Source: Marinicella meishanensis
GTDB lineage: Bacteria; Pseudomonadota; Gammaproteobacteria; Xanthomonadales; Marinicellaceae
Reading direction: 5' to 3'
Assembly: GCF_019931145.1 (NCBI RefSeq)
Contig: NZ_JAIOUV010000002.1
Span: forward strand, 186,001-250,000
DNA length: 64,000 nt
Positions 1-64,000 of the stretch are shown here, in pieces; positions within the stretch are counted from its first letter, which is position 1; every line of letters starts with the position of its first letter. Under the pieces are notes generated by a model, which saw only the letters and a list, made by a program, of their open reading frames with translations, had not been told where the DNA came from and did not search any database. The translations under genes and the position numbers were made by a program.

Positions 1-755
1 ACTTCTTTGACATCGTCTTCGGTGTAGCCTCCATTGACGCCCAAAGTGTGTAACTCCATCAATTCCCGGGCGTAGTTTTCATTGGGCCCATCAGCGGTGT
101 TGGAAAACCCGTCCAGGTACAACAACATCACCGGACTTTTGGCATTGGCATGCAACAAGTCCCGAAAGCGCCCCAGCGCGTGGGGCCGGATGTTGTCGCG
201 GTCATCGATGCCCTTGAACACCTGAATGGCCCCATCAAACAAGTTGACGTTGAAATGGTTGGACCAAAACTCCACCATCATTTCATACAACTGATTGGGC
301 TGATAAGCCGCCCGAATCAAGGTCGCCGCCACGATCTCAAAGGCCGGGTTGAATTGGTTGTCGGAACGGGCCCGATGGATCACTTCGGCGTAATCCATGG
401 ACAGTGAATCAAACACCTGGTGCAGTAAATTCTCAATCACGCCGATGTCAAAGGCTTCCCAAGCCAATTGGTACTCCAGATATTCGGCCAAACCCAAATC
501 CCTTGCCAAGTCCAATTCTTCGGCACTGTAGCCATAGGAGCTGCGGTTCAAAAAGTGGGCCAGCAAATCCGGTTGTTGATCCATTGGGGCCGCAGCCAGG
601 GTTTTGCCATCGGCCGCTGACTTGTCCGCGGCCATGGCCGGTAACTGGCCCATGCCGCTGTCGACCAGCAGCCGGGTAATGGCTTGGATTTGAGCTTGAT
701 TGGCTTTCAAGGTGTTGGCTGTCATGGGACTGCTTTGCAGGGTGAGGACGTTCAT
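1..755 (-). CDS. DUF1800 family protein, N-terminal part (cut by window edge)
   Basis: An open reading frame of 251 codons starts at the ATG at 753-755 and runs off the left edge without a stop. The translation has the hallmarks of DUF1800 (PF08811): FLNRSSYGYS near residue 70, FWSNHFNV around 170, and NENYARELMELHTLG around 230. The second DUF1800 protein at 41849 has matching FWHNHFNV and NENYARELLELHTI blocks. The start codon overlaps the stop of the upstream cupredoxin-like gene (ATGA), so the two are translationally coupled. The first 60 residues are Ala/Gln-rich and show no clear signal peptide. DUF1800 has no established biochemical role; it is usually followed by an exported DUF1501 protein, which could lie beyond the edge. 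Confidence 0.88.
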   Translation of the reverse strand, partial: MNVLTLQSSPMTANTLKANQAQIQAITRLLVDSGMGQLPAMAADKSAADGKTLAAAPMDQQPDLLAHFLNRSSYGYSAEELDLARDLGLAEYLEYQLAWEAFDIGVIENLLHQVFDSLSMDYAEVIHRARSDNQFNPAFEIVAATLIRAAYQPNQLYEMMVEFWSNHFNVNLFDGAIQVFKGIDDRDNIRPHALGRFRDLLHANAKSPVMLLYLDGFSNTADGPNENYARELMELHTLGVNGGYTEDDVKE

Positions 756-1465
756 GGTGTGGCCTCCTGTTCACAAGGTGCCGCCAGATACAGGCGTTCA
801 AACGGAAATTCCCCTGAGTGTTGTTCGCCGGCGGCATTGTAATAAGCCCGACCCCGGTAACAACTGTCAAACACCACCGTCAGTTCACCCCATTGGGGTT
901 GTTCAATGGCACTGGCGGTGTTGAACTGGCCGCCTTGGGGTTCCAACACCGTCAAGGTGGCTTGGTGGCCATTGACCGGGCCGGTGGCGATGAACCACTG
1001 TTGCGCATCACCGGCTTGGTTGAAGGTGAACCAATAGGCAATCAAAACGCCACTGTCCGGCACGTACTCAAACAACAGGCCTTGGCCCGATGTGGCTGGG
1101 TTGTGGTAACCGGCATTGATGCGTTGGTCAATCACAAACGGATTGCTGGGGGCTGCCACCACCAAGGCCCCTTGCATGTTGGGGTCGAGGGAGCTGGCGT
1201 AATACACCTCACCGCCACTGCCGGTGATGGTGGCGGTGTATTGATCACCCGGGGACAAAAACGGGCTGGTGATGGACACTTGCTGGGCATTGTCCAAGGT
1301 ACTGATTTGGTGCGTGCCGGCAGTCACTTGCCATTGCACGGTGTCGCCGGATTGGACGTTCACCACCGCCGGTTCAAAGCGGTTGGCATGCACCGTGATC
1401 ACATGTTGTTCAGCCGCCAGGGCCAGCGACAACAACAGACCAGCACAAAAGGTCAGGCAGCGCAT
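752..1465 (-). CDS. Secreted cupredoxin-like protein fused to an unnamed C-terminal domain
   Basis: A 237-residue exported protein. The ATG at 1463-1465 is preferred over a GTG twelve bases upstream because a GAGG sits about 6 bases before it. Residues 1-17 form a signal peptide. Residues 18-105 read as a cupredoxin: GDTVQW, then GTHQI with the first ligand His. The closing loop is YYASSLDPNMQG, where the usual Cys and second His are Ala and Leu, so a type 1 copper site is probably lost. Residues 112-237 carry the same domain as the neighbouring gene at 1467, with SGQGLLFEY, AYWFTF and a two-Cys pattern. It is second in a three-gene operon, one base after its upstream gene and overlapping the DUF1800 gene. 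Confidence 0.8.
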   Translation of the reverse strand: MRCLTFCAGLLLSLALAAEQHVITVHANRFEPAVVNVQSGDTVQWQVTAGTHQISTLDNAQQVSITSPFLSPGDQYTATITGSGGEVYYASSLDPNMQGALVVAAPSNPFVIDQRINAGYHNPATSGQGLLFEYVPDSGVLIAYWFTFNQAGDAQQWFIATGPVNGHQATLTVLEPQGGQFNTASAIEQPQWGELTVVFDSCYRGRAYYNAAGEQHSGEFPFERLYLAAPCEQEATP

Positions 1466-1466
1466 G

Positions 1467-1898
1467 TCACACCTCACTGCAGTTGATGGGCGCGGTGACG
1501 CGGGTCAGATCCATGGTGCCGGACAGGCCATTAGGTCCGCTGTAACTGAAGTCAGCCGACAAACAATCATTGAAGGTTAATTGGCCCGTGCCCCAGGGGT
1601 TGTTGGTGGGCAGCTGATCGGGGTTGTTGAGCTGGCCATCGGTGGCTTGATAAATGGTCAACTCGATGGTGTCACTGCCCAAGGCACCGTGCGCGGTGAG
1701 CCACATCTGTTCACCGCCACTGGGTTGATAAGTGAACCAGGCCAAGAACACCTGGTTGCTGTCTGGAATGACGTGGATCACCAAGCCTTGACCCGAACGG
1801 TCGGCTTGGTGCCAGGGACCATTCAAGCCTGGGTGGGCGTCTATGGCCAGGACCTGCCATGACCCAAACAAGGCGATTAACAACACAATTTTTCGCAT
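1467..1898 (-). CDS. Small secreted protein made of one unnamed domain
   Basis: A 143-residue protein. The ATG at 1896-1898 is chosen because GGAG lies 6 bases upstream; an in-frame ATG four codons earlier has nothing comparable. Residues 1-22 are a signal peptide. The mature part is a single domain with GLNGPWHQ, SGQGLVIHVIPD, VFLAWFTYQPSG, a Trp-rich strand, FNDC and a closing LTRVTAPINC. The two Cys probably form a disulfide. The same domain occurs at 752, 47111 and 49747. I do not recognise a named family, and the function is unknown. It is first gene of an operon with the cupredoxin-like and DUF1800 genes, and is divergent from puuD. Confidence 0.75.
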   Translation of the reverse strand: MRKIVLLIALFGSWQVLAIDAHPGLNGPWHQADRSGQGLVIHVIPDSNQVFLAWFTYQPSGGEQMWLTAHGALGSDTIELTIYQATDGQLNNPDQLPTNNPWGTGQLTFNDCLSADFSYSGPNGLSGTMDLTRVTAPINCSEV

Positions 1899-2115
1899 AC
1901 CTTTCTCCATCTGTTGGCAACAACAACGCCGACCTCTCCTGGTCGGTTGACAACACTGCCATTAAATTCTCATTGTTCATTAGAGCATGGGCCGCCCCCG
2001 TTTGGATGCATCATTCGCCAAAAATCACCACGAAAACGGCTGATGACTGCCCATTTTAATGAAAACTTAAGGTCTGGTATGGCGGCAAGGCCTGAGCCAG
2101 CGGGCGGCCGAGTCG

Positions 2116-2125
2116 TTGTATACAA
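2116..2125. promoter_or_regulatory. Palindromic operator candidate upstream of the purine operon
   Basis: TTGTATACAA is a perfect 10-bp palindrome just upstream of a TATAAT (2143-2148) that precedes puuD. GntR-family repressors of the FadR/FCD type often bind TTGTATACAA-like sites. Its location, between the -10 and where a -35 should lie, would suit repression. No regulator gene is in the window, so the assignment is inference. Confidence 0.35.
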
Positions 2126-2150
2126 AAACCCACAGCCTCCATTATAATGA

Positions 2151-3404
2151 ATGATCCTTATTGGCTTGGAATGTCATCGTTTGGAAGCACACATCACAGA
2201 ATGGTTGAATTTATCGGTCCGGTGGATCCACATCATCACCGGCATCGCTTGGATTGGCGCGTCTTTTTATTTTATTTTTTTGGAAAACAACCTGAACCGC
2301 ACCGTCAACGTGCGGGAGGAATTGGCTGGCAACCTGTGGGCCATCCACGGCGGTGGTTTTTACTACCTGGAAAAATACCAGGTGGCGCCACAACAAGTGC
2401 CAGATGATTTGCATTGGTTCAAGTGGGAAGCCTATTTCACTTGGCTGTCAGGCATGGCCTTGCTGGTGATTATGTACTATTACAATGCCCAGGTGTACAT
2501 GATCGACCCCAGTGTCGCGGCGCTGACATCCAGCAAAGCGGTGCTGTTGGGTTTGGGCACCTTGGCCCTGGGTTGGCTGGTTTATGACGGTTTGTGCCGA
2601 TCCCCGCTGGTGCGCCATCAACGGTGGTTTGCCTTGTTGGGCCTGGTGCTGGTGTTGGCCCTGACTTATGCGCTGACCCAATGGCTCAGTGCCCGGGCGG
2701 CCTACATCCATGTCGGCGCCATGCTCGGCACCCTGATGGTGGCCAATGTGTTTTTTGTCATCATCCCCGCGCAAAAGGCCATGGTCCAAGCCGCGGTTGA
2801 TGGTCAGGCGGTGAACCCCCAACTGGGTAAAAATGCGCTGCGCCGTTCCATTCACAACAACTACCTGACCTTGCCGGTGTTGTTCATCATGATCAGTCAC
2901 CACTTTCCCAGCACCTTTGGCCACCACCACAGTTGGTTGATCCTGGGCGTTTTGATGGTGGTGGGTGTGTTGGTCAGGCATTGGTTCAACCTCAAAGGCC
3001 AGGGTCGAAGCAATTATTGGCTGTTACCAACCGCCTTGCTGCTCATGGTGGCCCTGGTGATCTACACCAAACCGGCGGCCATCACCGCGCCTGCAACCAC
3101 CTCAACCGGCTCGCAGTCCACCCCCATCAGTGATGCGCAAGCCATGCACATCATCCACACCCACTGCAGCAATTGCCATGCGGTCAACCCCAGCAGTGAG
3201 TTGTTCACCACGCCCCCCAAAAATCTGGTGTTGGAATCGGTGGAACAAGTGCTGAACAACCAGTTGTTGATCAAAGCCCAAGTGATCAACAGCCGCATCA
3301 TGCCGCTGGGTAACCTGACCCAAATGACCGACACCGAACGGGCCCAATTGGGTCAATGGCTGGCCAGTCAGGCGGCCCAATCAAACGCCACTCCAAAACC
3401 ATGA
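2151..3404 (+). CDS. puuD: Cytochrome-c-linked membrane urate oxidase PuuD
   Basis: Catalyses oxidation of urate to 5-hydroxyisourate with electrons passed to a haem rather than directly to oxygen (family knowledge for PuuD). The N-terminal 300 residues form several membrane helices typical of the Urate_ox_N domain, starting WIHIITGIAWIGASFYF. The C-terminal 80 residues are a cytochrome c domain with haem motif C339-S-N-C342-H343 and a later M-P-L-G segment that may supply the axial Met. At 417 residues the length fits the family. The true start may be TTG at 2181, since other PuuD proteins begin close to EAHITEWLN and the TATAAT at 2143-2148 leaves little leader for the ATG at 2151. It is first gene of the purine operon; its stop overlaps allB. 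Confidence 0.92.
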   Translation: MILIGLECHRLEAHITEWLNLSVRWIHIITGIAWIGASFYFIFLENNLNRTVNVREELAGNLWAIHGGGFYYLEKYQVAPQQVPDDLHWFKWEAYFTWLSGMALLVIMYYYNAQVYMIDPSVAALTSSKAVLLGLGTLALGWLVYDGLCRSPLVRHQRWFALLGLVLVLALTYALTQWLSARAAYIHVGAMLGTLMVANVFFVIIPAQKAMVQAAVDGQAVNPQLGKNALRRSIHNNYLTLPVLFIMISHHFPSTFGHHHSWLILGVLMVVGVLVRHWFNLKGQGRSNYWLLPTALLLMVALVIYTKPAAITAPATTSTGSQSTPISDAQAMHIIHTHCSNCHAVNPSSELFTTPPKNLVLESVEQVLNNQLLIKAQVINSRIMPLGNLTQMTDTERAQLGQWLASQAAQSNATPKP

Positions 3405-4741
3405 TCGCTTTGTCATCCAAACAGGTATTGATCGATGGTCGCACCCAGGCAGCCACCTTGTTGCTCGAACAAGGGCGCATTCAGGCCGTGAATCCATGGG
3501 GCGATGTGCCTGCTGGATATGCCCACCATGACTGTGGCGAGTGGCTGGTAATGGCTGGCTTGGTTGATTCACATGTGCACATCAATGAGCCTGGGCGCAC
3601 CGATTGGGAAGGCTTCAACACCGCCACCCAAGCCGCTGCTGCCGGTGGCATCACCACGGTGATTGACATGCCACTGAACTGCATCCCGGTGACCACCGAC
3701 ATGGACAGTTTACAAGCCAAAATGGCCTGTCTGGCGGACCAGTTGTGGGTTGATGTGGGCTTTCATGGGGGTGTGATTCCAGGCAACGCCCCACACTTAC
3801 CGGCCATGATCGATGCCGGCATCAACAGTTTCAAAGCCTTCATGATTGATTCTGGGGTGGCTGAATTTCCGGCCAGTGACATGGCCACTTTGGATGAGGC
3901 CATGCCGATTCTGGCGGCGGGTGGCGCCACCTTGTTGGTGCATGCCGAACTGCCGCCGAGCAACAGCCACAGCGAAACTCCGGCCGATTTGGCCAGTTAT
4001 CAGGCGTTTTTACAGTCCCGCCCGGATGCCTGGGAATTGGACGCCATTGCCGCCCTCATTGAATTGTCCAACAAGCACCGCTGTGCGGTGCATGTGGTGC
4101 ATTTGTCATCGGCCGCAGCCATTGACTTGATCGCTGCGGCCAAAGCCGCTGGCACCCCCATCACTTGTGAAACCTGCCCACATTACTTGACCCTGGCCGC
4201 TGAACACATCCCGGATGGCGATGCCCGTTTCAAGTGTTGTCCCCCAATCCGCAACCAAGCCAATCAGGACCGGCTGTGGCAGGGTCTGGAACAAGGGGTG
4301 ATTGATTTCATTGTGTCTGATCATTCGCCCTGCACCCCCAACCTCAAGTTGTTGGAATCGCACAACCTGTGGGAAGCCTGGGGTGGCATCTCATCTTTGC
4401 AGTTCGGCTTGAGCTTGATCTGGACCGCCCTGCAACAACGGGGACTGGGCCTGGATGTGTTGGCCAAATGGATGTGTGAAAACCCCGCCAAACTGGTCTC
4501 TTTGCAACACCGCAAAGGTCGAATCGCCCCGGGTTTTGATGCCGATTTGGTGGTCTGGGATCCCCAGGCACAACAAACCATCGACGCCAACAACACCTAT
4601 CACAAACACAAGCCTTCGGCCTATGAACAAGTGACCGTTCAAGGTCAGGTGCACCAAACCTGGTTGCGCGGTCAATTGATTTACCAAGCCAGCGACAACC
4701 AGCATTTTACCCAACAACCCAAGGGGGTGGCCTTGCTATGA
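3401..4741 (+). CDS. allB: Allantoinase
   Basis: Hydrolyses allantoin to allantoate. The amidohydrolase-fold protein shows the metal-binding D56-S-H58-V-H60 motif, a carboxylatable Lys near residue 145 (FKAFM), VHAEL near 180, VHVVHLSS near 230, ETCPHYL and the final SDHSPC Asp. The ATG at 3401 overlaps the puuD stop by four bases (ATGA); an earlier in-frame ATG at 3356 would overlap puuD by 49 bases and add a non-conserved leader, so it is rejected. The length is 446 residues, usual for AllB. It is coupled to allantoicase by another ATGA overlap. Confidence 0.93.
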   Translation: MIALSSKQVLIDGRTQAATLLLEQGRIQAVNPWGDVPAGYAHHDCGEWLVMAGLVDSHVHINEPGRTDWEGFNTATQAAAAGGITTVIDMPLNCIPVTTDMDSLQAKMACLADQLWVDVGFHGGVIPGNAPHLPAMIDAGINSFKAFMIDSGVAEFPASDMATLDEAMPILAAGGATLLVHAELPPSNSHSETPADLASYQAFLQSRPDAWELDAIAALIELSNKHRCAVHVVHLSSAAAIDLIAAAKAAGTPITCETCPHYLTLAAEHIPDGDARFKCCPPIRNQANQDRLWQGLEQGVIDFIVSDHSPCTPNLKLLESHNLWEAWGGISSLQFGLSLIWTALQQRGLGLDVLAKWMCENPAKLVSLQHRKGRIAPGFDADLVVWDPQAQQTIDANNTYHKHKPSAYEQVTVQGQVHQTWLRGQLIYQASDNQHFTQQPKGVALL

Positions 4742-5721
4742 AACCATTTGAGCATTTAATTGACTTGGCCGCCGAGCGCGTGGGCGGCCTGGTGTTGGCT
4801 TGCAGTGACGACTTTTTCGCGGAAAAAGAAAACCTGATCAAACCCGGTCGGGGGGTGTTCATTGAGGGCAAATACACCGATCGGGGCAAGTGGATGGATG
4901 GCTGGGAAAGCCGCCGCAAGCGTGAACCCGGCCATGATTGGTGTACCTTGAAATTGGGTTTGCGCGGGGTGATCCACGGCGTGGACATCGACACCAACCA
5001 TTTTTTGGGTAACCACCCACCCCACGCCTCATTGGAAGCGGCCTGTGTCGAGACCGAGCCCAGTGCCGAGGATTGGGCCGAGATCCTGCCCAAATCCCCC
5101 CTGGAACCCGGCTCACACAACCCCTATGCCATCGACAGCGAGGCCGAATGGACCCATTTGAAACTGCACATTTACCCCGATGGTGGGGTGGCCCGCCTGA
5201 AAGTGTATGGCGAGGTAAAACCGGATTGGACAGCGCTGGCCGACGATCAAATCATTGATTTGGTGGCGGTGGAAAACGGCGGCCGGGTGCTGTGTTGTAA
5301 CGACATGTTTTTTGGCGCCAAGGACAACCTCATCATGCCGGGTCGGGGCATCAACATGGGCGATGGCTGGGAGACCAAGCGGCGGCGGGGGCCGGGTCAT
5401 GATTGGGCCATCCTGCAATTGGGCCACCCTGGGGTGATCGAGCAAATCGAAGTCGACACCCACCATTTCAAAGGCAATTACCCAGACCGCTGTGCATTGG
5501 AATCCATTCATGCCCCAGGCGCCAGTGACGTGGCCTTGACCGATATGGCTTGGCGGCCGTTGTTATCCGCCAGTCAATTGACGGCCCACCAACAACATTA
5601 TTTCGACCAAACCCTGTTGCACCACGATCCCATCAGCCACGTGCGTTTCAACATCTATCCAGATGGTGGGGTGTCCAGACTGCGGCTCAATGGCCGCATC
5701 CACCGAGGCACCAAGCCATGA
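4738..5721 (+). CDS. alc: Allantoicase
   Basis: Hydrolyses allantoate to ureidoglycolate and urea. The 327 residues consist of two tandem allantoicase repeats. Each begins with a block like DLAAERVGGLVLACSDDFF or DLVAVENGGRVLCCNDMFF, continues with GWESRRKR.PGHDW or GWETKRRRGPGHDW, and ends in LHIYPDGGVARL or FNIYPDGGVSRL. The repeats cover about residues 8-160 and 175-325. Start overlaps the allB stop (ATGA), and its own stop overlaps uraD in the same way. Choice of allantoicase rather than allantoate amidohydrolase implies release of urea, not ammonia, from allantoate. Confidence 0.94.
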   Translation: MKPFEHLIDLAAERVGGLVLACSDDFFAEKENLIKPGRGVFIEGKYTDRGKWMDGWESRRKREPGHDWCTLKLGLRGVIHGVDIDTNHFLGNHPPHASLEAACVETEPSAEDWAEILPKSPLEPGSHNPYAIDSEAEWTHLKLHIYPDGGVARLKVYGEVKPDWTALADDQIIDLVAVENGGRVLCCNDMFFGAKDNLIMPGRGINMGDGWETKRRRGPGHDWAILQLGHPGVIEQIEVDTHHFKGNYPDRCALESIHAPGASDVALTDMAWRPLLSASQLTAHQQHYFDQTLLHHDPISHVRFNIYPDGGVSRLRLNGRIHRGTKP

Positions 5722-6248
5722 GTCTGGCGGCCTTCAACCAAATGCATGGGGCCGCCTTGGCCACCGCCTTAGAGCGGTGTTGTGGTGCCAGTCGCTGGGT
5801 GGCAGCGATGGTGGCTGCACACCCCTTTGCCAGCGTCGCCGCCGTGCACCAAAGCAGTGATGAAATTTGGTCGGCTATGGGCGAGCCCGATTACCGCGAA
5901 GCCTTCAGCCACCACCCGATGATCGGCGATTTGGCGGCGCTGCGCGAACGGTTTGCCGACACCGCGGCATGGGCTGGGCAAGAACAAAGCGGCAGCCAAC
6001 AAGCAGATGAAGCCACTTTATTGGCCTTACAACAAGGCAACCACGATTACCTGGCCAAGTTTGGCCACATATTCATCGTTTGTGCCACCGGCAAAAGCGC
6101 CGCCGAAATGCTGGCTTTGTTGCAGCAACGCTTGCCCAATGATGCGGCCACAGAATTGGCCACAGCGGCCGCCGAACAAAACAAAATCACCCATTTGCGG
6201 CTGGATAAAATGCTGGGTCTGGCATCCGGCCCTGAATCATCGTTATAA
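5718..6248 (+). CDS. uraD: OHCU decarboxylase
   Basis: Decarboxylates 2-oxo-4-hydroxy-4-carboxy-5-ureidoimidazoline to S-allantoin, the third step of urate breakdown. The HPMIGD motif at residues 66-71 contains the catalytic His, and FGHIFIVCATGKSA is the conserved central segment ending in the usual helix for this all-helical family. The ATG at 5718 overlaps the allantoicase stop; 176 residues is a normal length. A longer in-frame extension upstream lies inside alc and is rejected. Confidence 0.93.
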   Translation: MSLAAFNQMHGAALATALERCCGASRWVAAMVAAHPFASVAAVHQSSDEIWSAMGEPDYREAFSHHPMIGDLAALRERFADTAAWAGQEQSGSQQADEATLLALQQGNHDYLAKFGHIFIVCATGKSAAEMLALLQQRLPNDAATELATAAAEQNKITHLRLDKMLGLASGPESSL

Positions 6249-6275
6249 TGAAATCACCATAAAACGAGGCAAAGC

Positions 6276-6614
6276 ATGAGCCCCATCACCACACACGTAT
6301 TGGACACCGCCCTGGGCCAACCCGCCGCTGGCATCGCGGTCAGACTGGAACGACAATCCGCCCAAGGCCCGGTGTTGATTGCCCAAGGCACCACCGATGT
6401 AGACGGCCGCATCATGGATTGGTCAGAGGACCATTTTTCAACGGCCATGCAAGCCGGTGAATTCATCATCACCTTTGCGGTGGACGACTACCACCAGGGC
6501 CAGGGATTTTTCCCTGTGGTCAGCATCCCATTTCGGGTCACCGATGCACAAGCGCATTACCACGTGCCGTTGTTGCTCAGCCCATTCAGTTTTTCAACCT
6601 ACCGAGGCAGTTGA
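6276..6614 (+). CDS. uraH: 5-hydroxyisourate hydrolase (transthyretin-like)
   Basis: Hydrolyses the PuuD product 5-hydroxyisourate to OHCU. The 112-residue protein begins SPITTHVLDTALGQPAAG and ends with the family signature Y-R-G-S. GAGG lies about 8 bases before the ATG. It sits 27 bases after uraD; a TATAAT in the gap (about 6244-6249) could give an internal promoter. No signal peptide is present, so the enzyme is cytoplasmic. Confidence 0.95.
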   Translation: MSPITTHVLDTALGQPAAGIAVRLERQSAQGPVLIAQGTTDVDGRIMDWSEDHFSTAMQAGEFIITFAVDDYHQGQGFFPVVSIPFRVTDAQAHYHVPLLLSPFSFSTYRGS

Positions 6615-7924
6615 TGTCGACCAGCACAGACCCGCAACAGTTACAGCAGATTTTTGCCGATTTGTCGGTCGCCAACCGGCGTTACCAGCAAGCCTATCCC
6701 GGCGACCGCGAAGCCTTGCAGCCGATTCACACCTTGTACGGCGGCGCGCAGTTGTTCAAAGCGGGATCGACCCAAAAAATCGGCCAGTTGGCCCTGCAGT
6801 TTTGGCAGCAACATGCGCCCGATGGCGGGCATTTGGCCGCGGTGTTGCAGCCTGGCGGTGATCCGGCTTTGTGGCAACAAATCCATCAACGGGTGACCGA
6901 ACGCCTGCAAAAGCGCGCGGTGGAAGATTTTCGCATCGATTTTGAAGACGGTTATGGCAACCGCCCGGATGCCGAGGAAGACGCCACCGCCGTCTATGCG
7001 GCGGAACAATTGGCCCTGGCTTACCAACAAGGCAGTGCTGCTCCTTTCATGGGCATTCGCATCAAACCGTTCAACGAAGAACTGCGCGGGCGCAGTGCCC
7101 GCACCTTGGACCTGTTTCTCAGCACCCTGGTACACCACCACGGCGACCAACTGCCCGAAAATTTCGTGGTGACCCTGCCCAAAGTGCTGATTCCGGAGCA
7201 AGTCACGGCCTTGGTGCGGTTGTTGGACCACCTGGAAGAGCGGCTGGGGCTGGCCGCCGGCAGCACCACGATTGAAATCATGGTGGAAAACACCCAAGCG
7301 CTGCTGTCACAAGACGGCGTGTGTCACCTGCCGTTAATTCACCAGGCAACCGCTGGCCGATGTCGCGGGGCGCATTTTGGCACCTATGATTACACCGCCA
7401 GTTTTGACATCACCGCGGCCTTACAGACCATGGATCACCCCAGTTGTGATTTCGCCCTACAAATGATGAAACTGGCTTTTGCCGGCACCGGGGTGTGGTT
7501 GTCCGATGGCGCCACCAGCATCATGCCGATTGGCGATGCGGCCACGGTGCAAGAAGCCTGGCGCTTGAGCTTCGCCCACATCACCCGCTCTTTGAACATG
7601 GCCTATTACCAGGGTTGGGATTTGCATCCCGGACAAATTCCGATCCGCTATGCCGCCAATTACGCCTTCTTCCTCTCCAGCCTGGAAGCTGCCTCGGTGC
7701 GATTGAAGAATTTCATCGACAAGGCCGCCCAAGCCACCTTGGTCGGCGATGTGTTCGACGATGCCGCCACCGGCCAAGGTTTGTTGAATTATTTTCTGCG
7801 GGCCTTGAATTGTGGCGCCATCAGCGAACAAGAGATCGAACAAACCGGTTTGACCCTGGCTGAACTGCGCGGCAAATCATTCCTCAAGATCGTGCAAAAC
7901 CGCACCGCCCAGATGAAAGCATGA
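6614..7924 (+). CDS. CitE/HpcH-like aldolase family protein (DUF6986-like) in the urate operon
   Basis: A 436-residue protein with the acidic TIM-barrel features of citrate-lyase/malyl-CoA-lyase relatives: FRIDFEDGYG near residue 105, GIRIKPFNEE near 145, IEIMVENTQAL near 220 and GAHFGTYDYTAS near 252. I match it to proteins annotated as DUF6986 or 'phosphoenolpyruvate kinase-like'; its reaction is not established. The ATG at 6614 shares one base with the uraH stop (TGATG) and has GAGG 7 bases upstream, so it is co-translated with the pathway. A role acting on glyoxylate or ureidoglycolate is plausible because no ureidoglycolate lyase is seen here. It has no membrane or export signal. Confidence 0.72.
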   Translation: MSTSTDPQQLQQIFADLSVANRRYQQAYPGDREALQPIHTLYGGAQLFKAGSTQKIGQLALQFWQQHAPDGGHLAAVLQPGGDPALWQQIHQRVTERLQKRAVEDFRIDFEDGYGNRPDAEEDATAVYAAEQLALAYQQGSAAPFMGIRIKPFNEELRGRSARTLDLFLSTLVHHHGDQLPENFVVTLPKVLIPEQVTALVRLLDHLEERLGLAAGSTTIEIMVENTQALLSQDGVCHLPLIHQATAGRCRGAHFGTYDYTASFDITAALQTMDHPSCDFALQMMKLAFAGTGVWLSDGATSIMPIGDAATVQEAWRLSFAHITRSLNMAYYQGWDLHPGQIPIRYAANYAFFLSSLEAASVRLKNFIDKAAQATLVGDVFDDAATGQGLLNYFLRALNCGAISEQEIEQTGLTLAELRGKSFLKIVQNRTAQMKA

Positions 7925-7940
7925 TTGGGGCTGGCATGAC

Positions 7941-9431
7941 ATGACCGCATCGCGTGATCACATCCTGATCTACCTCAACGGCCAACGCCGTGAGTTGCGG
8001 GGGGCCGAGGTGTTCATGACCTTGTCCGATTACCTGCGGTATGAACGCCACCTGACTGGCACCAAAGTGGTCTGTGCCGAAGGCGATTGTGGCGCTTGCA
8101 GTGTGCTGGTCGGGGCCGTCAAACCCGAGACCAAAGCCGATGCCGTTGAGTACCGGGTGATCAATGCATGCATTCAGTTCATGCACGGCTTGGACTGCTG
8201 CCACATCATCACCATTGAGGGCCTGCCCAGCGAGGGTGACTTACACCCGGTGCAAAGCGCCATGATCAAAGCCCAGGCCACCCAATGCGGTTTTTGTACC
8301 CCGGGCTTTGTGATGGCCGCCGCTGGCATGATTGAACACCGCGGGCCGGGCTGTCAGATCAGCACCCAACAAGCGAAAAATTACCTCACCGGCAACCTCT
8401 GTCGCTGCACCGGTTACCTGTCAATCATTCAGGCCATGGGCCAAACCGACACCCAGGCTTGCCTGTCGATCAAAGACCATTACCACCCGGCCAGCGTGCA
8501 TCAAGACCTGTTGCAACACACCACCCAAGCGGTGCACCTCGAGCAGGCGCCGCACCGCTTTGTCAGCCCCACCACGGCGACCGCTGCCGCAGCCGCCTTA
8601 AGCGACGGCGGACAGGTGTTCGCCGCCGCCACCGATTTGGGGGTGCAACACAACAAAGGCCATTGGTCTGAACAACGGGCCATCAGTTTGAATTTGATCC
8701 CGGCCATGCACCGCATCGACATCAATGACCAACACACCCGGGTTGGCGCGCGGGTGACCTTGCATGCCCTGGAAGAGGCCTTGGCTGAAGTCCAGCCGGA
8801 GTGGGCCCAGTTCATGCACATTTTTGCCTCACCACAGATCAAGAACAATGCCACCTTGGTGGGCAACGTGGCCAACGGCTCACCCATCGGCGACAACCTG
8901 CCTTGGTTGTTGGCCCTGGATGCGACGCTGACCCTCCAAGGTCCAACCCAATCCCGTCAGGTCAAACTCAATGACTATTACCAGGGCTACAAGCAGTTCA
9001 ATCGCCAAGAAGACGAATTGATCACCCACATCGACATCCCCCACCGTCCCGCTGAGGGCTTTTTGCGCTTGTATAAAGTGTCACAACGCCGTGATTTGGA
9101 CATCAGTTGTGTCTCCACCGCCATGCTGCTGACCTTGGATGCCGAACAGCGGGTCGAACACGCCGCCATCGCCCTGGGCGGGGTGGCCGCCACCGCCTTG
9201 CGGTTGCCAGAATTTGAACAACTGTTGATCGGCCGCTCGGTCACCGAACTGACCAGCGACGACAGCCAACAAGCATTGGGCCAACAATTGGCCGCCCAGG
9301 TCAAACCTTTGTCGGATGTGCGGGGCAGTGCCGCATTTCGCTCTCAGTTGGTCAGTAACTTGTGGCGCAAATTCATGTTGGAACTGGGTGATGCCAGGGC
9401 CCCAACCCCGGAGGCGAAGCATGGCGTTTAA
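7941..9431 (+). CDS. xdhA: Xanthine dehydrogenase small subunit (2Fe-2S and FAD)
   Basis: Carries electrons from the molybdenum site to FAD and NAD+. Residues 1-90 form a plant-type 2Fe-2S domain (CAEGDCGAC near 45-53). Residues 90-165 are the second cluster domain (CGFCTPGF near 117, NLCRCTGY near 153). About residues 195-490 form the FAD domain, with ATLVGNVANGSPIGD near 304. At 496 residues it matches bacterial XdhA. The stop lies 11 bases inside xdhB. It follows the CitE-like gene after a 16-base gap on the same strand. Confidence 0.94.
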   Translation: MTASRDHILIYLNGQRRELRGAEVFMTLSDYLRYERHLTGTKVVCAEGDCGACSVLVGAVKPETKADAVEYRVINACIQFMHGLDCCHIITIEGLPSEGDLHPVQSAMIKAQATQCGFCTPGFVMAAAGMIEHRGPGCQISTQQAKNYLTGNLCRCTGYLSIIQAMGQTDTQACLSIKDHYHPASVHQDLLQHTTQAVHLEQAPHRFVSPTTATAAAAALSDGGQVFAAATDLGVQHNKGHWSEQRAISLNLIPAMHRIDINDQHTRVGARVTLHALEEALAEVQPEWAQFMHIFASPQIKNNATLVGNVANGSPIGDNLPWLLALDATLTLQGPTQSRQVKLNDYYQGYKQFNRQEDELITHIDIPHRPAEGFLRLYKVSQRRDLDISCVSTAMLLTLDAEQRVEHAAIALGGVAATALRLPEFEQLLIGRSVTELTSDDSQQALGQQLAAQVKPLSDVRGSAAFRSQLVSNLWRKFMLELGDARAPTPEAKHGV

Positions 9432-11751
9432 AGACCCACCGCATGATTCGGCCCTTGGCCACGTCACCGGCACCTCTGAATTCATTGATGACCGCCCCCG
9501 TCAAGCCGGCGAACTGCAGGTGCTGGTGGTTTACTCAACCGTGGCCCATGGCCACATCACCCAAATTGATGTGGCTGCAGCCAGCCAAGTAGACGGCGTA
9601 CACGGCATTTACAGCCACCGCGATCTGGCGCACAACCGCTGGGGCTCCATCGTGCAAGACCAGCCATTGTTGGCCGCTGACGAGGTCAATTACGTCGGTG
9701 AACCGATCCTGGTGATTGCCGCAGAGTCGATGCCAGCGGCCAAAGCGGCCCAAGCCTTGATTGTCATGGAGATCAAACCGGCACCGGCGGTGCTGGACAT
9801 CCACGCCGCCAAGCAACAGCAACACCTGATGGGTCAAACTTACCGCCTCAACAAAGGCCAGGTCGATGCCCAGTGGCCACTGGCCCCACACCAACTGCAA
9901 GGTGAATTCATCAACGGTGGCCAGGAACAGTTTTACCTGGAGTCACAAGCAGCCATCGTTTATCCAGAGGAAAATGGCTGCTTACACGTGCATGTGTCGG
10001 CCCAACACCCCACCGAAGTGCAACATGTGGTGGCCCACGCCTTGGGTTTGCAACAACACCAGGTGGTGGCCACCGTGAAACGCATGGGCGGTGGTTTCGG
10101 CGGCAAAGAATCACAATCGGCTCACTATGCCACCCTGGCCGCCTTGGTGACCCAACAGACCGGCCGTCCGGCCCGCTTGGTGTTGAACAAAGACGATGAC
10201 ATGATCGCCACCGGCAAACGCCACCCCTTTGCCAGTGACTACCGGGTGGCCTTCGATGAGGCCGGACGCATCCAGGCCCTGCAAGTCGATTTTTTCACCG
10301 ATGGCGGCGCCTATCTGGACCTGACCCCGGCCATTTTGCAGCGGGCCATGTTCCACGTCGACAACGCCTATGACCTGCCACATGCCCTGATCACTGGCAC
10401 CATCGGCCGCACCCACACCCACCCGCACACCGCCTTTCGGGGCTTTGGTGGCCCGCAAGGGGCGGCGGTGATTGAGCACATCATGGAAGAAATCGCCGCC
10501 CATTTGCAGCTGGATGCCTTGGATGTGCGGCTGGCCAATTGTTACCGCGGCGAACACAGCACCACCCCCTATGGCCAAACCGTGGCCCACAATGTGTTGC
10601 CTGAATTGTTTGATCAATTGGTGGCATCGTCGGCATACCGCCAACGCCGCACCGAGTTACAGCAGTTTAACCAGACCTCCCGACACCTCGTCAAAGGCCT
10701 GGCCTTGACCGCCGTGAAGTTTGGCATCTCCTTCACCACGCGGTTTTTGAATCAAGGCAACGCCCTGGTCAATGTGCACCTGGATGGCACCGTGCAAGTG
10801 TCCACCGGCGCTACCGAAATGGGCCAAGGGGTGAACAGCAAAATCCGCCAAATCGTCAGCGAGGCGCTGGGGATTGATCCCCATGATGTGAGGATGATGC
10901 CAACCTCCACCGAAAAGAACGCCAACACCTCAGCCACGGCCGCCTCCAGTGGCAGTGACATCAACGGTTCGGCGGCGCACATCGCCTGCCAGAAGATCAC
11001 CAGACGTCTGGCCAACATCGCGCTGCAACTGTGGCATGGCTTCGTGCCCAGTCCCAGCCAAGAGTTGAGCATCCAACCGGGCATCGACACCTCAGCAGTT
11101 GAATTCAGGGACGGCTTATTGATCAACCCGCTGGAACCCGACCAAACCATGCCCTTCAAAGAAGTGGTCAAGGTGGCGTATTTGAATCGCATCAGCCTCA
11201 GCGATTATGGCCATTACCGCACCCCGGACATTCATTTTGACCCTGCCACCGGGCAAGGTCGGCCGTTCTTATATTTCACCAATGGGGTGGCGGCTTCGGA
11301 AGTCAGCCTCGACCTGTTCACCGGGGAGGTCAAGGTGTTGCGCAGCGACATTTTGATGGATTTGGGTCGCTTAATCTGTGACGGCATTGACCATGGCCAA
11401 ACCGCCGGCGGCTTTGTCCAGGGCATGGGCTGGGTCACCAGCGAACAGCTGTATTATGACGCCAACGGTCAACTGTTGTCGCATTCACCGACCACCTATA
11501 AAATTCCCAGCATCCATGACATGCCGCGTGAATTCAACATTGATTTCATCGAAAACCACCGCAACGAAATGAACATCCGCGGCAGCAAAGCGGTGGGTGA
11601 GCCGCCCCTGCTGTTGGGCTTGAGTGTGTGGTGCGCGATCAAAGACGCCTTGCGCGAAGCTGGCTGGTCCGACACCTCCAAACTGGCCATTCCAGCCACC
11701 CACGAAGCCATCCTCTCCCTGCTGTCTGGGGGCTTGACCGACCAGCCATGA
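9421..11751 (+). CDS. xdhB: Xanthine dehydrogenase large subunit (molybdenum cofactor)
   Basis: Oxidises hypoxanthine and xanthine to urate at a Mo-pterin centre. Motifs in order: GGGFGGKE near residue 224, TAFRGFGGPQG near 338, EMGQGVNSK near 463, and GSKAVGEPP near 720 with the catalytic Glu. The ATG at 9421 has GGAGG six bases upstream and gives 776 residues; an earlier in-frame ATG at 9316 lies inside xdhA and is rejected. It overlaps xdhA by 11 bases and xdhC by 4. The product feeds PuuD encoded at the front of the operon. Confidence 0.95.
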   Translation: MAFKDPPHDSALGHVTGTSEFIDDRPRQAGELQVLVVYSTVAHGHITQIDVAAASQVDGVHGIYSHRDLAHNRWGSIVQDQPLLAADEVNYVGEPILVIAAESMPAAKAAQALIVMEIKPAPAVLDIHAAKQQQHLMGQTYRLNKGQVDAQWPLAPHQLQGEFINGGQEQFYLESQAAIVYPEENGCLHVHVSAQHPTEVQHVVAHALGLQQHQVVATVKRMGGGFGGKESQSAHYATLAALVTQQTGRPARLVLNKDDDMIATGKRHPFASDYRVAFDEAGRIQALQVDFFTDGGAYLDLTPAILQRAMFHVDNAYDLPHALITGTIGRTHTHPHTAFRGFGGPQGAAVIEHIMEEIAAHLQLDALDVRLANCYRGEHSTTPYGQTVAHNVLPELFDQLVASSAYRQRRTELQQFNQTSRHLVKGLALTAVKFGISFTTRFLNQGNALVNVHLDGTVQVSTGATEMGQGVNSKIRQIVSEALGIDPHDVRMMPTSTEKNANTSATAASSGSDINGSAAHIACQKITRRLANIALQLWHGFVPSPSQELSIQPGIDTSAVEFRDGLLINPLEPDQTMPFKEVVKVAYLNRISLSDYGHYRTPDIHFDPATGQGRPFLYFTNGVAASEVSLDLFTGEVKVLRSDILMDLGRLICDGIDHGQTAGGFVQGMGWVTSEQLYYDANGQLLSHSPTTYKIPSIHDMPREFNIDFIENHRNEMNIRGSKAVGEPPLLLGLSVWCAIKDALREAGWSDTSKLAIPATHEAILSLLSGGLTDQP

Positions 11752-12542
11752 GCCGCCATCTGCTGCACCACCGCCATGTGCAATCGCTGATAGAACAACG
11801 CATCGACTTCGTCTCGGTGGTGGTGATCAACATGCAAGGCAGCGCGCCACAGGAACCGGGGGCCAAAATGCTGGTCACCGCGGACTGCCAGGACAGCCCC
11901 CTGGAAGGCACCATCGGCGGCGGTAAATTGGAACGCTTTGCCATTCAACACGCCCAGCGCATGTTGCAAGATGGCGGCAACAAATGCACCGACACCCTGA
12001 CCTTGAATTTACAGCAGGACATCGGCATGTCCTGCGGCGGTGTGGTGCAGTTGTTTTTTGAATGCGTGGTCCACGACCACTGGCACATCGTGGTGTTTGG
12101 TGCCGGGCATGTGGCCCAAGCCTTGATTCCCTTGTTGTTGACCCTGCCGTGTCGGGTGCACTGCATCGATGCCCGCCGCGACTGGTTGGACCGCCTGCCT
12201 GACTCCCCGGCTTTGGTCAAAATCAACCAACGCGTCACCGCCGAGTTGGTGGCCGAGCTGCCGCCAGAAGCCTACCTCATCGCCGTCACCCAAGGCCATT
12301 GTGAAGATGCCGAAATCCTGGCCCAGGCCATGCACCACCACTGCCCACCCTACATCGGCGTGATTGGCAGTGACTCCAAAGCCGCCATCTTGAAAAAAGA
12401 CCTGCGCCAACGCGGCATTCGACCCGAATGGATTGAGCGGATTCATTGTCCCATCGGTTTGCCCCTGGGCGATGACGTGCCGGCGGAAATCGCCATCAGC
12501 ATCACCGCCCAATTGTTGGCCGTCAGGGACACCACCCCATGA
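11748..12542 (+). CDS. xdhC: Xanthine dehydrogenase accessory protein XdhC
   Basis: Binds molybdenum cofactor and inserts it, with its terminal sulfur, into xanthine dehydrogenase (family knowledge). Features: GTIGGGKLE near residue 52, MSCGGVVQLF near 93, then a Rossmann motif VFGAGHVAQALIPLL near 115. The ATG at 11748 overlaps the xdhB stop; a longer in-frame reading from 11628 lies inside xdhB and is rejected. Length is 264 residues. Last gene of the purine operon; no hairpin terminator was seen after it. Confidence 0.92.
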   Translation: MSRHLLHHRHVQSLIEQRIDFVSVVVINMQGSAPQEPGAKMLVTADCQDSPLEGTIGGGKLERFAIQHAQRMLQDGGNKCTDTLTLNLQQDIGMSCGGVVQLFFECVVHDHWHIVVFGAGHVAQALIPLLLTLPCRVHCIDARRDWLDRLPDSPALVKINQRVTAELVAELPPEAYLIAVTQGHCEDAEILAQAMHHHCPPYIGVIGSDSKAAILKKDLRQRGIRPEWIERIHCPIGLPLGDDVPAEIAISITAQLLAVRDTTP

Positions 12543-12597
12543 CGGCTGTCTATCAATCCACCGCCATTGGTAGTAAACTGCCCCTTTCGAGCAGAAC

Positions 12598-13725
12598 TTG
12601 AGCCCCGTGCAGCAGTACATCAACATCCAATTTTTGCGTGCCATGGCGGCCACTTTGGTGGCGGTGTTTCACCTGATCCCGCACTTCAACCGACAACAAT
12701 GGCAATGGCCTGAATTGTTTGCTTGGTTCTCCGAGTTTGCTTATGCCGGGGTCGATGTGTTCTTTGTGATCAGTGGCTATGTGATCTGGATCTCGACCCA
12801 AAGCAAAGCCCAGCCACCGACCACCGGGCACTTCATTTACAACCGGGCGACCCGCATTTATTTCGGCTACTGGCCTTATTTCTTGTTGATCCTGGGCCTG
12901 GTCTTCTGGTTGGCGCCAGCGCGGCTGGACAGTGTGGATTTGACCGGCTCCTTCTTCTTGACCCAAATTGGCATCCACAAATTGTTGCTGCCGATAGCCT
13001 GGACGTTGACTTATGAGCTGTATTTCTACCTGTGGTTTGCGGCTTTGTTGCTGCTGCCCAGGGCTTGGTTGAAACCGACCATTGGGCTGTTGATGGGCAT
13101 GTTGGTCTTGATTCAGGGCTACCACATTTGGGCTCATGACATCTATGCCATCGACAATTTTCCCTACATCCCTTTTTACCTGACCTTCATGACTTCGCCC
13201 TTTTGTCTGGAGTTCCTCAGTGGCTGTTTGATTGGCATGTATTTTCAACAGCGCCGCATCCCCTGGGTCAAAACCGGTTTGTTGCTGGCCCTGGTTTGGT
13301 TTGTCTTGGGTCTGTGGTATCAAAAAACCCACATCATGCCCACCGGCTCCTTGACCCAAGGTTATTTTTTACCGCAACGGGTGTTGGTGTTTGGGGTGGT
13401 GTCGGTGTTGCTGGTGGCCTGCATGGTGGAGCTGGAACACCGCGGCACCCAACTGACCCCACGCCTGTCAAAATGGCTGGGCGGGGCTTCTTACAGCATT
13501 TACTTGGCCCACATTCCGTTGATATTCATGGCCAAAGAACTGGGCTTCATTGGCTGGCTGACCGGCACCCTGCCCTGGCAAGAACTGGCCTTTGTGGTGA
13601 TGCTGTCGTTGATCCTGCTGTACAGCGTGCTGCACTACCGGATCATCGAACAACCGTTGATGAAACTGGCCAAAGCCGGCTGGCAAAAATGGGCCCGCAG
13701 GGGCCAACAACAAACCCCGGCTTAA
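12598..13725 (+). CDS. Acyltransferase family 3 membrane protein
   Basis: A polytopic protein of up to 375 residues with the acyltransferase-3 (PF01757) signature: NIQFLRAMAATLVAVFH at the start with the conserved Arg and His, then GVDVFFVISGYVIW, and WLGGASYSIYLAHIPLIF near the end. Such enzymes O-acylate cell-surface sugars; the substrate here is unknown. The start is either TTG 12598 or GTG 12607 (no ATG is available before the first conserved block), and neither has a strong ribosome site. It converges with the GT-C gene, overlapping by four bases (TTAA), so the two share a 3' border. Confidence 0.85.
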   Translation: MSPVQQYINIQFLRAMAATLVAVFHLIPHFNRQQWQWPELFAWFSEFAYAGVDVFFVISGYVIWISTQSKAQPPTTGHFIYNRATRIYFGYWPYFLLILGLVFWLAPARLDSVDLTGSFFLTQIGIHKLLLPIAWTLTYELYFYLWFAALLLLPRAWLKPTIGLLMGMLVLIQGYHIWAHDIYAIDNFPYIPFYLTFMTSPFCLEFLSGCLIGMYFQQRRIPWVKTGLLLALVWFVLGLWYQKTHIMPTGSLTQGYFLPQRVLVFGVVSVLLVACMVELEHRGTQLTPRLSKWLGGASYSIYLAHIPLIFMAKELGFIGWLTGTLPWQELAFVVMLSLILLYSVLHYRIIEQPLMKLAKAGWQKWARRGQQQTPA

Positions 13726-15515
13726 GGCCGATCCAGCACCGTCACATCCATGTTCGGCACGCCGCGACCGCGCAGGGTGACCACCAGCTCAAAAGGGTTG
13801 GCAGCCTCGGACTCACAGCCATAGACCCGGGTATTGGCATTGAAGGCCAGTGGCGCAACAGCAATTTGATCTTGCTGCACCACCACCTCCGGCATCGGTG
13901 CCAAAAAATGAAAGGCGTGGTGCACCACCAACAGCTGCTGACAAGTCAGGGACACCGCCAGGCTGTGTTCACTGCTCTGGTCAAGCCAGTCATTGCGCGG
14001 CAGATAGGTCTGAAAATCGGTGCCGATGGCAATCGGTTCGGGTGGGTACAGCGGCTGGCTGGGTTGGTATTGAATGCCACCGATGCGGGTGCCGGCTGTC
14101 AAGCCCAAAGTTGTGGCCATGGCCACCGGTAAGAAGGTCAGGTGCCGACTGCCTTGGGTACCGGCCAAGCGCGGTTTTTGTGCGGGACAATGCAACCGTT
14201 CACCGCCTTGGTAATCGAACACCAAATTATTCAACAAAGCCCCGTGAATCACCGGCTGATCAGCCGCACAATTCAACCGGGCGATGGCATCGCGATCCCC
14301 CGCTGAAATCATGTACACCGGCGTGGCGCTGCGGTTGTCCTGCGAGAACCCATACATGCGGGCGAAGTCAAAATGGGTGCTGCCCTGGTGCTGGTGGTGC
14401 ACCAACAACAAGGCCAACAACAGCCAATGCAACACGCTGAAACCCATGATAAAGCACACCGTTGGCTTGAAGCGGGCCTGGCTCAACACCGAGGCCAACA
14501 ACACCACCAACACCGTGGACGCGGCCCAGATCATGTAGAAGGTGACTTGCTCGCGGATCACAAAGACAAAGGCCACCATCACCAACCAAGTCAGCAGCAG
14601 GTGTTTTTGTCGTTGCCACACCACCGTGCCGTGCCGCAGCACCATGTAACCCAGCAGCAAGATGGCCAACACCAACAACCACCGCAGTGCATCAAACACC
14701 CAAACATCAGCGGTCGGATTGACTTTGGTGAGGTAGCCAAATTCACCCCAGAATATCTCTTGGAACACCAACGGCACTTTTTGCAGCAACTGCCACACCT
14801 CTAAGCCGCTGAGGTAGGCCATGAAGGTGCTGGGGGTGTAGGTCACTTCACCGGATTGGGACAAAAACAAGATCGGTGTCACCACCAGCAAAGCCGCCAG
14901 GGCAAAGCCCAGCAGCCGTTGCAGGTACGGCCCCCAGGACAAATTGTGTTGATGCAAGGACCAAAACACCAACACGCCCATCGGCAAGATGGTCGGATGG
15001 GCATGAAAACACAGACCGAAGAAGGCCCCGGCCAAGGTCATTTTCCATCGCGTCATTTGTTCGGCCAAATGCGTAAAGACGAGCAACAACGCCAACGCCG
15101 CAGCCGGCGCCATCACGGTGTGGGTGGGGACCAACCACTGGTGCTGCACCCAACCCAGCCAAAACAACAAACAGCAAGCGATCAAGCCAGCCCGGGGGTT
15201 GCCCTGGCGGTTGAAGTAATGGTAAGCCAAAGGAAATTTCAGACCGGCCAACACCGCAATCCACAACAGGCCTGCCAGCCAACCCAGGCCAAAAATCAAC
15301 GGTAAGGCAACCGCATAAAACCAATAAGGGGCCAAATAAAACAAGCCACCGATGATCGGACCGCGGCCAATGAATTGACCTTGGGCGATGGCATTGGCAT
15401 GCACCAGGTCGCGGGCGATGTCCAAATGGGTGGTCGACCAAAACCAAGGCAGCACTGACAAAGCCCACAGGGCCAGCACCACCCAACGGTGTTGTGGCGT
15501 GGAGGTGTTATACAT
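13722..15515 (-). CDS. Polytopic membrane protein, probable GT-C fold glycosyltransferase
   Basis: The 597-residue protein begins with a short cytoplasmic segment and a helix, then D-I-A-R-D in the first external loop, the position of the acidic catalytic residue in PMT/ArnT-like GT-C enzymes. Roughly ten more hydrophobic helices follow up to residue 385, then a soluble C-terminal region of about 210 residues. The assignment rests on topology and the first-loop acidic motif, not on a strong family match. Its start lies 27 bases after the SulP stop, so it is probably the second gene of a SulP-led transcript. Confidence 0.6.
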   Translation of the reverse strand: MYNTSTPQHRWVVLALWALSVLPWFWSTTHLDIARDLVHANAIAQGQFIGRGPIIGGLFYLAPYWFYAVALPLIFGLGWLAGLLWIAVLAGLKFPLAYHYFNRQGNPRAGLIACCLLFWLGWVQHQWLVPTHTVMAPAAALALLLVFTHLAEQMTRWKMTLAGAFFGLCFHAHPTILPMGVLVFWSLHQHNLSWGPYLQRLLGFALAALLVVTPILFLSQSGEVTYTPSTFMAYLSGLEVWQLLQKVPLVFQEIFWGEFGYLTKVNPTADVWVFDALRWLLVLAILLLGYMVLRHGTVVWQRQKHLLLTWLVMVAFVFVIREQVTFYMIWAASTVLVVLLASVLSQARFKPTVCFIMGFSVLHWLLLALLLVHHQHQGSTHFDFARMYGFSQDNRSATPVYMISAGDRDAIARLNCAADQPVIHGALLNNLVFDYQGGERLHCPAQKPRLAGTQGSRHLTFLPVAMATTLGLTAGTRIGGIQYQPSQPLYPPEPIAIGTDFQTYLPRNDWLDQSSEHSLAVSLTCQQLLVVHHAFHFLAPMPEVVVQQDQIAVAPLAFNANTRVYGCESEAANPFELVVTLRGRGVPNMDVTVLDRP

Positions 15516-15542
15516 GGTTTTGAGGCGCCTGCACGTTGGCCA

Positions 15543-17210
15543 TCACGCCGAATCGTTGGCGCTTGACGGTGACAGGTGTTGCAAGGCCATTTGCAGCGCC
15601 CCTTGTCGATCCTGGTGCACATGCGCCAACGGCATCATTTCAAACACGCCCAATTTTTCCAGGGTTTCAAACGCCTGCTTACCCGGCTTCACCATGTACA
15701 CCTGACGCTCCAGTTCAACCGCTTCCTTGATCACGTTCTCAATCGCCAAAGACACCGTGGTGTCCATGTGCGGCACATCGCTGAGGTCCAGCAACACACA
15801 GGGGTATTTGCTGATCGCCCGGTGTTCGCGGGCAATGGCCTTGGACACACCAAAAATCATCGGTCCACTCAAGTACATCAACAACACCTGGTCCTTGGCC
15901 GCTTTGAGCAGGGCCTTTTCCTCGGCGTTCAGCGAAATGCGGTCATCTGAGTCGGTGATGGATTTGACGTTCTGCGACTGCAAGCGACTGAGTTGTTCGA
16001 TGGTGATGATGTTGGCAATGAACACGCCAATGCCGACCGCCACAATCAAGTCGACAAAAATGGTCAACAACATCACCCCGTACATGATGCCGGCGGCCTG
16101 CCAGTTGACCCGGTGCGCGCGTTTCACAAAACTCCAATCCAGGATGTTGACCCCGACTTTCATGGCAATCCCCGCCAACACCGCCAACGGAATGCTTTCG
16201 GTCAGTTTCGCCGCGCCCATGATCACCACCAACAACACCAGCGCCCGAAACACCCCGGACAAAGCCGAGCGGGCCCCGGTCTGGATGTTGACCACCGTGC
16301 CCATGGTGGCCCCAGCGCCCGGCAAACCACCGAACAAGCCAGACACCAGATTGCCCACGCCTTGACCGACCAACTCCTTGTCGGACTTGTGTTCCTGGCG
16401 GGTCAAACTGTCAGAGATCACCGCGGTCAATAAGGCATCGATGCAACCCAAGGTGCCCAAGACGATGCCATCGAGGATCATGGAAGTGATTTGCTCGGCG
16501 GTGAAGGTGGGCACCACCAGTTCCGGCAAGCCCAAGGGGATCACGCCGATGCGGCGGATGTCCACATCGGCAAAAAACCACAATGAAATCACGGTGCCAA
16601 TGATCAATGCCAACAACGGCGGTGGCATGAAATGGGCCCAACGTTTGGGCACCAAAAACAACACCACCAGGGTGATCACCCCCAGGATGGTTTCAGCCGG
16701 CTGGATGTTGGCCCACAAATCCGGCAAGGCAAACAAAGTGGCACTGACCCCACCAGGCGGTGTGGCTTGGCCCAAAAACGGAGCCAGTTGTAGCAGGATC
16801 AAAATCACCCCGATGCCTGACATGAACCCCGACACCACGCTGTAAGGCATCAGAGTGATGTATTTGCCCAGTTTCAAAGCCCCCAGGGTGATCTGAAACA
16901 GGCCCGCAATCATCACCACGGTGAAGGCCATGGCCAACCCTTGATCGGGGTTGTTGGCAATCAAAGAGGTCAACACCGCGGTCATCACCACGGTCATCGG
17001 CCCAGTGGGTTCTGAAATCAACGTCGGCGTACCGCCAAACAAAGCCGCAAACAAACCGACAAACACCGCCCCATACAAGCCAGCCACCGGCCCAGCCCCC
17101 GAGGCCACACCGAAAGCCAGGGCCAAAGGCAATGACACAATGGCCGCGGTCAAACCGCCAAACAGGTCCCCTTTGAGGTTGTCGAAGCGAATGTCGTTGA
17201 AAATTTGCAT
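15543..17210 (-). CDS. SulP family anion transporter with STAS domain
   Basis: A 555-residue inner-membrane transporter for an oxyanion such as sulfate or bicarbonate. Motifs: GGLTAAIVSLPLALAFGVASGAGPVAGLYGA at the N terminus, GLFGGLPGAGATMGTVVNIQTGARS near residue 300, and a C-terminal STAS domain from about 430 with VLLDLSDVPHMDTT. The layout is closest to BicA-type SulP proteins, which in other bacteria move bicarbonate with sodium; the substrate here is not certain. It starts at ATG 17208-17210 and leads a two-gene minus-strand unit. Confidence 0.9.
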   Translation of the reverse strand: MQIFNDIRFDNLKGDLFGGLTAAIVSLPLALAFGVASGAGPVAGLYGAVFVGLFAALFGGTPTLISEPTGPMTVVMTAVLTSLIANNPDQGLAMAFTVVMIAGLFQITLGALKLGKYITLMPYSVVSGFMSGIGVILILLQLAPFLGQATPPGGVSATLFALPDLWANIQPAETILGVITLVVLFLVPKRWAHFMPPPLLALIIGTVISLWFFADVDIRRIGVIPLGLPELVVPTFTAEQITSMILDGIVLGTLGCIDALLTAVISDSLTRQEHKSDKELVGQGVGNLVSGLFGGLPGAGATMGTVVNIQTGARSALSGVFRALVLLVVIMGAAKLTESIPLAVLAGIAMKVGVNILDWSFVKRAHRVNWQAAGIMYGVMLLTIFVDLIVAVGIGVFIANIITIEQLSRLQSQNVKSITDSDDRISLNAEEKALLKAAKDQVLLMYLSGPMIFGVSKAIAREHRAISKYPCVLLDLSDVPHMDTTVSLAIENVIKEAVELERQVYMVKPGKQAFETLEKLGVFEMMPLAHVHQDRQGALQMALQHLSPSSANDSA

Positions 17211-17343
17211 GAATGATCAGATGGTGAGTGCACTGTGCATTCTACAAATTAATGCCATCCATGACCAGTTTAAGTTGAATGCCAAAAGGGAGAAGTGCTC
17301 GTTGTGTCAAATCAAAAGGGGGTTGTATATTGAAATAACAGAA

Positions 17344-17904
17344 TCATAATTCAATGACTGCTTTTGAACCAAACATCATGCCCCTGACCGTTCGCTCTTG
17401 AAAGCATAGATTGAATTCGATCACGTGTTCTTTGACTTCTGATGCGCGATGAAATCTTGCCATGTTGCAAAAATAATTTTGAAAAAGATCAAAACGTAAT
17501 TTGATTTGGGCCATCCACGGCAGTTCATGCCAAGAGTTGTAGCGACTGACGTGATACAAAACTTGCGCTTCCACTGGAGTTAAGAATTTGGATCCTTTAC
17601 TGTGATATTTGATGCAGCGTTTGCCTTCCAACGGATGTTCATATAAATCCCACCAAAACAAGGTCCTGGAGTAGACAGTTGATGCCCCATACCTGAATAC
17701 CAACCCCTGATCAATGTTTGAACAGTCATGATGGAAGTTGTTGGGTAGATTTCTTAAATAAGGGGAAAATGTCTCGACTAATTGTGCCAAATCAATTGAC
17801 TTTTGATGCATGTTTTCTGGGAACTTTACTTGCGTTCTCAAAACTGCCAAAGCATCTGTCTCTGCATATAAGATTAAGGTTAATATCCATATCAATTTCT
17901 TCAT
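17344..17904 (-). CDS. Hypothetical exported protein, AT-rich orphan
   Basis: A 186-residue protein with a signal peptide (MKKLIWILTLILYAETDALA). I do not recognise the family. Visible features are a Trp/Tyr-rich middle (LFWWDLYEHP, YNSWHELPWMAQIK) and Cys residues near positions 61, 97, 146 and 167 that could form disulfides. Codon use is clearly more AT-rich than the flanking genes, suggesting horizontal acquisition. It lies alone between the SulP gene and the TPP riboswitch, transcribed away from the riboswitch. Confidence 0.6.
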   Translation of the reverse strand: MKKLIWILTLILYAETDALAVLRTQVKFPENMHQKSIDLAQLVETFSPYLRNLPNNFHHDCSNIDQGLVFRYGASTVYSRTLFWWDLYEHPLEGKRCIKYHSKGSKFLTPVEAQVLYHVSRYNSWHELPWMAQIKLRFDLFQNYFCNMARFHRASEVKEHVIEFNLCFQERTVRGMMFGSKAVIEL

Positions 17905-17977
17905 GTTGCTTAGAATTTTGGTCCAACGAAAAGTTCAAAATCACCACGCTGTGGTTCCACATACCACCCATATTTGC

Positions 17978-17983
17978 TACAAT
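17978..17983 (+). promoter_or_regulatory. -10 box for the thiamine operon
   Basis: TACAAT sits 7 bases before the riboswitch P1 stem, which puts transcription start at the riboswitch edge. A clear -35 was not identified. Confidence 0.45.
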
Positions 17984-17989
17984 GCCCGC

Positions 17990-18073
17990 CATCCAAGGGG
18001 TGGCCAAGCGGGCCTGAGATGTCTTTGACAAACCCTTAGAACCTGATCCGGTTAATGCCGGCGTAGGAATGGA
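17990..18073 (+). ncRNA. TPP riboswitch (THI element)
   Basis: The conserved THI-box parts are all present in order: GGGGTG at 17997-18002, CTGAGA at 18014-18019, ACCCTT at 18032-18037, then GAACCTGATCCGGTTAATGC and GCGTAGGAATGG ending near 18072. The outer stem pairs CCATCC with GGAATGG. It lies about 60 bases before the TonB receptor start. Thiamine pyrophosphate binding would be expected to lower expression of the downstream four-gene operon; the mode (translation or termination) cannot be told by eye. Confidence 0.95.
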
Positions 18074-18133
18074 AACTCAATTCGACACGCCCCAACCGGG
18101 TCTCTGATTAAACCTTTTGATAAGAGATCCTTG

Positions 18134-20236
18134 ATGAAAACACCACTGAAATCCACCGCCCTGCTGCTGAGTCTGGCTGGCATCGCCACCACCGCCTGGG
18201 GCCAAAGCACATATCCTGACGAACCCACTCAATTGGATGATTTGACCGTCACCGCTGACTGGCGCGCCGACACCACCGTGCGTGAGGTGGCCACTTCGGT
18301 CACGGTGCTGGACGATGCCACCCTGCAACAAGCCGGCACCCAGCACTTCCAGGACGTGATGGGCCTGGTTCCCAACCTCAACTGGGCCGGCTCCACCAGC
18401 CGCCCGCGATATTTTCAAATTCGCGGCATCGGTGAACGCTCGCAATACGAAGGGGCACCCAACCCATCGGTGGGTTTCATCATCGATGACATCGATTTCA
18501 CCGGCATTGGCGGTGCTGCCACCTTGTTTGATTTGGCCCAAATCGAGGTGTTGCGCGGTCCCCAAGGCACCCGCTATGGCGCCAATGCCCTGGCGGGATT
18601 GATTTATGTGCGCAGCCAGGACCCCAGTTTCGCCGAAGCCTATCAGCTGGAAACCACGGTGGGTGATCACGGCACTTGGGGGGCTGGCTTCAGTGCCACT
18701 GGCGCGGTGGGGGATTCCGAACGGGCCGCCTATCGCTTCGCCTTGCACCAATACAACAGCGACGGCTTTCGCCGCAATGATTTTTACAACCGCGATGACA
18801 CCGACCGGTTGGACGAATTCATGCTGCGCGGCAAGCTGCACATCACCGCCACCGCCAACTGGCAGTCAGACCTGACCCTGCTGCTGGTCGACATCAACAA
18901 CGGTTTCGACAAATGGAACCCAGAGAACACCTTCACCACCCACGCCGATGACCTGGGCATTGACGACCAACGCTCGGTCGGTTTCAGCTGGCGCAACACG
19001 GTGACCACCGACCGCGGCTTTGACGTCATCGGCATCAGCAGTTACACCGATGCCGACATCCAGTATTTCTTCGATGGTGATTGGGGCAACGACGCCTACT
19101 GGGGCGAGTTTGCACCCTATGATTTCACTTCCAACAACGACCGCGAACGCCGCCATTGGACCCAAGAATTCCGCTTGGTTTCCCAACCCGGTGCCGAAAT
19201 TTTCAACGGTTCCACCGCTTGGTTGACCGGTTTGTACTGGGCCCGTTGGTCTGAGGACAATGTGATTGATGACTTTTTCAATGGCGAGGTGTACCGCGAT
19301 TTCGACAGCCAATTCGAAGCCGATACTGTGGCCCTATTTGCCCAACTCGATACCCAGTTGACCGCGCAAACGGTGTTGACCACTGGTTTGCGCTATGAAA
19401 CCCGCGAAGCCGATTACCAAGACAATGGCGGCCTGGACCTGGCGCCCAATGAAGACATGGTTGGCGGCCAAATTTCCATCAACCACCAACTCAATGACCG
19501 ACAAAATTTGTATGCCACGGTGTCTCGCGGTTACAAAGCCGGCGGCTTCAACTTGAGTCCGTCACTGCCAGCCAGCCGCCGGGCCTACGATCCTGAATAC
19601 TTGTTGAATGTGGAAGTGGGGATGAAGGCCTTGCTGCTGGAGCACCGCTTGAGCCTCAACCTCAGCGCTTTTTATTCCAAACGCCAAGACATGCAAGTCA
19701 GCACCTCGGTGCAAGAGGACCCCACCGACCCCCTGACCTTCGTGTTCTTCACCGGCAATGCCGCCGCAGGCAAAAACCAAGGCCTGGAAGTCGACTGGCA
19801 TCACCAAATCAACCGCAACTGGGCCTGGCATGGCTCGCTGGGTTTGCTCGATGCCTCATTTTCTGATTACGTCACGGTGGACGATGATTTCACAGGCCGT
19901 GCCCAGGCCCATGCCCCGGATTACACCTTTAACCTGGGCCTCAGCTATGCCGGTGACAGCGGTTGGTTTGCCCGGGCTGACCTCAATGGCGCCGATGGTT
20001 TTTACTTCTCTGACTCGCACGACCAACGCGCCGACAGCCGCGAAATCCTGAACCTCAAAGTGGGCTACCAGGCCAACACCTGGTCAGTCTTCGCCTGGGG
20101 CCGCAACGTGCTGGATGAAACTTATGCCGTGCGTGGCTTCTTCTTCGGTTTGGAACCACCCGATTATGCTGATAAACTGTATCAACACCTGGGCGACCCG
20201 CGGCATTTTGGGGTGACCGCCCGTTTTGAATTTTGA
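18134..20236 (+). CDS. TonB-dependent outer-membrane receptor, probably for thiamine
   Basis: A 700-residue receptor. Residues 1-23 are a signal peptide; a TonB-box-like DDLTVTA follows near residue 36; the plug domain (EVATSVTVLDDATLQQ through EVLRGPQGTRYGANALAG) spans about 45-155; the rest is a 22-strand-type barrel ending in Phe (ARFEF). The ATG at 18134 is chosen over the adjoining TTG at 18131. Control by a TPP riboswitch points to thiamine or a thiamine derivative as ligand; this is inferred from context, since receptor sequence alone does not specify substrate. Confidence 0.88.
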   Translation: MKTPLKSTALLLSLAGIATTAWGQSTYPDEPTQLDDLTVTADWRADTTVREVATSVTVLDDATLQQAGTQHFQDVMGLVPNLNWAGSTSRPRYFQIRGIGERSQYEGAPNPSVGFIIDDIDFTGIGGAATLFDLAQIEVLRGPQGTRYGANALAGLIYVRSQDPSFAEAYQLETTVGDHGTWGAGFSATGAVGDSERAAYRFALHQYNSDGFRRNDFYNRDDTDRLDEFMLRGKLHITATANWQSDLTLLLVDINNGFDKWNPENTFTTHADDLGIDDQRSVGFSWRNTVTTDRGFDVIGISSYTDADIQYFFDGDWGNDAYWGEFAPYDFTSNNDRERRHWTQEFRLVSQPGAEIFNGSTAWLTGLYWARWSEDNVIDDFFNGEVYRDFDSQFEADTVALFAQLDTQLTAQTVLTTGLRYETREADYQDNGGLDLAPNEDMVGGQISINHQLNDRQNLYATVSRGYKAGGFNLSPSLPASRRAYDPEYLLNVEVGMKALLLEHRLSLNLSAFYSKRQDMQVSTSVQEDPTDPLTFVFFTGNAAAGKNQGLEVDWHHQINRNWAWHGSLGLLDASFSDYVTVDDDFTGRAQAHAPDYTFNLGLSYAGDSGWFARADLNGADGFYFSDSHDQRADSREILNLKVGYQANTWSVFAWGRNVLDETYAVRGFFFGLEPPDYADKLYQHLGDPRHFGVTARFEF

Positions 20237-20246
20237 GGAGTCATGC

Positions 20247-20501
20247 ATGCAAGTTTCCATTGAAATATCGATGTACCCTTTGGCCACCGATTTCATCCCG
20301 CCCATCAAAGCCTTCATTGAGCGCTTACAAGCCTACGAAGAATTGCAAGTCATCGGCAACACCATGAGCACTCAGGTGTTTGGTGACTATTCCCGGGTGT
20401 TCGACATCCTGCATGACGAAATGCAACGGGCCCACCGCGACACCCCCAAAGCGGCCTTCATGTTGAAAGTATTGAACGGAGATTTGTCACCCGATGCATG
20501 A
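20247..20501 (+). CDS. Small thiamine-binding-type protein (MTH1187/YkoF-like)
   Basis: An 84-residue protein of the PF01910-like family: begins QVSIEISMYPLATDFIPPI and contains STQVFGDYSRVFDIL, both typical. GGAG lies just ahead of ATG 20247. Family members bind thiamine or a pyrimidine precursor and are often TPP-regulated. It has no signal peptide, so it should act in the cytoplasm, possibly handing thiamine from permease to kinase. It sits 10 bases after the receptor and overlaps the permease gene by 8 bases. Confidence 0.8.
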   Translation: MQVSIEISMYPLATDFIPPIKAFIERLQAYEELQVIGNTMSTQVFGDYSRVFDILHDEMQRAHRDTPKAAFMLKVLNGDLSPDA

Positions 20502-21102
20502 AATCTGGAGCCAAATCCTGACCGCCTGGCAGGCCCAATCCAACTTCGAAGCGGTGGCCGTGCTGGCGGCCATCATGTATTTGGTACTGGCCATCAAGGA
20601 AAACATCTGGTGCTGGCTGTTTGCCTTCATCAGCACCGCCATTTACATATACCTGTTCCACCGCGTGTCGCTGCTGTCTGAATCTTTGTTGAATGTATAT
20701 TATTTGCTGATGGCGGTTTACGGCTGGTACCAATGGCGTCAAGGCCAACAACAGCAACCCCGCGAAATCGTGCGTTGGCCACTGCGCAAACACCTGGCCC
20801 TGATCGCCGGCACCGCCATGGCCGTGCCCATCCTCGGTTATACCACCAGTCAATGGGGGGCGGCCATGCCTTATCTGGATGCCTTCACCACCTGCTTTGC
20901 GGTGTTGGCCACGGTTATGGTGGCCCACAAGGTGTTGGAAAACTGGCACTATTGGTTGGTGATCAATGTGTTGTCGGTGTACTTGTTTGCCAGCAAAGAT
21001 TTGTATTTGACCGCGGCTTTGTTTGCTTTGTACGTGATCCTCACCATCATCGGCTACGTCAATTGGAACCGCCATTATGTCAACCAGCGATCAGTGGCAT
21101 AA
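20494..21102 (+). CDS. pnuT: PnuC/PnuT-type permease, probably for thiamine
   Basis: A 202-residue inner-membrane protein with about seven helices and the PnuC-family segments VLAIKENIWCWLFAFISTAIY, ESLLNVYYLLMAVYGWYQW and VYLFASKDLYLTAALFALY. PnuC takes up nicotinamide riboside, but members under TPP-riboswitch control (PnuT) carry thiamine. These permeases work by facilitated diffusion and need a downstream kinase to trap substrate, which fits the kinase encoded next. The gene overlaps both neighbours (8 and 26 bases). Confidence 0.88.
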   Translation: MHEIWSQILTAWQAQSNFEAVAVLAAIMYLVLAIKENIWCWLFAFISTAIYIYLFHRVSLLSESLLNVYYLLMAVYGWYQWRQGQQQQPREIVRWPLRKHLALIAGTAMAVPILGYTTSQWGAAMPYLDAFTTCFAVLATVMVAHKVLENWHYWLVINVLSVYLFASKDLYLTAALFALYVILTIIGYVNWNRHYVNQRSVA

Positions 21103-21826
21103 ACGCATTCAACAGATCCCGGCCATCCAACGGGCCGGCCTGCGTCAGTGGCAACCGATCCAATCCGGCTCCAGCAACCACATCTTCAAAGTCACCACCG
21201 ATGCCGGGGTGTGGCTGTTGCGGATCAACCGCGCCGCCTTGGGCATCGATCGCCAGCAAGAAAAGAAAATCCTGCAACAAGTGGCCGACATGGGCATCGG
21301 CCCTACGGTGATTGACAATGACCCGGCGGCCGGATATTTGATCACCGAATACATCGATCAACCCGCTTGGACCCAAGCCGATCTGCAATCGCCCAAGCAC
21401 CTCAACCCACTCAAAACCCAACTGCAACAGGTGCACCAAGTGCCTTATGAATATCTGCCCAGCCGCCTGGATCACCGCCTGCGGCTGTATTTAAAACACC
21501 TGAAAAACACCCCAGAACAAACCGCTCTGGTGTTGTTGGATACCATTGAGAAATTGGACTTTTTGGGTTTTTGGCGGGCCAACAACACGCTGTATCACTC
21601 CGATCTGAACCCCGGGAATTTATTGGGCCACCACCCCAACACCACCATCATTGACTGGGAATTCGCCGGCCAAGGCCATCCTTTGTTGGACTGGTTGATT
21701 CTGGAACACGAAGCACAGCTTGATTTGTCGGCACACTACCCGGCAGACATCCTGTCGGTCTGGCTGGAACCGGCACGCCGCATGATCGCGGCGATGATGG
21801 CTTTGTGGCCGCATGAAAGCCCCTGA
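21077..21826 (+). CDS. APH/choline-kinase-fold kinase, probable thiamine kinase
   Basis: A 249-residue kinase-fold protein. The nucleotide loop is GSSNHIFKV near residue 31; the catalytic loop is YHSDLNPGNLL near 173 with Asp and Asn; the metal-binding Asp is in IIDWEFAG near 193. In a TPP-controlled operon with a PnuT permease, phosphorylation of incoming thiamine (ThiK-like) is the likely role. Similarity to E. coli ThiK is at fold level only, so the substrate is inferred. It overlaps pnuT by 26 bases. Confidence 0.75.
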   Translation: MSTSDQWHKRIQQIPAIQRAGLRQWQPIQSGSSNHIFKVTTDAGVWLLRINRAALGIDRQQEKKILQQVADMGIGPTVIDNDPAAGYLITEYIDQPAWTQADLQSPKHLNPLKTQLQQVHQVPYEYLPSRLDHRLRLYLKHLKNTPEQTALVLLDTIEKLDFLGFWRANNTLYHSDLNPGNLLGHHPNTTIIDWEFAGQGHPLLDWLILEHEAQLDLSAHYPADILSVWLEPARRMIAAMMALWPHESP

Positions 21827-21835
21827 GGCGGTATG

Positions 21836-21861
21836 GCACAAACTGTGCTTTTAAGGCTTTT
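21836..21861 (+). terminator. Weak hairpin and T-tract after the thiamine operon
   Basis: GCACA pairs with TGTGC across a 3-base loop (21836-21848), followed by TTTT and, ten bases later, a run of T. The stem is only five pairs, so termination is uncertain. Confidence 0.4.
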
Positions 21862-21921
21862 TTTCTGCCAAACAATCAAGTAGAATACCCGCCTCTGACG
21901 ATTGTTTCATGCAATCATTGG

Positions 21922-22008
21922 GCCCAGGTGGTGAAATTGGTAGACACGCCAGCTTCAGGTGCTGGTGGGGGCAACCCCGTGGAGGTTCAAGTCCTCTCCT
22001 GGGCACCA
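21922..22008 (+). tRNA. tRNA-Leu (anticodon CAG)
   Basis: An 87-base class II tRNA. Acceptor GCCCAGG (21922-21928) pairs with CCTGGGC (21998-22004); discriminator A, then encoded CCA (22006-22008). Anticodon stem CCAGC/GCTGG encloses loop TTCAGGT with anticodon CAG at 21956-21958. A long variable arm (TGGGGGCAACCCCGT) and T-loop GTTCAAGTC are present. A TAGAAT-like -10 lies upstream. Confidence 0.97.
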
Positions 22009-22092
22009 TTTACTTTTCTGTTATTTCCTTGGTTTGAGCAATCGCTTGCATACGGGTGTTGGCGCGCCTTACCGTGATACAGGCACAAAAGC

Positions 22093-22126
22093 CGGTCATG
22101 ACTGGCTCCCCCTCCAGCCATGACCG
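22093..22126. terminator. Imperfect inverted repeat after tRNA-Leu
   Basis: CGGTCAT (22093-22099) pairs with ATGACCG (22120-22126), with an inner GGCT/AGCC stem and a C-rich loop. There is no T-run, so it may be a tRNA 3' processing or weak termination structure. Confidence 0.3.
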
Positions 22127-22161
22127 ACTCTTATGGATGAGCGGTGCGGCTCAGCGTGTGC

Positions 22162-22368
22162 TCAGGCGTTTTTGGCCAGTTGTCGCAGGCGATTGATTTC
22201 GCCCACAATCAGATTGATGTCGTCCTTGCGATTCTTTTGGAATGACAGTTTGACCATTTCACGTTGCAGCAGTTTGATGCGTTCGGTCAATTCGGTGTTG
22301 GGGTTGAGGTGCAGCTTTTTGCTGCGGATGCTGTTGATGGACTGCTTGGCAATGGAATCATCTAACAT
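22162..22368 (-). CDS. Small hypothetical helical protein
   Basis: A 68-residue, charged, probably helical protein (ELTERIKLLQREMVKLSF, INLIVGEINRLRQLAKNA) with heptad-like Leu spacing. GAGG lies about 10 bases before ATG 22368. It has no membrane segment or signal peptide. I do not recognise a family; it resembles SlyX/YdcH-sized coiled-coil proteins only in general character. Confidence 0.55.
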   Translation of the reverse strand: MLDDSIAKQSINSIRSKKLHLNPNTELTERIKLLQREMVKLSFQKNRKDDINLIVGEINRLRQLAKNA

Positions 22369-22527
22369 GGTATGGGTGCCTCATATTTTTATTGAATCAT
22401 CAATCAGTGAAGCCCAGCTTCACCGCCATAACGCACACATTAAGTACATAATATGACAAACATTTGAAGCAGACAAGGAAAAAATTCCAACCTTGCCAAA
22501 AGCGGCTGATTTTGCTAAATTTTTGTG

Positions 22528-23451
22528 ATGCAGCTAACACTTTTACCCCGCATCACCTTGATTTTTGGCTTGTTTTTTGGTCTCAATACCGAGGCCAAAA
22601 AGTATTATAAACACGTCGATGAAGATGGCATCATCCATTATTCTGACCAACCACCCGCCGCCGATGTGGCGTACGAAAGTTGGCAAGTCAGGCCAGAGGA
22701 CACCCAATACGAAGTCAAAATCATCAACCGCGGTCCGGAAAAAGCCCCGGCCTACTACGGCGTGAATCCTTACCACGGTCCGGTGGCCGTGCGCATGGAA
22801 TTCACCCTGCAAGAAAACGCGGTGGCCGATCCACCCCTGCCGGCCACCTTTGTGATACCCGGTAACAGCGATGAGTTGTTGACCACCGTCACCGGCCAGG
22901 ATCAATACCAAGCCTGGTCATTTCAATTCAGCTACACTTCGGTGATGGGTGACCCCAATGCCAAGCACCAAGACGGTCATGTCTACCAACGCCCCTTTCA
23001 GGCCGATCAACAGCACTTCATCAGCCAGGCCTTTTTTGGTGAGTTCACCCACCAAGGCGAACAAAACCGCCATGCCATCGACATCGTGATGCCCGAGGGC
23101 ACGCCGGTGTTGGCCGCGCGGGGTGGTGTGGTGATGGACATTGCCGATGACTTCTATGACGGCGGCACCGATGCCAGCCAAATACAACGCGGCAACTACA
23201 TCCGCATTTTGCATGACGACGGTTCCATGGGGGTCTACGCCCACCTGCAACTGGAGTCGGTGCGGGTGGCGCCCGGACAACGCATTGACACCGGGCATCA
23301 AATCGCCTTGTCAGGCAACACCGGTTTCACCAGTGGCCCGCACCTGCATTTCGCGGTGCAGGTCAATGACAACCTGCGCTTGGTCTCAGTGCCCTTCCTG
23401 TTACAGCACCGCAACGGTGAGGTCAAGTTTCCGACCGTTGGACCTCTGTGA
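22528..23451 (+). CDS. Exported DUF4124 and M23 metallopeptidase protein
   Basis: A 307-residue protein. Residues 1-22 are a signal peptide; residues 23-60 are DUF4124 (YYKHVDEDGIIHYSDQPP); the C-terminal 140 residues are an M23 (LytM) domain with the metal His/Asp motif NRHAIDIVMPEG near 183-187 and GPHLHF near 271. Both zinc and catalytic His residues are intact, so it is a likely active peptidoglycan endopeptidase in the periplasm. ATG 22528 follows a GTG in frame; no strong ribosome site distinguishes them. Confidence 0.88.
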   Translation: MQLTLLPRITLIFGLFFGLNTEAKKYYKHVDEDGIIHYSDQPPAADVAYESWQVRPEDTQYEVKIINRGPEKAPAYYGVNPYHGPVAVRMEFTLQENAVADPPLPATFVIPGNSDELLTTVTGQDQYQAWSFQFSYTSVMGDPNAKHQDGHVYQRPFQADQQHFISQAFFGEFTHQGEQNRHAIDIVMPEGTPVLAARGGVVMDIADDFYDGGTDASQIQRGNYIRILHDDGSMGVYAHLQLESVRVAPGQRIDTGHQIALSGNTGFTSGPHLHFAVQVNDNLRLVSVPFLLQHRNGEVKFPTVGPL

Positions 23452-23460
23452 AGCGAGGAT

Positions 23461-24504
23461 TCAGTCAAAGCCGTTACGGAAAATCAAATCACTGGGTTCA
23501 CAGCTCACCAGCACATTGGTGATGTCCTGATTATTGGCTGTGCCCTGGCCCTGACTCACCATGCATGGCTGGGTTGGGTCACCGGTTTGGGTCAGCACGG
23601 ACACCTCGTAATCATCACCCACATTAAGTGCTTCGCTGAAGACAAAAGCACCATCTGAATTGACCAGCAAATCATCTCCCCCATTGTTTTGTAACACCAG
23701 GGCATTGCCCAGCTCCAGGCCAGATACCATACCTCCCACCATGGGCGTGGCCTGAAATGCCATGGCATGGTAGGCGTTGATTGTGGTGCCGGTGTTACTG
23801 AAGACCTCGGTGACTGGATTGAACGAGTATAAGGTACCAAAAAAAGCCATCCAACCCAAGGTCGGTGTGAGGATAATCATGGCTTGGGTTTCACCAGGAG
23901 AGCCCACTGGCGAACCAAGGGTTTCTACAAAAGTACCTGGATCAATGAATGATGTGCCGTTGTTATTTTGGTAGTAAATTTCACCGGTGTGGGGGTTGAA
24001 GGCCATGCCACCACCATAGGTTTGTATGGCGTGGTCAAAAATAAGAGTCTGGAATGCTGTCGCAGTGTCAATGAAGACAAATGAATAGTTAGTGGACTGG
24101 GTCCCGGTGGTTCCATACAGGTTGCCATCAGATGCAAAAGCGATGTCAATGATGTTACCGCAGTTGCCTATGTCGGTGATGGCAGCAGTGGTTTGATCCA
24201 TGATGCCCAGGCGCCGGCCACTGGCCCCACCAGGATTGGGCTGATACACCACGTACATCTCCTGCGTGATCGGATGTAATGACATACCAAAGATACCTTT
24301 TATGTCTCCAAAGTCTGAAGTGGCGGTCATCGAATCAACCACTGTGAAAGTCAAATTACTGGCATCAACCACATCGACATTGGTCGAATTATTTTCACCA
24401 GTCATGATCAAACGGTCTGCAGCCATTGCGGTGTTAATAGGGCCGAATGAAACCCAAACAATGACAGCCAATAAAGCGGAGAATACAGTGTTGTATTTTT
24501 TCAT
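23461..24504 (-). CDS. Secreted beta-propeller-like protein with F-x-x-x-F-D tail
   Basis: A 347-residue exported protein (signal peptide about residues 1-28). Repeats such as GMSLHPITQEMYVVYQP, DIAFASDGNLYGTTG and MAFNPHTGEIYYQ suggest a propeller. Residues 280-335 form a small repeat domain (AFVFSEALNVGDDYEV ... TQTGDPTQPCMV ... NVLVSC) seen in other bacterial secreted proteins. It ends in DLIFRNGFD, a tail nearly shared with the nuclease at 57000 and with two others. The function is unknown. It converges with the M23 gene. Confidence 0.75.
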   Translation of the reverse strand: MKKYNTVFSALLAVIVWVSFGPINTAMAADRLIMTGENNSTNVDVVDASNLTFTVVDSMTATSDFGDIKGIFGMSLHPITQEMYVVYQPNPGGASGRRLGIMDQTTAAITDIGNCGNIIDIAFASDGNLYGTTGTQSTNYSFVFIDTATAFQTLIFDHAIQTYGGGMAFNPHTGEIYYQNNNGTSFIDPGTFVETLGSPVGSPGETQAMIILTPTLGWMAFFGTLYSFNPVTEVFSNTGTTINAYHAMAFQATPMVGGMVSGLELGNALVLQNNGGDDLLVNSDGAFVFSEALNVGDDYEVSVLTQTGDPTQPCMVSQGQGTANNQDITNVLVSCEPSDLIFRNGFD

Positions 24505-24736
24505 GCAAAAACCCTTAAACAGATTGAACCTTCACCCATCTCCAACAGCAAAACGCTGCCTTGGGACCAGATCTTAACTTGTAGCAGATGCATGTTTTAA
24601 GTCAAGGGTGACCAGACACAGGTGTATTTCAAAAGTGCAACTTCCTCGAAGTCAGTTTCGCATATACAACCACTTTTCCCATGCATAAAATATACCACAA
24701 TACCTCAACAATACACAATTCAGCGAACTGGTCGGC

Positions 24737-25195
24737 TTATTCGTGAATGGGCAGTTGAGAAGTGCGTTTTTTCTGCTGCATTGAAAAACTGGTGTTGATT
24801 GAACGAATAGATGGCAGGCGCAGGATTTTTTCGTAAATCAGTTGGTTATAAGAATTCATGTCTTGGGTGACGATTTTTAACAGGTAATCGTATTCACCAC
24901 TGGTGGCATGACATTCGAGGATTTCTGGCCATTGCTGAATGCCTTGATCGAACTGTTCAACCGTTTCTGGATGGTGGTTGTCCAAGGAGATCTGGGCAAA
25001 GGCCGTCAGGTTCAGGCCCAGTTTTTGCTGATCCACAATCGCTGTGTAACCGGTGATCAAACCGCTCTTTTCCAAGGCATCCACCCGTCGCCAGCAAGGG
25101 GCCTGAGACAAGGAAACCTGCTCGGCCAGTTGTTTGTTGGTGATGCGCCCATCCAACTGCAAGGCCTGTAAAATCTTTCTGTCATAATTGTCCAT
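24737..25195 (-). CDS. Lrp/AsnC family transcriptional regulator
   Basis: A 152-residue protein: N-terminal helix-turn-helix (DRKILQALQLDGRITNKQLAEQVSLSQAPCWRRVDALEKSG split by the turn) and a C-terminal RAM ligand domain (ECHATSGEYDYLLKIVTQDM). ATG 25195 is taken; a TTG three codons earlier is possible. It is divergent from the E1-E2 operon, an arrangement like bkdR with bkdA in pseudomonads, so control by branched-chain amino acids is a fair inference. Confidence 0.9.
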   Translation of the reverse strand: MDNYDRKILQALQLDGRITNKQLAEQVSLSQAPCWRRVDALEKSGLITGYTAIVDQQKLGLNLTAFAQISLDNHHPETVEQFDQGIQQWPEILECHATSGEYDYLLKIVTQDMNSYNQLIYEKILRLPSIRSINTSFSMQQKKRTSQLPIHE

Positions 25196-25267
25196 ATTGA
25201 ACAATTTAAATGCTTGTTAGCTGTATTTCAAGAAATATCTTTTCTTCTCAGGCTGGTTTAATGAAAA

Positions 25268-25301
25268 TATCGAAAACACATTCCCCGCCTTTTCGAAGAT
25301 A
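25268..25301. promoter_or_regulatory. Inverted repeat between the Lrp-type gene and E1 gene
   Basis: TCGAAAA (25270-25276) and TTTTCGA (25290-25296) form a 7-bp inverted repeat with ATAT and AGATA flanks, centred about 45 bases before the E1 start. It is a candidate Lrp-family operator; binding is inferred from position only. Confidence 0.35.
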
Positions 25302-25329
25302 ATGGTTGTCCCCCAATTCTGAGATCCGC

Positions 25330-27441
25330 ATGCAATTATTCAAAAAGGCAGACGCCAACACCGAGCACGATGACCTCGGCGCTTTGTTCGATTGGCCCTT
25401 GGTGGCCAAGTACCTGTTGATCTCCAGGGCCTTGGATGATTTGGAAGAATTTGACTTGGTCAAACAAAAGAAAGTTCTGTATCAGTTTTCTGCCCGCGGT
25501 CATGACTTGGCCCAAATCATGCTGGGACAAATCCTCAACCGCAAAAAAGACGCGGTTTCTGGTTATTACCGTTCACGGCCCTTGCTGTTGTCGCTGGGCA
25601 TTCCGGTGGAACAATTTCTCCAAGCGACCATGATGAAGCAAGGGGGCTTCTCCAATGGCCGCGACATCGGTGTGGTGTTCAACGAACCCAAGCACGATGG
25701 CGCTTGTGTGTTGCCCATGTCTGGCGGTGTCGGCGCTCAATACACTCCGGTGGCCGGTTGGGCCCAGGCCATTGAATACCACAGCCAAACCCTGAAAAAC
25801 GCCGCCTGGGACGACGCCATGGGCTTGGTGTTGGGCGGTGACGGTTCGGTGGCCACCAACGGCTTTTGGTCGGCTTTGACGCTGGCCACCACCTTGGAAC
25901 TGCCGATGTTGTTTTACATTGAAGACAATGGCTACGGCATTTCGGTACCATCCCACTTTCAAACGCCGGGAGGCAACATTGTTAAGAACCTGGCCTCTTT
26001 CAAAGGCATCAAACTGCTGTCCGGGGACGGCACCCAGCCGCAAGAAGCCGCGGCCTTGATGGCCGAAGCCCATGAACACATCCGCCAACAGCGCAAGCCG
26101 GTGTTGTTGCGCCTGACGGTGCCGCGCTTGAACGGCCATTCGGCCCAAGACACGCAAAGTTACAAGTCCGATGAACGCATCGCCTTTGAACAACAGCATG
26201 ACCCATTGCCCAAGCTGAAAAAATTCCTGTTCAGTGAGGGATTGATGGATCAGGCCAGCTGGCAAGCCTTGGAACAAGAGGCCCAAGACATCACCCAAAC
26301 CGCCTACCAGGCCGTCGACCAACAAGACTTTGCCGACCCCGCCGGGGTCGAGCGCCATGCCTTTGCTGAGACCGATGCCGATGGCCAGCCCATTTTGCAA
26401 CAACAAGGCGGCATTCATTTGGATCACCCTGAATTCCCCCCCTCATCCACCACGGTGGCCGCAGAACCCGGGCGCATCAACATGGTGACCGCCATCCGCA
26501 AAACCTTGGATTATGAATTGACCCACAACAAAAAAATGCTGGTCTTTGGCGAAGACGTCGGGGCCAAAGGCGGGGTCCATGCGGTGACTTTGGGCTTGCA
26601 AGAGAAACACGGCGAAGCCCAGGTGTTTGACACCAGCTTGTCCGAAGAAGGCATCATCGGTCGGTCCATTGGTTTGTCGTTGGCCGGTTTGTTGCCGGTG
26701 CCCGAAATTCAATTCCGCAAATACGCCGACCCGGCCGAAGAACAACTGAATGAAACCGGCTCCATGCGCTGGCGCACCAACAACCGCTTTGCCGCCCCGA
26801 TGGTGGTGCGCATGGCCGGTGGTTATTTTGGTTGCGGCGATCCCTGGCATTCCCAATGCGCCGAGGTCAAATGGGTGCACGCCATTGGCTGGCAAGTGGC
26901 CATGCCTTCCAATGCCGAAGACGCCGTGGGGCTGCTGCGATATGCTTTGCGCAACAACAACCCCAGCATCTTTTTTGAACACCGCAAGATGTTGGACCAC
27001 ATTTGGGCCCGCCGCCCTTATCCCGGCGACCAATACATCATCCCCTTTGGTCAAGCCAACAAAATCCTCAGTGGTGAGCGCCTGACGGTGGTCAGCTGGG
27101 GCGGCATGGTGCACATGTGTCAAACCGCCATCGAAAACACCGGCATCGATGCCGAGCTGATTGACTTGCGCACCTTGCGCCCCTGGGATAAGGACATGGT
27201 GCTGGAGTCGGTCAAACGCACCGGCCGTTGTTTGATCGTGCATGAAGACAACCTGTCGGCTGGCTTTGGCGCCGAAATTGCCGCGGTGTTGGCCAAAGAA
27301 GCGTTCTTTTATCTGGACGCGCCAATTGAACGACTGGCCACCGCCGACATCGGCAACCCCCACGATCCGCGCTTGATGGAACACGCCCTGCCCAACCCCG
27401 AAAGCATCGCAGAGCGCATGCTGGAGCTGGATCAAGTATGA
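25330..27441 (+). CDS. 2-oxoacid dehydrogenase E1, fused alpha and beta subunits
   Basis: Thiamine-diphosphate-dependent decarboxylase of a branched-chain-type 2-oxoacid dehydrogenase. The alpha part covers residues 1-370 (FSARGHDLAQIMLGQ, SGYYRSRPLLLSLG, TPP motif GDGSVATNGFW near 170 through IEDNGYGIS). The beta part covers about 385-703 (MVTAIRKTLDYELTHNKKMLVFGEDVG, SLSEEGIIGRSIGLSLAG, LIVHEDNLSAGFGAEIAA). Alpha and beta are separate genes in many bacteria; this fusion is known in some Bacteroidetes and gammaproteobacteria. ATG 25330 is used; an upstream TTG at 25306 is less likely. The stop overlaps the E2 start (ATGA). Confidence 0.92.
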   Translation: MQLFKKADANTEHDDLGALFDWPLVAKYLLISRALDDLEEFDLVKQKKVLYQFSARGHDLAQIMLGQILNRKKDAVSGYYRSRPLLLSLGIPVEQFLQATMMKQGGFSNGRDIGVVFNEPKHDGACVLPMSGGVGAQYTPVAGWAQAIEYHSQTLKNAAWDDAMGLVLGGDGSVATNGFWSALTLATTLELPMLFYIEDNGYGISVPSHFQTPGGNIVKNLASFKGIKLLSGDGTQPQEAAALMAEAHEHIRQQRKPVLLRLTVPRLNGHSAQDTQSYKSDERIAFEQQHDPLPKLKKFLFSEGLMDQASWQALEQEAQDITQTAYQAVDQQDFADPAGVERHAFAETDADGQPILQQQGGIHLDHPEFPPSSTTVAAEPGRINMVTAIRKTLDYELTHNKKMLVFGEDVGAKGGVHAVTLGLQEKHGEAQVFDTSLSEEGIIGRSIGLSLAGLLPVPEIQFRKYADPAEEQLNETGSMRWRTNNRFAAPMVVRMAGGYFGCGDPWHSQCAEVKWVHAIGWQVAMPSNAEDAVGLLRYALRNNNPSIFFEHRKMLDHIWARRPYPGDQYIIPFGQANKILSGERLTVVSWGGMVHMCQTAIENTGIDAELIDLRTLRPWDKDMVLESVKRTGRCLIVHEDNLSAGFGAEIAAVLAKEAFFYLDAPIERLATADIGNPHDPRLMEHALPNPESIAERMLELDQV

Positions 27442-28682
27442 GTGAGCAAAAAAAACAGTTGGTCGAAATCAAACTGAGCCCGGACCAAACCGAAGGCACC
27501 AAAGCCACCGTCGCCCAGTGGTTGAAACGCACCGGTGATGCGGTGACCCAAGACGAACCAATCATTGAGTTGGAAACCGACAAAGTGATGATGGAAGTGG
27601 TGGCACCAGTCAGCGGCATCCTGCAAGAAAAATGGGTGCTGGAGGGCGAACCGGCCGAAGAAAATAAAATACTGGGAACTATCCTGGAAACCGGTGTGTC
27701 AAAGCCTGCAAATGAACGAGAAAAACAGGCAGAAGAAACTCCAAATTTAGGCACCAACCCTTTACCTCGTAAAAACCCGACTGCTGGGTTACCCGATCCT
27801 CCTTCTACCTTCATAAGCCCAGCAGTTCGGCGTTTACGCCAAATCCACCAACTCGACCTCAGCCAAATCGCTGGCACCGGCCGCAACAACCGCATCACCA
27901 GCCGTGATGTCAAAGCCCATTTGGCGGCTGGAGACGTGGCTTTGTCCCCCTCGCCAAGCCAAGCTGACGTGGTGCCACAGACCGATCCAGGCAGTGAGTT
28001 GATCCCCCACACCCCGATGCGTCAAAGCATCGCTGAGCACATGCAACACAGTGTGCAAACCGCACCCCACGTGACTTCGGTGTTTGAGCTGGACATGACC
28101 GCCATCATCAAGCACCGCCAACAGCACAAACAAGCCATGGCCGATGCCGGGGTCAAACTGACCTTCACCGCTTATTTTGTCGCCGCTGCGGTGCAGGCCA
28201 TTCGACACCAACCGCAAGTCAACAGCCAGTTTCATGAGCACGGTTTGGAAGTATTCCGCCACGTCAATCTGGGCTTTGGCACCGCGTTGGGCGATGACGG
28301 CTTGATCGTGCCGGTGATTCAACAGTGTCAAAACCTCAATTTACAACAGATTGCGGCGCAATTGACCGAACTGACCGCCAAGGCCCGCGACAACCGCCTC
28401 AGCCCCAAAGACGTGCAAGGCGGCACTTTCACCATTTCCAACCACGGCGTGTCCGGCTCATTGGTGGCCACCCCCATCATCATCAACCAACCACAAACCG
28501 CGATTCTGGGTTTGGGCAAGATGGAAAAACGGGTGGTGGTGGAAACCCACAACGGCCAGGACATGATGGTCATCAAGCCGATGTGTTACGTGTCTCTGAC
28601 CATTGATCACCGGGCCTTGGATGCCCACCAGTGCAATGACTTTTTGACGCACTTCAAGCAGGTGATTGAAACCTGGTCCTGA
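27438..28682 (+). CDS. 2-oxoacid dehydrogenase E2, dihydrolipoyl acyltransferase
   Basis: A 414-residue E2. One lipoyl domain spans 1-85 with the lipoylated Lys in ETDKV (K49). A linker covers about 86-125 and is richer in A-ending codons than the rest. A peripheral-subunit-binding domain lies at 125-165 (SPAVRRLRQIHQLDLSQIAGTG) and the catalytic domain at 190-414, ending DHRALDAHQ with the active His at 391 and Asp at 395. The usual Gly after that Asp (HRxxDG) is Ala396. No E3 gene is adjacent. A bidirectional hairpin terminator follows. Confidence 0.92.
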   Translation: MSEQKKQLVEIKLSPDQTEGTKATVAQWLKRTGDAVTQDEPIIELETDKVMMEVVAPVSGILQEKWVLEGEPAEENKILGTILETGVSKPANEREKQAEETPNLGTNPLPRKNPTAGLPDPPSTFISPAVRRLRQIHQLDLSQIAGTGRNNRITSRDVKAHLAAGDVALSPSPSQADVVPQTDPGSELIPHTPMRQSIAEHMQHSVQTAPHVTSVFELDMTAIIKHRQQHKQAMADAGVKLTFTAYFVAAAVQAIRHQPQVNSQFHEHGLEVFRHVNLGFGTALGDDGLIVPVIQQCQNLNLQQIAAQLTELTAKARDNRLSPKDVQGGTFTISNHGVSGSLVATPIIINQPQTAILGLGKMEKRVVVETHNGQDMMVIKPMCYVSLTIDHRALDAHQCNDFLTHFKQVIETWS

Positions 28683-28701
28683 CGGCCTTTGACTGACCCA
28701 T

Positions 28702-28729
28702 AAAAAACCGCCAGCCGGCGGTTTTTTTT
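28702..28729. terminator. Rho-independent terminator, bidirectional
   Basis: CCGCC (28708-28712) pairs with GGCGG (28717-28721), with a run of A before and eight T after. It ends the E1-E2 operon and, read on the minus strand, lies directly after the TGA at 28733-28735 of the extended TPR frame. Confidence 0.88.
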
Positions 28730-28819
28730 CGTTCAGAGTTCGAGGATCGGTTCCAGTTGGATCAGGTGCTGACGCCGCTCAGCGGCAATCGCATCGCGCC
28801 GCAAGGCCCCATAACGCAA

Positions 28820-29419
28820 TTAATTTTTGAAGGCTTCATCGCGCAAAAAGGCGTTGTCATTGCGGTGCTGCAACAAACCCAACAGGTAATACAAATCGGC
28901 CACAATGTCATTCGGTGGTTTGACCAATTGGCTGCGCTCGGCCAATTGATACTGCAAGGCTTTGATGGTCTTGTCCAAATCTTGGGTCGCCGGATCAATG
29001 ACCGAATGGGTCTGTAACCAATTGGCATTGGCGGCCACTTGGTCCTTGGCGTGGAGGATTTCGTAGTGCAGCCATTCGGTGCCGTCGTGGGCCTCAGGGT
29101 TGAGTTCGATGCCGCGCCTGATCCAGTGCAGCGCTTCGGCGAGCTGCCCATTCAACTCATACGCGGCGCCGAGGTTGGTGGCGGTTTCATAGCGGCCTGG
29201 GCGTTCTTGTTCAATGGCTTGTAACAACTTGATGGCCTTGACTGACTCTCCCTGAAAAATCCAATCCACCGCTTGGTTGATTTGCATGATGAATTTTTCC
29301 TCCACAGCCCTGATGTCAGCCCGCAAGCCAGACAAATCTCGCAAGGGAATTCTGTTGGCGCAAGCCATCACAGCTCCATGGGTGAACAAGCATAAAAACA
29401 TCAATGTCAGTGATTTCAT
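28820..29419 (-). CDS. Exported TPR protein, apparently truncated by an in-frame TAA
   Basis: A 199-residue protein starting at ATG 29419 with GGAG 8 bases upstream. Residues 1-20 are a signal peptide (MKSLTLMFLCLFTHGAVMA). TPR-like helices occur at about 45-110 (AIKLLQAIEQERPGRYETATNLGAAYELNGQLAEALHWIRRGIELNP, in segments). The frame stops at TAA (28820-28822), but the same frame continues with 28 good codons to a TGA at 28733-28735, right at the shared terminator. A single CAA-to-TAA change would explain this. Function unknown; the protein may act as a periplasmic adaptor. Confidence 0.75.
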   Translation of the reverse strand: MKSLTLMFLCLFTHGAVMACANRIPLRDLSGLRADIRAVEEKFIMQINQAVDWIFQGESVKAIKLLQAIEQERPGRYETATNLGAAYELNGQLAEALHWIRRGIELNPEAHDGTEWLHYEILHAKDQVAANANWLQTHSVIDPATQDLDKTIKALQYQLAERSQLVKPPNDIVADLYYLLGLLQHRNDNAFLRDEAFKN

Positions 29420-29504
29420 AAGCATAACTCCTTGTTGCAGAGCCTCCATCCTACCAGACCCACACCGCGATGGGCAATCTTCGGTAGTTGTTAAAACTGG
29501 GGCC

Positions 29505-29536
29505 ACAAAAAAACCCGCACTGTGGCGGGTTTTTGT
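29505..29536 (-). terminator. Rho-independent terminator after the membrane protein gene
   Basis: AAAACCCGC and GCGGGTTTTT form a strong stem with a CACTGTG-type loop. On the minus strand it is followed by seven T and lies 20 bases after the stop at 29556. Confidence 0.85.
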
Positions 29537-29555
29537 GCTGATTTCTGGATCAGGA

Positions 29556-29987
29556 TCAAATGGTTTTGCCCAAAAAGACCAAGGCCAGGATCAAAGCCAC
29601 CATGCCCAAAACCTCTCTTTTGGGTTCCAAAAAACCCCAGGCTTTGTTCAAAAAGCCGGTGATGGCTTCGTTGGATTTGGTCCATTCTTGTAATTGCGGT
29701 TTGGCAAACACCAGACCCAGGCCCAACATCACCAACACACCCAGCACCGAAATGATCCAACTCAACAGCGCGTGTTGCAGCATGATGCCGATGTAACGCA
29801 GCACCACAAAGATCAACCAATACAAGGCCAGAAAAATACCCACCAGACCGATCCAGCCCTCAGACTGTTTCAAGGTGTCGGTCAAACCTTTGCTGGCTGG
29901 AATCAACTCGCCAATTTTTTGTGCGGCGGCGATCAGACCCAAAACGATCAATGTGATCAGAAAAATCCATGGCATGATTGAAGACAT
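29556..29987 (-). CDS. Hypothetical four-helix inner-membrane protein
   Basis: A 143-residue protein with hydrophobic segments at about 6-23, 45-65, 72-92 and 125-142. AGAGGG lies 6 bases before the ATG at 29987. I do not recognise a family. Charged loops (KQSEGW, KPQLQEWTKSNEAITGF) separate helices. It is monocistronic, with its own terminator, and divergent from rph. Confidence 0.65.
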   Translation of the reverse strand: MSSIMPWIFLITLIVLGLIAAAQKIGELIPASKGLTDTLKQSEGWIGLVGIFLALYWLIFVVLRYIGIMLQHALLSWIISVLGVLVMLGLGLVFAKPQLQEWTKSNEAITGFLNKAWGFLEPKREVLGMVALILALVFLGKTI

Positions 29988-30195
29988 GACGTACCCTCTA
30001 ATGAAAAGAAAGTAATGATTTTAGCAAACCCATTTGTAATTTGCATGAACTGTCACAGCAAACATGAGAATATCGGCGCAACATCACAAAATCAGCCCGG
30101 AGTTGATTCAGCTTTGCGGCGGTTTTTTCGTGGGCTGAACGGATTCATGACCCCGGTCAATGTTAAAATGGCGGCTTTGATCACAAACCACATCC

Positions 30196-30915
30196 ATGAG
30201 ACCTTCACAACGAGCCAATGACCAGCTGCGCGACGTCAGCATCCAACGCCATTTCACCATGCACGCCGAAGGTTCGGTGATGATCAGTTGTGGCAACACC
30301 CAGGTGTTGTGCACCGCCAGTGTGGAAGACCGCATTCCGGGTTGGCTGCGGGGCAAAGGCCAAGGTTGGGTCACCGCCGAATATGGCATGCTGCCACGCT
30401 CCACCCACTCTCGCATGGGCCGGGAAGCCGCCCATGGCAAACAAGGCGGTCGCACCCTGGAGATCCAACGCCTGATCGCCCGTTCGTTGCGCGCGGTGGT
30501 GGATCTGCACGCCTTGGGCGAGCGGGTCATCACCCTGGATTGTGACGTCATTCAAGCCGATGGCGGCACCCGCACGGCCTCAATCACCGGCGCCTATGTG
30601 GCCATGTGTGATGCGGTCAATCACCTGCTGCAAACCGGTGAACTGAAAAAAAACCCGATCCATGGTGCGGTGGCCGCAGTGTCGGTGGGCATCTACAACA
30701 ACCAGCCGGTGCTGGATCTCGACTACCCAGAAGATTCCAATGCCGAAACCGACATGAACGTGGTGATGAATGACGGTGGGCATTTCATCGAAGTACAAGG
30801 CACCGCTGAAGGCCATGCCTTCCGTCGGGAAGAAATGGATCAACTGTTGGATCTGGCTGAAAGTGGCATCCAGCAGTTGCTGAGCGCCCAACAACAAGCC
30901 CTGGCCAAAGCATGA
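30196..30915 (+). CDS. rph: Ribonuclease PH
   Basis: Phosphorolytic 3' exonuclease that trims tRNA precursors. The 239 residues begin [20 protein letters not shown] and carry [18 protein letters not shown], the phosphate-binding [20 protein letters not shown] and [20 protein letters not shown], all diagnostic. Full length, unlike the frameshifted copy of E. coli K-12. It overlaps rdgB by four bases (ATGA), a common pairing. Confidence 0.96.
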
Positions 30916-31517
30916 GCCAAACCCGCCAACGCGTCATGCTGGCCAGTGGCAATGTCGGTAAGTTGCGCGAATTTGAGGCGGCCTTCGATGCCTTGCCCAT
31001 TGACCTGGTGCCACAACCCAAAACAGCCGAATACGAAGTGGCGGAAACCGGCACCACCTTTGTCGAAAACGCCATCATCAAAGCCCGCCATGCCAGCCGG
31101 CTCAGTGGTTTGCCGGCCTTGGCCGATGATTCCGGCCTGATTGTACCGGCTTTGCAAGGCGAACCCGGGGTTTATTCGGCCCGCTATGCCGGCGCAGGGG
31201 CCAGTGATGCCGACAACGTGCAGAAGTTGTTGCAACAAATGGCCGCCTTGAAAACCCGCCGCGCGCATTTTTATTGTTGCCTGGTGTTCATGCGCCACCA
31301 TCAAGACCCCGATCCCATGATTGCCAAAGGCCTGTGGCCGGGTGAAATCAGCACCCAAGCGGCCGGTGATGGCGGCTTTGGCTATGACCCGGTGTTTTAT
31401 GTGCCGACCCACGGCTGCACCGCGGCCGAATTGGCCCCTGAGATCAAACGCAGCCTGTCGCACCGCGCCCGTGCCATTGAATTGCTGACCGCCCAACTCA
31501 AAGACGGCTTCGCCTGA
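30912..31517 (+). CDS. rdgB: dITP/XTP pyrophosphatase (RdgB/HAM1)
   Basis: Removes deaminated purine triphosphates from the nucleotide pool. The 201 residues contain [53 protein letters not shown] and GFGYDPVFY, the family blocks in order. Translationally coupled to rph. Confidence 0.95.
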
Positions 31518-31554
31518 TGGTTTGTTGCCGGCCCAATGCCGATCAGGGGCGGTC

Positions 31555-32703
31555 ATGTTGATCCCACCCAAACTCAGCCTCTACATCCATTTCCCCTGGT
31601 GTGTGCGCAAATGCCCGTATTGCGATTTCAATTCCCATGCCTTGAAACAATCCCTGGATGAAGCCGCCTATCTGGCGGCCTTGCAACATGACCTGGAACA
31701 GGATGTGGCCGACGTCTGGGGCCGACCGGTGAACACCATTTTCATGGGTGGCGGTACGCCCAGTTTGTTTTCCGCCGAGGCCATGCAGTCACTGTTGCAA
31801 CACGTCCGGGCGGTGCTGCCCTTGCGCCCTGATGCCGAAGTGACCATGGAAGTGAACCCCGGCAGCCAGGAGTTTGATCAATTCGGTGGCTACTTGGAGG
31901 CCGGAATCAACCGCTTGTCATTTGGCATCCAGTCATTGGATGACCAACAATTAAAGAAACTGGGGCGCATCCATGACCGCCAACAAGCCCAACAGGCGGT
32001 GCAACTGGCCCGACAAGCCGGATTTGACAACTTCAATTTAGACCTGATGTTTGGCTTGCCTGGGCAATCCTTGCAGGCCGCCAAAGAAGACTTGTTGCGC
32101 TTGTTGGATTGGGCGCCCACCCACGTGTCTTATTACCAGTTGACCATCGAGCCCAACACCTTGTTCGCGGTGAAAACACCCGAGGGCCTGCCCGATGTGG
32201 ATTTGCAACACGACATGTATTTACAAGGCCGCGAAATCCTCGCCGCCCATGGCTTTGAACAATACGAGGTGTCCGCCTATGCCCAAGCCGATCGCCAGTG
32301 CGAGCACAACCTCAATTACTGGCAATTTGGCGATTACCTCGGCATCGGGGCCGGCGCCCACAGCAAAATCACCCTGGGCCACAGCGGCCAGATCCGCCGC
32401 CAAGCCAAACAAAAACACCCAGCCACCTACCAACAGCAAGTGGGCCACCCCAAACGGATCGTTGAACAACGCTTTTTGGATGCCAGCAACCTGCCGTTTG
32501 AGTTTTTGTTGAATCACCTGCGCCTCAAAGCCCCGTTCACCTGGGAAAAATACCATGCCGTCACCGGTCTGGACAGCCAGTCCTTGCGAGACGCCTTTGA
32601 ACAGCAGGTCCCCGCAGACTGGTATGTGATGGATGAAACGCAACTGCAGTTGACCGAAACCGGCTTCTTGATGAGTGATGCCATCCTGCAAAATTTCATT
32701 TAG
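31555..32703 (+). CDS. hemW: Radical SAM haem chaperone HemW
   Basis: A 382-residue member of the HemW family, long misannotated as oxygen-independent coproporphyrinogen oxidase. The radical-SAM cluster motif is C16-V-R-K-C20-P-Y-C23; other blocks are FMGGGTPSLFS, EVNPGSQEFDQF, GINRLSFGIQS and GIGAGAHSKI. ATG 31555 is chosen because AGGGG lies about 6 bases upstream and the first conserved block follows directly; an ATG at 31522 would add 11 unconserved residues. It follows rdgB in the usual order. Confidence 0.93.
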   Translation: MLIPPKLSLYIHFPWCVRKCPYCDFNSHALKQSLDEAAYLAALQHDLEQDVADVWGRPVNTIFMGGGTPSLFSAEAMQSLLQHVRAVLPLRPDAEVTMEVNPGSQEFDQFGGYLEAGINRLSFGIQSLDDQQLKKLGRIHDRQQAQQAVQLARQAGFDNFNLDLMFGLPGQSLQAAKEDLLRLLDWAPTHVSYYQLTIEPNTLFAVKTPEGLPDVDLQHDMYLQGREILAAHGFEQYEVSAYAQADRQCEHNLNYWQFGDYLGIGAGAHSKITLGHSGQIRRQAKQKHPATYQQQVGHPKRIVEQRFLDASNLPFEFLLNHLRLKAPFTWEKYHAVTGLDSQSLRDAFEQQVPADWYVMDETQLQLTETGFLMSDAILQNFI

Positions 32704-32773
32704 GGCTTTTTTTCATCTGCTATTTACAATTCAGCGGTACAATAACCCACCCCTTTAACCACCGCACAGACCC

Positions 32774-33961
32774 ATGCCCAATCGCCGAGAATTTGTTGGC
32801 CATGCCTTAAAAATTTCAGCCCTGACCCTGGCTTTCCCGGGTTTGTCAGCGGCCAAGACCAGTCCAGCCACCATGCACTTGATGCCCGCCGATGCCAATG
32901 GCGTGCGTTTGCCTTATGGCTTCAAATCAAGAATCGTGGCGGTGGAAGGCGTCGCCCCCAGTCCCCATTCCGAATACCGCTGGCACGAGCGCCCCGATGG
33001 CGGTGCGGTGTTCCAAGACCACAACCGCGACAACCGCGGCGGTTGGATCTACGCCTGCAATGAAGAAAGCAAAACCGGTGGTGTTGGTGCCTTGAAATTC
33101 AATGCCCAGGGCGAAGTCATTGATGCCTACCGCATCCTCGATCACACCCTGTACAACTGCGCCGGTGGCAAAACCCCATGGCACACTTGGTTGTCCGCCG
33201 AAGAAGTGCCCTATGGCCGGGTGTGGGAATGCGACCCCTATGGCAACAACCTGGCCCAACCGATCAATTGCTTGGGGTCTTTTGAGCATGAAGCCTGTGC
33301 CGTGGACCCAGTGGGCCGTGCCATTTACCTCACCGAAGACGAAAAAGACGGCCGCTTTTACCGCACCGTGTTACCCCAATACCCCAGTTACGAAGGCGGT
33401 CAACTGCAAGTGGCCGAAGTGCAAGGCGATGTGTTCGCCGGTGACGCCAAATTGATTTGGCACAACGTGCCCCGGCCCAATCCAGTGAAACCGGAACAAG
33501 AAACCCGTCACCAAGTGCCCCACTCCACGGTGTTCAATGGCGGCGAGGGTTTGTGGTACTTCGCCGGCTTTGTGTATTTTTCCACCAAAGGCGATGACCG
33601 CATTTGGGCGGTGGATTTGGCCCAGCAAAAAATTCGCGTGATCTACGACCGCCAAACCTCAAAGAACCCGGTGCTCTCTGGCGTGGACAACATCACCGTC
33701 GACAACAACGGCATTTTATATGTCTGTGAAGACGGCGGCGACATGCAAATCGTGTTGCTCAATGAAACCGGCCAAGCCACGCCCTTGTTGCAAATCGAGA
33801 ACCAACGCAAGTCCGAAATCACCGGCGTGGCCTTCACCGATGACGGCAGCCGCATGTATTTCAACTCGCAGCGCGGTCCTTCCCGCAACGGCAACCTGGG
33901 CATCACCTACGAAATCACCGGCCCCTTCGAGCACGTACAGCAATTGTTCAAGTCGTTGTGA
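32774..33961 (+). CDS. PhoX-like (DUF839) exported phosphatase-family protein
   Basis: A 395-residue protein with a twin-arginine-type leader (NRREFVGHALK, hydrophobic core, LSAA). The mature part resembles the PhoX/DUF839 propeller family: WIYACNEES, GGKTPWHTWLSAEE, EDEKDGRFYRTV, GGEGLWYFAGFVYFSTKGDDRIWAVD, ENPGR-like acidic motifs and YVCEDGG. PhoX enzymes are calcium/iron phosphatases in the periplasm; whether this smaller relative is one is not certain. It is followed by the repeat-rich gap. Confidence 0.8.
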   Translation: MPNRREFVGHALKISALTLAFPGLSAAKTSPATMHLMPADANGVRLPYGFKSRIVAVEGVAPSPHSEYRWHERPDGGAVFQDHNRDNRGGWIYACNEESKTGGVGALKFNAQGEVIDAYRILDHTLYNCAGGKTPWHTWLSAEEVPYGRVWECDPYGNNLAQPINCLGSFEHEACAVDPVGRAIYLTEDEKDGRFYRTVLPQYPSYEGGQLQVAEVQGDVFAGDAKLIWHNVPRPNPVKPEQETRHQVPHSTVFNGGEGLWYFAGFVYFSTKGDDRIWAVDLAQQKIRVIYDRQTSKNPVLSGVDNITVDNNGILYVCEDGGDMQIVLLNETGQATPLLQIENQRKSEITGVAFTDDGSRMYFNSQRGPSRNGNLGITYEITGPFEHVQQLFKSL

Positions 33962-33983
33962 ATCCAACTGACTTGATTGGACA

Positions 33984-34162
33984 CTTCGACAGGCTCAGTG
34001 AGCTTGAATGATTGAACAAAATTGAACGGACACATCGTCAAGCTTAACCAGTAAGATCAGCACAGTGGACCGACCTTCAAATGATTGGCTGTTAGATCAA
34101 TTTGAAGAACAGAGCAAAACGCAGTGAGCTTAAAAAATTAAAGCTGGCTGAGCCTGTCGAAG
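33984..34162. repeat. REP-type inverted-repeat pair
   Basis: CTTCGACAGGCTCA at 33984-33997 and its exact reverse complement TGAGCCTGTCGAAG at 34149-34162 bracket about 150 bases. TTCGACA-GGCTCA-like words are typical of dispersed REP elements in several gammaproteobacteria. CAGTGAGCTT also recurs inside. This may be a small non-autonomous element. Confidence 0.65.
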
Positions 34163-34187
34163 CCCAAGCCTGCACAACACATCCCCA

Positions 34188-34593
34188 GGAGCGTCGACTT
34201 CAGTCGACGTGGGTTTGCAGGTTCAGATCAGTAATCATGTTAACACCGTCAGCTTGCTTCAATCAGCGCAGCACTGTTCAATAAACTGCTTTGGATCACA
34301 AGTCCATTTCCTGCGGCTGCTGATGCCGGACTGCAGACCGACATGTCATCGACTGAAGTCGATGCTCCATCAGCTCCCTGGAGCGTCGACTTCAGTCGAC
34401 GTTGGTATGTGCATTCAGGTCAGCAACAACTTCACCACAACCGGCTTTCTTCAGCCAGCTCTGATCAATGTCATGAGTTGAATTAGAAATTGATGGCCAA
34501 GTCAGCAGCTGGGGATGCCGGATTGAAATCCTCCATGTCATTGACTGAAGTCGATGCTCCTTAAGCCCCTTGGAGCGTCGACTTCAGTCGACG
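34188..34593. repeat. Tandem array, 192-bp period, carrying palindromic REP-like elements
   Basis: A 22-base palindromic element centred on GTCGACTTCAGTCGAC recurs at 34188-34209, 34380-34401 and 34572-34593, exactly 192 bases apart each time. An inverted, slightly diverged copy precedes the last two (34347-34368 and 34539-34560, again 192 apart), 11 bases ahead of the direct copy, so each pair could fold into a long hairpin. The DNA between palindromes is also related: 38 of the first 59 positions after copies one and two match by hand alignment. Confidence 0.85.
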
Positions 34594-34599
34594 TTGGTT

Positions 34600-34623
34600 G
34601 GCTCAATCAGCTTTGATTGAGCC
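34600..34623. terminator. Hairpin at the end of the repeat array
   Basis: GGCTCAATCA (34600-34609) pairs perfectly with TGATTGAGCC (34614-34623) across a 4-base loop. There is no T-run, so it may be part of the repeat rather than a true terminator. Confidence 0.4.
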
Positions 34624-34847
34624 GCACAACTGATGGAGGCTATCCTGCTTTTTTGGCTTCATGGATCACCAACAGGATTGGCGTAATAATTAATACCCTC
34701 TAGGCAGTAAAAAATCCAGTATGATCAATTCAACTCAAAACCATCAACCGACTGGAACATACATGAAACAAAACGGATGAATCAGGTGTCAAAACCGTGA
34801 TGGGAAACACTTGCAAAATCACCCCATCAACAGCCAAAGCAAGTCAC

Positions 34848-35186
34848 ATGTCTGATTTAAAAAAACATGTCCTCATCTTCCCCATGGTGATCTTTTTCAG
34901 CTTGGTTTTTGCTTTGAGTTTCAGTGAATACTGGTCCATTGCCATCGTGTCAGACCCAAACACGATTGAGTCATATCATTTTGGTTCTGAGCCTATGGTG
35001 GCACATGGTGGTGCCAAGTACAGATCGGCCGAGGCTTATGCCAGATCGAGCCTCATATTCACTGTCATGTCGCTGCTGGGCATTGTTTTGCCATGGTTTA
35101 TATTACGTAGGTTCAAATCCAATCAAGTATTGATGTCTTTTTGCACAGGTCTGCTGCTATTGATGTTGATGTTTATGGCTGGTTGA
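34848..35186 (+). CDS. Small hypothetical membrane protein
   Basis: A 112-residue protein with two hydrophobic segments: one near residues 8-26 (IFPMVIFFSLVFALSF) and one or two near 65-110 (SLIFTVMSLLGIVLPWFIL, MSFCTGLLLLMLMFM). ATG 34848 is preferred; an in-frame ATG at 34797 adds 17 polar residues. I do not recognise a family. Codon use is more AT-rich than average here. It precedes the secreted jelly-roll gene by 21 bases and may be co-transcribed. Confidence 0.55.
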   Translation: MSDLKKHVLIFPMVIFFSLVFALSFSEYWSIAIVSDPNTIESYHFGSEPMVAHGGAKYRSAEAYARSSLIFTVMSLLGIVLPWFILRRFKSNQVLMSFCTGLLLLMLMFMAG

Positions 35187-35207
35187 GCACATTTCAGGAT
35201 TGTTCAC

Positions 35208-35867
35208 ATGAAAAACACACTCAAATTGGCCTTGCTTGCCAGCCCTTACATTGCAGCAACGATGCCTTTCACTTCGCCAAACACCATCACCGATTCAGTC
35301 AGGGATTTCTCCGGAACGCAGGGTCAGAATGGCTGGTATTATGGTTATTGGGATCAAAGCCTGGATGTTGATGGCAGCTACGATCCACAGGACGATTTTC
35401 GCTTATTCAGCCATTTTGGAGCTGATCCGATCAACGGGCTGAGCCAGCACACTGACTTTTCAACGGGCCAGTTATGGTTCCTTGAGGACGGTCGATATTA
35501 CACTTCCTTGTGGGCCGCAGGCGGACACCCCCATGGCACCATGGATCTTGGCTCATATGCCAAGGCAAATCACTGGGTGGTTCGCAGGTGGGTCAGCACC
35601 GTTAAGGGGCAAATCGGCATCAGCGGCCACGCAGGCAAGACCATGCCCTGGGGCGAAAACTGGGGTGGCGATATTAAATTTTTGATCATGGCTGGCGACC
35701 ATGTGATTCATGAAGCCTCTGCGGATGACGGGGGTCAAGGGTTCACCATCAACACCGTGGTCCAAATCGGTACTCCAATCGATTTTATGATTGGTCCTGG
35801 CTCGGCAATCGGGGTCACTCAATTCACCGCATCGGTAAAAGCGGCTGACGGGTTCCCACTCAAATAG
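35208..35867 (+). CDS. Secreted jelly-roll-like protein
   Basis: A 219-residue exported protein with a short signal peptide. The mature start DSVRDFSGTQGQNGWYYGYWD and the later AVRRWVS-like VVRRWVSTVKGQIGISG and GTPIDFMIGPG match a beta-sandwich module seen in secreted proteins of Planctomycetes, Verrucomicrobia and some proteobacteria, often next to carbohydrate-active domains. No catalytic residues can be assigned. Codon use resembles the AT-richer upstream gene, and both sit beside the repeat array. Confidence 0.65.
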   Translation: MKNTLKLALLASPYIAATMPFTSPNTITDSVRDFSGTQGQNGWYYGYWDQSLDVDGSYDPQDDFRLFSHFGADPINGLSQHTDFSTGQLWFLEDGRYYTSLWAAGGHPHGTMDLGSYAKANHWVVRRWVSTVKGQIGISGHAGKTMPWGENWGGDIKFLIMAGDHVIHEASADDGGQGFTINTVVQIGTPIDFMIGPGSAIGVTQFTASVKAADGFPLK

Positions 35868-35894
35868 TCAATCGAGCTCTCAAGATCAGAACGG

Positions 35895-36341
35895 TTACCC
35901 AGCCCCCCCAATGGGCAAAAAATAGTGGTAGGTGCTGTCTTGTTTTTGGTAGCCCAGTTTGTCGTATAGTTTTTGGGCTTTGACGTTGTCCCAGTCGGTT
36001 TCCAGGATGATGCCCTTGGTGTCAGCGGCCAACTCCTTGGCGTGGTTCATCAAGGCTGCGGCCACCCCGGCACCGCGTGCGGGTTCGGCCACGAACAGGT
36101 CGTTCAAAATCCACAGGCGTTGCATGCTGACCGAAGAGAAGCTCGGAAACAATTGGGTGAAGCCCAGCAACTGGTCCTGGTCTTCGGCCACCAGGACCAC
36201 CGATTCCTGTTGCGTCAGCCGTTCCCTGATGAAGGCCTCGGCCCCGGGCAAATCACCGGGCTGTTGGTAAAACCGCCGATAGCCATCAAACAACTGGCTG
36301 AGTTGGGGCAGGTCTTGAATGTCAGCTTTTCGGATGATCAT
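35895..36341 (-). CDS. GNAT family N-acetyltransferase
   Basis: A 148-residue GNAT. The acetyl-CoA loop is LFVAEPARGAGVAAALMNHA near residue 85, followed by ILETDWDNVKAQKLYDKLGYQ, typical of motif A and B. The substrate cannot be read from the sequence; small-molecule amines or amino acids are usual for proteins of this size. Divergent from the metallo-beta-lactamase-fold gene. Confidence 0.88.
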   Translation of the reverse strand: MIIRKADIQDLPQLSQLFDGYRRFYQQPGDLPGAEAFIRERLTQQESVVLVAEDQDQLLGFTQLFPSFSSVSMQRLWILNDLFVAEPARGAGVAAALMNHAKELAADTKGIILETDWDNVKAQKLYDKLGYQKQDSTYHYFLPIGGAG

Positions 36342-36409
36342 ATTGCACTTCTCGGAATTAAGACATATGATGATTATAGTCTCTCAAACCAACAACAGAG
36401 GAATCACCC

Positions 36410-37345
36410 ATGAAAAAAATTCACACCTTTGGGGCCATGCTCGCCCTGACCTTGACCACCAGCTTGGCCAGTGCCAAAGACGAACCCAAAATCACATTCA
36501 AAGCCACTGAAGTCGGCCCTGGCATACACATGTTGGCTGGCCAAGGCGGTTTCACCGGCGGCAACCTGGGTTTGTTGGTCGGCGAAGATGGCGTGGTGTT
36601 GATCGATGATTCCATGCCGCCATTCCTGGACATCCTGAACCAGGCCATTGCCAGCATCACCGATCAGCCAGTGGACTTTTTGATCAACACCCACGTGCAC
36701 GGTGACCACATTGGCAACAATTCGGCCATGGCCGACGGTGGCACCCACATCGTGGCCCATGACAACTTGCGCGAACACATGGTGAGCAAAGGTGTGCAAG
36801 GTCCTGATGGCATGGTCGAAGCCCCCAAATCGGCCCTGCCGGTACTGACTTTTGCCCAACAAATGACCTTCCATTTCAATGGCCAACCCGCCGTCGCCAT
36901 CCATGTACCCAAAGCCCACACCGACGGTGATGCCTTGATCCATTTCCCGGAAGCCAACGTGATCCACGCCGGCGACACCTTTTTCAATGGCATGTTTCCC
37001 TTCATTGATTTGGACTCAGGGGGATCGGTTGATGGTTTCATCCATGCCCAAATGACCATGATCAGCATGGCCAATGACCAGACCAAAATCATCCCAGGCC
37101 ATGGCCCCTTGTCCAACAAAGCCGAATTGCAGGCAGCCGTGGACATGTTGGTTGATGCGAAGAACATCATTGCCCAACACATCGCTGATGGCAAGACTGA
37201 GGCCGAAGTGCTGGCTGCCAATCCCCTGGCCAAGTACCACGATGACTGGAATTGGGGTTTCATCACCACCGAGCGCATGACCAAACAACTGTATAAAGGT
37301 TTGTCTCATGACCATCAACACGGCGAGCACGGGCACGAACACTGA
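36410..37345 (+). CDS. Exported metallo-beta-lactamase-fold hydrolase with His-rich tail
   Basis: A 311-residue protein with signal peptide (about 1-22). The metal motif is THVHGDHIG near residues 93-101, followed by KAHTDGD near 169, HAGDTFFNGMFP near 188 and IPGHGPLS near 225. These are the ligands of a two-metal MBL-fold enzyme. The last 12 residues (HDHQHGEHGHEH) are a His-rich tail that could capture zinc. It resembles periplasmic MBL hydrolases of unknown substrate rather than classical antibiotic-degrading lactamases. A strong terminator follows. Confidence 0.88.
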   Translation: MKKIHTFGAMLALTLTTSLASAKDEPKITFKATEVGPGIHMLAGQGGFTGGNLGLLVGEDGVVLIDDSMPPFLDILNQAIASITDQPVDFLINTHVHGDHIGNNSAMADGGTHIVAHDNLREHMVSKGVQGPDGMVEAPKSALPVLTFAQQMTFHFNGQPAVAIHVPKAHTDGDALIHFPEANVIHAGDTFFNGMFPFIDLDSGGSVDGFIHAQMTMISMANDQTKIIPGHGPLSNKAELQAAVDMLVDAKNIIAQHIADGKTEAEVLAANPLAKYHDDWNWGFITTERMTKQLYKGLSHDHQHGEHGHEH

Positions 37346-37370
37346 TTCGCGCCACAGCAGCAGCCAGCAA

Positions 37371-37397
37371 AGCCAACCACTCAGGTTGGCTTTTTTT
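37371..37397 (+). terminator. Rho-independent terminator
   Basis: AGCCAACC (37371-37378) pairs with GGTTGGCT (37384-37391) around a short loop, followed by a run of T. Ends the metallo-beta-lactamase-fold gene. Confidence 0.9.
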
Positions 37398-37465
37398 GTT
37401 TCTGTCGTTGACTTCACCACAATAAACCTTATAAAGGGGGGTGGATAACTTCACGAGCAAACGGC

Positions 37466-38260
37466 ATGCAAGACACCCTCAAACGCATACACGAAAATAA
37501 AATTTTCGAGTGGACTGTGGTCTCAGTCATCATTTTATCGGCCTTGTTGATTGGCGCCAAAACCTATCATTTACCGCGACCTTTTGTGATCTTTTTGACC
37601 TATGCCGACATCGGTATCACCCTGTTTTTCTTGGTCGAAATCACCATCCGTTTCATCGCCAGCGATGACAAGCGCAATTTCTTCAAAAGTGGCTGGAATG
37701 TCTTCGACACCTTGATTGTGGTGGTCAGCTTGATCCCTATCGAAGACTCAGAAATGGCCCTGGTGGGTCGCTTGGTGCGGGTGTTTAGGGTGTTGCGGAT
37801 GGTCTCCATCGTGCCCGAACTGCGGGTGCTGATTAACTCCCTGATCAAAGCCATGCCACAACTGTCCTATGTGATGCTGTTGTTGTTCATCATTTTTTAC
37901 ATTTACGGCGCGGTCGGCAGTTTCTTCTTCAACGAAATCAACCCGGTGTTGTGGGGCGACATCGCCACCAGCATGTTGACTTTGTTCCGGGTGATGACCT
38001 TTGAAGATTGGACCGACGTGATGTATGAAACCATGGGCACCTACCCCTTGAGTTGGGCCTTTTACCTGTCGTTCATTTTCTTCACCGCCTTTGCCTTCTT
38101 GAACATGGTCATTGGCATCGTGGTCAATGTCTTGGAAAAAGAAAACGCCGCCCATGAACGCGAACGCCTGTTGGAAAACAGCGAAAACAAACTGACCCAG
38201 CTGGATCAAATTCAAATTGAACTGAAAGAAATTCGGGCCTTGCTCAAAGCTCGGCAGTGA
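37466..38260 (+). CDS. Voltage-gated-type cation channel (BacNav-like), acidic filter
   Basis: A 264-residue six-helix ion-transport protein. S1-S3 lie within about 15-90; S4 is near 100-112 with Arg every third or fourth position (GRLVRVFRVLRM); S5-pore-S6 follow from 130 to 220. The filter region is T178-F-E-D-W-T-D184. Sodium channels of this class usually carry T-L-E-S-W; the extra Asp at the second and last positions is what turns NavAb into a calcium-selective channel in published mutants. A C-terminal coiled coil (KLTQLDQIQIELKEIRALL) ends the protein, as in BacNav tetramers. Confidence 0.87.
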   Translation: MQDTLKRIHENKIFEWTVVSVIILSALLIGAKTYHLPRPFVIFLTYADIGITLFFLVEITIRFIASDDKRNFFKSGWNVFDTLIVVVSLIPIEDSEMALVGRLVRVFRVLRMVSIVPELRVLINSLIKAMPQLSYVMLLLFIIFYIYGAVGSFFFNEINPVLWGDIATSMLTLFRVMTFEDWTDVMYETMGTYPLSWAFYLSFIFFTAFAFLNMVIGIVVNVLEKENAAHERERLLENSENKLTQLDQIQIELKEIRALLKARQ

Positions 38261-38285
38261 TGGGCTGTCGGGTCAAATGCTGCGC

Positions 38286-38795
38286 TCAGGCATCGCGCAG
38301 CTGGGCCACGAAATTACAGGGCTTGTGGCGGTTGTCCAATTGCGCCTTCAAGATTTGATCCCAAGCGGTGCGGCAGGCCCCGGTGGAGCCCGGTATACCG
38401 GCGATGAAGGTGCAGTTGGCGATCCCGGCCAGGGCCCTGGATTGCACCGTCGATGAGCCCACCTCGGCGTGGGACAGTTGGCGAAACAACTCACCAAAAC
38501 CTGGGATGTGTTGCACCAACAAGGGCGCTATGGCATCGGGGGTCACGTCACGGGCAGCGAAACCGGTGCCGCCGGTGACCAACACCACATCGATGTCGGC
38601 CTGATGAATCCAGCCCGACACCACCGCCCGGATATGAAACAAATCGTCAGGAATCAATTCTCGCGCCACCACCACATGCCCGGCCACCTCAGCCCCTTGC
38701 TGCAAAGTCATGCCCGAAGTGTCGGTTTCCAGGGTGCGGGTGTCACTGACGGTGAGGATGGCGACATTCAAGGCGATCGCAGGGGCGTCATTCAT
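38286..38795 (-). CDS. moaB: Molybdenum cofactor biosynthesis protein MoaB
   Basis: A 169-residue molybdopterin-binding-fold protein: [67 protein letters not shown]. In bacteria MoaB or MogA adenylates molybdopterin before metal insertion. Xanthine dehydrogenase in this window needs this cofactor. It is third gene behind the moxR-VWA pair on the same strand (61-base gap), which may not be accidental. Confidence 0.92.
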
Positions 38796-38856
38796 GGCTG
38801 GTAAGCGTTGTTAATGAGGGCATGATTATAACCCAGGGTTTGTTGACTCCAAGCCA

Positions 38857-40032
38857 TCATTTGGCCAAGGCATCGATGGCATCCTGCAAGCCGTTCAAGG
38901 TCAAAGGGAACATCTGTTGATTGACCAACTTGTGCAACATCTGGGTGGAGTGGGTGTAAGACCAATATTCCTCGGGAACCGGATTGAGCCACACCAGCTT
39001 GGACCATTGGGCGGTCAGCCGTCGCATCCAGGTGACCCCAGACTCTTCATTCATGTGTTCCACACTGCCGAACGGTTCGGTGATCTCATACGGCGACATG
39101 GCCGCATCGCCAACGATCATCACGTGGTAATCATGCGGATAGGTATGCAACACGTCCCAGGTGCTGATGTTTTCCTGCCAACGGCGGTCATTGTCCTGCC
39201 AGAGTTTTTCGTAAATGCAGTTGTGAAAATAGAAATACTCCAGGTGCTTGAATTCAGCCCGCACCGCCGAGAACAGTTCTTCACAGCGCTGCACGTGGTA
39301 ATCCATCGAACCACCGACATCAAAGAACACCAACAATTTGACTGCATTGTGCCGTTCTGGGCGCATTTTCAAATCCAGCAAGCCAGCGTTGTCGGCGGTG
39401 GACTTGATGGTGCCGGGCAAATCCAATTCGTCGGCGGCCCCGGTGCGGGCGAATTTGCGCAGCTTGCGCAAGGCCATTTTCATGGCGCGGGTGTTCATTT
39501 CCGCCCCACCATCGAGGTTCTTGAATGCCCTCTTTTCCCACACTTTGGTGGCCCGGTTGTGGCGCCCTTCGCCGCCAATGCGGATGCCCTCTGGGTTGTA
39601 ACCGCCATGACCAAAAGGCGACGTGCCGCCGGTGCCGATCCACTTGTTGCCGCCTTGGTGTTTCTTTTGTTGTTCTTCGAGGCGCTTTTTCAAGGTTTCC
39701 ATCAGCTTTTCAAAGCCACCCAGGGCCTCGATCTGGGCCTTTTCTTCATCGCTCAGGTGCTTGATCCAATCCGGCTTCAACCAGTCATGCGGAATCAGAA
39801 ACGAATCAAAGTCTTCGATCATTTCCAGGTCATGGAAATAGTGACCAAAGGCCACATCAAAGCGGTCGTAGTGCTTTTCGTCTTTGACCATGGTCATGCG
39901 GGCCAATTGGTAAAATCCATCGATGGAGCCAAACACCACTTGCTTTTCCAGCGCTTCCAGCAGCACCAACAGCTCCTTGACTGTGACCGGCAAGTGGGCT
40001 TTTTTCAGGGTGTAAAAAAAATCGATCAGCAT
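38857..40032 (-). CDS. VWA-domain protein, CoxE-like
   Basis: A 391-residue cytoplasmic protein. The N-terminal 200 residues are charged and helical (MLIDFFYTLKKAHLPVTVKELLVLLEAL), with a Gly/Asn-rich linker near 130-165. The C-terminal half is a VWA domain with a MIDAS-type VFFDVGGSMDYH near residue 237. CoxE-like VWA proteins work with MoxR-type AAA+ ATPases in metalloenzyme maturation, for example the molybdenum CO dehydrogenase. It lies 15 bases after the ATPase gene. Confidence 0.85.
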   Translation of the reverse strand: MLIDFFYTLKKAHLPVTVKELLVLLEALEKQVVFGSIDGFYQLARMTMVKDEKHYDRFDVAFGHYFHDLEMIEDFDSFLIPHDWLKPDWIKHLSDEEKAQIEALGGFEKLMETLKKRLEEQQKKHQGGNKWIGTGGTSPFGHGGYNPEGIRIGGEGRHNRATKVWEKRAFKNLDGGAEMNTRAMKMALRKLRKFARTGAADELDLPGTIKSTADNAGLLDLKMRPERHNAVKLLVFFDVGGSMDYHVQRCEELFSAVRAEFKHLEYFYFHNCIYEKLWQDNDRRWQENISTWDVLHTYPHDYHVMIVGDAAMSPYEITEPFGSVEHMNEESGVTWMRRLTAQWSKLVWLNPVPEEYWSYTHSTQMLHKLVNQQMFPLTLNGLQDAIDALAK

Positions 40033-40047
40033 GCCAACACGCCACCA

Positions 40048-40893
40048 TCAACCATGACGGCGCATCATGAAAGCCAGTTTTTGCAGCATTTCCACATCCT
40101 GCTCGTTTTTCAGCAAAGCCCCATACAAGGGCGGTATGGCTTCTTTGATGCTTTTGTTTTGCAGGGCATCCAAAGGAATGTCATCGGCCACCAACAATTT
40201 GATCCAATCGATCAATTCAGAGGTCGAGGGTTTTTTCTTCAAACCCGGCACTTCGCGCACTTCGAAAAACACCTCCAGGGCGGCATTGAGCATGCTTTTT
40301 TTCAAATCCGGGTGGTGCACCTTGATGATCGCTTGCATGGTGGCTTTGTCGGGAAAGGTGATGTAATGGAAAAAGCAGCGACGCAAAAACGCATCAGGGA
40401 GTTCTTTTTCGTTGTTGCTGGTGATGATGATCAAGGGCCGCTGTTTGGCCCGCACGGTTTCACCGGTTTCATACACCGAGAATTCCATTTTATCCAACTC
40501 CACCAACAAGTCATTGGGAAACTCAATGTCGGCTTTGTCAATTTCATCGATCAACAACACCACTTGCTCATTGGCGGTGAAGGCTTCCCAGAGTTTACCT
40601 TGTTTGATGTAGTTTTTGATGTCATGCACCTTGGCATCACCCAATTGTGAATCACGTAAGCGCGAGACCGCGTCGTATTCATACAAGCCCTGTTGCGCTT
40701 TGGTGGTGGATTTGATGTGCCAACTGATCAGTTTTTTACCCATGGCCGCGGCCACTTCTTCGGCCAGCATGGTTTTGCCGGTGCCCGGTTCCCCTTTGAT
40801 CAGCAAAGGGCGTTCCAGGGTCATGGCGGCATTGACCGCCAACTGCAGGTCATCGGTGGCTACGTATTGGTCAGTTCCGGTGAATCGAGTCAT
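40048..40893 (-). CDS. MoxR family AAA+ ATPase
   Basis: A 281-residue ATPase with Walker A GEPGTGKT (34-41), Walker B VVLLIDEIDKAD near 112, sensor ITSNNEKELPDAFLRR near 155 with the arginine finger region, and a helical C-terminal lid. MoxR proteins act as chaperones with a VWA partner encoded next door, as here. Its order (ATPase, VWA, moaB) is consistent with assembly of a molybdenum enzyme; the target is inferred. Confidence 0.92.
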   Translation of the reverse strand: MTRFTGTDQYVATDDLQLAVNAAMTLERPLLIKGEPGTGKTMLAEEVAAAMGKKLISWHIKSTTKAQQGLYEYDAVSRLRDSQLGDAKVHDIKNYIKQGKLWEAFTANEQVVLLIDEIDKADIEFPNDLLVELDKMEFSVYETGETVRAKQRPLIIITSNNEKELPDAFLRRCFFHYITFPDKATMQAIIKVHHPDLKKSMLNAALEVFFEVREVPGLKKKPSTSELIDWIKLLVADDIPLDALQNKSIKEAIPPLYGALLKNEQDVEMLQKLAFMMRRHG

Positions 40894-40968
40894 GGGTGTT
40901 GCTTGGTTTTGTGGGGCTTGTTATTTTACCCAAAGCCCAGTGAAGAAACCACCAATGTGGCGTCTGGG

Positions 40969-41691
40969 TCACTCGAAATCGCTGGCGAACAACACGTCAC
41001 TGAGGACCCTGAGGATGCCGGTTTGGCTGGTGTGGGCTGGATTGGCGCAATGGTATGGGTACTCACCCGGCTCATAGAAACGCACATAGTTTTCCCATTG
41101 AAAACCGGTGGGATCGGTGTCAACCAATTGGCCATCACCTTCACAGCCGTCGGCGCAGACCAGCGAATCATCCAGGGTTCTGAAATTGTGCTCACCACCC
41201 TGATTTTGTAACAACACCACATCACCGGCCAAAACCGTCAAATCATCAGGCACAAAGCTGTTGTCCGGCTGGGCATTGATTTCATGCGTGGTCCCGCTGC
41301 TCGGCGTTTGCACCACCACGGTCCCCACCATGCCGAACTGGACATGGGGTTGGCATTCATAGGCCACGGTTTCGGGCACCCGAAAAGTCACTTCAGCGAC
41401 CCAATTGTTGGCCGCGGCATTGCCGTCACCACCCTCGGCATCGCAGCCATTGGCACAACGGAATTTCCCCACGGCGTAGACGTTGTGCGCGCCGGGGCCT
41501 TGGTTGATCCAACGCACCGTATCGCCGGCCTCAATCACGATGTTGGCCGGACTGAATGAGTTGTCTTGCACCGTCACCACATGTGTGCGGGCCAACAACG
41601 GCGCGGCGGTGGCCAACAGCAGGCCCAGCAATGTGGGCGCCAGTAAGCGGTTTTTGGCCAAAGGTGACGTGTTTTGTTGGGTGGTGTTCAT
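40969..41691 (-). CDS. Secreted double-cupredoxin protein with F-x-x-x-F-E type tail
   Basis: A 240-residue exported protein (signal peptide to about residue 35). Domain one (36-130): GAHNVYAV and YECQPHVQFGM give His, Cys, His, Met copper ligands. Domain two (138-230): GEHNFRTL and YHCANPAHTSQTG keep His, Cys and His but have Gln where Met is expected. It ends in DVLFASDFE, a variant of the tail at 23461 and 57000. Divergent from the DUF1800-DUF1501 pair. The likely role is periplasmic electron transfer or copper binding. Confidence 0.82.
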   Translation of the reverse strand: MNTTQQNTSPLAKNRLLAPTLLGLLLATAAPLLARTHVVTVQDNSFSPANIVIEAGDTVRWINQGPGAHNVYAVGKFRCANGCDAEGGDGNAAANNWVAEVTFRVPETVAYECQPHVQFGMVGTVVVQTPSSGTTHEINAQPDNSFVPDDLTVLAGDVVLLQNQGGEHNFRTLDDSLVCADGCEGDGQLVDTDPTGFQWENYVRFYEPGEYPYHCANPAHTSQTGILRVLSDVLFASDFE

Positions 41692-41773
41692 GCCCGCTCA
41701 ATTGTAAGCAAAATGCCGGTTGAAAAGTTAAATTTGTGCTAATAGACAGGCTTTGACAAGCGCTTTTGGTTGG

Positions 41774-41795
41774 TTGTGTGAACTGTTTCTCACAA
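41774..41795. promoter_or_regulatory. CRP-like inverted repeat between cupredoxin and DUF1800 genes
   Basis: TTGTGTGA and TCTCACAA are separated by six bases, with one mismatch between the arms. This resembles a CRP/FNR-family site (TGTGA-N6-TCACA) with a degenerate right half. It lies in the divergent region, so could control both directions. Confidence 0.3.
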
Positions 41796-41848
41796 CCACG
41801 GCAGCACAAGACCTAAATTGGTAGCAGCTAAAAAATTGCAGGGGCCAC

Positions 41849-43648
41849 ATGAATATATTCGCCAAAAAGTACCACAAATCCGCCGCCTTGAACAAGGCGC
41901 CCAAATCTGAATCACCCGTCAAAGCCACCAAATCAAGCACATTGACCACCAAGTCTACGCCCAGTTTGTCAATCAAACCGGGGGACTTGGATGGCAGCAT
42001 CGCCACGCCCAACCTCACCCACCGGGTGCTGAGCAAAATGGCCTTTGGCCCCAGGGCCGCAGACATTGACCACATCAACAGCCTGCCAGGCGCCACCGAG
42101 ATGGACCGAATTTTGGCTTACATTGATGAGCAACTGGACCCAGCCACCATTGACGACAGCGCGGTGGACCTGATGCTGAACCAAGGATTTTCCACCTTGA
42201 ACAAAACCCAACAACAATTCTTCCAGGAACACGTTCACATCCCCGGTGGTGAAGACATTCCCTGGGACGTGCACATCCGCCCAGGTCGCGAAACAATTTA
42301 TGCCGCCTTCATCCGCGGCATCAACAGCAACCGACAGCTGTTTGAAATGATGGCCGACTTTTGGCACAACCACTTCAATGTGTACATCGAAGGGGACAAC
42401 ATCCAACCGATGTTTGTGCACTATGACCGCGACGTCATCCGACCCAATGCCTTGGGTAATTTTCGCGACATGTTATACGAGGTGACCCGCTCCAATGCCA
42501 TGTTGTCTTACCTTGGTAATGGCGTCAATGAACAATCGGCCCCGAATGAAAACTATGCCCGAGAACTGCTGGAACTGCACACCATCAGCGCCAAAAATTA
42601 TTTTGGCCACATGCCTTGGGATGATGTGCCGGTTGATGGCCAAGGTCGACGCACCGGCTACGTCGAAGCCGATGTGCTGGAGTTGTCCCGGGCTTTGACC
42701 GGGTGGTCTTTCTCCGGCGCCTCCTGGCAAGACTACCAATACCTGTATGACCCACCACCGATCAACCTCAACCTGGCCCCCACTGGCTTGTTCATGTTCC
42801 GCTCTGACTGGCATGACCAAGGTGTGAAACGGGTCATGGGAGTGGACTTCTTTTATGATTCCAATGACCCGGAAAAAGACGTCAATGACATCCTTGACAT
42901 GTTGGCCGAGCACCCCGCCACTGCCGAGTTCCTGGCCACCAAATTGTGTCGCCGTTTCATCGCCGATGAACCGCCGGCTGGGGTGGTGAGCCAAGTGGCC
43001 GATGCCCTGCAGCAAAATTGGCAAGCCAGCGATCAAATCAAAATCGCCATGGAAGTGTTGCTCAAATCGACTGAGTTTTTGAACACCTGGGGCGAAAAAA
43101 TCAAACGGCCCTTTGAACGCACCATGGCCGCCTTGCGCCAGATTGAATACAACTTCAGTTTCGACCCCACCAATGAATATGCCAGCTGGCACCACTGGGG
43201 TTTTCAGGACTCTGGCCAACCGCCCTTTGGTTGGACTTCGCCCAACGGCTACCCCGATGTCAAAGCCCATTGGCTGGGCGCCTCCAGCAACATGTCAACC
43301 TGGAAATTCATCCAATGGACCAGCCGCTTTCGCGATGGCAACAACGGTGATGTGCCGTTCAACAACATCCTGAACATCACCGCCAACGGCATCCCCAATG
43401 CCAGTGACCGCACCGCCAACAACCTGGTGAATTTCTGGTATGAACGGGCTTGTGGCTTTCCACCCGATCCGGGCGTGCAAAGCAAGCTGGCCGAGTTCAT
43501 GTCATACGATGACAACACCAACCCGGTCGTGGGTGACTTGAATGCGCCGATTGACATCTACAGCAATGACTGGCCAGGCTACAACAGCGAACGGTTGTTT
43601 GCGGTGGTGTCCACCATTTTTCTGACCGCAGAATTCAGTTACCGATAA
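41849..43648 (+). CDS. DUF1800 family protein
   Basis: A full-length 599-residue DUF1800 protein: HRVLSKMAFGPRAADI near 55, FWHNHFNVYIEGDNI near 170, NENYARELLELHTISA near 230, ELSRALTGWSF near 275, and a C-terminal block ending LTAEFSYR. The first 50 residues are Lys/Ser/Thr-rich without a clear signal peptide. It is followed after 10 bases by DUF1501, the standard partner. Biochemistry is unknown; the pair is thought to be exported or envelope-associated. Confidence 0.9.
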   Translation: MNIFAKKYHKSAALNKAPKSESPVKATKSSTLTTKSTPSLSIKPGDLDGSIATPNLTHRVLSKMAFGPRAADIDHINSLPGATEMDRILAYIDEQLDPATIDDSAVDLMLNQGFSTLNKTQQQFFQEHVHIPGGEDIPWDVHIRPGRETIYAAFIRGINSNRQLFEMMADFWHNHFNVYIEGDNIQPMFVHYDRDVIRPNALGNFRDMLYEVTRSNAMLSYLGNGVNEQSAPNENYARELLELHTISAKNYFGHMPWDDVPVDGQGRRTGYVEADVLELSRALTGWSFSGASWQDYQYLYDPPPINLNLAPTGLFMFRSDWHDQGVKRVMGVDFFYDSNDPEKDVNDILDMLAEHPATAEFLATKLCRRFIADEPPAGVVSQVADALQQNWQASDQIKIAMEVLLKSTEFLNTWGEKIKRPFERTMAALRQIEYNFSFDPTNEYASWHHWGFQDSGQPPFGWTSPNGYPDVKAHWLGASSNMSTWKFIQWTSRFRDGNNGDVPFNNILNITANGIPNASDRTANNLVNFWYERACGFPPDPGVQSKLAEFMSYDDNTNPVVGDLNAPIDIYSNDWPGYNSERLFAVVSTIFLTAEFSYR

Positions 43649-43658
43649 GGAGCAGACC

Positions 43659-44984
43659 ATGAAAAAAGTGAATCGAAGAAATTTCCTCAAAGGCAGCGGC
43701 CTGATCAGCGTGGCCGGCATGGGTGGCTTACAACTGGGTTTTGCCAACACCTTATTGCGTGGCGGCTCCAATGGCGGTGGCCGCGACTTGTTGGTCTATG
43801 TGTTCCTCAATGGCGGCATGGATGGCTTGAACATGGTGCCTCCGAGGTCTGGCCCTGACTACATCCAATACCGCGATGTGTTGCGTCCCAATTTACACAT
43901 TCCCAATTCCATGTCCTTGGCCCTGAATGGTCAAACGGCCTTCGGCATGCACCCTTCAGCCAGTGGTTTGGCCACCTTATTCAACCAAGACAAGATGGCC
44001 ATCATCCATGCCACGGGCCTGTTGGAGGCCAACCGCTCTCATTTTGAAGCCACCAAATACATGGAACTGGGCACCCAAGGCATCTCCGGCCTGGACACCG
44101 GCTGGTTAACCCGCTATTTCAACTCGTCATTGCACACCCCGGATGATGCGGTGATGCCTTCCATCGTGCCTTCTTACAACAACACCGACGCGGTGTTGGG
44201 TGACCCCACGGCGCTGGTCATGGCCAACCCCCAGGAATTCGCCTTGTCCGACGGGCATTGGGCCTGGGAAGAGTCGATGCAAAACATCCTGACCCAACTC
44301 AGCGCCAACCCCACCACCTTGGAACAACTGGTGGCCCACCAAACCCTGAATGCGTCGGCCATCATCCAAGCCATCGATTGGGACAACTATGTGCCCGGCA
44401 ATGGCGCGGTGTATCCAGAAAGCTTTTTGGGCGATCAATTGCGCACCGTGGCGCAGTTGTACAAGAACGACGTCAACCTGGAAGTGGCCTATGTGCCCAC
44501 CGGCGGCTGGGACACCCACGTGGGTCAAGGCACCGGCACCCAGGGTCAATTTGCCGATTTGACGGCCAATTTATCCGCTGGCTTGTATGCCCTGTACCAG
44601 GATTTGACCGCCACCCACAATGGCCGTTTCACCATCGTGGTGCACACCGAATTCGGTCGTCGGGCCTACCAAAACAGTGACAACAGCACCGACCATGGCT
44701 ATGGCAACCCGATGTTTGTGATTGGGGATGAGGTCAATGGTGGCTTCTATGGCCAATTCCCCGGCTTGGCCCCCAACCAATTGTTCGAGGGTGGTGACGT
44801 CGATGTGACGGTGGATTACCGCGATGTGGTCAGTGAGGTGTTGATCAAACGCCAACAAAATCGGTTCCTGGGTTACATCTTCCCGGACTACACCGATTAC
44901 ACCCCATTGGGCCTGATCAATGGCAGCGACTTACCGCCGATCTATGATTTGGATTACGATCCGATCTTTGCCAGCGGCTTTTGA
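43659..44984 (+). CDS. DUF1501 family protein, Tat-exported
   Basis: A 441-residue protein with a twin-arginine leader (N5-R6-R7-N-F-L-K). The core has the DUF1501 signatures LLVYVFLNGGMDGLNMVPP, FGMHPSASGLATLFNQ, ATGLLEANRSHFEATKYME, TGGWDTHVGQG and HTEFGRRAYQNSDNSTDHGYGNPMFVIG, consistent with an alkaline-phosphatase-like fold. It ends DPIFASGF, close to the tails of three other secreted proteins here. AAGGAG lies 7 bases ahead of the ATG. Partner of the preceding DUF1800 gene. Confidence 0.9.
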   Translation: MKKVNRRNFLKGSGLISVAGMGGLQLGFANTLLRGGSNGGGRDLLVYVFLNGGMDGLNMVPPRSGPDYIQYRDVLRPNLHIPNSMSLALNGQTAFGMHPSASGLATLFNQDKMAIIHATGLLEANRSHFEATKYMELGTQGISGLDTGWLTRYFNSSLHTPDDAVMPSIVPSYNNTDAVLGDPTALVMANPQEFALSDGHWAWEESMQNILTQLSANPTTLEQLVAHQTLNASAIIQAIDWDNYVPGNGAVYPESFLGDQLRTVAQLYKNDVNLEVAYVPTGGWDTHVGQGTGTQGQFADLTANLSAGLYALYQDLTATHNGRFTIVVHTEFGRRAYQNSDNSTDHGYGNPMFVIGDEVNGGFYGQFPGLAPNQLFEGGDVDVTVDYRDVVSEVLIKRQQNRFLGYIFPDYTDYTPLGLINGSDLPPIYDLDYDPIFASGF

Positions 44985-44988
44985 TCCA

Positions 44989-45855
44989 TCATTTTAATTG
45001 CCAGGCATCAACCCAACGGGTAGAGACCGGCACCATGTCAAAGTCGCTGACCAAGCGCTGGTGAAAATCGGACAAATGGGCGGCCCCATAAAAGATGGCG
45101 AAAGACTGGGCGTTTTTCGCCATTTCTCGTTGCAGCACTTGCAGCGCTTTTTTGTTGCGTTCGGCGACAATGGTCGACCCTTCTGAACCCTCCAGGGCTT
45201 GCATCAGGTCAGTGGAATTGGCCAATTCTTTGGCCATCACTGTTTTCAAAGCGTTTTGCCGGTCGGAGGAAACCAGGGCCATCAACAGCTCCAGATCACT
45301 GGCGGTGGATTGACCACTGAGTTGTTGGGACAAACTGGCCCGCCACATGTTGAACATCATGCTGAAAATCGATTCGCCTTTGTCATCCATGCTTTTTTGG
45401 AATTCTTCGGGGGTGAAATCGGCATGCACAAAATGTTGGCTGGTGTAATCGACTTCTTCCATCTGGTAAGACAAGCCCAACAGGTCTTTCAAACCGACTT
45501 GAATCTTGGACAAGGTGCCAGTGGTGGCCACCCCGCCTTTGGGAATCACGGTGCCTTCGGGGGCCACCAATTCATACAACACCACGTCATATTGTTTGAA
45601 CAAGTCATTCAATTCCTGGTAGTAGCGCTGGTCACCAACATGCACGGCACCAACCAAATCAACGGTTTGCTCACCGCCGGTGCGTGGTTGGTAACGCACA
45701 ATGGACACCTGTAAAGCTTTGTTGCCAGGTTCATCAACAAACTGAATGAATTCGGGGGTTTGGTCTGGGGTTTGGTAGGCTTGGGCTGCTGGCAAGAGCG
45801 CCATCAACAGGCAGCTGCTGAACCAAATAACCGCGTTGTGCTTGAGTGACTTCAT
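44989..45855 (-). CDS. Exported TraB/TIKI-like family protein
   Basis: A 288-residue exported protein (signal peptide about 1-27). VDLVGAVHVGDQRYYQELNDLFKQYDVVLYELV is the TraB/PrgY/TIKI-type block (read in segments) with conserved His and Glu; a matching C-terminal FAIFYGAAHLSDFHQRL carries the second His pair. Animal TIKI members are metalloproteases; bacterial ones are mostly uncharacterised. The start at ATG 45855 gives a clean leader; an upstream in-frame ATG at 45882 adds nine polar residues. Confidence 0.8.
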   Translation of the reverse strand: MKSLKHNAVIWFSSCLLMALLPAAQAYQTPDQTPEFIQFVDEPGNKALQVSIVRYQPRTGGEQTVDLVGAVHVGDQRYYQELNDLFKQYDVVLYELVAPEGTVIPKGGVATTGTLSKIQVGLKDLLGLSYQMEEVDYTSQHFVHADFTPEEFQKSMDDKGESIFSMMFNMWRASLSQQLSGQSTASDLELLMALVSSDRQNALKTVMAKELANSTDLMQALEGSEGSTIVAERNKKALQVLQREMAKNAQSFAIFYGAAHLSDFHQRLVSDFDMVPVSTRWVDAWQLK

Positions 45856-45899
45856 GGTGTTATCGCTGTGTGTATAGGTCAAGATGTGGGGACAAACCG

Positions 45900-46103
45900 T
45901 CAGGCGTCAATGTCTGGAATCAACATATTTTCATAACAGATCAGCATGTCTTTGATCAGCAACTTGCGTTTTTTTAAGCGTTTGATCTTCAACTCATCGA
46001 CTTCCCCGGAGTTGATCAGCACCTTGATGATTTCATCCAGTTCACGGTGTTCGTTTTGTAATTCGGACATCCGTTGTACGATTTCACTTTGACTCAATGT
46101 CAT
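45900..46103 (-). CDS. YdcH-like DUF465 small protein
   Basis: A 67-residue helical-hairpin protein: [15 protein letters not shown], then [16 protein letters not shown], the DUF465 pattern. Function in other bacteria is not established. Divergent from ttcA. Confidence 0.85.
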
Positions 46104-46110
46104 GCCGATT

Positions 46111-46138
46111 TTGAAATATTGTTTGACTGAGATAAAAT
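46111..46138 (+). promoter_or_regulatory. Promoter for ttcA
   Basis: TTGAAA (46111-46116) and TAAAAT (46133-46138) are separated by 16 bases. The expected start of transcription, near 46145, lies after the ATG at 46102 and so supports the later ttcA start. Confidence 0.6.
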
Positions 46139-46179
46139 TCTACCGCATCATTCAACACTTTTCCCCATTTATCATCAAT

Positions 46180-46995
46180 ATGCATCACGACCACGGCCCC
46201 ATGATCCAGCTGGAACATAAACTCAGGCGCCAAATGGCCAAAGCCTCGGGGGATTTTGGTCTGCTGGAAGCCGGCGATCGCATCATGGTCTGTTTGTCCG
46301 GTGGCAAAGATTCCTATGCCATGTTGTCACTGCTGCAGTTGATCCAGCGCAAAGCCCCTTTCTCCTTCGAAATGATCGCGGTCAATTTGGACCAAAAGCA
46401 ACCGGGCATTCCCGCGCATGTGTTGCCGAACTATTTGACCGAATTGGGGGTGCCCTTCCACATCATCGAAGAAGACACCTACTCGATCGTCAAAGAGATC
46501 ATCCCTGAAGGCAAAACCACCTGCGGCTTGTGCTCGCGTTTGCGGCGCGGCATTTTGTACCGCGTGGCCGACGAATTGAACTGCAACAAGATTGCCTTGG
46601 GTCACCATCAGGATGACAGCGTGGAAACTTTGTTTTTGAACCTGTTCTTTGGCGCCAAACTCAAAGCCATGCCGCCCAAATTGCGCAGTGACGATGGCCA
46701 GCATGTGGTGATTCGTCCCATGGCTTACATCCGCGAACGCGACTTGATTCAATACGCCGAATACAAAGCCTACCCGATCATCCCCTGCAACCTCTGTGGC
46801 TCCCAAGAAAACCTGCAACGCCAGGCGATCAAACTCATGCTGCAACAATGGGACCAAATCAACCCAGGTCGGGTCGACAACATCGCCAAAGCCATGAGCC
46901 ATGTGGTGCCCTCGCACCTGGCAGACCCTGAGCTGTATGATTTCAAATCATTGCAGCGATCAGATTGGTTGCAATTGGTCAAACAGCAAAACTGA
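46180..46995 (+). CDS. ttcA: tRNA 2-thiocytidine(32) synthetase TtcA
   Basis: Thiolates C32 of certain tRNAs using an iron-sulfur cluster. Features with this start: PP-loop S40-G-G-K-D-S45, C115-x-x-C118 (CGLC) and C203-x-x-C206 (CNLC), and [19 protein letters not shown]. An ATG at 46102 would add 26 unconserved residues and lies upstream of the apparent promoter, so 46180 is preferred; 46201 is also possible. Length of 271 fits the family. Confidence 0.92.
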
Positions 46996-47080
46996 ATCCG
47001 ACCCAATCTTTTTATGAATTTGGCTGCATGAAGACGCCCATTGACTGCAGCAAGCATGACTGGCTTGGGTTTGTGGCTTA

Positions 47081-47101
47081 AGGTGTTTGCATCAAACACC
47101 T
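47081..47101. promoter_or_regulatory. Perfect palindrome upstream of the M28 peptidase gene
   Basis: AGGTGTTTG and CAAACACCT form a perfect 9-bp inverted repeat around CAT, ending 9 bases before the ATG at 47111. It could be an operator or an mRNA hairpin that hides the ribosome site. Confidence 0.35.
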
Positions 47102-47110
47102 GATCAAATC

Positions 47111-48766
47111 ATGAAAAAACTCACCCTCATCGGGCTGCTGTTGACAGGCATCAGCCAAGCCAACATCCCCATCAATCCTGGTTTGGCCGGCACTTGGCAC
47201 AACAACGCGGTGCCGGGGCAAGGCCTGTTCATCGATGTGATTCCTGAAGGCCAGGTGTTGTTTGCGGGCTGGTTCACTTATGTGCCCGATGGCGCGGACC
47301 CCCACGCCCCTTACTGGCTGACCTTACAAGGCGTGTATCAGGATTCGGTGGCTGAACTGTCCATTTTTCGCACCGACAACGGCTTGTTCAATACCGCCAC
47401 CGCCGTCAACAATGTTCAAGTGGGCCTGGGCACCCTGTCCTTCACCAGTTGCACCAGCGCTGAGCTGACCTTTCAACTGGACGAATTCAACCTCAGTGAC
47501 ACCATCCCGTTGAACCGGGTGACCCCCGATGTGTCCTGTGCCGATTACGTGGAGAACAGCCCACCCCAGCTGAGTCAATTGAATTACCCACCTTCGGTGA
47601 CCAATGTCCTCGTCACCGAAGGTGAAGGCGGTGTTCGCATCGAATTTGATCTGGCCGATGCCGAGCAAGATTTCCTGGACCTGTCATTCCAAGCCCTGGG
47701 CCCCAACAACCAGGTTTATGAGATTCCAGCGGCCCACCTCAGCGGTCATGTCAGCTATCCCGTGCTGACCGGAGAGCGCAAGTCCGTGGTGTGGCACCAC
47801 ACCCAAGACTTGGGCTTTCAAGCGTTGGGGTTGGCTGAGGTTCAAATCAAAGTGGTGGCAGATGACCGCCAATACAGCACCCTCCAAGCCATCGTTGATG
47901 CGGTCAGCGAGCAGCGCCTGATGGCCGACATCGCCGCCCTGGAAGGCGTGCGACACCACCAATTTGGCCCCCAAGGCTTGGCCACAGCACGCAATTACAT
48001 CCGCCAACAAATGGCCACCGGGCCCATTGTGATGACCGAACAACCGTTCAATCAGATTGGAGCCACTGGCATCAATTTGATCGGCACCTTACCGGCGCAA
48101 ACGGACACCAATGCGGTGTACATCATCGACGGCCATTACGACACTGTGGGCGGCACCCCAGGGGCCGATGACAACGCCACCGGCACTGCGGGCATGTTGG
48201 AGGCGCTGCGGGTGTTGTCGCAATTCAACAGCCAAGCCCACCTCAAATTCATTGGCTTTGACCAAGAAGAACTGGGCTTGCTCGGCGCCCGTTTCTATGC
48301 CAACAACAAAGACCCGAATGAGGACATCCGGGGTTTGCTCAATTTTGAGATGATCGGTTACACCTGTCGGGGTCAGGCTGAATGCGTGAATTTTCCCAAT
48401 GCCGACACCTCCATTTACAACATCAAGAGCCACTTTGCCAACACCCTCAGTGACACCTTCATGCAAGTCGGTGCCACCCACGTGCCCGAATTGAAAATCA
48501 CTGCCGTCACCGATGACGGTGATTTCAATTTTCGCCGCAGTGACCACGCCCCATTCTGGGATTTGGGGGTCGACGCCTTGTTTTTGACCGATGGGGCCAA
48601 TTTCCGCACGCCGCATTACCACCAAAGCACCGATCGCCTGGCGACCCTGGACACCGCCTTCATGACCCAGGTGGTGAAAACGGCGGTGGGTACGGTGGCC
48701 ACTTTGGCCGGCGTCAATCACCAAGGTGCTGCAACCAGCCCAAGCATCACCCTCAGCAACGACTGA
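47111..48766 (+). CDS. Secreted M28 aminopeptidase with N-terminal unnamed domain
   Basis: A 551-residue protein. Residues 1-17 are a signal peptide. Residues 18-145 are the same domain as at 1467 (INPGLAGTWHN, GQGLFIDVIPEG, FAGWFTYVPDG, FTSC, closing LNRVTPDVSC). About 150-255 is a linker beta domain. Residues 265-540 are an M28 metallopeptidase: DGHYDTVGGTPGADDNATG with zinc His and Asp, FDQEELGLLGARFY with the catalytic Glu, LNFEMIGY, and SDHAPFWDLG. ATG 47111 is used over an earlier in-frame ATG at 47087, which lies within the palindrome. Confidence 0.88.
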   Translation: MKKLTLIGLLLTGISQANIPINPGLAGTWHNNAVPGQGLFIDVIPEGQVLFAGWFTYVPDGADPHAPYWLTLQGVYQDSVAELSIFRTDNGLFNTATAVNNVQVGLGTLSFTSCTSAELTFQLDEFNLSDTIPLNRVTPDVSCADYVENSPPQLSQLNYPPSVTNVLVTEGEGGVRIEFDLADAEQDFLDLSFQALGPNNQVYEIPAAHLSGHVSYPVLTGERKSVVWHHTQDLGFQALGLAEVQIKVVADDRQYSTLQAIVDAVSEQRLMADIAALEGVRHHQFGPQGLATARNYIRQQMATGPIVMTEQPFNQIGATGINLIGTLPAQTDTNAVYIIDGHYDTVGGTPGADDNATGTAGMLEALRVLSQFNSQAHLKFIGFDQEELGLLGARFYANNKDPNEDIRGLLNFEMIGYTCRGQAECVNFPNADTSIYNIKSHFANTLSDTFMQVGATHVPELKITAVTDDGDFNFRRSDHAPFWDLGVDALFLTDGANFRTPHYHQSTDRLATLDTAFMTQVVKTAVGTVATLAGVNHQGAATSPSITLSND

Positions 48767-48811
48767 ATCACCCATGGACAAGCCATTCACAATCGAACAT
48801 AATCTTTGATC

Positions 48812-49699
48812 ATGCAAACCATCAAACGCCACCCCAGTAACACCTTCATCATCGTTTTTGCGGCCATCACCTGTGCCTCAATGATGGTGTTTGAAGCCGC
48901 CCAGCAATTGTTTTACGTGCGCCTGTACGAAATCAGCCTCACCGCCACCTTTCTCGATTTGTTCACCTCACAAATTCGCAAGTGGCTGTTGTTTTTGCTG
49001 TTTGCCATCCCTTTGTGGTGGCACATCAAAAAACTGGCAGACTTGGATGAACTGCATGTCACAGACATTTTAAAGACCATTGGTTTGATCTTTGTGTTGT
49101 TGTTCGCGGTCATACTCAGTATGTCAGTGGTTGAAATTGCCATCGTTGGAGATGCCTTTACTGCACACCGCATTTGGGCTGAATATTTCACCTTTTACAC
49201 CTTCCAAAAAGTGCCCACCTATGTGTTTGGCTACACTTTTTTGTCCATGGTGTTTTATTTACACAGCAAGAACAACCAATTGACGGTGCAGGTGCTGAAA
49301 CTCAGTGAATTAACGCAAAAAGACCTGAACATGTACTACCAGCACAAGGCCGCACAAGACCAAAACACTTCGGTGCTGAAAATCAAAGTGGGCAACACCT
49401 ATAAAATCGTTTCCATCGAAGACATTGATTGGATCGAGGCCGATGATTACTGCGTCAACATCCATTGTCAAGAGCAAGACATGGTGTATTCCATGCGTGC
49501 CACCCTAAAGTCGCTGGAAGCCATGTTACCGCCCAATTTCCTGCGGGTGCACCGCAGTGCCATAGTCAACATGGATGGGGTGGAGGCTTATCAAACCAAA
49601 GGTTCGGGACTGATCACCCTCAAGTCAGGCGATGAAATCGCGGTGGCCCAAAGTAAGATCAAAGCGATCAAAGAATTCTTTGCGGTGGAACAAGGCTGA
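48812..49699 (+). CDS. Membrane-bound LytTR-family transcription regulator
   Basis: A 295-residue protein with four membrane helices in the first 160 residues, a short coiled segment (LTVQVLKLSELTQKDL), and a C-terminal LytTR DNA-binding domain (KIVSIEDIDWIEADDYCVNIH near 200, FLRVHRSAIVNMDGVEAY near 248, AVAQSKIKAIKEFF at the end). No receiver domain is present, so signal sensing is presumably by the membrane part. It starts 45 bases after the M28 gene. Confidence 0.87.
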   Translation: MQTIKRHPSNTFIIVFAAITCASMMVFEAAQQLFYVRLYEISLTATFLDLFTSQIRKWLLFLLFAIPLWWHIKKLADLDELHVTDILKTIGLIFVLLFAVILSMSVVEIAIVGDAFTAHRIWAEYFTFYTFQKVPTYVFGYTFLSMVFYLHSKNNQLTVQVLKLSELTQKDLNMYYQHKAAQDQNTSVLKIKVGNTYKIVSIEDIDWIEADDYCVNIHCQEQDMVYSMRATLKSLEAMLPPNFLRVHRSAIVNMDGVEAYQTKGSGLITLKSGDEIAVAQSKIKAIKEFFAVEQG

Positions 49700-49718
49700 C
49701 CGGTGGCAGCGCCACCGG
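49700..49718 (+). terminator. GC-rich hairpin after the LytTR gene
   Basis: CCGGTGGC and GCCACCGG form an 8-bp stem with a 3-base loop directly at the stop. There is no T-run, so Rho-independent termination is not certain. Confidence 0.4.
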
Positions 49719-49746
49719 CCAGGCCAATGTCATGATCTGGCCATAT

Positions 49747-51066
49747 TCATTCGGCCAACAGCGACTCACACCAAATATCCGGCGTGATGCGTTGCAAGTC
49801 CATGCCACCGGATGGCGCCCCTGGGGCATCAAATTCATAATCCAATCGGGCCTCGAAACAGCTGAAAAACTCCAACCGCAAGCTACCCACCGCTTCGGTG
49901 GTCACCGGCACATCGAGGTTGAACTGGCCACCAGATGACCTGAAGATCGGCATCTCCAACACCGCACCGTTGGCCGAACCGGAGGCCGTGAACCAGCGGT
50001 TTTGTCTGGAACCAAAACCATCCAGTTCGGTGTCTGGATCGGCCGCTTGATCGTTATGAGTGAACCAAAACAACACCGCATCTGGCTGACCATCGGTCAG
50101 GATGATATCCAGCACCACCCCCTGGGCACTGGCGGCCGGATCCACCCAGGATCCTGCCAATCCGGCATTGATCAGAAAGTCATTGCTGGGGACGCTGGTG
50201 TCCGGGGCAATTTTGCGGATTGGGATCGGCACAAAAGTCTGTAAAGAGGTGCCGGTGACATACAATTCACCCGTCGGTCGGTGCACGCCAATGCCATTGG
50301 GTCTGGAAAAAGTGGCTTCCAACAAGGGCCCATCGCCTTGACCATCGATGCCGGTGCCGGCATAGGTGGTGACGTTGCCAGCGAAATCGACCCGATAGAC
50401 TTTGTGCGCGGTGCGCCCCAACACGTAGTAGTGATCACCTGACAACTCCAAATGCCCACCACCGCCCGGGATGGTCGCAAACAAAGACACATTACCCGAC
50501 AAATCCATGCGGAAAATGTTGCCCGTTTGCCAAGCCAACACATACAGGGCTTGATCATGCCCCCAAACCAAACCATTGGCACAACCGCCTTGGATGAAGC
50601 CCACGGTTTGGGCACTGCCACCGACCAAGCGGCTGATGCGGTTGGCGGAGCATTCGGCCACATACAGGTTGTTGTTGTCATCCACCGCCAGTCCCACCGG
50701 GCCGGCCAAACCACTGTTGACCACGGTTGGGCTGCCATTGGCACTGATGCGGTACACATCACCCCCATTGAAGGTCGCGGCGTAGAGGTCACCACTGGCA
50801 TCCATGACGATGCCTGATGGGGCAAAACTCAGGCCGGAGGCAAACACCGATGCCTGCCCGTCTGGGGTGATTTTCACCATGGTGGTGCCATTGCCCGCTG
50901 AGGGGATGCCAAAGTCGTTGATGAACACATCACCATTGTCGGCCACAAAAATATCACCATTGGCACGGGCTTCAGAAAATGTGGTAACCACCCAATCATC
51001 TTCTTGCGCCAGTCCCACCCCACAGACCATAACCAGGTACAGTGCCCATCGTTTCATTGCTGCCAT
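49747..51066 (-). CDS. Secreted NHL-repeat propeller with C-terminal unnamed domain
   Basis: A 439-residue exported protein; GAGG lies 6 bases before ATG 51066. Residues 22-300 hold NHL-type repeats (PSGIVMDASGDLYAATF, PVGLAVDDNNNLYVAEC, PNGIGVHRPTGELYVTG). Residues 305-439 are the domain seen at 1467, 752 and 47111: INAGLAGSWVDP, ASAQGVVLDI, VLFWFTHN, RWFTASG, FFSC and a closing LQRITPDIWC. The propeller may bind a ligand; no enzyme motif is visible. Confidence 0.8.
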   Translation of the reverse strand: MAAMKRWALYLVMVCGVGLAQEDDWVVTTFSEARANGDIFVADNGDVFINDFGIPSAGNGTTMVKITPDGQASVFASGLSFAPSGIVMDASGDLYAATFNGGDVYRISANGSPTVVNSGLAGPVGLAVDDNNNLYVAECSANRISRLVGGSAQTVGFIQGGCANGLVWGHDQALYVLAWQTGNIFRMDLSGNVSLFATIPGGGGHLELSGDHYYVLGRTAHKVYRVDFAGNVTTYAGTGIDGQGDGPLLEATFSRPNGIGVHRPTGELYVTGTSLQTFVPIPIRKIAPDTSVPSNDFLINAGLAGSWVDPAASAQGVVLDIILTDGQPDAVLFWFTHNDQAADPDTELDGFGSRQNRWFTASGSANGAVLEMPIFRSSGGQFNLDVPVTTEAVGSLRLEFFSCFEARLDYEFDAPGAPSGGMDLQRITPDIWCESLLAE

Positions 51067-51388
51067 TGTTTACCTCAAAACTGTTAAGAACCAACAAGAT
51101 AGCAAATAGCCTGGGACATAGGGACCCCATTGCAGCGACCCTCCAAGGCCATGCAGTGACTGGTGTGAGCTTGCAAGCAATTGGGGCGTTTTTGCAGGGA
51201 ATGACACTGACGATCTTGGGCACTTGGCTTGGCCAGAGGCTGCCAAGCCCACCGGCTTGGGCCCAATTGCCCCAAAATGGGCTGTTTTTCTGCGCTTTGG
51301 CGACATTTCAGTCCAATCGGTTGTGGTCAAGCGGTGACAGCCGGTATGATGAAGTTACATTAATTGACAGACACCACCGGGGAAAACG
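51067..51388. other. 322-bp intergenic region with a promoter for the toroid gene
   Basis: No gene is supported here. TTGTGG (51321-51326) and TATGAT (51345-51350), 18 bases apart, are a plausible promoter for the gene at 51389, whose ATG is preceded by GGGGA. The rest shows no clear repeat or RNA. Confidence 0.5.
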
Positions 51389-52558
51389 ATGAAAACTGTG
51401 ACAATGACCGTGTTGAGCCTGTGCTGTTTCATGGTTCAAGCAAAACAAAAGATTCATCCCATCGTGACCACTCAAGGCTCGTATGTGGTTGCAGTCGATG
51501 TGGCCAATGAACCAGCCAACGGGCACCACACCCGCACCAGCCAGCAGGCCATCGAAGCCGGCGCCATCCACATTGCGGCTCAACAGTGTCCCAATGGTGG
51601 TTTTGGCTGGCCACACAATGACTGCGACAACACCTATAACAACATCACCCCACCCATCATCGACGGGGTGCGCCAAGCCTACCTCATGGACAGTAATTTG
51701 GGTTATTTGGGGGTGATGACGGCCGCTGGAGATTATGATTTGACCCACCAGTACGGCAATGCCGAGGCCCGATTTGGCGCCTTCACAGCCTATCAAATGT
51801 GGCATTTGAGCCGCGATACCGGTGATGACACATACCATGACTTCACTGAAATGGAGTTTTTTGCGGCCTTGGAAGCCGGGACCTACAGTGACGCCGATTG
51901 GGACACCGCCGGTTGGATTGCGGCGGTTGAAACGGCCCGTACCGGGACTTGGGTTAACCTCAGGCCGTGGGAATTTTCCAGTTTGGTGCTGATTGCTCAG
52001 AGACATTGTCGCCCCATCCAGTCCGGCTCGTTTGAACAAGCCATTTGGGCCGGCTTGGGCACTTTGGACCGGACCGATCCTGACAACGTTTACAGCGATG
52101 TCATCGGCGTTGCCGGCGGGTTGTTGGGCTTGGCCAGGATCAATCGGCTGAATTTTCCAGCGATCAACGCGCCCCTGCATGATGGGGTCAATGGCATTGA
52201 CAACCTGGCAGACCTGGCTGACTATCTGGTCAGTTTACAAAACCCCAATGGTTCGTTTTACTGGCACTCCAATTTGGCTGCACCCGATGCAAGCGACCAA
52301 GACACCCAGTCGACCGCTTATGCGACTCTGGCCTTGATTGCCGCCAATGAACGGATGCCGATGCCAATTTATTCACCGGCCATTGCCGCTGCCAAAGCCT
52401 ATTTGCTGACCATGCAAGACAATGATGGCGGTTTTGCCAGCTACCCGGGTGACACCGAACACAATACCGAAGTGGAAGGTGAGGTGTTGTCGGCATTGGG
52501 CACCATTGGTGTCTATGACCGCCTTTACCGCAGTGGCATGGAGTGTTATTTGTATTGA
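51389..52558 (+). CDS. Secreted alpha/alpha-toroid (terpene-cyclase-fold-like) protein
   Basis: A 389-residue protein with a signal peptide (about 1-18). QW-like repeat segments, CPNGGFGWPHNDCDNTYNNI near 70, QNPNGSFYW near 288 and MQDNDGGFASYPGD near 345, indicate a squalene-cyclase/prenyltransferase-type toroid. No DxDD or DCTAE cyclase motif is visible, so it is not a typical terpene cyclase. Secreted toroids of this kind are known as carbohydrate-active or unknown proteins. Function is not assigned. Confidence 0.65.
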   Translation: MKTVTMTVLSLCCFMVQAKQKIHPIVTTQGSYVVAVDVANEPANGHHTRTSQQAIEAGAIHIAAQQCPNGGFGWPHNDCDNTYNNITPPIIDGVRQAYLMDSNLGYLGVMTAAGDYDLTHQYGNAEARFGAFTAYQMWHLSRDTGDDTYHDFTEMEFFAALEAGTYSDADWDTAGWIAAVETARTGTWVNLRPWEFSSLVLIAQRHCRPIQSGSFEQAIWAGLGTLDRTDPDNVYSDVIGVAGGLLGLARINRLNFPAINAPLHDGVNGIDNLADLADYLVSLQNPNGSFYWHSNLAAPDASDQDTQSTAYATLALIAANERMPMPIYSPAIAAAKAYLLTMQDNDGGFASYPGDTEHNTEVEGEVLSALGTIGVYDRLYRSGMECYLY

Positions 52559-52643
52559 ATCAATTGGGATGTGTTGAGAAGCCTTAGGTACAAGCGCAAG
52601 AGGTGCTGGTGCGTGACCGGTCGCAGGTGACATCCAGTGAGCG

Positions 52644-53354
52644 CTACAACTGGTCCAGGTAGGCTTCACTGCCCAGTTGTTTGATTTGTTGTTGGATCCA
52701 GCGTGCCCGCTGTTGCATGTATGCAGAGGGTGGGTTGATCGCGTAGGTTTTCGGTGCCGGCAAGCGGGCGGCCAGCAAAGCCGATTGTTGCGCAGTGAGC
52801 GCGGTCGCTGAAACACCAAAGATGGATTGCGCGGCGGCTTCGGCGCCATAAATGCCATCACCAAATTCCACCAGATTCAAATACAACTCCAATATCCGCC
52901 GTTTGGGCAGCAGGGATTCGATGGCTGCGGTGAAATAGACTTCCAAGCCCTTGCGCAGCCAACTGCGTCCGGGCCACAGGAATAAATTTTTTGACAACTG
53001 TTGGCTGATGGTACTGGCACCACGCATACTTTTGCCCGCTTGGCGGTCTTCCAACACCTGCTGAATGGCCGCCACATCAAAGCCCCAATGATCGGCAAAC
53101 TTTTGATCTTCTGCGGCAATCACCGACATGGCCAAAGCTGGGTTAATGGCCGCCAAGTCACGCCATTGATGGCGCAACTCCGTTGCTGGGTGAGCATCAC
53201 CATAAGCGCGTTGCAACATGAATGCCGTGGTGGGGGGATTGAACCAGCGCAGCGACAACACCCCCATCAGGGTCACCACCAACCACAGCAGTGTCAACCT
53301 GATCAGCCAGCGCCTGAGTCGGCGGAAAAAGCCAATTTGTTTGGTCTTTGCCAT
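52644..53354 (-). CDS. mtgA: Monofunctional biosynthetic peptidoglycan transglycosylase
   Basis: A 236-residue inner-membrane GT51 glycosyltransferase. A single helix lies near 16-36; the catalytic Glu is E82 in AAEDQKFADHWG; then RGASTISQQLSKNLFLWPGRSW, RKGLEVYFTAAIESLLPKRRILELYLNLVEFGDGIYGAEAAAQ in segments, all diagnostic. No transpeptidase domain follows, so it is MtgA and not a class A PBP. Confidence 0.95.
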   Translation of the reverse strand: MAKTKQIGFFRRLRRWLIRLTLLWLVVTLMGVLSLRWFNPPTTAFMLQRAYGDAHPATELRHQWRDLAAINPALAMSVIAAEDQKFADHWGFDVAAIQQVLEDRQAGKSMRGASTISQQLSKNLFLWPGRSWLRKGLEVYFTAAIESLLPKRRILELYLNLVEFGDGIYGAEAAAQSIFGVSATALTAQQSALLAARLPAPKTYAINPPSAYMQQRARWIQQQIKQLGSEAYLDQL

Positions 53355-53395
53355 GGGTTTAAAATTCTGAAGCTGGCTTCAGCGGTTGACGGCAA

Positions 53396-54220
53396 TCACT
53401 CTGCGGGCGCAGCCGGAATGATCAACTGCGGATCCAAACGCAAACCGGTGCCGATGTTGATGCGCCAGTCTAAATGCGGTCCGGTGGCCCGGCCAGTGGC
53501 CCCAATCTCACCAATTTTTTGCCCTTGTTCCAGGATTTGACCTTCATGGACATTGACCTGTGACAGGTGCAGGTAGGTGCTGTTCAAGCCATAACCATGA
53601 TCAAGGATGATGGTGCCACCGGTGTAGTAATGATCCTCGACGGCCATGGTCACCACGCCACCGGCTGGGGCCACCACCGGAGTGCCGGTGAGGTTGGCAA
53701 TGTCCATGCCATAGTGCGGTCGTTTCGGCTCACCATTGAGGATGCGGCGTGAACCATAGACCCCACTGACCCGACCGGTCGAGGGCCAAATGAAGGATTC
53801 CAGAAAATGACGCTGCTCTGACCACACCGCCCGGGCGGCTTTGACTTGGGCCTGCTCGCGACCAATTCGGGCCAAAGTCTCAGCCGGTGGATTGACTTTC
53901 GATGGGGGCAAGCCGTCGATGCGTTCGGTGGGAAAAGAGCGGGTTTGCACCGGCACAGTGGTCGAGTAGCTGTGGCCCTGATGCACGATTTGCACCGTTT
54001 TGCTGGCTTCATCGAAGCGACCAAAACCAAACATGAAGTAACCGTCATCGGTCACCGCCGTGGCCGAGCCATCTATTTCCACAGTGGCACCTGGATTGGT
54101 TTGGGCGATGATCAGCGCCCCCTGCACCGGCTCACCTTTGAGGCTTAAAAAGTAATCTTCAGCCCAAGCCGTTGGCCACCACAACAAACCCAGAATCATC
54201 ACAAATTTCATGGCATTCAA
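53396..54220 (-). CDS. Exported M23-family peptidase with HxD variant
   Basis: A 274-residue periplasmic protein. A signal peptide covers about 1-20; a beta domain spans 21-130; a Lys/Arg/Gln helix region precedes the M23 domain from about 155. The metal motif is HYGMDIANLTGTPV; the second motif is GPHLDWRI, where Asp replaces the zinc His of the usual HxH. GPHLDWR is common among exported proteobacterial M23 relatives. The start may be ATG 54211 (three codons later). It is divergent from tsaB and upstream of mtgA on the same strand. Confidence 0.86.
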   Translation of the reverse strand: MNAMKFVMILGLLWWPTAWAEDYFLSLKGEPVQGALIIAQTNPGATVEIDGSATAVTDDGYFMFGFGRFDEASKTVQIVHQGHSYSTTVPVQTRSFPTERIDGLPPSKVNPPAETLARIGREQAQVKAARAVWSEQRHFLESFIWPSTGRVSGVYGSRRILNGEPKRPHYGMDIANLTGTPVVAPAGGVVTMAVEDHYYTGGTIILDHGYGLNSTYLHLSQVNVHEGQILEQGQKIGEIGATGRATGPHLDWRINIGTGLRLDPQLIIPAAPAE

Positions 54221-54267
54221 TTATAATAAAACGATCATTCTAACACCGTTAAACCGGCACACAAGCC

Positions 54268-54918
54268 ATGAACCTGATTGCCATCGAAACCGCCACCGAA
54301 AATTGTTCCGTGGCCCTGCTCCACCAGCAACAAATCACCCACCGCACCCAAGTGGCGCCCCAACAACATGCCGAATTGGTGTTGGGACACCTGGATGAGT
54401 TGTTGGCAGATGCGGCACTGTGCAAAAGCCAGATTGATGGCATCGTGTTTGGCCAAGGCCCAGGCGCTTTCACCGGCGTGCGCATCGCCATGTCCATCGT
54501 GCAAGGTCTGGCACTGGCGCTGGAGGTACCGGTGTTGCCCATTTCCACCCTGGCCAACATGGCCCACCTGGTGGTGCATGAACAAGCACTGGATGGCGGC
54601 CGCCTGTTGATCGCCAATGACGCGCGCATGGGTGAGATTTATTGGGCCAGTTTTGTGCTTGAGGGGGATCGCTTAAAACGCCTCAGCGAGGATGCCTTGT
54701 CGGCACCCGAAGCGGTCATCACCGCCGGTCATGAGGTCTGTGCCGGCAGTGCTTTCAAAAGCATGCTGTCCCGACCCAACCAAGCGCTGGTGTTGCCTGA
54801 GGCCTTGCCGGATGCCAGCACTTTGTTGCGCATGGCCCAAGACTCCTTCCAAGAGCAGGCCACCCACATCAACCAAGTCAGTCCCAGTTACGTGCGCGAA
54901 AAAGTGGTGTTCAGCTGA
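54268..54918 (+). CDS. tsaB: tRNA threonylcarbamoyladenosine biosynthesis protein TsaB
   Basis: Partner of TsaD in making t6A37 on tRNA. The 216 residues start MNLIAIETATENCSVAL and contain QHAELVLGHLDELL and GIVFGQGPGAFTGVRIAMSIVQGLALAL, family-specific for TsaB. The ASKHA fold is incomplete for ATPase activity, as usual. rimI lies nearby, a common co-occurrence. Confidence 0.95.
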   Translation: MNLIAIETATENCSVALLHQQQITHRTQVAPQQHAELVLGHLDELLADAALCKSQIDGIVFGQGPGAFTGVRIAMSIVQGLALALEVPVLPISTLANMAHLVVHEQALDGGRLLIANDARMGEIYWASFVLEGDRLKRLSEDALSAPEAVITAGHEVCAGSAFKSMLSRPNQALVLPEALPDASTLLRMAQDSFQEQATHINQVSPSYVREKVVFS

Positions 54919-54935
54919 TTCGACGGTGGCTTGTT

Positions 54936-56297
54936 TCAGGACAACAACAGCCAGGTACCGAAAGCCAGGAATGACACGTAACCCACCAAATCAGTGACCG
55001 TGGTCAGCACCACCCCACCGGCAATCGCCGGATCGATGCTCATGCGCCGCAAGATCACGGGAATCACCACCCCTGCCAAGGCCCCGGCAACCAGGTTGAC
55101 GCCCAAAGCCATGGCCATGACCAAACTCAAATCCCAATTCTTGAACCACAAGGCGGTCAAGCCGGCCAAGACCATGGCCCAAACCAAACTGTTGATCACC
55201 CCAATCATGAATTCGCGGGACAGCAAGTCCCTGATGTTGCCACTGCCCACCTGACCGGTGGCCATACCACGGATCATCAGGGTCAAGGTCTGCGAGCCGG
55301 CAATGCCGCCCATGGAGGCCACCACCGGCATCAAAATCGCCAAGGCCGTGACTTGTTGTAAGGTGGCTTCAAAAAAACCGATGGCATAGGCCGCCAACAG
55401 CACCGTCAGTAAGTTGATTCCCAACCAAATGGCCCGCCGTTTGGAGGACACCATGATGGGGGCGAACATGTCACTTTCCTCGTTCAAACCCGCCATGCGC
55501 ATCACCGAACGTTCGGCTTCTTCGCGCATCACGTCAACCACGTCATCAATGGTGATGCGGCCAATCAGGATGTTCTTTTCATCCACCACCGGCGCTGAAA
55601 TCCAATCATTGTGCTCGAAATCTTGGGCCACTTCACTGGCCGGGGTTTTGTCTAAAATGGCCGGCGCGTCTTCATCAATGATGTCTTTGATTGGGGTTTT
55701 GGGGTCACAGGTCAACAAGGCAGCCAACGGCACGCGGCCTTTATAATGACCTTTGCGGCCAACCGCGAACAGGTCGCCCACCGGGGTGGGTAAATCACCG
55801 CGAAACTGAAAATACCGTTTGACCACCTCCACTGTGACATCGGTGCGCACCGTCACCACATCCGGGTTCATCAAACCACCGGCCGAATCCTCGTCATACG
55901 ACAGCACCCGGTTCAGCAGCTCCCGCGATGACTTGTCCATCGACAAGATCAACTGGTTGGACACCTCTTCAGGCAGGTCGACGATGATGTCGGCCATGTC
56001 ATCCAGATCCAGATCCCGGGTCGCCTCCACCAGACGCTCGGTGTCCATGCTTTCAATCAGGTTGTCCCTGACCTCATCATGCAGCGACACCAACACCTCG
56101 CCTTGGGCATTGTCTTCCACCAGCTCCCACACGGCTTGCCTTTTTTCCACCGGCAAGGATTCCAAAAACAAGGCCACTTCGGCCCCTGGTATGCCGTTGA
56201 TGATCCGCGAAACCGCCTGCATGCGCTCATCATTCAAGGCATCATTCAGCGCGGAGATGTCTTTTTCGGTGGCTTCATTGGGTACGGATTCAACCAT
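54936..56297 (-). CDS. mgtE: Magnesium transporter MgtE
   Basis: A 453-residue Mg2+ channel-type transporter. An acidic N domain covers 1-150 (with repeated L..LP segments, DMADIIVDLPEE), paired CBS domains lie at about 150-275 (MNPDVVTVRTDVTV, DDWI-like and IGRITIDDVVDVM), and five helices follow from about 305, including VASMGGIAGSQTLTLMIRG and AGVVIPVILRRMSIDPAIAGGVVLTTVTD. The cytoplasmic part gates the channel in response to Mg2+. Confidence 0.95.
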   Translation of the reverse strand: MVESVPNEATEKDISALNDALNDERMQAVSRIINGIPGAEVALFLESLPVEKRQAVWELVEDNAQGEVLVSLHDEVRDNLIESMDTERLVEATRDLDLDDMADIIVDLPEEVSNQLILSMDKSSRELLNRVLSYDEDSAGGLMNPDVVTVRTDVTVEVVKRYFQFRGDLPTPVGDLFAVGRKGHYKGRVPLAALLTCDPKTPIKDIIDEDAPAILDKTPASEVAQDFEHNDWISAPVVDEKNILIGRITIDDVVDVMREEAERSVMRMAGLNEESDMFAPIMVSSKRRAIWLGINLLTVLLAAYAIGFFEATLQQVTALAILMPVVASMGGIAGSQTLTLMIRGMATGQVGSGNIRDLLSREFMIGVINSLVWAMVLAGLTALWFKNWDLSLVMAMALGVNLVAGALAGVVIPVILRRMSIDPAIAGGVVLTTVTDLVGYVSFLAFGTWLLLS

Positions 56298-56422
56298 GGG
56301 GCGTCCTGTTTGATTGGGAATTGATCGTCTTGGGGTGCATTGTCTGCCACCCAGGTTTCAATGGTATGATAAACCATGCTCTTAACAATGTACAATGCAG
56401 CGAATTGACGGCCGCCTGCAAC

Positions 56423-56932
56423 ATGACCTTGAAACAAACCTTGAAAACACCATCAGACACCACCCTGACATTCAGCCGCATCGAAACCACCGATTTGGAT
56501 GCAGTCATGGCCATTGAACAACGCATCTACCCCAATCCCTGGACGCAGAAACTGATGGCCGATTGCCTGGCAGCAGGCTACCAATGTCACAAAGGGGTGT
56601 TGGCCTGTGCCCCTGAGCAAGTGGCCTGTTATGCCTTCATGATGATGGGTTATGAAGAATCCAACTTACTCAACCTCGGGGTCAACCCCGCATTTCAGCG
56701 GCAATCCTTGGCCTCACAAATGCTGACACACCTGTTGTTGATCAGCCGCATCAACCACGCCAAGCAGATGTGGCTGGAGGTGCGTGAAAGCAATCAGGCC
56801 GCGATCAAGTTGTATGAGAAATTTGCTTTCAAAAACATCGGCCAACGCAAGAATTACTACCGTTACACCACCGCCGATGGCGTCAAAGTCAAAGAACATG
56901 CCTGGCTGATGAGCCGACCAGTGGTGTTGTGA
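56423..56932 (+). CDS. rimI: Ribosomal protein S18 alanine N-acetyltransferase RimI
   Basis: A 169-residue GNAT. Motifs: AVMAIEQRIYPNPWTQKLMADCL near the N terminus, LNLGVNPAFQRQSLASQMLTHLL for acetyl-CoA binding, and LEVRESNQAAIKLYEKFAFKNIGQRKNYY, typical of RimI. ATG 56423 is chosen over an in-frame ATG at 56321, which lies upstream of the expected promoter region. Divergent from mgtE. Confidence 0.9.
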   Translation: MTLKQTLKTPSDTTLTFSRIETTDLDAVMAIEQRIYPNPWTQKLMADCLAAGYQCHKGVLACAPEQVACYAFMMMGYEESNLLNLGVNPAFQRQSLASQMLTHLLLISRINHAKQMWLEVRESNQAAIKLYEKFAFKNIGQRKNYYRYTTADGVKVKEHAWLMSRPVVL

Positions 56933-56950
56933 AATATACTCCTCAAAAAA

Positions 56951-56973
56951 AACAGCCCACAAAAGTGGGCTGT
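56951..56973. terminator. Bidirectional terminator between rimI and the nuclease gene
   Basis: AACAGCCCAC pairs with GTGGGCTGTT around AAAA. On the minus strand it is followed by eight T, so it should strongly end the nuclease transcript; on the plus strand the T-tract is weak. Confidence 0.88.
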
Positions 56974-56999
56974 TGTCGTTTCGATGGGCGCTTATGCGG

Positions 57000-59900
57000 T
57001 CATTCGAAGCTGTTTTTGAATATCAGATCAGTATCAAAGTACACAAACAACACAAAACCGTCGTGGTCGGTTGAACGCAACGAGGTGCTGTCGTCGTCTT
57101 CGTTGTTGAGGTTGGCGTCAGCCTGTCCACGCACGTATTGCATTTCAACCAAATTCATCAAGCCCACGTCATTCATGATCGCGTTGTCCAACACCTGCGC
57201 CGAACCGCGGAACACAAAGGAATATTGCTGATCAGCAGTCAGGGTTTGCACCGCTTGGGTCAGTGGATCGGCGGCAAACAACGGCGCTTCCCACACCAGG
57301 TTGTCGTCTTCGACCGCTTCACCGGTGATTTGACCCACCACATCCACATAGCCGTCGGTGAATTCAAAGGCATTGAAATCACCAATCACATACAAGGATT
57401 TGTCGGGGTCTTCGGTGATGATGTCATTGATCATGACAGCCACCGAATTGGCTTGCTGCAAGCGCTTGCTGCGCACCCGCTCACCATCGGTTGGATCATC
57501 GATGCCGCCGCGTGAGCGCAGGTGTACCACCAACACATTCAAGGACAACGAATCCTGACTCAAGGCCACATCGCCCTCCAAACGCAAGGGCGGTCGGTCA
57601 TGCAACAAGGAACCATCAAAGCTGTTGATTTCAGCCGCACCCAACTGGGTGATGGTGACGTTGCTCAACAAAGCGGTTTGATACAGGTAGGCCACATCAA
57701 TGCCGCCTTGGTCATTGCCTTCCACCAGGGCCGCGGTGTAAGCGGGCCCGCCGGCGGTGGTGATGGCGGTGATCAAATCATTCAGCACATCGGTGTTTTC
57801 AATTTCTTGCAAACCGATGATCACAGGCGACTTCATGTCATTGACAAAATAGTTACCCAATTTTTGCAAGCGGGCGGCATAGACGGCCGGGTCTTCGACT
57901 TGGCCATCGTCCTCTGGACCCGGGTCATCGACGTCGTTGAACAAGCGGAACAAATTGGCCGAAGCAATGGTCACTTCATCGGTCACCGCATCACGCACCG
58001 CTGCCGGGATCACGTTTTCGGTCAACACCGTGACGCTGGAGGGCCAAATCTCATATTCGCCAAAGTCAAAACCAAAAACTCCAGTCACAGCAATTTCAGA
58101 ACCCGCAGGGTAGCTGTTGGCGGCCAAATCCAAGCCCAAGGCATCCACGTCCATTTCCAGCAACTCGGGGTTGCCATCAAACACCGGCAAACCGGGTAAG
58201 CCAGGGAATTCAATGCCAGGCTCACGGAAGGCGCGGGCGCTGCCGGCACGCACCCATTGGTCATCGCGGTTGGCGCCAAAGAAAGCCACCGAGGCGGCAC
58301 TGACATAGCCTTGGGGCATGTCAAAATGCATGCCTTCAAAACACTCATAGGCCAAGGCTTCAGCCACACACGGGAACACCGTGGGATCACCTGAAGGGAA
58401 ACTGTCATCCAACACAATGGCAGTTGGCAATGGGTTGCCTGAACTGTCGATGTTCAGCACATAGGTGCCTGGGTTGGTGAATTCAGTAAGTTCAAAAAAT
58501 TCAATGACATCACCAGTCAGGTCCACCTGATCACCCACCAACACCGGAACCGGAGAACCGGTGAAGACAAAGATGCCATTGGAAGTCTGCGCATCGGCAT
58601 CGTCGCGGTTGTCCGGGGTTTGCATGTAAAATCCGTTGGTGTCCACCGCAGTGACGATGTTGTCCAAGGTGGTCACCCGCTGACCATCAAAAGGAGAAAC
58701 CAAACCAGCCCCTTGAATCTCATAAATTTCCACTACCGGGAAACCCACGGTGAAAGACACGTTGACGTTGGCCGCCATGTTATCTGGCGTGCCGTCGTTG
58801 TCGGTGACTTCAGCTGCCACCACGGTCAAATCACAAGTTTCACTGTCCACCAAATCGCTGTCTGGGTTGATCGTCACCACCGTTTGGTCGTTGACCGGCA
58901 GTCCGGTGAACGTGACCGCACCTGAGTCAGAACACAGCAAGGTAATGGCACTGGCTGTGGCATCGATTGCTTCGGAAAAATTGATCACCAAGTCATTTGA
59001 ATTGACAAAACCGACCGAACCATCGGCCGGATCGGTCGAAGTCACCGTGGGTGCCAGATCATCAATCACCGTGAAACTGAACACGTAGTCAGCCGCCATC
59101 GGATCGATGGTGCCGTCCAAGTCGGTGACACTGGCATCATCCACCGTCACCGTACAGGTTTCGGCGTTGTCAAAATCGGCCGCATCGATGTCCAGGTTGG
59201 TGACGTTGCTGGTTAAAGATGCCGGGAAGTTTTGCATGCCACTGCTGGTGCAATCGATGTTGACCGCATTGGCAGCGATGTCGACAGCCTCACTGAAGTT
59301 GATCAACACATTGCTGGTGCGTGCCACATCCACCGCCGCATCGACAGGGGTGGTTGAGGTCACTTCCGGGGCGTTGTCCACGCCGGTGAGGTCACCGGTA
59401 AGAGTCAGATCATCAAAGGCGAATTCCTCGCTGCCAGCATCTACACTGACCGAGATCAATAAATCCAAAGTGCTGCCGGTTCCGGGAATACTGAACCCAT
59501 AGGAAGCCATGGCAGGCACCACTTGGGTCAAGGGAACATCGGCTTCACCGTCGCAGTCGGCGTCCAAGCCAAATGGCTCGTTAAAATCATCGTTGTTGGC
59601 ATTGAAATACCCAAAACAAACACCTGTAGTGTAAGGATCGGCGCCTGCTCCGTCGATGCGGTATTCCACCCGCACAAAGTCAGCAGCATCATAGTTGCTG
59701 GCTCCAGGACCCAATGCATTTCCAGCACCGAACAACCCAGTGAAGGCCAAGTTCTCATAACCACTGATGTCGATGTCAATGAATTCCAAGGTTTGGGGAG
59801 TCAAACCATTGCCGCCATTGTCGTTGACATCTTCAGCCGCCCAAAAGAAGCTGCCATCAAAGCCACTGTAAGCAGCCGTCACATTGGATATGTCAGAACC

Positions 59901-60083
59901 ATCGGTGCGGTTCCAGTGGTCACTGGTGCCGTCGTTAAAAGGCTGTGATGCGGTGTAGCGCCCATCTCCAGTACCGACATTACCATCGGTTTCAAAACTT
60001 TCCACCAGGATATCAACCGCTTGTGCCGATCCTGCCATGCCCGTTGCCATCAACGCAGCACTAATCATTGTCTTCAATTTCAT
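57000..60083 (-). CDS. ExeM/NucH-type extracellular nuclease with F-x-x-x-F-E tail
   Basis: A 1027-residue secreted protein. A signal peptide covers about 1-22; a beta domain covers 25-235; two SbsA-type Ig-like repeats span about 240-345 and 346-450 (VTSTTPVDAAVDVARTS, VTSTDPADGSVGFVNS); a beta region follows at 455-715. The endonuclease/exonuclease/phosphatase domain runs from about 730: GLQEIEN near 757, GIDVAYLY, HDRPPL, VVHLRSRGG, GDFNAFE near 901 and RSTDHDGFV near 1002. It ends DLIFKNSFE. Likely a secreted DNase for nutrient or biofilm DNA. Confidence 0.9.
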   Translation of the reverse strand: MKLKTMISAALMATGMAGSAQAVDILVESFETDGNVGTGDGRYTASQPFNDGTSDHWNRTDGSDISNVTAAYSGFDGSFFWAAEDVNDNGGNGLTPQTLEFIDIDISGYENLAFTGLFGAGNALGPGASNYDAADFVRVEYRIDGAGADPYTTGVCFGYFNANNDDFNEPFGLDADCDGEADVPLTQVVPAMASYGFSIPGTGSTLDLLISVSVDAGSEEFAFDDLTLTGDLTGVDNAPEVTSTTPVDAAVDVARTSNVLINFSEAVDIAANAVNIDCTSSGMQNFPASLTSNVTNLDIDAADFDNAETCTVTVDDASVTDLDGTIDPMAADYVFSFTVIDDLAPTVTSTDPADGSVGFVNSNDLVINFSEAIDATASAITLLCSDSGAVTFTGLPVNDQTVVTINPDSDLVDSETCDLTVVAAEVTDNDGTPDNMAANVNVSFTVGFPVVEIYEIQGAGLVSPFDGQRVTTLDNIVTAVDTNGFYMQTPDNRDDADAQTSNGIFVFTGSPVPVLVGDQVDLTGDVIEFFELTEFTNPGTYVLNIDSSGNPLPTAIVLDDSFPSGDPTVFPCVAEALAYECFEGMHFDMPQGYVSAASVAFFGANRDDQWVRAGSARAFREPGIEFPGLPGLPVFDGNPELLEMDVDALGLDLAANSYPAGSEIAVTGVFGFDFGEYEIWPSSVTVLTENVIPAAVRDAVTDEVTIASANLFRLFNDVDDPGPEDDGQVEDPAVYAARLQKLGNYFVNDMKSPVIIGLQEIENTDVLNDLITAITTAGGPAYTAALVEGNDQGGIDVAYLYQTALLSNVTITQLGAAEINSFDGSLLHDRPPLRLEGDVALSQDSLSLNVLVVHLRSRGGIDDPTDGERVRSKRLQQANSVAVMINDIITEDPDKSLYVIGDFNAFEFTDGYVDVVGQITGEAVEDDNLVWEAPLFAADPLTQAVQTLTADQQYSFVFRGSAQVLDNAIMNDVGLMNLVEMQYVRGQADANLNNEDDDSTSLRSTDHDGFVLFVYFDTDLIFKNSFE

Positions 60084-60230
60084 ATGCTTTTTGTCTATAC
60101 CTCAATTTTAATTCGTGCAGACGCCCAGTCACGCATCAAACAACCTAGACCAAGAGCGGTCATGGCAGCTGTAGAAGGGGTTGGGGTCTGTGGTCGCAAC
60201 GCTTTGCGATGCATCATTCTAGCACCCGAA

Positions 60231-60257
60231 TGTGACAGAATGGTTGAATTTGTCACA
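60231..60257. promoter_or_regulatory. Inverted repeat upstream of the nuclease gene
   Basis: TGTGACA (60231-60237) and TGTCACA (60251-60257) are perfect inverted arms 13 bases apart, about 150 bases before the nuclease start. The spacing is too wide for a standard CRP site. Candidate operator only. Confidence 0.25.
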
Positions 60258-60302
60258 TTTATCAAACGCTTGTTTCAATGCGTTTCGGGCCCCATTTTGC
60301 GG

Positions 60303-60334
60303 TCAAAAAAAAGGCCTTGAACAATCAAGGCCTT
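60303..60334 (-). terminator. Rho-independent terminator after pckG
   Basis: AAGGCCTTGA and TCAAGGCCTT pair around ACAA; on the minus strand eight T follow. It lies about 30 bases after the pckG stop. Confidence 0.9.
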
Positions 60335-60363
60335 CGGCGGTTTTGCTGATGCTGACTATGAAG

Positions 60364-62112
60364 TCAAGCCAATTTGGCTTGCAGGGTCTGCAGCTGGTCA
60401 TACAGGGCTTGCGGCACCCGATCTCCGAATTCGGCGAGGAATTCTGTCACCGATTCAGCTTCTTTTTGCCAACCGGCGGCATCCACCGTCAGCAGTTGGT
60501 CCAGCACACCCAAGTCCATGTCCAGGTCATCGGTGTTCAGGTCAGCCACTTGCGGCAAATGACCAATGGCCGTCTCTTGCGCACCCACTTGGTCTTGGCA
60601 GCGGGCAATGATCCACTCCAACACCCGCATGTTCTCACCAAAGCCTGGCCACATGAAGCGACCATCGGCGTCTTTGCGGAACCAATTCACGGTGAATACC
60701 TTGGGCAAATGATCGGCTTTTTCTTGCATGCCCAACCAGTGACCCCAGTAATCACCAAAGTGATAACCACAGAAGGGTTTCATGGCCATCGGATCTCGGC
60801 GCACCACGCCCACAGCCCCGGTGGCTGCAGCGGTGGTTTCAGAAGCCACGGTGGCGCCCATCAACACGCCATGTTCCCAATCGCGGGCTTCGGTCACCAA
60901 CGGCACCAAGCTGGCCCGTCGACCTCCAAATACGATGGCATCAATCGGCACACCGCTGGCTGATTCAGATTCTGGCGAATAACTGGGACAGCGCTTGGCC
61001 GAAACGGTGAAGCGTGAATTGGGGTGCGCCGCCGGGCCATTGGCCGGATCGAATGGGCGACCTTGCCAATCGGTTTTCGGGGTGCGGTCATCCAAGCCTT
61101 CCCACCAAGGTTGGCCGTCTTCGGTTTCGGCCACATTGGTGAAAATGGTGTCTTGGTACAGCATTTTCAGGGCATTGGGGTTGGTGTCTTCGGCGGTGCC
61201 TGGGGCCACACCAAAGAAACCGGCTTCGGGGTTGATCGCCCACAAGCGACCGTCCTCACCTGGGCGCATCCAACAAATGTCATCACCCACGGTGCTGATT
61301 TCCCAGCCATCTTTGACGTAACCTGCCGGTGGGATCAACATCGCCAGATTGGTTTTACCACAAGCCGACGGGAACGCCGCGGCCACATAATGTTGTTTGC
61401 CGGCTGGGGTTTTGATGCCCAAAATCAGCATGTGCTCAGCCAACCAGCCTTCGGTTTTGGCTTGGTAGGAAGCAATCCGCAAGGCATGACATTTTTTGCC
61501 CAACAAGGCATTGCCACCATAACCCGAGCCATAGCTTTTGATGCTCAACTCTTCGGGGAAATGCATGATGAATCGGCGGTTGGGGTCCAACTCACCGGTT
61601 GAATGCAGGCCTTTGACAAAGCCGCCTTCCCGCTCAATGCGGGCCAAGGCCGCTTGACCCATGCGGGTCATCAAACGCATGTTTTGCACCACATAGGCAC
61701 TGTCGGTGATTTCCACCCCACAACGAGAAATCGGTGAATCGATCGGGCCCATGCAGTAAGGAATCACATACATGGTGCGCCCTTGCATGCAGCCTTGGAA
61801 CAAATCGTCCATTTTGGCGTGGGCTGTAGCCGGCGCCATCCAGTGGTTGTTGGGGCCGGCATCAATTTCGTTTTCGGTACAAATGAAGGTCAAATGCTCC
61901 ACCCGGGCCACGTCTTGTGGGTCGGACAGGTGTAAAAAGCAATTGGGGTGGGTTTGTTCGTTGAGTTTTTTGTAGGTGCCGTCGGCCAACAGCATGTCAT
62001 TGAATTGTTGTTCTTCGGCAGCCGTGCCATCACACCAATGAATGTGGTCGGGTTGAGTCAATTCAGCCACTTGTTTGACCCAATCGGCCAAGGCTTGGTT
62101 TGTTGTGGTCAT
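60364..62112 (-). CDS. pckG: Phosphoenolpyruvate carboxykinase (GTP)
   Basis: Converts oxaloacetate and GTP to PEP, the entry to gluconeogenesis. The 582 residues show the GTP-type signatures: substrate loop GGFVKGLHSTGEL, SGYGGNALLGKKCHALRIAS, P-loop FPSACGKTNLAM near 250 with its active-site Cys, and VFGGRRASLVPLVTEARDWEHGV. The GTP form is less usual in gammaproteobacteria than the ATP form and is typical of Xanthomonadales. Monocistronic, with its own terminator. Confidence 0.96.
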   Translation of the reverse strand: MTTTNQALADWVKQVAELTQPDHIHWCDGTAAEEQQFNDMLLADGTYKKLNEQTHPNCFLHLSDPQDVARVEHLTFICTENEIDAGPNNHWMAPATAHAKMDDLFQGCMQGRTMYVIPYCMGPIDSPISRCGVEITDSAYVVQNMRLMTRMGQAALARIEREGGFVKGLHSTGELDPNRRFIMHFPEELSIKSYGSGYGGNALLGKKCHALRIASYQAKTEGWLAEHMLILGIKTPAGKQHYVAAAFPSACGKTNLAMLIPPAGYVKDGWEISTVGDDICWMRPGEDGRLWAINPEAGFFGVAPGTAEDTNPNALKMLYQDTIFTNVAETEDGQPWWEGLDDRTPKTDWQGRPFDPANGPAAHPNSRFTVSAKRCPSYSPESESASGVPIDAIVFGGRRASLVPLVTEARDWEHGVLMGATVASETTAAATGAVGVVRRDPMAMKPFCGYHFGDYWGHWLGMQEKADHLPKVFTVNWFRKDADGRFMWPGFGENMRVLEWIIARCQDQVGAQETAIGHLPQVADLNTDDLDMDLGVLDQLLTVDAAGWQKEAESVTEFLAEFGDRVPQALYDQLQTLQAKLA

Positions 62113-62221
62113 GTCAACTTTATCTTACAGAAAAATTGGTGGCAAACCTTAACCTTTCAAGCCCTGAAAATCAAGCAAAAGCGATCAAGATCCAGTAAAA
62201 TCAAGGCTTTTTTGGTTGCGT

Positions 62222-63121
62222 TCACTTGATCCGATTCAAGATGCCGTCCAACTCATCTGAGCCGTGGTAATGAATGACCAATTTGCCGTTGCCTTTGGGG
62301 CTGTGATGGATGTCAACTTTGGCACACAGTTGTTCGGACAATTTCTGTTCCAGGTGTTTGATGTCTGCTGACTTTGCGACCGCTTTCGGTGCGGCTTTGA
62401 CCGCCGGATTTTTCAAAGATTTGACCAAGGCTTCGGCTTGCCTGACCGACATCTTTTTGCTGCTGATTTGCTGTGCTGCCGGCCATTGTTGCGCCTCATC
62501 CAAGGCCAACAAACAGCGGGCATGACCCATTTCCAACAGACCATCATTGAGCATGTCTTTGACTTTGGGGGTCAGCTCCAACAACCGCAATAGATTGCTC
62601 ACCGCCACCCGTGAACGCCCAACCGCTTCCGCCGCTTGGGCATGGGTGATGGTGAATTCCTCGATCAGCCGTTGCAAGGCCAAGGCTTCTTCCAAGGGAT
62701 TGAGGTCTTCACGCTGGATGTTCTCAATCAAGGCCATGGCGATGGTTTGTTGGTCATCCACTTGTTTGACCAACACCGGCACTTCGGTCAATTGGGCCAG
62801 TTGCGCCGCACGCCAGCGCCGTTCACCGGCGATGATTTCATAGCGGTTTCCGGCTATGTGCCTGACCACGATTGGTTGCACGATGCCCTGGGCCTCAATC
62901 GAGTCGGCCAATTCTTGCAATTTGCCTTGATCCATGATGCTGCGAGGTTGGTATTGGCCCGGCTGCAGTTGATCGGTTTGTAGGGTTTGCAGCTCACTGG
63001 TGGTTTCTGGACTGCTTTTGGCTTCGGTGCGACTGCCCAACAAGGCATCCAAACCCCGTCCCAAGCCGCTTTTGCGGGCCGGTTTTTTGCTCGCTTTCTT
63101 CTTGGTCAATTTTTTAGGCAT
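62222..63121 (-). CDS. parB: Chromosome partitioning protein ParB
   Basis: A 299-residue CTPase clamp that loads at parS. A Lys-rich N terminus leads to GLGRGLDALLG (residues 19-29, the ParA-stimulating region). The CTP-binding GERRWRA lies at 99-105, ENIQREDLNPLEEA near 135, a helix-turn-helix near 160-180 (TITHAQAAEAVGRSRVAVSNLLRLLEL in segments), and a C-terminal dimer domain. It overlaps parA by 8 bases. Confidence 0.96.
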   Translation of the reverse strand: MPKKLTKKKASKKPARKSGLGRGLDALLGSRTEAKSSPETTSELQTLQTDQLQPGQYQPRSIMDQGKLQELADSIEAQGIVQPIVVRHIAGNRYEIIAGERRWRAAQLAQLTEVPVLVKQVDDQQTIAMALIENIQREDLNPLEEALALQRLIEEFTITHAQAAEAVGRSRVAVSNLLRLLELTPKVKDMLNDGLLEMGHARCLLALDEAQQWPAAQQISSKKMSVRQAEALVKSLKNPAVKAAPKAVAKSADIKHLEQKLSEQLCAKVDIHHSPKGNGKLVIHYHGSDELDGILNRIK

Positions 63122-63899
63122 GGTTCCTCCTCAACAGTTCACTGGCCAAGCCCTTGTAGGCCACCGCCCCGCGAGACAAGTGGTCATACTCAATGGCAGA
63201 TTGCCCATAACTGGGAGCCTCGGCCACTTTCACATTGCGTGGCACCACCGTCATGAACACTTTGGAGCCAAAATGTTCGCTGATTTGGGCGGCCACGTCA
63301 TTGGCCAGGTTGTTGCGGCCATCAAACATGGTGCGCAACAAGCCTTCAATTTCGAGTTTGGGATTGACACTTTGCCGAACCCGCTCAATGGTGTCCATCA
63401 AAGAGGTCAAACCTTCCAAGGCATAGTACTCGCATTGCATCGGGATCAGCACACTGTGGGCGGCTGCCAGGGCATTGACGGTCAAGATACTCAAGGATGG
63501 CGGACAATCAATCAACACAAAATCATAATTGGCCACCACCGGCTGTAATTGTTGTTGCAGTATGGTTTGTGGCTCTTCGTATTCCATCAACTGCAGTTCA
63601 GCCGCAGTCAAGTCGGTGTTGGCCCCGATCAAATCCAAGGCTGGAAAACTCATGATGGCGTCGGCGGCCTGACATTCATCCATCAACAATTCACAGGCGG
63701 ATAGATTCAAGGCCCGCGAATCGGCACCACAGGCCATGGTGGCATTGCCTTGTGGGTCCAAATCAATCAATAAGACTTGCTTGCCCAGTTGCGACAGGCC
63801 CACCGCCAAGTTAACGGTGGTGGTGGTCTTGCCGACCCCACCCTTTTGGTTGGCCACGGCGATGATTTTGTGTTTGTATTGACTCATGTCACTGCCCAT
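63114..63899 (-). CDS. parA: Chromosome partitioning ATPase ParA
   Basis: A 261-residue ParA/Soj with deviant Walker A K19-G-G-V-G-K-T-T26, LLIDLDPQGNAT near 44, and DFVLIDCPPSLSILTVNALAA near 125. The start is either ATG 63899 or ATG 63887 (four codons later, MSQYKHK); neither has a strong ribosome site. It follows rsmG by 12 bases and overlaps parB, the usual origin-proximal order. Confidence 0.96.
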   Translation of the reverse strand: MGSDMSQYKHKIIAVANQKGGVGKTTTTVNLAVGLSQLGKQVLLIDLDPQGNATMACGADSRALNLSACELLMDECQAADAIMSFPALDLIGANTDLTAAELQLMEYEEPQTILQQQLQPVVANYDFVLIDCPPSLSILTVNALAAAHSVLIPMQCEYYALEGLTSLMDTIERVRQSVNPKLEIEGLLRTMFDGRNNLANDVAAQISEHFGSKVFMTVVPRNVKVAEAPSYGQSAIEYDHLSRGAVAYKGLASELLRRNHA

Positions 63900-63911
63900 T
63901 GCTTGTGTGCT

Positions 63912-64000
63912 TCATTGTTTGCAGAACTCATACAGTTTGCGTGCTTCAGCCAGAAACGGCACCTGTATGTCCCACACCTGGGTCTGATGGAACCCACCAT
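63912..64000 (-). CDS. rsmG: 16S rRNA m7G527 methyltransferase RsmG, C-terminal end (cut by window edge)
   Basis: The minus-strand frame ending in TGA at 63912-63914 encodes only the last 28 residues, closing with VWDIQVPFLAEARKLYEFCK. The V-P-x-L-x-x-x-R pattern fits the RsmG C terminus, and its position directly before parA-parB is the conserved order. The remainder lies outside the window, so the call rests on the tail and context. Confidence 0.7.
   Translation of the reverse strand, partial: GGFHQTQVWDIQVPFLAEARKLYEFCKQ

Follow-up and report, generated by a model that had tools for sequence, protein, structure and literature searches.

What does it mean when proteins that have little else in common end in the same few residues? 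The question is raised by the window, the stretch of 64,000 nucleotides of DNA analysed here, in which the initial annotation had noticed that four exported proteins end in the pattern D-x-[IL]-F-x-x-x-F-[DE] and had read this tail as a sorting, secretion or surface-attachment signal.

The shared tail in the window and in its genome

Translation returned the annotated C-termini for all four proteins. Three are encoded on the minus strand: an exported nuclease (57000-60083) that ends in ...DTDLIFKNSFE, with the tag DLIFKNSFE at 57003-57029; an exported protein (23461-24504) that ends in ...SDLIFRNGFD, with the tag DLIFRNGFD at 23464-23490, also recovered in the genome scan (G000:C8:209461-209481); and an exported double cupredoxin (40969-41691) that ends in ...SDVLFASDFE, with the tag DVLFASDFE at 40972-40998. 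The C-terminus of the DUF1501 protein on the plus strand (43659-44984) reads ...DYDPIFASGF; the tail is present as the variant DPIFASGF (44958-44981), but the final acidic residue is missing, so that three of the four proteins fit the pattern and the fourth is one residue short. As first written, the pattern was slightly over-strict, since the last residue may be absent and short extensions exist.

The nuclease combines a signal peptide with Big_5 repeats and an Exo_endo_phos_3 domain, and partially matches NF033681 (ExeM/NucH) under the cut-off. Signal peptides are also predicted for the cupredoxin, where Copper-bind matches two stretches, and for the product of 23461-24504; the name 'propeller' for the latter is the initial annotation's own label, no Pfam family having been found above cut-off. 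The DUF1501 protein has a Tat-type signal (TIGR01409, barely above cut-off). The product of the gene that precedes it (41849-43648) looks by eye like a DUF1800-type protein, which we take to be its partner; because this product has neither a tag nor, by eye, a signal peptide, the two may be a pair travelling with one tag. A single-sequence AlphaFold model of the cupredoxin was uninformative (mean pLDDT 33.6).

The motif F-x-x-x-F-[DE]-stop matches the window DNA five times, against 0.56 expected, and none of 100 shuffles reached five. The tails of the cupredoxin, the nuclease and the 23461 protein account for three of these matches; a fourth has TGG in place of the stop, and the fifth closes a frame of 22 residues. 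The genome as a whole (3.99 Mb in 15 contigs) has 25 places that match F-x-x-G-F-[DE]-stop, compared with 2 for a reversed-pattern control. Eighteen of the 25 close open reading frames (ORFs) of more than 130 amino acids and two (L006, L022) close doubtful short ones, while at five (L009, L011, L012, L015, L017) no ORF of more than 40 amino acids ends. The tagged proteins are of diverse kinds: they include ThuA, an M6-like peptidase, an M36-related protein, FG-GAP repeats, beta helices, the cupredoxin, the nuclease and DUF1501, several of these assignments resting on matches under the family cut-off. The shared tail on the window proteins is thus confirmed as genuine, and it is commoner than first noted.

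The consensus is about [D]-[LVI]-[IL]-F-x-[DN]-G-F-[ED], nine residues of the kind DLIFADGFE. Among 81 distinct tails from fetched loci, D occupies position -9 in 52, I, L or V position -7 in 76, D or N position -4 in 65 and G position -3 in 71, the figures for -3 and -7 being partly set by the fetching searches; F at -6 and -2 and D/E at -1 were set by the final filter. Thirty loci taken from a position-free search gave 27 readable sites, nine of which end exactly at the motif, with 1-6 further residues in twelve and 10 or more in six. The absence of a membrane helix or basic end, claimed from the window proteins, extended to all tails read. Tripartite CTERM signals have a helix and a basic cluster after the motif; here the motif is terminal or, mostly, has a few residues added. 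The best NCBIfam and Pfam matches of 10 tagged proteins all stop short of the tail. One protein (L333, G012:C1:23581-26600) ends in two tandem tags, ...AIFLDGFE-GDVIFKNGYD.

A suffix on exported proteins

The tail could be the ordinary last strand of different domains, or a chance likeness, and beta proteins commonly have short hydrophobic C-termini. We compared ExeM-type nucleases in 44 genomes, mainly of tag-poor families, with 26 of 30 loci readable. The tag was found in none of the 14 relatives from genomes without a type II secretion system (T2SS) of the PDZ type, and in five of the 12 from genomes that have one; among these five, one carries a divergent RFE form and two have short extensions, and in another of the 12 a C-terminal hydrophobic stretch replaces the tag. 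Several of the 14 nucleases from genomes without this T2SS stop right at the catalytic domain, in SSDHDPLLLGF-like ends, and in the window nuclease DTDLIFKNSFE comes after a domain end of this kind. Similarly, a choice-of-anchor Q model stops at residue 493 of 503, directly ahead of a tail. As judged from protein ends, the tag was shown to behave as a suffix after the catalytic domain in the nuclease family compared. The counts against controls already refute a last strand or chance likeness, both in the window's genome and over 150 genomes of the order discussed below, in which F-x-[DN]-G-F-E at any position has 2627 matches compared with 34 for the control; with the suffix behaviour of the nucleases and the restriction to one order in the sample, we consider its probability negligible.

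The DUF1501 family was also examined. Of 30 loci, 28 gave an ORF (a few perhaps in the wrong frame), with the tag in three (L214, L215, L221), a weak form in one (L217) and none in most others. As most of its members are untagged, this family does not discriminate.

The tag is enriched among exported proteins. In 21 stretches of the window's own genome (19 around tag matches, the window and the T2SS region), rather than the whole proteome, a signal peptide on a soluble product was predicted for 20 of 24 tag genes, versus 71 of 255 other genes (p = 1.2e-7). The signal-peptide predictor was home-made in all its variants; a looser one gave 22/24 versus 129/255 and a stricter one 11/24 versus 50/255 (p = 0.007). 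Applied to three other genomes, in which gene calling was poor, the stricter variant gave 4/9 versus 11/69, 1/7 versus 6/145 and 1/2 versus 0/63, always in the same direction and not always significantly. A Tat-type start can be seen by eye in one of the four tag genes missed by the main predictor. The properties of a type II substrate, a Sec or Tat signal on a soluble protein, were found in 20 of the 24 tag genes of the own-genome sample. These sequence comparisons support the reading of the tail as a sorting, secretion or surface-attachment signal, which neither of the two attempts at refutation, by export enrichment and by the last-strand comparison, overturned.

Distribution over one order and the PDZ-type T2SS

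A strict DNA pattern run over a species collection matched 22 stretches, whose names are Lysobacterales, Xanthomonadales or Lysobacteraceae, Dokdonella, Rudaea, Pseudofulvimonas, Wenzhouxiangella and a Rhodanobacteraceae bacterium, together with a few metagenome-assembled genomes labelled just Gammaproteobacteria or Proteobacteria. By the named matches, the order that bears the tag is Lysobacterales. Among 299 genomes from the phylum, none of the 292 outside the order had more than 4 matches, a number equalled by the control in some. The exact tail is unevenly spread over the 150 genomes sampled from the order: in five of 11 sampled families it occurs 7-63 times in nearly every genome (7-63 in f3, f4, f5 and f11; 9-58 in f1, the family of the window, G018 excepted), and in most of f2, f8, f9 and f12 there are none or few, with exceptions. 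The position-free motif revealed five tagged genera in f9, with g12 and g208 remaining untagged; F-x-x-G-F-E-x-G, considered as a missing f9 tag, was rejected, with 0-5 matches per f9 genome. Within the samples searched, the tag was shown to be confined to one order.

A GspD search found some match in 149 of the 150 genomes, above cut-off in 141. The only genome without a match, G018, is the lone tag-less member of f1. Many tag-bearing genomes have, among the matches listed, a second GspD, short and high-scoring, in an operon of GspC-GspD-GspE, mostly with GspF. The T2SSC domain is present in all five of the GspC proteins scanned, and a PDZ domain scores above the Pfam cut-off in three and just under it in two; the GspC profile matches the PDZ parts of the OutC, PulC and (as we presume the third structure to be named) EpsC structures. 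With this profile, the protein was detected in 76 of the 150 genomes at E 1e-39 or better, one match (G413) being partial. G375 and G445, two tag-less genomes of f2, gave weaker matches that cover most of the profile (84.7 and 66.2 bits) and were scored as GspC-absent; below them are only PDZ fragments. Taking at least five motifs as tag-bearing, 58 genomes have both tags and GspC, 5 tags only, 18 GspC only and 69 neither, and PDZ-type GspC is thus found in 58 of 63 tag-bearing genomes. The table becomes 58, 5, 20 and 67 if G375 and G445 are taken as present, and 51, 3, 25 and 71 by the earlier exact-tail counts. At the level of genera, with tags counted from either the exact-tail or the position-free search, tag and GspC agree in 57 of 63 (56 with G375 and G445 as present); permutation of GspC labels among genera within families, which controls for family and not for the tree inside families, reaches 57 in 4 of 100,000 cases. 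G018 shows just PDZ fragments in the GspC search; in f2, the sole tag-bearing genome of 28, G395, has GspC and the remaining 27 fall short of it; in f12, GspC is found in the 4 tag-bearing genomes and in none of the 23 others. The presence or absence of the tag therefore correlates with that of the PDZ-type T2SS.

The correlation has exceptions on both sides. GspC is kept with only 0-3 motifs in g12 of f9 (15 genomes), g208 (one genome) and G388; G020 is under the motif cut-off, yet has 9 exact tails. Tags occur without a detected GspC in G014, G367, G436, G376 and G400. In the first three, which are 94% (in 460 contigs), 90% and 90% complete, the missing GspC may be an assembly gap, an explanation that does not serve for G376 (97%) and G400 (98%). 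Alternatively, the tag may have some other reader, such as a receptor, a chaperone or an enzyme that processes it, whose losses coincided with those of the PDZ-type T2SS; the T2SS would then be a bystander. The near absence of tags from g12 despite its GspC, the tag-bearing f8 genomes without GspC and the fact that the profiles run across the order were those of GspD, GspC and rhombosortase alone (in the window's genome, GspC, D, E and F were examined) would all fit such a reader. Since 57 of 63 genera agree, the co-occurrence recurs inside several families, and the compartment and type of cargo are right for a T2SS, we regard it as rather unlikely. A further point against the T2SS link is that bacteria outside the order have a PDZ-type GspC as well (OutC, PulC, EpsC), and the genomes sampled there have no excess of tags.

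Retention at the outer membrane or surface after type II secretion, with the tag bound by a surface receptor in the way that GlyGly-CTERM proteins are retained in other genera, would produce the T2SS correlation as well. Some tagged proteins do partly match, below cut-off, NCBIfam families named for MYXO-CTERM or GlyGly-CTERM (M36 families, SVAGG). The tails read are, on the other hand, free of a membrane helix or basic end, and no receptor candidate was found, which makes retention unlikely in our view; the distribution of the tag points to type II secretion over surface attachment. A third proposal starts from the PDZ domain itself, as solved HtrA-type proteases match the GspC profile in their PDZ part and hydrophobic C-terminal peptides are classic ligands of PDZ domains of the DegP, DegS or tail-specific protease type. 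The tail would then be a periplasmic degradation or quality-control signal for such a protease. Matches that are short and confined to PDZ, lying in presumably HtrA-type frames of about 450-550 amino acids, also occur in tag-less genomes, so that HtrA-type proteins do not track the tag, and it would be odd for dozens of exported proteins to carry a suffix that leads to their destruction. We consider this proposal very improbable.

The genes for GspC, D, E and F stand side by side in the window's genome (L222), with GspD, E and F above their NCBIfam cut-offs; GspC scores 88.6 against a cut-off of 101.6 in NCBIfam, and lies above the Pfam cut-offs for T2SSC and PDZ. Downstream of this operon is the gene for a tagged, exported protein of 595 amino acids without a Pfam family (L222:15309-17093); four genes intervene (by eye: ABC-type ATPase, membrane protein, response regulator, DNA glycosylase). 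The proteins at the same position in G013 and G001 end in variants of the tag. Of 21 T2SS stretches, 5 have a tagged gene close to the operon, a number that we do not count as evidence. A dedicated machine encoded beside tag genes was also sought: at the tag loci of five genomes, three clusters recurred in at least 3 genomes; inspection by eye suggests a sigma-factor-like family, response regulators and Ser/Thr kinases. As these are of usually multi-copy types, no dedicated neighbour machine was found.

The GspC PDZ domains of f8 and f9 are without a short hairpin seen in other families (L156 versus L153, for example), and in the 72 of 76 GspC proteins that could be read, f8 and f9 have a shorter stretch ahead of the presumed carboxylate loop than other families. 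Exact tails are mostly fewer in short-hairpin genomes; we make no claim on hairpin length because the split follows family and position-free counts are high in several of these genomes. The genus g12 of f9 (L156 and L159, for example) stands out as having retained a PDZ-type T2SS in 15 genomes almost without tags.

A proposed address tag and its known counterparts

Because the ending occurs mostly in genomes that have this one type II machine, it is probably an address tag for it: a lineage-specific, linear signal that would commit exported proteins to the PDZ-type T2SS, perhaps by binding to the PDZ domain of GspC. The tag would form a suffix on many soluble proteins of unrelated kinds, which Sec or Tat would carry over the inner membrane. 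In the periplasm, the folded protein would display its hydrophobic C-terminal peptide, and this peptide would commit it to the GspC-D-E-F system with the C-terminal PDZ domain on its GspC; transport across the outer membrane would then be the work of that T2SS. We infer that tagged proteins are secreted by the T2SS and, with less confidence, that the GspC PDZ domain is the receptor of the tag; of these two steps, secretion by the T2SS has the stronger support and the receptor is a guess.

Class IV PDZ ligands have X-aromatic-[D/E] at the C-terminus, according to the part of the source consulted (PMC3504512), and the exact tags, which by construction of that search end in G-F-[E/D], fit this consensus. 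In Vibrio, the PDZ domain of GspC is described as fully required for just one known substrate, through its Ig fold (PMC12369372, in the passage cited). This requirement, together with the class IV fit of the tag, is the reason why we propose for the order a PDZ-type T2SS that reads a linear tag. Whether it would be the first linear, transferable secretion tag of a T2SS, a nine-residue C-terminal peptide read by the GspC PDZ domain as a class IV ligand, is a more tentative proposal, to which we give somewhat less than an even chance. The 18 of 27 position-free motif sites with residues beyond the motif differ from a class IV ligand with its free C-terminus, and weaken a strict PDZ-carboxylate mechanism; the short extensions after many tags argue against a free carboxylate being strictly required. 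Binding is inferred here, and the likeness to class IV ligands is confined to the exact tags.

How a T2SS recognizes its cargo is an open question, which the tag makes directly testable. If the proposal is true, the T2SS of this order uses a peptide code to choose much of its cargo, secretomes across much of a bacterial order become readable from sequence, and a small export tag is available for biotechnology. Sorting suffixes as such are already known; a linear T2SS code would go further. The C-terminal domain of type IX secretion substrates is likewise a C-terminal secretion signal without a tripartite build, but those signals are whole domains, in Bacteroidota, and the tag has nine residues.

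For the T2SS itself, linear signals are stated to have been excluded in the relevant passage of PMC9251779, and no description of the tag, or of linear T2SS tails, was found in the open-licence literature by title and abstract start. GspC is reported to help select substrates, VesB with EpsC (PMC12369372) and PelI and Pel3 with GspC and GspD (PMC7949064), and a nine-residue loop of PelI serves as a specific signal (PMC7949064, as far as the cited sections go). In these PDZ-linked substrates the signals lie inside folded domains (the VesB Ig fold, the PelI and Pel3 loops), in contrast to a terminal tag; the PDZ domain is required by a subset of them, and the passages cited describe no tag common to unrelated proteins. 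PEP-CTERM/exosortase, LPXTG/sortase and MYXO-CTERM resemble the tag as many-to-one sorting suffixes of patchy distribution (PMC3237569, in part), but are tripartite with a membrane helix, whereas the tag is soluble.

GlyGly-CTERM/rhombosortase (TIGR03501, TIGR03902) likewise has a C-terminal suffix, found on many exported proteins of unrelated kinds, including nucleases and proteases (PMC3237569, in the section cited); VesB of Vibrio is described as both a GlyGly-CTERM protein and a T2SS substrate (PMC12369372, likewise). GlyGly-CTERM differs from the tag in its membrane helix and basic end, and the tag does not co-occur with rhombosortase. Tried as a partner of the tag over the 150 genomes, rhombosortase was above cut-off in 10, and tags are present in 2 of these 10 carriers compared with 61 of the 140 others. 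The other eight carriers (G368, G044, G362, G372, G411, G408, G420 and G370) have fewer than 5 motifs, as if the tag and rhombosortase systems tended to mutual exclusion.
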